Shown piece by piece: positions 1 through 18,281 of a stretch of 18,281 bases of DNA. Source of the DNA: Deltaproteobacteria bacterium (lineage in GTDB: Bacteria; JAUYMQ01). How positions within the stretch are numbered: the first letter of the stretch is position 1; every line of letters starts with the position of its first letter. The notes under the pieces were generated by a model. The model worked only from the letters and a program-made list of their open reading frames with translations, was not told where the DNA came from and ran no database searches. The stretch lies in NCBI GenBank assembly GCA_030698575.1, contig JAUYMQ010000268.1, positions 1-18,281 of the forward strand, written 5' to 3'. Made by a program: the position numbers and the translations under genes.

Positions 1-819
1 GAGAACTGCTTCGCCTGCCATTCGCGGCTTCCCAGCAGCAAGCAGTTCAACCTGGGAGAGAATTTCCTCGGGGACGCAGAGATGAAGCGGCTGCCGCTCG
101 AGGAGCAGGTGCGGCTGGCCGTCGCGACGCGGCAGTTCGACACGGCACTTGCCACCTGTGAAAAGATTCTCCGCTCGACCGACATCCCCGCGAGCGAGAT
201 CGATTTGATGGGCACCTTCGAGGACTACCTGAAGATCACCATCCGCGTGCAGACCGATTACACGCGGGCCATCGCCGCGCTCGGGCAGTTCGCGAAGCGG
301 CCCGACGTGCACCCCTACCTCGAGGCGAACATCCAGAGCTGGATCGAGGCGCTCGACGAGCTTGGAAGCGCGCCGCTGAAGGGGGACGAATTCGGGCGGG
401 GGAAGAAGCTCATCAAGCGGGGACAGCTGCGAAACCGCTTTCCGGCCGACCGGCGGGGTCTGGTGTACTTCGTGGCCGCTTCGGGGCTGCTCCATCGGCA
501 CGTCGATCAGAACGCGGAGAAGGGGCGGGCGCTCGCGGAGCCCTACTACCTGCTCGGCGTGGCCGAGTCCTACATCGGCAACTCCTTCTGGGTATCTGAA
601 ACGGAGTTCTTTCTCGAGACCAGCATCCGCATCGCCCCCGACGCGCCCATTGCAGGCCAGGCCTATGAGTTTCTCGAGGAGTTCACCATTCAGGAGTTCA
701 CAGGCTCCTCCGGCGTCGACCTGCCGGACGACGTCCGGATGCAGCTGAAAGAACTGCGCGAACTCATCGAGAACGCCGCCGCGCCCCAGGAGGCCGGAGC
801 GCCGCCGCGCCTGGCTTGA
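1..819 (+). CDS. C-terminal part of a c-type cytochrome-like protein (5' truncated by window)
   Basis: The reading frame is open from base 1, so the gene begins upstream. The first visible codons encode N-C-F-A-C-H, a CxxCH haem c attachment motif (bases 4-21), which would be lost if the first internal ATG (82) were taken as the start. The motif is followed by about 260 residues of mostly helical, soluble sequence with alternating short helices that vaguely resemble TPRs; I recognise no named domain. The protein is presumably exported and haemylated, which fits the Ccm genes at the other end of the window. More haem motifs may lie upstream. Its last 56 bp overlap the convergent ATPase gene. 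What is seen is the CxxCH and the open frame; the assignment as a cytochrome, possibly multihaem, is inferred. There is no membrane segment in the visible part. Confidence 0.7.
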   Translation, partial: ENCFACHSRLPSSKQFNLGENFLGDAEMKRLPLEEQVRLAVATRQFDTALATCEKILRSTDIPASEIDLMGTFEDYLKITIRVQTDYTRAIAALGQFAKRPDVHPYLEANIQSWIEALDELGSAPLKGDEFGRGKKLIKRGQLRNRFPADRRGLVYFVAASGLLHRHVDQNAEKGRALAEPYYLLGVAESYIGNSFWVSETEFFLETSIRIAPDAPIAGQAYEFLEEFTIQEFTGSSGVDLPDDVRMQLKELRELIENAAAPQEAGAPPRLA

Positions 820-1933
820 GCGCGCGGAGGAACTTGCGCAGGCCCTCGATTCGCACCACTTCCTCCTCGAGCGCCGGCACGATCAGCATGCGCGCGGGGT
901 CGATGCCGAGGCCGGCCAGCGCCGCCAGCGCCCGACTGTCCCGCGCCGCCAGGCTGCGGAAGATGTAGTAGTTCTCGATCAGCGCATCCAGCCGCACTCG
1001 CTCCCTCGAGTCCATGGCTGTGCCGCCCGCCGCTACCCCGTCAAGCGCGCCCTCCACCAACCTGTCGATCGCCACGCGGTTCACGACAAGCGCCCCAAAA
1101 GGAATCCGATCGCCGGCGAAGGATGCATACAGCTGCCGCGCCTCCGCCAGCGCATGGGGCTCGGGCGAAGTCACGATGACGGTCGTAGTGGCTTCCGAGC
1201 GCAGCAGGCTCTCCATCCGCGCCGCGCGTTCGCGAAAACCCTCGAACATCCCCTCGAAGGCCGTGAAGAAGTCCCGCGCGGCCTGGAGCAGTTCGGTCCC
1301 CGTCACCCGTTCGATGAGCCTGGTGATCGCGCCGAGTCCGAAGCCGAGAATCCTGCCTCCCGTCAGTCCGCGCCTCCCCTCCGGCGTCATCATCGCGAGA
1401 AACCGGTTCCCTTCCAGGAATTCCCCCATCCGCCGCGATGCACTGAAGAAATCGAGCGCGTGTCGCGTGGGCGGCGTGTCGACCACGATGAGATCCCAGC
1501 TTCCCTCGGCTTCGAGGGCGTTCACCTTCTCCATGGCCAGGTACTCCGGGTTCTCGATCAGCGCGCGCGAACCGTAGCGGTAGATCGGGTTGGCCAGGAT
1601 GGCGTCCCGCGCCTCCGGGGAGGGGGCGTGGCGGTGGATGAGGTCGTCGAGCGTCGCCTTGGCGTCGAGCATCATGGCGTCGAGCGTTCCCGACGCGCTC
1701 CCGCCCCTTCGGCGAAGCGTCGCGTCGGGCAGACGCCGGGGCCGGTGATCGAGCGACGATATTCCAAGCGCGTCGGCCAGCCTGCGGGCGGGGTCAATGG
1801 TGAGCACGAGCGTCTTCCGGCCGAGCGCCGCCCCCTGCAGCGCCAGGGCCGCCGAGGTGGTGGTTTTCCCGACGCCGCCGGATCCGCAGCAGATGACGAG
1901 GCGTTTTTCGGAGAGAAGGCGGGAGAGGTTCAT
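764..1933 (-). CDS. ArsA/Get3-like ATPase, second gene of a tandem pair
   Basis: A 389-aa soluble P-loop ATPase of the ArsA/Get3 (anion-transporting ATPase, SIMIBI class) family. Residues 17-24 read GSGGVGKT, a deviant Walker A in which the signature lysine of the usual KGGxGKT is replaced by serine. TIDPARR (45-51) and VVDTPPTRHALDFF (150-163) match the conserved TxDPA and switch DTxPTGHxLxxL regions. Length fits the family. The ATG start overlaps the stop of the upstream ATPase gene as ATGA (1930-1933), so the two are almost certainly co-translated and may form a heterodimer. No CxxC zinc-dimerisation motif as in eukaryotic Get3, and no arsenite Cys triad, can be seen, so arsenite efflux is unlikely. 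No other ars genes are nearby. The client or partner is unknown. The 3' end overlaps the convergent cytochrome-like gene by 56 bp. Confidence 0.85.
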   Translation of the reverse strand: MNLSRLLSEKRLVICCGSGGVGKTTTSAALALQGAALGRKTLVLTIDPARRLADALGISSLDHRPRRLPDATLRRRGGSASGTLDAMMLDAKATLDDLIHRHAPSPEARDAILANPIYRYGSRALIENPEYLAMEKVNALEAEGSWDLIVVDTPPTRHALDFFSASRRMGEFLEGNRFLAMMTPEGRRGLTGGRILGFGLGAITRLIERVTGTELLQAARDFFTAFEGMFEGFRERAARMESLLRSEATTTVIVTSPEPHALAEARQLYASFAGDRIPFGALVVNRVAIDRLVEGALDGVAAGGTAMDSRERVRLDALIENYYIFRSLAARDSRALAALAGLGIDPARMLIVPALEEEVVRIEGLRKFLRALKPGAAALRPPGARRRSR

Positions 1934-2991
1934 GCGGGCGCCTCGATGGCTGCATCCAGCCCCGCCGCCCGCAGCGCCTCCGCGAGGAGCGGCGTCAGCG
2001 CCGCCTCATTCCCCGCCTCGGGAGTAATGAAGGGCAGCGTCCAGATCGGCGCCCGAGTGCTCGCGAGCGTGCCCAGGTGACGGGCGAAAGAATCCTGCTT
2101 CCGCAGGAGGATGCGATTGGCGTGCAGCACCGCCCGCATCGCCTCGGCGCCCGCGGCGCCTTCGATGGCCGAGAGCGCCGGGTCCGTCCGGAGTCGCGCG
2201 GAGCGGGGGCCGGGGAGCGGGCCCACGTCGCGAATGCCCCCGAGAAGACCGTTCACGACGATGCCGGCTGAAGCGGGGGAGGGGAGCGACTGGAGGCGTT
2301 GCCAGAGATCGCGGGCCTCGAGCACGGGAAGTTCCTCGGGCAGGGTGGCGATCAGGATCTGCGTGCGCGAGGGATCGGCAAGGAGCGCGTAGATGTCCGC
2401 CGCGTCGCGCGCGAACACGCCCGTCTTGAGGATCTGCACGACGACCTGGGGGAGCTGGAGAAGAAACAGGACGAGCCCCGTCGACGGGGCGTCGAAGACG
2501 ATGAGATCAAAGCGAGGACGGTTCTTTCGTTCCTCTTGCTCGAAAGCCCGGAGCTGCCACAGCACCATCAGTTCACGGAGGCCCGGGAAGAACGCGACGG
2601 TCCGGCGGACGCTCGGCCGGTCGAAGACCGCCCGGTAGAGCGCCTCGAAGCGGACGCGGCGAAGCACATAGGATCGCAGCGCCGCCTCAGCCTCGATGCG
2701 CACGCCCCAGAGGCCGCGCTCGAGCCGCACGGGATCAGAGGGCAGTGGCGGGACGCCGAAGAGCGCGTGCAGGCGGCCCGGATGGTCGCCGCGCAGCGCC
2801 GCCTCGACGAGCAGCACCCTCCGCCCGTTGCGCGCCGCATCGAGCGCCATCGCCGAGGCGAGCGCGCTCTTTCCGCAGCCGCCCTTGCCGGTGAATATGA
2901 GAAGCCTGCGCGTGCTGATGGTGGCCTCCGTGGCGGGAGCAAGATCACAACAAAATCCCCGGGGCGGCGGCCCGGGGATTTTGTCCTGCAA
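1930..2991 (-). CDS. ArsA/Get3-like ATPase, first gene of a tandem pair (start uncertain)
   Basis: ArsA-family ATPase with canonical signature-lysine P-loop GKGGCGKS (residues 35-42 counted from the TTG at 2991) and a switch region FDAPSTG followed by a hydrophobic stretch. About 330 residues lie from the P-loop region to the end. It is upstream of, and overlaps by 4 bp (ATGA), the second ATPase. The pair resembles tandem Get3-like homologues of Mycobacterium (Rv3679/Rv3680), in which one partner carries a GKGG-type and the other a G(S/T)GG-type loop (recalled from the literature). The start is a problem. The only standard in-frame start is a TTG at 2991, which lies outside but next to a perfect 14-bp hairpin (2950-2984), would put the hairpin inside the coding region, and would add a proline/glycine-rich tail unlike the family. 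A GGAGG (2925-2929) stands 5 nt before an in-frame ATC (codon 25, 2917-2919), where a family-like N-terminus would begin. No CxxC pair is seen in the core. Confidence 0.8.
   Translation of the reverse strand: MQDKIPGPPPRGFCCDLAPATEATISTRRLLIFTGKGGCGKSALASAMALDAARNGRRVLLVEAALRGDHPGRLHALFGVPPLPSDPVRLERGLWGVRIEAEAALRSYVLRRVRFEALYRAVFDRPSVRRTVAFFPGLRELMVLWQLRAFEQEERKNRPRFDLIVFDAPSTGLVLFLLQLPQVVVQILKTGVFARDAADIYALLADPSRTQILIATLPEELPVLEARDLWQRLQSLPSPASAGIVVNGLLGGIRDVGPLPGPRSARLRTDPALSAIEGAAGAEAMRAVLHANRILLRKQDSFARHLGTLASTRAPIWTLPFITPEAGNEAALTPLLAEALRAAGLDAAIEAPA
2950..2984. terminator. Perfect 14-bp inverted repeat, AT-based and GC-topped hairpin
   Basis: The arms at 2950-2963 and 2971-2984 are perfectly complementary, with a 7-nt GC-only loop. 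The base of the stem is ACAAAAT/ATTTTGT and the upper part CCCCGGG/CCCGGGG, which resembles a bidirectional intrinsic terminator. In the minus direction it follows the zinc-ribbon gene and precedes the plausible ATPase start, so it could be a terminator or an attenuator in the ATPase leader. No long free U-run follows, so function is inferred. Confidence 0.55.
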
Positions 2992-2994
2992 AGA

Positions 2995-3045
2995 GCGAAC
3001 GGTGGTAAGGGCAAGCTCCTGCGAGCCCCCCTCACCACCGTTCGC
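2995..3045. repeat. Perfect 12-bp inverted repeat with inner hairpin
   Basis: GCGAACGGTGGT (2995-3006) is repeated exactly inverted at 3034-3045. The 27-nt interval contains a smaller GCTC/GAGC stem. It is immediately next to the 14-bp hairpin and the downstream terminator, giving three stem-loops in a row. It may be a leader or attenuator structure for the ATPase pair, an operator, or a repeat element. Function is not determinable from this copy alone. Confidence 0.5.
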
Positions 3046-3049
3046 GCGG

Positions 3050-3102
3050 AAAACGAAAAAGCCCGCCGCCGGCGTCCGTGAGACGCGGTCAGGGCAGGCG
3101 GG
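3050..3102 (-). terminator. Probable intrinsic terminator of the zinc-ribbon gene
   Basis: On the minus strand, an outer stem CCCGCC/GGCGGG (3097-3102 with 3062-3067) and an inner GCGTC/GACGC stem (3072-3076 with 3082-3086) are followed by a T-rich tract, CTTTTTCGTTTT (3050-3061). The stem overlaps the last codons and stop of the gene ending at 3089. This is the expected layout for a Rho-independent terminator. Confidence 0.6.
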
Positions 3103-3592
3103 AACCCTCCCGGAGGCCGCTGGCCTCCCACTCCTCGGCCAGCTTGGTCAGCTTGCGCTGGAATTCGGTGAAGTCGTCGTCGAAGGAAAGAATGATCTCG
3201 GTAGTGCGGGGAATGTCGTCGCCATCCATGAGGCCCCGGTAGCGGTTCAGGTTCGCCAGGATGGCCTCGGCAACCTTGAGAGCGCGCTTCTCGGTCTTGA
3301 TTAGCGGTGACTGGAGCGTGTAGACGTTGTTGCGGCCCCAGAGGCTCTCGTCGCGCACTATCGCGATTTCACGGTACACGTTGCTGATCGGATCGAAGTT
3401 GTACTCGACGCGGACCTCCTTGAAGACATCCGAGTAACCGGAGTAGAAGCCGCGCTCGTTCTCGATCTTCCCGAGCTGGCGGCAGCGCGGGCAGTAGAAC
3501 GTGTCGCCGTGGTTGAGTAGAAATACCCCCTTGACGTAGTCCTCACACTGAGTGGACTCACAGTACCCGACACCCCTTCGCATTCGTGCCAT
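3089..3592 (-). CDS. Conserved-looking small zinc-ribbon protein of unknown function
   Basis: I do not recognise this 167-aa protein. Near the N-terminus it has C-x4-C, then about 17 residues, then C-P-R-C (roughly residues 11, 16, 34 and 37), a treble-clef or zinc-ribbon-like metal site. The rest is an acidic, soluble alpha/beta sequence without membrane segments or signal peptide, ending in a helical stretch (FQRKLTKLAEEWEAS). The ATG at 3592 is preferred; an in-frame TTG at 3601 is possible. GAGG and GGAG lie just upstream. The coding sequence is preceded by a long GC-rich leader with a sigma-54-like promoter and followed by a good terminator, so it is probably monocistronic and conditionally expressed. 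It is co-oriented with the ATPase pair but separated from it by three hairpins. Confidence 0.75.
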   Translation of the reverse strand: MARMRRGVGYCESTQCEDYVKGVFLLNHGDTFYCPRCRQLGKIENERGFYSGYSDVFKEVRVEYNFDPISNVYREIAIVRDESLWGRNNVYTLQSPLIKTEKRALKVAEAILANLNRYRGLMDGDDIPRTTEIILSFDDDFTEFQRKLTKLAEEWEASGLREGSRLP

Positions 3593-3819
3593 GCTCTCCA
3601 AACCTCTTTCTGCGGAATGAACGCTGCCAGTCCCAGGGTCGCCTTGCCGCGCGGCCGTCCGTGGCAGGAACGGCCAAGAACGCGCGGTTGCGCGGCCCGC
3701 CGGTGATTGGCCGTAGCCAGTTCACCCGCCCGGGCCGCCCGGGGACGTAAGCGCTCCGTGCCGCCCAGGGCGGCACCAGCTCACGCCGAACCACAAAGCA
3801 CTGCGCCTTTGGTGGCGCA
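3593..3819 (-). other. Gene-free, hairpin-rich leader upstream of the zinc-ribbon gene
   Basis: About 227 bases lie between the predicted transcription start and the ATG at 3592. Perfect short stems are present: TGCGCC/GGCGCA (3802-3819), GTGCCGCC/GGCGGCAC (3758-3776, 3-nt loop), CGCGC/GCGCG (3681-3694) and GGCCGT/ACGGCC (3653-3675), plus two CCCGGG palindromes near 3729-3743. An open frame crosses part of it (3558-3794 minus) but its translation is low-complexity and unlike a protein. It may be a structured 5' UTR or small RNA; I recognise no known RNA family. High GC makes some of these stems expected by chance. Confidence 0.35.
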
Positions 3820-3829
3820 CACCTGAAAA

Positions 3830-3846
3830 TGCGAACTTCGTGCCAA
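3830..3846 (-). promoter_or_regulatory. Candidate sigma-54 (-24/-12) promoter for the zinc-ribbon gene
   Basis: On the minus strand the sequence is TTGGCACGAAGTTCGCA. It matches the sigma-54 consensus TTGGCACG-N4-TTGCA at all positions but one, with the invariant GG and GC elements separated by exactly 10 nt. It lies in an intergenic region pointing at the zinc-ribbon gene. A 7-bp inverted repeat (AAACGGG 3845-3851, CCCGTTT 3868-3874) abuts the -24 side. If used, regulation would need an enhancer-binding activator not visible here. Confidence 0.5.
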
Positions 3847-4162
3847 ACGGGTGTTTTTTCGGAAGCGCCCGTTTAAGCGAGGAATTCTACGACTTTGGAA
3901 GGTCCCGAATTCCGGACGGGAATGCCCGGAAGGTAGCCTAAGTTACTTTTTCGGCAGAGTTTTACCACCCGGCAGTCTGCTTGAGACAGGCTCTGAATGC
4001 AAGTGAAATCTGGGCAGAAATTCCCGCTGAGCGCCGCTCTCCCGCCCCCCCGCCGGCCCGCCGCCGCGGCGGCCCAGCCGTCCGCAGGAACCCTTCGGGA
4101 GGGCAGTTTTTCCCGTCGCACCGGGGGATAGGCGTCCCTGTGGTCAAGCCCCCCCGGCCCCG
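3847..4162. other. Intergenic stretch without a recognisable gene
   Basis: About 316 bases between the sigma-54-like element and the stop of the flavoprotein gene. Base composition around 3880-4020 is clearly less GC-rich than the genes, as in a regulatory region. A weak CCCT/AGGG stem followed by TTTTT (4091-4111, plus orientation) is seen, but no plus-strand gene precedes it. An open frame on the minus strand running through (3873-4781) is the out-of-frame shadow of the flavoprotein gene. Upstream activator sites for the sigma-54 promoter could lie here. I see nothing I can name. Confidence 0.4.
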
Positions 4163-5395
4163 TCAGACCGGAAGCCGGGGCAGCAGCCGGTCGACCAAGC
4201 CGAGGGTTCGCCGGAGCTTCCCGTCGAAAAGGATGGCCGGGCCGAGGGGCGCCGGAATGAGGCGCACAAGCGCGAGGGCCACGCCCGCCCGCACGGCGCG
4301 ATCGAGGATGTTGCGGAAGGCGATGCCGGCCTTCAGGGGGCCACCGAACTGCGCGCGCCAGCGCGTCTCGTAGACGCGGAGCGCGTCGCGCCCGAACTCG
4401 CCGCGCTTCACGGCGCCGGCGGCGATCTCGCCGGCGAGCTTCCCGCCCGCCATCGCGTAGTAAATCCCGTCGCCCAGCGCCCCCACGTGTCCGGCGAAAT
4501 CTCCGCAGGCAAGCAGGCGATCGGTGAAGGTCCGATCGAGGGCGCCCGACACCGGGATTGATCCGCCCACCTCGAGCGTCATGCGCGCGCCGCGGAGTGA
4601 GGGCTGCGTCGCCGCGACCCGCTCGAACTCCCGCCGCAGGTTGATCCCGAGTCCCGGCCGGTTCAGGTAGCCGAGACCGACGTTCGCTTTCGTCGCCGTG
4701 TAGGGGAAGATCCAGAAGTAGTTCAGCGTGCCGAAGCCGTCGAGCAGATCGATGCGCCAGGTGAGATCGGGCAGGTCGCACCCCTCATAGCGCCCGCCGT
4801 AAGCGACAACCATTTCGTGTCTGCGTGACGTCATGCCAAGCTTCCGCGGTAGCTTGTCGTCCGGCCCCTTCGCCAGGATCGCCATGCGCGCGCGGATGGT
4901 CCCGTCAGACGTCTTTACAAAGACCGCCTCGGGCGTCTCGGTCACGTCGAGGAGTCGCGTGTCAAGGCGCAACTGTGGCAAGACGGGCTCGGCCAGTGCG
5001 CGCTCGAACGCCGGGCGATTCAGCTCGAAAGTGTCGATGGAGAAGCGCTTTTGGAGGGCGCCGTAGACGAACACCTGGCGCCGGGAGAGCGTGCCGTACT
5101 CATGCAGATCGAAGTCGAGGCCGAGCCCCTCGATCTCGTGCAGCAGGACGCCCTCTCCGCAGGCAAGCGGCAGGCCTATGCAGCTCTTCTTGTCGATGAC
5201 GGCGAAGTCCACGCCGCGCTCTCTGAGCGCGCGCGCCGCCATGAGGCCGGCCGGGCCGGCGCCGATCACAACCACGTCGACGCGATCAGCGAGCGGCGCG
5301 CCGGGCTTCGCGTCATTCTTGTCGGCTGGCTTGTCGGCTGGCTTGTCGGCTGGCTTGTCGGCTGGCGTATCGCCAGGCGTATCGGTTGGGGGCAT
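4163..5395 (-). CDS. Geranylgeranyl reductase family FAD-dependent oxidoreductase
   Basis: A 410-aa flavoprotein. After a low-complexity N-terminal tail come the Rossmann dinucleotide-binding motif VVVIGAGPAG (about 41-50), the family signature GLPLACGEGV (about 74-83; compare G-x-P-x-x-CGEG in geranylgeranyl reductases), the YxWxFP motif YFWIFP (about 226-231) followed by ANVGLGYL, and the second FAD motif CGDFAGHVGALGDGI (about 297-311). Relatives hydrogenate geranylgeranyl chains of chlorophyll precursors, archaeal lipids or menaquinone (ChlP, GGR, MenJ). The substrate here is not known. The divergent neighbour is a phytol/dolichol kinase-like fusion, and UbiB lies farther on, favouring a role in prenyl-chain saturation. 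ATG 5395 directly follows a GTG at 5398; no strong ribosome site is visible. Residues about 10-26 are (ADKP)n repeats, absent from typical family members, probably a disordered linker. The C-terminal 60 residues contain an amphipathic, possibly membrane-associated segment. Confidence 0.85.
   Translation of the reverse strand: MPPTDTPGDTPADKPADKPADKPADKNDAKPGAPLADRVDVVVIGAGPAGLMAARALRERGVDFAVIDKKSCIGLPLACGEGVLLHEIEGLGLDFDLHEYGTLSRRQVFVYGALQKRFSIDTFELNRPAFERALAEPVLPQLRLDTRLLDVTETPEAVFVKTSDGTIRARMAILAKGPDDKLPRKLGMTSRRHEMVVAYGGRYEGCDLPDLTWRIDLLDGFGTLNYFWIFPYTATKANVGLGYLNRPGLGINLRREFERVAATQPSLRGARMTLEVGGSIPVSGALDRTFTDRLLACGDFAGHVGALGDGIYYAMAGGKLAGEIAAGAVKRGEFGRDALRVYETRWRAQFGGPLKAGIAFRNILDRAVRAGVALALVRLIPAPLGPAILFDGKLRRTLGLVDRLLPRLPV
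5319..5366. repeat. 12-bp tandem repeat, four perfect copies, coding (ADKP)4
   Basis: The unit ttgtcggctggc occurs four times without mismatch and is followed by degenerate units to about 5390. On the minus strand it codes Ala-Asp-Lys-Pro in the N-terminal tail of the flavoprotein. Perfect identity suggests recent slippage. The unit is a multiple of three, so copy-number change would alter tail length without frameshift. Confidence 0.9.
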
Positions 5396-5545
5396 CACGC
5401 GGTATCCGGAAGGTCAGGGATGTCGTGAGGCGCTTCAGTGACGGCGCCGCCACAGCTTGGGGCACCGCGTCATGCCTGTCAAACCCGGGCCCGGATCGCG
5501 CGCGCCGCGCAGCGCCTGAGCCGCGCCGGCCGGAGGCGGGCGGCC

Positions 5546-5574
5546 TTGAAATGACGCCGGTCGCGTGCTAACAG
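5546..5574 (+). promoter_or_regulatory. Weak sigma-70-like promoter candidate before the isoprenoid kinase fusion
   Basis: TTGAAA (5546-5551), a 17-nt spacer and TAACAG (5569-5574) lie about 70 bases before the preferred ATG at 5643, in the 247-bp divergent gap shared with the flavoprotein gene. The -35 is good and the -10 matches only three of six positions. The location supports the ATG at 5643 over the in-frame GTG at 5565. Confidence 0.25.
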
Positions 5575-5642
5575 GTGGGCGTCCCGGTGCCCCGGGGCAT
5601 CGATGGCCGCGGGTATTCCGCTTCAGGCTTTGGGGAACTGGG

Positions 5643-7112
5643 ATGGGGATTGTCACAGCCGGGTGCGTCGGGCTTGCTATCATCTTGTTCCTGGTGATAG
5701 CGGAGTTGATGCGGCGCCGCCTGCACGTCGATCCGGATCTCACGCGCAAGTTCGTCCACCTCGCCACGGGGGCGCTCGTATTCTTTGCGCCCGCATTCTT
5801 TGCATCCGCCACTCCTCCCATCATCATCTCGGCCCTCTTCGTGCTGTTCCTCCTCGTGGCCTTGAGCCGTGGCTGGCTCCCGGGCATCCAGGGCACGGCC
5901 GAGAACCGCTTCGGGCCGCTCTACTTCGGCCTCACCTTCCTGATCCTCACGGTTCTCTGCTGGGACACCGAGATGGCCGTGCTCATGGCCGGCATGCAGG
6001 TGCTTACCTGGGGGGACGGCCTCGCCGCCATCGTCGGGGGGCGCTACGGGCGCCGCCCGTTCACGGTGATCAAGGGGCAAAAGACGGTCGAGGGGACCGT
6101 AACGATGTTCGTGGCGAGCTTCCTGGCGCTCGCCGGCACCCTGGCCTGGTTCGGAACGGCTTCCCCGGCCATCATTCTCTGGATCGCCCTCACGGTGGCG
6201 CTGCTCTCGACGGCCGTCGAGCTCGTCACGCCGCCCGGGCTCGACAACCTGACCATCGGCCTCGCCGCGGCCTTCTTCACGCACTTCATGCTGAACGCGT
6301 CGCCGGCGGACAACGTCGTGCTCACGCTCGGCGTTCTCATGAGCCTCGGCGTGGCCGTCACCGGTTACCGCTCGCGCTCGCTGGATCTCTCGGGCGCCCT
6401 GGCGTCCTTCATCCTCGGCACGGTCATCTTCGGGGTCGGCGGCTGGCGCTGGACGATTCCGATTCTCGTCTTCTTTGTCTCGTCCACGCTTGTCGGGAGG
6501 CTCGGCCGCGACAAGCGGGCGGGAATCGAGCTGGTCGTGGCAAAGGGAGGGGCCCGCGACGTCTATCAGTCGATGGCGAACGGCGGGCTCGCGATGTGCA
6601 TCATCCTTCTCTGGTACTTCTTCCAGGATGCGCGGCTCTACTACGTCTTCCTCGGCACGCTGGCCGCCGTCACCGCCGACACCTGGTCGAGCGAGATCGG
6701 CGTCCTCTCGAAGAAACCCCCGGTTTCGATGACGACTGGAAAGCCGGTTCCGCGGGGGCTCTCGGGCGGGGTCACCCGCCTGGGCTTCATCGCCGGGCTC
6801 ATCGGCTCGCTTCTCGTTGTATCGACGGGCCTCTTCTTCGATCCCAAGCTCTCGATCGGCAATGATATCTTCTTCGTGATCCTCGTCGCGGGCTTCCTCG
6901 GCAGCGTGAGCGACAGCTACCTCGGCGCCACGCTCCAGGGGATCTTTCGCTGCCCCTCCTGCGAGAACCTCACCGAGCGGCGCATCCACTGCGACGAGCA
7001 GGAGACGGTCCTTCACTCGGGCTCCCGCTTCGTGAACAATGATCTGGTGAACGTGATGTGCGGGTTCTCCGGCGGGCTCTTCGTCTTCCTGGCGCTTGCG
7101 CTGGTTCGCTGA
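5643..7112 (+). CDS. Fused dolichol/phytol kinase-like domain plus DUF92 (TIGR00297, phytyl-phosphate kinase-like) membrane protein
   Basis: A 489-aa polytopic membrane protein with about a dozen hydrophobic segments. Residues 1 to about 215 resemble the CTP-dependent dolichol/phytol kinase and phosphatidate cytidylyltransferase group: RKFVHLATG (35-43), WGDGLAAIVGGRYGRRP (123-139) and KGQKTVEGT (144-152). Residues about 225-489 are a DUF92/TIGR00297 domain: STLVGRLGRDKR (281-292), AAVTADTWSSEIGVLSKKP (341-359) and GFLGSVSDSYLGATLQG (417-433). In plants these two families are VTE5 (phytol to phytyl-phosphate) and VTE6 (to phytyl-diphosphate), so one polypeptide may carry out both phosphorylations of an isoprenoid alcohol. 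A CxxC...HC cluster (437, 440, 449-450) in a terminal loop may bind metal. ATG 5643 (with GGGGAAC upstream) starts just before the first membrane helix; a GTG at 5565 would add an unlikely arginine-rich leader. The gene is divergent from the geranylgeranyl reductase. The biochemical activity is inferred. Confidence 0.8.
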   Translation: MGIVTAGCVGLAIILFLVIAELMRRRLHVDPDLTRKFVHLATGALVFFAPAFFASATPPIIISALFVLFLLVALSRGWLPGIQGTAENRFGPLYFGLTFLILTVLCWDTEMAVLMAGMQVLTWGDGLAAIVGGRYGRRPFTVIKGQKTVEGTVTMFVASFLALAGTLAWFGTASPAIILWIALTVALLSTAVELVTPPGLDNLTIGLAAAFFTHFMLNASPADNVVLTLGVLMSLGVAVTGYRSRSLDLSGALASFILGTVIFGVGGWRWTIPILVFFVSSTLVGRLGRDKRAGIELVVAKGGARDVYQSMANGGLAMCIILLWYFFQDARLYYVFLGTLAAVTADTWSSEIGVLSKKPPVSMTTGKPVPRGLSGGVTRLGFIAGLIGSLLVVSTGLFFDPKLSIGNDIFFVILVAGFLGSVSDSYLGATLQGIFRCPSCENLTERRIHCDEQETVLHSGSRFVNNDLVNVMCGFSGGLFVFLALALVR

Positions 7113-7126
7113 TCCCGCGCACGCAC

Positions 7127-7166
7127 GTCATTGCTTCGGCGCCCCTGCGGGGCGCCTCGCAATGAC
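7127..7166. terminator. 40-bp palindromic repeat between convergent genes
   Basis: GTCATTGC (7127-7134) and GCAATGAC (7159-7166) enclose GCGCCCC (7139-7145) and GGGGCGC (7149-7155) around a 3-nt loop. This two-tier palindrome lies 14 bp after the kinase fusion stop and 11 bp before the CDF exporter stop, so it probably acts as a bidirectional terminator. GTCATTGC-bordered palindromes of this style occur as dispersed repeats in many bacterial genomes (general recollection). Only one copy is seen here. Confidence 0.6.
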
Positions 7167-7177
7167 ATGCGCGCCTG

Positions 7178-8107
7178 TCAGGACTTCCACTGGACGGTGG
7201 CACGGTGCGCGTAGGTCTCCGACTCGACCTGGATCGTGGTGTGGTCGATGTCGAACCTCTCCTTGAGTATCTCCTTGGCCTCGACGAGCTTTCCCCCGGC
7301 GTCCTTGAACCACTCGTCGTGCACGATGAGGTGAACGGAGAGCGCCGGCATTCCGCTCGTGATGCTCCAGACGTGGAGATCGTGCACGGCATGGACGCCG
7401 GGAATCTTCCGCAGCGTCTCGCGGATCTCGACCGGATCGATGTGGAGGGGAGTTGCCTCGAGAAGGATGTCGACCGATTCACGCAGGAGCTGGAAAGCGC
7501 CGAAAAGAATGACGACGCCGATGATCGCGCTCATGAGCGGGTCGGCGGCGTTCCAGCCCGTGAAGCGGACCACGAGCGCGCTGACGATCACGCCGACGGA
7601 AGTCAGCGCGTCGCTCAGCACGTGCATCGCGGCGCCGCGGAGATTGATGCTCTCCTTCGAGCGAGAGACGATGGAATAGGAGAGCAGGTTTACCGCGAGG
7701 CCGATGGTCGCGACCATCAGAACGACGCCACTGCGGATCTCGGTCGGCGCCAGGAGTCGGCCGTAGGCCTCGTAGAAGATGAAGCCGGCGATGCCGATGA
7801 GGAGCACGGCGTTCAGCAGCGCCGAGAGGATCTCCAGGCGGTACCAGCCGTAGGTGCGCCGGCGCCCGCCGGGCATGACCGAGAAGGTCAGCGCCAGGAA
7901 AGCCAGCAGGAGCGCCGACAGATCGGTGAACATGTGGGCGGCGTCGGACAGCAGCGCGAGGCTGCCGCTCAGAAGGCCGCCCGCCAGCTCGACCACCAGC
8001 ACCGTGCCGGTGAGCAGGGCGGCGAGAAGCAGCCTTCGCCGTTCCGCCGAACGGGTTTCCTGGTCGCGACGCCCGCGGGGAGCGGGGCTTGGTTTCTGTG
8101 CTGCCAA
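7178..8107 (-). CDS. Cation diffusion facilitator (CDF) heavy-metal exporter, CzcD/ZitB-like
   Basis: A 309-aa inner-membrane metal/proton antiporter, the usual CDF length, with six transmembrane helices. The intramembrane site is HxxxD in helix II (His58, Asp62, in SDAAHMFTDLSA) and HxxxD in helix V (His162, Asp166, in MHVLSDALTS), the arrangement typical of zinc or cobalt exporters. The C-terminal cytoplasmic domain (VHAVHDLHVWSITSGMPALSVHL) is also typical. The long histidine-rich loop seen in some relatives is absent. The start chosen is the TTG at 8107, preceded by GAGGAG at 4 nt; longer in-frame extensions lack family similarity. The divergent neighbour is ubiB, and a TATCAG/TATAGC-type -10 lies near 8120-8132 with no convincing -35. 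The gene converges with the isoprenoid kinase fusion. The metal specificity cannot be read from sequence; zinc is the likeliest. Confidence 0.88.
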   Translation of the reverse strand: MAAQKPSPAPRGRRDQETRSAERRRLLLAALLTGTVLVVELAGGLLSGSLALLSDAAHMFTDLSALLLAFLALTFSVMPGGRRRTYGWYRLEILSALLNAVLLIGIAGFIFYEAYGRLLAPTEIRSGVVLMVATIGLAVNLLSYSIVSRSKESINLRGAAMHVLSDALTSVGVIVSALVVRFTGWNAADPLMSAIIGVVILFGAFQLLRESVDILLEATPLHIDPVEIRETLRKIPGVHAVHDLHVWSITSGMPALSVHLIVHDEWFKDAGGKLVEAKEILKERFDIDHTTIQVESETYAHRATVQWKS

Positions 8108-8245
8108 ATGACTCCTCGCGCACGGGCTATACTGATAGTCCGTCCCGGCCGGTACGGGGCAATATTCTAGCCGCCGCGCGCCGGCGTGACCAGGAAGCCT
8201 TGCAGCGTCCGGGGCCGCGTGATAGGCCCTAGCTCGGGAGCAGCC

Positions 8246-9955
8246 ATGCGCCTTTCCCATCTTGTGCGCATTCCGCGGACCCTGGGGAACATCGCCCGGG
8301 GGCGCGAGATCATCGCCATCATCACCCGCTACGGGTTCGACGATCTCCTCGATCGAACGGGGCTCGCGCCCCGGTACGCCCGCTTGCGGCGCCTGCTCGG
8401 CCGCCGGACGGCGGACGAGGCCGCGGCCCGGTACTCCACCGAGGCGCGGATCCGGATGGCCCTCGAGGCCCTGGGCCCGACGTTCATCAAGTTCGGCCAG
8501 CTCCTGGCCACTCGTCCCGATCTCCTGCCCGAAGCGCTCATCGAAGAGTTGCGCAAGCTCCAGGACCGGGTGCCCCCCTTTCCCCTGGCCGAGGTCGAGG
8601 AGGTCATTTCGGCGGAACTGGGAAAGCCCATTTCAGCGCTCTTCACGGAGTTCGAGCCGGAGCCCCTCGGCGCCGCCTCCATCGCCCAGGTCCATCGGGC
8701 GCGGCTCGGCTCGGGTGAAATGGTCGTGGTGAAGGTCCGCCGCCCGAATATTCGCCGCGTGCTGCGCAACGATCTGGACATCCTGCAGGCTCTGGCCGCC
8801 CTCATCGAGGAGCGCATACCCGAGTCGCGCCAGTATCGCCCGGCGGGACTCGTCGAGGAGTTCGAGAAGTCGATCCTGGGGGAGATCGATTTCTCACGGG
8901 AGGTCTACCACCTGCAGCGTTTCGCGCGACTGCTGGCCGACGACGAGACCGTGCACGTGCCCCGGGCCTACGAGGCCTTCTGCACGTCACAGGTCATCAC
9001 GATGGAGTACGTCGAGGGGATCAAGGTGGACTGCATCGCCGAGATCGACCGGGCGGGTGTCGACCGGAAAGCCGTGGCGGAGAACGGCACGCGGCTGGTC
9101 CTCAAGCAGGTCTTCGAGCTCGGCGCTTACCACGCCGATCCGCATCCGGGGAACTTTTTTGTTCTCCCGGACGGACGCATCTGCCTGGTTGACTACGGGA
9201 TGGTCGGCACGGTCGATCCGGAGCGCGTCGACGAGCTGCTGACCTTCATGGTCGCCGTCCTGACGAACGACATGAACCGCATGGTCCGGCTGTTCGGCGA
9301 CATGGGACTTATCGACGATCAGGTCGACGTGCGGGGGCTGAAGGCGCAGACGGGAGAATTCGTCGGGCGCTACTCCGATCTTCCCCTGAACCGGCTGGAC
9401 GTCGGCCGGTACATGACCGAGCTTTTCGAGATCATCCAGCGCTATCACGTGCGAATACCCCCGGACATCCTGCTCATGGCCAAGACGGTGGCCACGATGG
9501 AGTCCGTCGCGCAATCGCTCGCGCCCGATTTCGATCCGTTCTCGGTGATGCGCCCCTACCTGGTGAGCCTCTATGTGCGCCGGATAACCGACCCCGCGTA
9601 CCTGATGAAGGGGGCGGCCTCGACGATGGAGGACTACCGGCGCGTGGTCCGGATGCTCCCCGGCGCGGTGGAAGACGTGGTTCGCAAGCTCCGGCGCGGT
9701 GAACTGCGCCTGATGCTCGATCTCCCCGATGTCCGGGCCGACGCCGCCGCGCGCGCGGGGGCTGGCAACCGGGTGGCCGCGTCAGTGATCATCGCGGCCG
9801 AGATTCTCGTCTCGGCCCTCTTTCTCGTCTTCCCGGCAGGCCCGCTGCTGCTCGGGCTGCCGCTCTCCGTTCTCGCCGGCGGCGCGGGCCTCGCGCTCGG
9901 CGCCCTGGCCACCCTCGTCCTGGCCGCCTCCGTGTGGCGCAGCCGCCCCGCCTGA
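8246..9955 (+). CDS. ubiB: UbiB/ABC1/AarF family atypical protein kinase-like ATPase
   Basis: A 569-aa protein of the UbiB (ABC1/ADCK/COQ8) family, which supports ubiquinone or other prenylquinone/prenyl-lipid metabolism at the membrane. Visible hallmarks are the KxGQ motif KFGQLLATRPDLLP (82-95), the alanine-rich loop LGAASIAQVHRA (141-152) replacing the glycine-rich loop of ordinary kinases, the beta-3 lysine VVKVRRP (161-167), the catalytic YHADPHPGN (295-303) and the metal-binding DYGMVG (316-321). Two C-terminal transmembrane helices (about 510-560) anchor it, as in bacterial UbiB. ATG 8246 is preceded by GGGAGC; a GTG at 8186 would add 20 residues with no family match. It is divergent from the CDF exporter. 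No ubi or men biosynthesis genes flank it, so its quinone or lipid partner is unknown. The nearby geranylgeranyl reductase and isoprenoid kinase suggest a shared prenyl theme. Confidence 0.9.
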   Translation: MRLSHLVRIPRTLGNIARGREIIAIITRYGFDDLLDRTGLAPRYARLRRLLGRRTADEAAARYSTEARIRMALEALGPTFIKFGQLLATRPDLLPEALIEELRKLQDRVPPFPLAEVEEVISAELGKPISALFTEFEPEPLGAASIAQVHRARLGSGEMVVVKVRRPNIRRVLRNDLDILQALAALIEERIPESRQYRPAGLVEEFEKSILGEIDFSREVYHLQRFARLLADDETVHVPRAYEAFCTSQVITMEYVEGIKVDCIAEIDRAGVDRKAVAENGTRLVLKQVFELGAYHADPHPGNFFVLPDGRICLVDYGMVGTVDPERVDELLTFMVAVLTNDMNRMVRLFGDMGLIDDQVDVRGLKAQTGEFVGRYSDLPLNRLDVGRYMTELFEIIQRYHVRIPPDILLMAKTVATMESVAQSLAPDFDPFSVMRPYLVSLYVRRITDPAYLMKGAASTMEDYRRVVRMLPGAVEDVVRKLRRGELRLMLDLPDVRADAAARAGAGNRVAASVIIAAEILVSALFLVFPAGPLLLGLPLSVLAGGAGLALGALATLVLAASVWRSRPA

Positions 9956-9964
9956 CTTTGCCGC

Positions 9965-9982
9965 ACGACACACCCATGTCGT
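9965..9982 (+). terminator. Small hairpin after ubiB, weak terminator candidate
   Basis: ACGACA/TGTCGT stem with a 6-nt loop, 9 bp after the ubiB stop and followed only by TTC. A second inverted pair TTCAAG/CTTGAA (9983-9988, 10004-10009) follows. The T-tract is poor, so termination is uncertain. Confidence 0.3.
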
Positions 9983-10075
9983 TTCAAGAAGCCCTGCGCC
10001 TCGCTTGAAGAATGCGATGAGACGCGATTCAGAGGAATTTTCGGCCCGTGGAGTGGGGGGTTGGGCGAAGGACGC

Positions 10076-10104
10076 TTGTCCCGGGGCCAAGGCTCTGGTA
10101 AATA
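10076..10104 (+). promoter_or_regulatory. Sigma-70-like extended -10 promoter for otsAB
   Basis: TTGTCC (10076-10081), a 17-nt spacer and an extended -10 TGGTAAATA (10096-10104); an overlapping AATAAT (10101-10106) also fits with a 19-nt spacer. It is in the 306-bp gap between ubiB and otsA, an AT-rich island in GC-rich surroundings, about 155 bases before the preferred start codon. The rest of the gap holds the weak ubiB terminator and a small CCACA/TGTGG palindrome (10184-10195), nothing else recognised. Confidence 0.4.
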
Positions 10105-10261
10105 ATAGGAAACAAGAACCCCCGGCTGCTCCGGCGGCGCCCCGTATTCATAGCTGCTGGATTCTTCCATCATTCTTCTCGCGACCACACCTGTGGATCG
10201 AGGCCTCGGCGGTCACGACGAGGCGCGGATCTCCGGGCCGGGCGTGAAAGGCCTGCCAGAC

Positions 10262-11695
10262 ATGGAGCCAGCCGAGCGCCAGGGTGGGCGCCTGATCGTC
10301 GTCTCCAACCGCGGACCCTTCCGCTTCAAGAAGGTGACAGAAGGGTTCCGGTCGGATCGCACGATCGGCGGTCTCGTCTCGGCGCTCGATCCGCTCCTCC
10401 GCCAGACCGGCGGCACCTGGGTCGCCTGGGACGACGAGTTCCGGAAGGGCGATCCCCTCGGAAGCCGCGTCAAGGTTCCGCTCAGCAAGCCCGAATACAC
10501 CTTCCGGCGCCTTCATCTCACGAAGCGGGACGTGCGGCTTTTCTACCAGGGCTTCTCGAACCGGACCCTTTGGCCCCTCTGCCACTACTTCATGGATCGC
10601 TGCGAGTTCAAGGCCGATCAGTTCGAGCACTACCAGAAGGTGAACGAAATCTTTGCCGAAGCCACGAACGCCGAAGCCAGGGAAGGCGATACGATCTTCG
10701 TTCAGGACTACCATCTCGCCCTCGTGCCCGCGCAGCTCAAGCGCCTGGGAACGCGGGCCAACATCGCCTTCTTCTGGCACATTCCGTTTCCACCCTGGGA
10801 CGTCTTTCGAATTCTCCCCTGGCGCGAGCGCATCCTGGGCGGGCTGCTCGACGCCGATCTGATCGGCTTCCACACGCGGGGCTACGTCCGCCACTTCGCC
10901 ACCTGCGCCAACAAGCTGTTCGGCGCGAAATGGGACGAGTCGACCGAGACTCTTCACCTGCCCGGCCGGAGCATCCAGGTGCGCGCCTGCCCGCTCGGAA
11001 TCGAGTTCAACGAATACGAGAAGATCGCGCTGCAGCCCGAGACCCAGAAGCAGGCCGCGACCATTCGAAAGCATCTCGGCACCCCGATCATCATCCTGGG
11101 TGCCGATCGCGTCGACTACTCGAAGGGAATTCTCGAAAGGATGGAGGGCATCCAGCGATTCCTGGAGCTGTATCCCAGGTACCGGCGGAAGTTCTCCTTC
11201 GTGCAGATCGCCGTGCCGAGCCGGACGGAGGTGCCGGAGTACAAGACGATCATGAGCTCCATCGACGAGACGGTGGGGCGCATCAACGGCCGCTTCGCGG
11301 AGGAGGGGTGGACGCCCATCCACTACTACAGCCGCGCTTTCCCGAGGCAGCGGCTGGTAGCGCATTACCTGGCCGCCGACATCGCGCTGCTCACGCCGCT
11401 TCGCGACGGCCTGAATCTCATCGCCAAGGAGTACGCCGCCTGCAAGCCCGACGACAATGGCACGCTCATCCTGAGCGAGTTCGCGGGCGCAGCCGACGAG
11501 ATGGAAGAGGCGCTCATCGTCAATCCCTACAACGTGGACGAAGTCGCCAAGAAGCTGAAGATCGCCGTCGAGATGCCGGTGAAAGAGCGGAAGCGGCGCA
11601 TGCACCGGCTCCGGGAGCAGACGGCTGCCCACGACATCGGCTGGTGGCGTGACGACTTTCTGGGCGGGCTCATCGGCTCGCTCGGAGGGCGCTAG
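10262..11695 (+). CDS. otsA: Trehalose-6-phosphate synthase
   Basis: A GT20 glycosyltransferase of 477 aa that transfers glucose from a nucleotide sugar to glucose-6-phosphate; cytoplasmic. The N-terminal SNRGP (15-19) and TIGGLVSAL (34-42) form the donor loop. WGDAD-type elements are followed by DYHL (149-152), FFWHIPFPP (170-178), IGFHT (201-205), the phosphate-binding RVDYSKG (283-289) and [10 protein letters not shown] (382-391). The usual HDYHL has Gln in place of the first His (Gln148). ATG 10262 is preferred as it gives a family-length N-terminus; GTG codons at 10193 and 10244 are alternatives. otsB follows 4 bp after the stop. An alternative is a glucosylglycerol-phosphate synthase, a close relative, but the linked trehalose-phosphatase favours trehalose. 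It probably makes an osmolyte or stress protectant. Confidence 0.9.
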
Positions 11696-11699
11696 CCCG

Positions 11700-12530
11700 A
11701 TGACCGCGCGAAAGGGGCGTCAGCCGGTCGAACTCGAGAGGGCGCGCAGGAGCGTGAAGGCGCGAATCATGGATGCGTCTTCCCTCTTTCTGGCCCTCGA
11801 TTACGACGGAACCCTCGTCCCCATCGTCGCGCGTCCGGAGATGGCCCGTCCGACGGAGGCGACCATCGCGATCCTCGAGTCGCTCTCGCAGACGCCGGGA
11901 ATCAAACTGGCGATCGTGTCCGGGCGCAGCCTGGAGGTCCTCCGGCGATTTCTTCCCATCCCCAATCTGATCCTCTCCGGCCTTCACGGGCTCGAGATCT
12001 GGCCCCAGGTGAACCGGGTCGCCTCCCGGACGGACGTTCACGCCGTGCGCGTTGATCTCGACCGGCTGCTCCTCGCGCTTCAGGAGAAGGTCGGCGGCGG
12101 AAATTCTCCGCGCATCGAGGACAAGCGACACGCACTGGCGTTTCACTTTCGTGGCGAGAAGCCGACCGTGGCGGCGCGAATGCGAAAAGTTGTGCACGAG
12201 GCTTTCGAGGAGATCAAGGAGGGCGCGCGGATAAAGCTCGTTCCGGGGAAGCAGGTGCTCGAGGCGCGAGCCGAGAACGTGGACAAGGGGGAATCGACGC
12301 GGTCGATGTGGGAACAGCTGGCGCCCTCTTCGCTCCCGATCGTCCTTGGCGACGACGTCACCGACGAGGATCTGTTCGGCGCTTTCTCGGACGTCGGGAT
12401 CACCGTTCGCGTGGGAAAGGCGGCGCGGAAATCCCAGGCGAGATACTTCCTGAAGAGTCCTGCCGACGTGATCACCTGGCTCGGCGAGATCCAGGCGATA
12501 TGGCGCGAGGCGGGGAAAGCGGGGAACTAG
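11700..12530 (+). CDS. otsB: Trehalose-6-phosphate phosphatase
   Basis: A 276-aa HAD-superfamily phosphatase that hydrolyses trehalose-6-phosphate to trehalose, completing the OtsAB pathway. Motif I is LDYDGTLVP (33-41, nucleophile Asp34, acid/base Asp36), motif II VSGRS (73-77), with SGLHGLE in the cap region, VDKGES (194-199) as the motif III lysine region, and motif IV GDDVTDEDLF (217-226). Length is normal. ATG 11700 begins 4 bp after the otsA stop, with GGAGG 11 nt upstream inside otsA, so translation is probably coupled. The TAG stop (12528-12530) is part of CTAG, which is simultaneously the stop of the convergent ccmD, leaving no room for a terminator between the two operons. Confidence 0.93.
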   Translation: MTARKGRQPVELERARRSVKARIMDASSLFLALDYDGTLVPIVARPEMARPTEATIAILESLSQTPGIKLAIVSGRSLEVLRRFLPIPNLILSGLHGLEIWPQVNRVASRTDVHAVRVDLDRLLLALQEKVGGGNSPRIEDKRHALAFHFRGEKPTVAARMRKVVHEAFEEIKEGARIKLVPGKQVLEARAENVDKGESTRSMWEQLAPSSLPIVLGDDVTDEDLFGAFSDVGITVRVGKAARKSQARYFLKSPADVITWLGEIQAIWREAGKAGN

Positions 12531-12670
12531 CGGGCGCGCAGCTCGGCGGCCAGGCGCTCCAGCTCCTGCGCAACCCGGCGGCTGCGCGTGATGAGACTCG
12601 CCGAGTAAGCCGTTACCAGGACACCCACCAGCAGGTAAGCCCAGATCAGATAGCCGAAGTTTTCTTTCAT
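12527..12670 (-). CDS. ccmD: CcmD, small membrane protein of the haem exporter
   Basis: A 47-aa gene, too short for most ORF cut-offs. The product starts MKENFGYLIWAYLLVGV, has one transmembrane helix (about 6-27, including Y-L-I-W-A-Y), then a basic, charged helix (TRSRRVAQELERLAAELRAR), the classic CcmD layout. CcmD releases holo-CcmE from the CcmABC complex in the inner membrane. GAGG stands 7 nt before the ATG. It follows ccmA, ccmB and ccmC in the canonical order but is separated from ccmC by 140 bp filled with a palindromic repeat element. Its stop codon overlaps that of otsB on the opposite strand. Confidence 0.88.
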   Translation of the reverse strand: MKENFGYLIWAYLLVGVLVTAYSASLITRSRRVAQELERLAAELRAR

Positions 12671-12687
12671 CGATTTCCCTCGGAGGA

Positions 12688-12805
12688 GGTCAGACCCAAG
12701 ATGGGGTCAGACCCTGTTTTGATTCCCGCCGTAGAGGGCATGAGCCTGGGGTCTGACCCCAGATCTCGATGCAGCAGCCTGCCAACCCGGAGCGGGTCTG
12801 ACCCC
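12688..12805. repeat. REP/MITE-like palindromic element between ccmC and ccmD
   Basis: Four copies of a near-palindromic core: GGTCAGACCC (12688-12697), GGGGTCAGACCC (12703-12714), then in the opposite sense GGGGTCTGACCCC (12748-12760) and GGGTCTGACCCC (12794-12805). The two-plus-two inverted arrangement over 118 bp resembles a bacterial interspersed mosaic (BIME-like) element of the kind moved by RAYT (REP-associated tyrosine transposase) proteins. It begins 5 bp after the ccmC stop (12811) and almost fills the 140-bp gap. No transposase is in the window. Confidence 0.75.
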
Positions 12806-12810
12806 AGAGC

Positions 12811-13569
12811 TTATTGCCGTGACTCACGCAAGCGGCCGCGCAGCGCCGTGGCCAGATCTCTGAGCCTTTCCAGCTCCGCCCGCACGGCGATGAAGCTCAC
12901 TGCCAGCAGCGTGAAGGCGGCGAGGGTGACGAGCAGCGTCTGCAGCATTTCCGGCGGAAGCTGCGGGCCCTCGGGATTCATGACGACCGGATCGGGGTGG
13001 AGGGTGCGCCACCAGCGCACCGAGAGGTGCACCAGCGGGATGTCGAGGAACCCCACGATCCCCACCACCGCCGCGAACCGCGCGCCGCGCTCTCCCTCGC
13101 CGACGAAGGGCCGCAGCAGCAGGTAGCCCAGGAAGATGAGCCACAGGACGAGCGTCGAGGTGAGGCGCGCGTCCCAGGTCCACCAGGCGCCCCAGATGGG
13201 CTTTCCCCAGAACGGGCCCGAGAGCAGGACCGCGGTGCAGAAGATGACTCCCACCTCCGCTCCCGCCAGCGCCAGCAGATCCCATGCCCGATCGCGCTTC
13301 AGCAGATAGAGGATGCTCGAGATGAAGCAGACGAAGAAGGCCAGGTAGCTCGACCAGGCGCTCGAAACGTGCACGTAGAAGATCTTCTGAACGATCCCCT
13401 GCGTCTTCTCCTCGGGCGCGTAGTTGAAGATCATCACCATGGCACCCATGAGCGCGATGCCGGCCAGGGGAAGGGTCACGTTTCTCACGCGCCGGAGGAG
13501 GCGATCCATCCGATCCTGCAGGGTGGATCCTCCCCGGGGAAACTCGTGTTCGGCCGTCATGCCCGCCAT
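12811..13569 (-). CDS. ccmC: Haem exporter permease CcmC
   Basis: A 252-aa polytopic membrane protein, about six transmembrane helices. The periplasmic tryptophan-rich WWD domain is WGAWWTWDARLTS (126-138), and the two haem-ligand histidines are in YVHVSSAW (His67) and VHLSVRWW (His181). CcmC handles haem and loads it onto CcmE in system I cytochrome c maturation. The ATG at 13569 comes directly after the ccmB stop (TGA then ATG), with GGAGG 5 nt upstream inside ccmB, so this start is well supported. The short hydrophilic C-terminus is typical. The stop is followed after 5 bp by the palindromic element. Confidence 0.95.
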   Translation of the reverse strand: MAGMTAEHEFPRGGSTLQDRMDRLLRRVRNVTLPLAGIALMGAMVMIFNYAPEEKTQGIVQKIFYVHVSSAWSSYLAFFVCFISSILYLLKRDRAWDLLALAGAEVGVIFCTAVLLSGPFWGKPIWGAWWTWDARLTSTLVLWLIFLGYLLLRPFVGEGERGARFAAVVGIVGFLDIPLVHLSVRWWRTLHPDPVVMNPEGPQLPPEMLQTLLVTLAAFTLLAVSFIAVRAELERLRDLATALRGRLRESRQ

Positions 13570-14277
13570 TCATTCCTCCAGAACGTGTTGGAATAGAAAA
13601 GTCCCGGCCACCACGAACAGTGCATCACAGAGGACCAGCATCCCGACCCAGGGCAGAACGCTCTCCAGATCCAGTCCCTCCAGCGCCGCCTGGGTGAGGC
13701 GCACCGAGGCTATCAGGACGGGGACGCACGCGGGAAGGAGCAGCAGCGGAAGCATCACCTCGCGGATGCGGGTCTGCGCCGCCATGGCGGCGAAGAGCGT
13801 TCCCGCCGCCACGAAGCCAAAGCTTCCCAGCGCGAGCGGAAGCAGCATCGTGGGGAAGGCGCGCGCGAGGGGAAAGTTGAAGAGCAGGGCGAACAGGGGG
13901 AGCACCGCCGCCTCCGTCACCGCCAGGAATATCAGATTGGCGATAACTTTTCCGAGATAGATGGCCCCCGGATCGGCCGGAGAGAGGAACAGCGCATCGA
14001 GACAACCCTCCTCCTTCTCCGTCACGAACGTCCGGTTCAGCCCGAGCATGCCCGCAAAAACGAAAGCCACCCAGATAAAGCCCGAGGCCATCCGCTCCAC
14101 CGCCCCCTGGCCGGGCTCGAACGAGAAATTGAAGGTAACGAGCACAAGGGCCGCGAAGACCACCGTGGCGGAGAAGACCTCGCGCGTGCGCCACTCGAGG
14201 CGCAGATCCTTCCGCACCACGGCGAGCGTCACGGCTCCGAAGGAGGCGCCGGTGCAAGAGATCTTTGCGGCGCTCAT
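13570..14277 (-). CDS. ccmB: Haem exporter permease CcmB
   Basis: A 235-aa membrane subunit of the CcmABCD ABC-type complex, with six hydrophobic segments. Family-typical stretches include VVRKDLRLEWRTRE (20-33) at the cytoplasmic N-terminus, FVTEKEEGCLDALFLSP (83-99) and RIREVMLPLLLLP. The length matches CcmB (about 220-235). ATG 14277 overlaps the ccmA stop by 4 bp (ATGA), indicating translational coupling. It works with CcmA to release the CcmC-CcmE haem intermediate, rather than acting as a simple haem pump. Confidence 0.94.
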   Translation of the reverse strand: MSAAKISCTGASFGAVTLAVVRKDLRLEWRTREVFSATVVFAALVLVTFNFSFEPGQGAVERMASGFIWVAFVFAGMLGLNRTFVTEKEEGCLDALFLSPADPGAIYLGKVIANLIFLAVTEAAVLPLFALLFNFPLARAFPTMLLPLALGSFGFVAAGTLFAAMAAQTRIREVMLPLLLLPACVPVLIASVRLTQAALEGLDLESVLPWVGMLVLCDALFVVAGTFLFQHVLEE

Positions 14278-15005
14278 CGCCGGCTCCCCACGAGCGCAGC
14301 GTAGCGCGCCTTGAAACCGTCGGCATCGCCGCCGGGCGCGTCCTCTTCGAGGGAGATGCGTCCTTCAGTCAGCACGGCCATTCGGTCCGCCGCCCTCAAT
14401 CCCACGTCGATCTGATGGGTCGTCATGACGAGTGTGCGGGATCCATCGTGCAGCGAAGCCAGCAGATCGACGAAGAGCCCCACCGCCCGGTCGTCCAGCC
14501 CGGAGGTGGGCTCGTCCAGAAGGAGCACCTCGGGATCGTGAAGCAGCGATCGCGCGATGGAGAGGCGTTGCGTCATTCCGTGGGAGAGCGTCCGCACCGG
14601 ATCCCCCCGGCGCTCGAGGAGCTCCACGCCGGCCAGCACCTCCTCGATGCGCGCATCGAGGGCGGGAAGCCCATAGAGCGTCCCGAAGAACCTGAGATTC
14701 TCTTCCGCCGATAGATCGCGGTACAGCTGCGCCTCGTGCGAGACGAGCCCGATGCGCGCCCTCATCGCCGGTTCCGGGCGCCCCGGCTTTCCACCCAGCA
14801 GGCGGACCGTGCCTCCTGACGGGCGCGCCAGCCCGGCGAGGATCTTGAGGAGCGTCGTCTTCCCCGCGCCGTTCGGACCGAGCAGCGCGAGAAAGCTTCC
14901 TTGCGGAACGCGTAGTTCAACGTTGCGCAGGACCACGTGCGGGCCGAAGCTCTTCGAGATGCCGGTGGCCTCGAGGGCGGGCCACACGGCGCTGGCCACA
15001 CTCAA
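14274..15005 (-). CDS. ccmA: Haem exporter ATP-binding subunit CcmA
   Basis: A 243-aa ABC ATPase. Walker A is GPNGAGKTT (43-51), the signature loop LSHGMTQRLSIAR (140-152), Walker B LLLDEPTSGLD (161-171), and the H-loop MTTHQ. The LSHGM signature and gene order identify CcmA among ABC ATPases. The start is TTG 15005, overlapping the previous stop (TTGA) with GGGAG 6 nt upstream; a GTG at 14999 is an alternative. The product is cytoplasmic and membrane-associated with CcmB. Confidence 0.93.
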   Translation of the reverse strand: MSVASAVWPALEATGISKSFGPHVVLRNVELRVPQGSFLALLGPNGAGKTTLLKILAGLARPSGGTVRLLGGKPGRPEPAMRARIGLVSHEAQLYRDLSAEENLRFFGTLYGLPALDARIEEVLAGVELLERRGDPVRTLSHGMTQRLSIARSLLHDPEVLLLDEPTSGLDDRAVGLFVDLLASLHDGSRTLVMTTHQIDVGLRAADRMAVLTEGRISLEEDAPGGDADGFKARYAALVGSRR

Positions 15006-15679
15006 TCGCTACTCCCGGCTCTTGGCGACGCAGAGGTCGAATCCCCGGCGGGCAGGTCCGAGCTCGAAAGTTTCTCCCTCGCCTTCGCTGCCTTTTTCCC
15101 TTCGGGGTCCAGCGCCAGGTACTGCCCATAGAACTTCCGCGCCCTGTCGTAGCGTCCAGCCTCTTCCTCGAGAAGGGCGAGGTTGTAGGCGGCCGCCGGA
15201 TGCGGCGTGGCGCCGGTGAGGGCTACGAGGAATGCGGCGCGGGCCGCGGTGTCCTCGCCCAGGGCCGCTAGCGCGATCCCGAGATTGACCTGCGCGGGAA
15301 GGTTGGCAGGCTCGATGGCGACGACGCGCCGGTAGAGATCCTTCGCCGTCGAGAAGCTGCCCGCATCGGAGGCTGCATGACCGCGCGCCAGGAGCGACTC
15401 CACGTTCTCGTCCTCCTGCGTTGTTCCGGAGGGAAGTGCGTCGGGCTCGAAGCTCCGCGTCGGTATCAGCCCCCGTCCCAGCATCAGCCCGGCCAGGAGC
15501 CCGAGGCCCCAGGCGATGAGTAGAAGTCGTATGCCCGCGGGAGCGCGCCGGCTCGTAACCTCTTCCTTTGCGGACCCGCCCGCTTTTTCGTCGATGGTCG
15601 TGCCGCACTTGCCGCAGAAACGCACGCCCATCGGCATCCCGGCACCGCAGGCGTGGCAGACCACACCAAAGGGGCTCAT
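15002..15679 (-). CDS. Zinc-ribbon, membrane-anchored TPR protein of the ccm operon
   Basis: A 225-aa protein. An N-terminal zinc ribbon (Cys8-x2-Cys11, Cys22-x2-Cys25, in FCGKCGTT) is followed by one transmembrane helix (about 49-71) and three TPR-like units (about 90-205: ARGHAASDAGSFSTAKDLYRR, NLGIALAALGEDTAARAAFL, YNLALLEEEAGRYDRARKFY). TPR proteins such as CcmI or NrfG hold apocytochromes for the haem ligation complex, so this is probably the TPR half of a split CcmI, with the ribbon cytoplasmic and the TPR periplasmic (inferred). GGAGG stands 6 nt before the ATG, and a palindromic element starts 7 bp farther upstream. The stop overlaps the ccmA start. Confidence 0.75.
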   Translation of the reverse strand: MSPFGVVCHACGAGMPMGVRFCGKCGTTIDEKAGGSAKEEVTSRRAPAGIRLLLIAWGLGLLAGLMLGRGLIPTRSFEPDALPSGTTQEDENVESLLARGHAASDAGSFSTAKDLYRRVVAIEPANLPAQVNLGIALAALGEDTAARAAFLVALTGATPHPAAAYNLALLEEEAGRYDRARKFYGQYLALDPEGKKAAKAREKLSSSDLPAGDSTSASPRAGSSD

Positions 15680-15697
15680 CGCGTGCCTCCAGCGGAT

Positions 15698-15829
15698 GGG
15701 GTCAGGCTTGACTTATTGACTTGTTGAGCGTTGCGACATCTCATAACTACCAGGAAGATCAATGGTTCGAGTGAAATTCGACGGTCGGGTTCAACAAGTT
15801 AAATAAGTCAATAAGTCAAGCCTGACCCC
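15698..15829. mobile_element. 132-bp MITE-like element with 25-bp perfect terminal inverted repeats
   Basis: The terminal arms 15698-15722 and 15805-15829 are perfect inverted copies over 25 bp beginning GGGGTCAGGCTTGACTTATT. A further 9-bp pair (ACTTGTTGA 15719-15727, TCAACAAGT 15791-15799) extends the stem. The right arm carries a short extra segment with repeated AATAAGTC. The centre is AT-richer than its surroundings and has no ORF. It is a non-autonomous palindromic element, probably mobilised in trans by a REP-type or other transposase not present here. It lies 2 bp after the stop of the upstream gene and 7 bp before the ribosome site of the next. Confidence 0.85.
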
Positions 15830-15831
15830 GG

Positions 15832-17187
15832 TTACGAGGCGAGCCGGCGCCCGCGGCTGATTACCCAGCCGAGGCCGAGGCCCGTCGTCAGCAGCCCGCC
15901 CGCGATCCATCCCATCTGGCGCGCGGAGAAGCCAATCGCCTGGAGCCCGCCCGCGATCCGGGCCTCCAGGGGCGCTTCCTTGGCGAAGGGGCCGCCCGCC
16001 ATGACCAGGAATTTGCGGCCGTCGATGTTCACGGTTCGCTGCTCGGGGAGGGCCTTCGCGCTCACCTCCAGGCCCTGATCGAGGGGAACGGCCACGCTGA
16101 ATGACCCGGTTGGGAAGGAGAGGCGCCGATCGAGCGGCGTTCCCCAGATCGTGCGAGGGAGATTGTAGCCCAGCATGAACTGCGTCGTCCCCGGGGGTAC
16201 GGGGAAGGCAAGGTGAAACCCGTTCTCGGCGGGATTGAAGATGCGTCGCGTGAGCCAATCCGGCGTGTTGAGCTCGCGATACCCGGGGGGCAGTGTAAGG
16301 AAGAAGCCGTGCCCGGTGGGGGAGGAAGGCTGGAGCTTCCCCAGGAAGGTGCGGCTGCCGGTGTTCTCGAGAATGACGATCTCGGTGGCGTTGATCGCCT
16401 CGGAGCTCCCTTGAAGGATGAGGTGATTGCTCCGGATGCTGACGTCGTCGTCGGAGGTCGTGGTCTCGTAGACGGAGAGATCCAACGTCGCGCGAGGTGC
16501 CTCGTCAGTGACCCGGATACCCCGCTGCGCATAAGGGACGTCGCGGTAGAAGGCCCCCAGGGTGTATTCCCCCAGTGCGACGTCCTCGAAGCGAAAACGC
16601 CCCTCTCGGCCCGACTTCGTTTCGGCGGTCGGCGTATCCGACCCTCCCTGGAGCAAGATCACTTTGACCCCGACCACCGCTTCCTGGGTCGTTCCATTGA
16701 CGATCCTTCCGGCGATCTCGCCGGCACGGGCCGGGGAGGTGTGCAACAGGCCCGAACTCACGAGAACGATCAGGAGGGTCAGCACGGCGGTCTGCGTGTG
16801 TCCGCAACTCGTGCAAAAGCGATGCGCCTTGTCGAGAGAACGCCCGCAGCTGGAGCATTTTCGGGCCTGGTCCTTTTCGGCGGTGTCAGCGTCGAGGCCC
16901 GCGGAGGGAGCAGCCGCCCGGAGCCGGTCGATTTCCTGCATGAGTGCCATGGCGTGCGCCCGGTAACGCGCCATGAAGCGCCCGTAGTCCTCGTCCGAAA
17001 CCACGCCCGTCTTATGGTCGAACTCGAGCTCCGTGATAGCGAGCAACACGCCTTCCTTCTCACGCAGGAGGGCGTCGGCGGGGAGCTGTGACGTTTCGCC
17101 TGGCCATGCCTGCCGCCGGGTCAGCGGTCGGAGCACGAAGTAGAGTGCTAGCAGGGCCAGCAGGCCGGCGAGAATCTGGGCTCCCAT
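15832..17187 (-). CDS. CcmI-like N-terminus fused to a zinc ribbon and a carboxypeptidase-regulatory-like domain
   Basis: A 451-aa mosaic membrane protein. Residues 3-21 form a membrane helix. Residues 40-90 (LLREKEGVLLAITELEFDHKT...SDEDYGRFMARY) match the cytoplasmic linker of CcmI-type proteins. C-x2-C...C-x2-C (111, 114, 125, 128) is a zinc ribbon. A second hydrophobic segment (about 134-150) ending in ARA resembles an internal signal or membrane pass. Next comes a beta-rich domain (about 157-240; IAGRIVNGTTQEAVVGVKVIL, FEDVALGEYTLGAF) of the carboxypeptidase-regulatory-like (CarboxypepD_reg) kind, then an unrecognised beta-rich region and a C-terminal membrane helix (about 424-443). The TPR part of CcmI is missing and is probably supplied by the next gene. 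ATG 17187 overlaps the upstream stop (TGATG). Its role in the haem ligation module is inferred from operon position. Confidence 0.7.
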   Translation of the reverse strand: MGAQILAGLLALLALYFVLRPLTRRQAWPGETSQLPADALLREKEGVLLAITELEFDHKTGVVSDEDYGRFMARYRAHAMALMQEIDRLRAAAPSAGLDADTAEKDQARKCSSCGRSLDKAHRFCTSCGHTQTAVLTLLIVLVSSGLLHTSPARAGEIAGRIVNGTTQEAVVGVKVILLQGGSDTPTAETKSGREGRFRFEDVALGEYTLGAFYRDVPYAQRGIRVTDEAPRATLDLSVYETTTSDDDVSIRSNHLILQGSSEAINATEIVILENTGSRTFLGKLQPSSPTGHGFFLTLPPGYRELNTPDWLTRRIFNPAENGFHLAFPVPPGTTQFMLGYNLPRTIWGTPLDRRLSFPTGSFSVAVPLDQGLEVSAKALPEQRTVNIDGRKFLVMAGGPFAKEAPLEARIAGGLQAIGFSARQMGWIAGGLLTTGLGLGWVISRGRRLAS

Positions 17188-17735
17188 CACCGTTCGAACC
17201 GCGATAGTTCTTCATCCAGCCGCCGCTCGTAAGCGGAAGAGACGGCCGCACCGTTCGGGGAAGGCTCCGGGGATTCCGGGGCCGCGGATTCTTTTCCTCG
17301 GGCAGGCGACACGAACCGGCGCGCGACCCGCACCACCCACCATCCTCCCAGCGCAAGGGCGAGGAAGGGTGCAATCCAGGACAGGCGATCGAGCCAGTTG
17401 GAGGTGCCGGGGCTCGCGAGCACGCGTATGCCGTAACGCTTGACCAGGGCCTCCAGGATCTCCGTCTTGGTCATGCCCGCGGCAATCATGCTATCGAGCT
17501 CCTTGCGCATGTTGTCGGAGAAGCCGCAGACGCAGTTGGCGAGCAGCTTTCCGCAGTTGTCCTCGCAGGGGCAATTGACCCCTGCCTCGATCTCCTTCCG
17601 ATCGACCGGCGCGGCAGCCGCGGCGGGAGCGACCTCCTCGGCGGCGAAGCACGCCGGCCCGGCGGGCACCAGCACGGCGCCCGCCAGGAACAGGGTCACA
17701 AGAAGGATCGCAACATGGAGGTTACGGCGCGTCAT
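17187..17735 (-). CDS. ccmH: CcmH/CycL/NrfF-like apocytochrome thioreductase with variant Cys motif
   Basis: A 182-aa membrane-anchored periplasmic protein. A signal peptide or anchor (about 8-32) is followed by the CcmH domain (about 50-108; DNMRKELDSMIAAGMTKTEILEALVKRYG, a clear family match), a transmembrane helix (about 117-137) and a charged cytoplasmic tail. The canonical LRCxxC active site is replaced by a cysteine-rich CPC-x3-C-x6-C-x-C (Cys55, 57, 61, 68, 70). CcmH reduces or presents the CxxCH cysteines of apocytochrome c to CcmF. It lies 6 bp after ccmF and its stop overlaps the next gene. Start ATG 17735. Confidence 0.82.
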   Translation of the reverse strand: MTRRNLHVAILLVTLFLAGAVLVPAGPACFAAEEVAPAAAAAPVDRKEIEAGVNCPCEDNCGKLLANCVCGFSDNMRKELDSMIAAGMTKTEILEALVKRYGIRVLASPGTSNWLDRLSWIAPFLALALGGWWVVRVARRFVSPARGKESAAPESPEPSPNGAAVSSAYERRLDEELSRFER

Positions 17736-17741
17736 GGGCCA

Positions 17742-18281
17742 TCACACGTACCTGGGGATGAGCTGCCGCCGCTCACTGGCGTCTGGCCACATGGTGATGA
17801 CCGTGCCCAGGGCAAAAATGAGCCCACCGATCCAGATCCATTGAACGAGCGGGTTCACGTAGACCTTGAAGGTGACCGAGCCGTCGGCCGAGACCGCGGC
17901 CAGGGCCAGGTACAGATCCTCGCGCAGCGAGGACCGGATTGCCACCTCGGTCGTAGGCTGCTGGCTGGCCAGGTAGAAGTTCTTGGCGGGCACCATCACG
18001 CCCGTGAGCCGGGTTCCCTCGAAGACTTCGAAGCGGGCCTTGGCCCATTCGTGATTCGCGTCGCGCCCGGTCTCGACCCCCTGGTAGCGAAGCGTGTAAT
18101 TTCCCACCTCGACCGTCTCGCCCGGGTTGAGTGTGGCTTCCCGCTCGGAGTTGAAGGCCGTCCCCGTGATCCCGACGAAGATCGCGACCATTCCCACGTG
18201 GACCACGTAGCCGCCATAACGCCGCCGATTCTTCCTGACCAGCCGGCTGAGCGCCGTCAAGGTGCTCTCGCCGAACTGCCG
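17742..18281 (-). CDS. ccmF: C-terminal part of cytochrome c haem lyase CcmF (truncated by window)
   Basis: The frame is open to the right edge of the window, reading R-Q-F-G-E-S-T before the TTG at 18260, so the gene starts outside. The visible 179 residues match the CcmF C-terminus: KNRRRYGGYVVHVGMVAIFVG (membrane helix), a periplasmic beta domain with NYTLRYQGV and EVAIRSSLREDLYLAL, and the final helix VNPLVQWIWIGGLIFALGTVI. CcmF ligates haem from CcmE to apocytochromes. It is the most 5' gene visible in this operon; ccmE and the rest of ccmF are presumably just outside. Confidence 0.92.
   Translation of the reverse strand, partial: RQFGESTLTALSRLVRKNRRRYGGYVVHVGMVAIFVGITGTAFNSEREATLNPGETVEVGNYTLRYQGVETGRDANHEWAKARFEVFEGTRLTGVMVPAKNFYLASQQPTTEVAIRSSLREDLYLALAAVSADGSVTFKVYVNPLVQWIWIGGLIFALGTVITMWPDASERRQLIPRYV

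Follow-up and report, generated by a model that had tools for sequence, protein, structure and literature searches.

We have found that the only two long gaps in a cytochrome c maturation (ccm) operon from an uncultured bacterium are occupied by inverted-repeat elements, E1 and E2, which are very probably small non-autonomous elements built from the terminal inverted repeats (TIRs) of two different TIRYT transposons. The operon lies on the minus strand of an 18,281-nt stretch of DNA (the window), in which the gene ends were called. It consists of the C-terminal part of ccmF (17742..18281, cut by the window end), ccmH (17187..17735), a gene for a 452-aa protein at the CcmI position (15832..17190), a gene for a TPR/zinc-ribbon protein (15002..15679), ccmA encoding the ABC ATPase (14274..15005), ccmB (13570..14277), ccmC (Cytochrom_C_asm; 12811..13569) and a ccmD-like 47-aa ORF (12527..12670). 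Five of the seven junctions are at most 6 bp: ccmF/ccmH (+6 bp), ccmH/452-aa gene, TPR gene/ccmA and ccmA/ccmB (−4 bp each) and ccmB/ccmC (0 bp). The other two are +152 bp (452-aa gene/TPR gene, 15680-15831) and +140 bp (ccmC/ccmD, 12671-12810), and they hold E1 (132 bp), downstream of which the TPR gene lies, and E2 (120 bp), respectively. The preliminary description of this DNA had noticed both elements, and had read them as starting 2–5 bp past a stop codon and leaving the next ribosome sites intact; the sequence bears this out, with E1 starting at 2 bp and E2 at 5 bp past the stop and the sites GGAGG and GAGG lying outside the elements. Its label ‘CcmI’ had to be dropped: no Pfam CcmI domain was recognised in the 452-aa protein, which has zinc-ribbon/CarboxypepD_reg domains instead. 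Proteins resembling it are encoded ahead of ccmA in several distant loci. The 47-aa ORF gave no significant Pfam match and is named ccmD because of its position and its single hydrophobic segment. Elsewhere in the window, ORF 4163-5398 contains at least four tandem copies of a 12-bp repeat (CGGCTGGCTTGT) at 5299-5370.

E1 (15698..15829) is a putative TIR dimer, made of two 28-bp inverted arms, 96% complementary, around a unique 76-bp loop. The plus-strand arm (15698..15725) reads GGGGTCAGGCTTGACTTATTGACTTGTTG and agrees at every position over 29 nt with the right TIR of a transposase gene in contig C244 of the same genome; the minus-strand arm (15802..15829) matches this TIR at 30 of 31 nt and is preceded by an AACC foot, the AA of which belongs to the upstream TAA stop. 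E2 (12686..12805) is a nested double pair of GGGGTCAGACCC units in the order ++−−, with a core common to the TIRs of a second transposase gene in contig C110. Its outer plus-strand unit (12686..12697) has one mismatch (GAGGTCAGACCC), the inner plus-strand unit (12703..12714) is an exact GGGGTCAGACCC, and on the minus strand the inner unit (12748..12760) is an exact GGGGTCAGACCCC and the outer one (12794..12805) again an exact GGGGTCAGACCC. In comparison with shuffled sequences the folding z-score of E1 is −8.8 as DNA and −7.5 as RNA, with no shuffle equally good; for E2 the values are −2.6 and −3.2, a signal weaker than that of E1, yet genuine. As RNA of the transcript strand E1 and E2 have predicted hairpins of −62 and −66 kcal/mol, and would form strong hairpins in the mRNA, as had been proposed. 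Of the common core GGGGTCAG reported for the two elements it is true that both contain it, but E1 and E2 belong to different repeat families; the suggestion of one superfamily is supported in the sense that both families have GGGGWSAS ends of the TIRYT type.

Three Y1_Tnp genes, two of them long, are present in the genome of the window (G000), a 4.1-Mb assembly of 653 contigs; by its score, the third gene (C176, 131 aa) is that of an ordinary IS200 transposase. The gene in C244 (L073:260-1204) encodes a 314-aa protein with Y1_Tnp and C-terminal Bac_DnaA_C domains. Its left TIR, at L073:160, reads GGGGCAGG (one base lost) and its right TIR, which ends at 1219 and contains the stop codon of the gene, reads GGGGTCAG. 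The gene in C110 (L074:416-1366) encodes 316 aa with Y1_Tnp and a sigma-r4/HTH tail (Sigma70_r4 or weak HTH_23), and is bracketed by 34-bp TIRs, 91% complementary and centred on GGGGTCAGACCCC. Both proteins show the catalytic motifs NHLH/NHFH and YIHQNP/YIVLNP. A PDB search with the HTH tail matched only DnaA. Each repeat type is thus physically tied to its own putative transposase gene, because the C244 and C110 genes are bracketed by E1-type and GGGGTCAGACCCC-type ends. On this evidence we firmly assign E1 to the C244 family. E2 is placed in the TIRYT class by a 12–13 bp core, the TTAAATAA flanks and the full 34 bp of the C110 TIRs being absent from it; since only the core matches the C110 ends, the exact parent family of E2 is uncertain and may be a sister family. 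The RAYT or other transposase with matching ends that the preliminary description had proposed to search for thus exists in the form of the C244 and C110 Y1 genes; these are, however, TIRYTs resembling TnpA-Y1 subclass 2.1 and not classical RAYTs of GTAG REPs, and with the RAYT NCBIfam model NF047646 their proteins scored 63.8 and 75.9 bits, under the cut-off of 80.

Other copies of both repeats, likewise to be sought according to that description, are found in the same genome, where both types adjoin many unrelated genes. The arms of E1 recur at ∼17–20 sites and gave 34 BLAST matches at ∼17–18 places. The 15-mer GGGGTCAGGCTTGAC with at most one mismatch has 23 sites, versus one for the reversed pattern used as a control, and GGGGTCAGACCC has 29 strand-sites versus none for the control. 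No second copy of the 76-bp loop of E1 was found by BLAST in this genome, and E1 is therefore placed outside any clonal miniature-element family; the loop bears a faint likeness to the subterminal region of the C244 element, which 30 of 2000 shuffles equalled. A spacer common to E2 and a dimer in contig C498 was considered and rejected, as the cores alone carry the alignment. At least two further relatives of these repeat types are present in the assembly. One is a repeat with the sequence GGGGTCAGGTCTAAAATTTGACC, seen as inverted pairs at L060, L066 and L053 (contigs C498, C605 and C266), for which no matching transposase was seen in the assembly; the other is the palindrome GGGGACAGTCCCC, with seven sites versus none for the control (contigs C268, C401, C446, C498, C581 and C600; L154-L157), probably a fourth GGGGWSAS family. 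Searching the literature for these repeats by sequence returned only unrelated papers.

When 386 genomes were searched with a 20-mer of the E1 TIR, matches outside the window's own genome were limited to two genomes, G225 and G150. G225 comes from another family; its Y1_Tnp genes are accompanied by close variants of the E1 TIR, and at least one such gene has them on either side. This supports the pairing of repeat and candidate transposase independently. No TIRYT frame was seen adjoining the match in G150. A stretch of 8 kb in contig C13 of G225 holds four Y1_Tnp genes or gene fragments (L145, L147, L149 and L151); at least two of them have GGGGTCAGGC-type ends, and the frames are short and look interrupted.

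Could the two elements be, whatever their origin, fixed regulatory RNA structures that determine in what ratio CcmF/H, CcmABC and CcmD are made? The great stability of the predicted hairpins on the transcript strand speaks for it, as does the position of the elements exactly between modules of the operon with the ribosome sites intact. Still, we regard this reading as unlikely, given that the same sequences stand beside many unrelated genes of the genome, that an Rfam search with the elements gave no match and that neither of them contains a terminator-like site or T-run. Conservation at the same sites in distant relatives, named in the preliminary description as the sign of a fixed regulatory structure, was not observed: an inverted GGGGTCAG pair is found at the matching junctions in 0 of 41 distant ccm loci, and where a ccmD-like ORF was found after ccmC, most of the gaps between the two measure −8 to +15 bp and the exceptions ∼90–100 bp. 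This comparison was one of gap length and repeat absence, among genomes no closer than ‘same domain’ (ccmB identity of 37–48%); it fits an insertion in the lineage of the window, the operons being too distant for an empty site at the DNA level. Insertion of elements explains the two ccm gaps with no special regulation invoked. That the structures arose by chance as inverted repeats, or act as ordinary terminators, is a reading to which the short cores and the intergenic placement might lend themselves, but it deserves practically no credence in view of the copy numbers relative to the reversed-pattern controls, the folding relative to shuffles and the lack of a T-run; chance inverted repeats are already refuted by the genomic copies.

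A different matter is whether a TIRYT actively targets stop codons, or selection spares gene ends. To locate the stops we used a simple gene caller based on codon usage, which reproduces the genes of the window. Considering the upstream gene on the same strand, a stop lies within −12..+20 of the core in seven of 12 E1-family and seven of 15 E2-family arms, versus a background of 0.13 estimated from intergenic-like positions, which ignores the stops built into the repeat. In addition, AACC precedes GGGG in eight of 23 arms, with near variants in others, and may be a part of the element or of the target; the TAA stop of the 452-aa gene, adjoining E1, is composed of a T and the AA of this foot. 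Both observations would agree with active targeting. However, the upstream stops occur at fixed offsets relative to GGGG (−2 or +14 for E1-type arms; −1, −6 or +22 for E2-type arms), and the majority coincide with stops that the repeat itself contains, so that any insertion near a 3′ end will automatically bring a stop next to the core. Thus, five unrelated genes (L003, L005, L013, L015 and L018 in contigs C614, C326, C14, C349 and C480) end in ...RGQA*, where RGQA and the TGA are encoded by the E1-family repeat, and in two genes the other family encodes the ending GSDPF(I/N)*. In several of the tail-bearing genes a Pfam domain (PAP2, Abhydrolase_1 or pantoate ligase) is almost complete where the tail begins, hence these insertions sit at natural gene ends. 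Built-in stops weaken the case for active targeting, which we consider possible but doubtful. The preference for post-stop sites that had been described is accordingly real as adjacency; it is at least partly self-made by repeat ends that carry stops and often supply that of the gene, and need not reflect a choice of target.

The origin from TIRYT transposons that we favour would proceed as follows. A TIRYT transposon of this kind encodes a tyrosine transposase of the IS200-like Y1/HuH type, ending in an HTH domain, and is bounded by inverted repeats of the GGGGWSAS type. The transposase would nick the hairpin-forming TIRs and move them as single strands, processing them as in IS200/IS605 and TnpA-REP systems, and single TIRs or dimers could be left behind. 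Copies would persist at the 3′ ends of genes, the least harmful sites, where the stop codons of the TIR would close the upstream frame while the next ribosome site is kept. Two such insertions would have been tolerated in the ccm operon, giving rise to its only two long gaps. By analogy with intercistronic REPs, the hairpins may stabilise the upstream mRNA. Should E1 and E2 alter mRNA stability or the differential expression of the ccm modules, as in the uncoupling of modules suggested by the preliminary description, this would be an incidental consequence of the hairpins being transcribed. One may go further and imagine TIRYT ends as portable gene terminators, each supplying a C-terminal tail, stops in multiple frames and an mRNA hairpin, placed at gene ends by the transposase or by selection at almost no harm, with two of them kept in the ccm operon for hairpins that adjust module expression; we think this quite improbable.

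In this uncultured bacterium we thus have a clear case of TIRYT repeat families each going with a transposase of its own, of interest since such repeats have, in the literature searched, been little studied since 2013. The same C-terminal tail and stop given to unrelated genes is a direct footprint of insertion. As REP-like sequences were not found near genes of TnpA-Y1 subclass 2.1 in a survey of 2018 (PMC6006769), these families offer usable material for tests on members of that subclass.

Di Nocera et al. (2013) gave the name TIRYT to Y1 transposases bounded by inverted repeats, described the GGGGWSAS motif and noted that such repeats are also scattered singly, as dimers or in groups (PMC3733652); most TIRYTs were later placed in TnpA-Y1 subclass 2.1, where the tails are of the Bac_DnaA_C or HTH type (PMC6006769). 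The C244 and C110 genes and their repeats appear to fit this TIRYT/TIRtron class: they show Y1_Tnp with HuH and Y---NP motifs, a C-terminal HTH, a gene bounded by GGGGWSAS repeats and dispersed TIRs. REP/REPIN/BIME sequences with their RAYTs (TnpA-REP) are likewise small palindromes in inverted pairs, intergenic and near the 3′ ends of genes. Unlike them, the present repeats have a GGGG(T/A)CAG head, copies in tens and loops that vary between copies; the 5′ GT[AG]G foot of a canonical REP (GTAG/GTGG) is absent, the E1 family having most often AACC, and the E2 family mostly ..AT or ..GT, before GGGG. Since GTAG REP ends have already been reported to supply stop codons (PMC3733652), stop donation by TIRYT repeats is a counterpart of a known effect. 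The QMITE1/2 elements of Coxiella (PMC5896051) are also non-autonomous inverted repeats that overlap gene C-termini, one of them supplying C-terminal residues, but they are not tied to a TIRYT, and in our case it is the arms, not the loops, that are common to the copies. The closest likeness is to the TIRYT/TIRtrons themselves (PMC3733652, PMC6006769), which share the Y1/HuH core, the HTH/Bac_DnaA_C tail and the GGGG-headed TIRs, which lie scattered singly, in dimers or in groups, with a repeat of its own for each transposase. Distinct from those described so far are the host, an unplaced uncultured bacterium, the presence of at least two TIR families in one operon and the C-terminal tails (-RGQA*) encoded by the TIRs.
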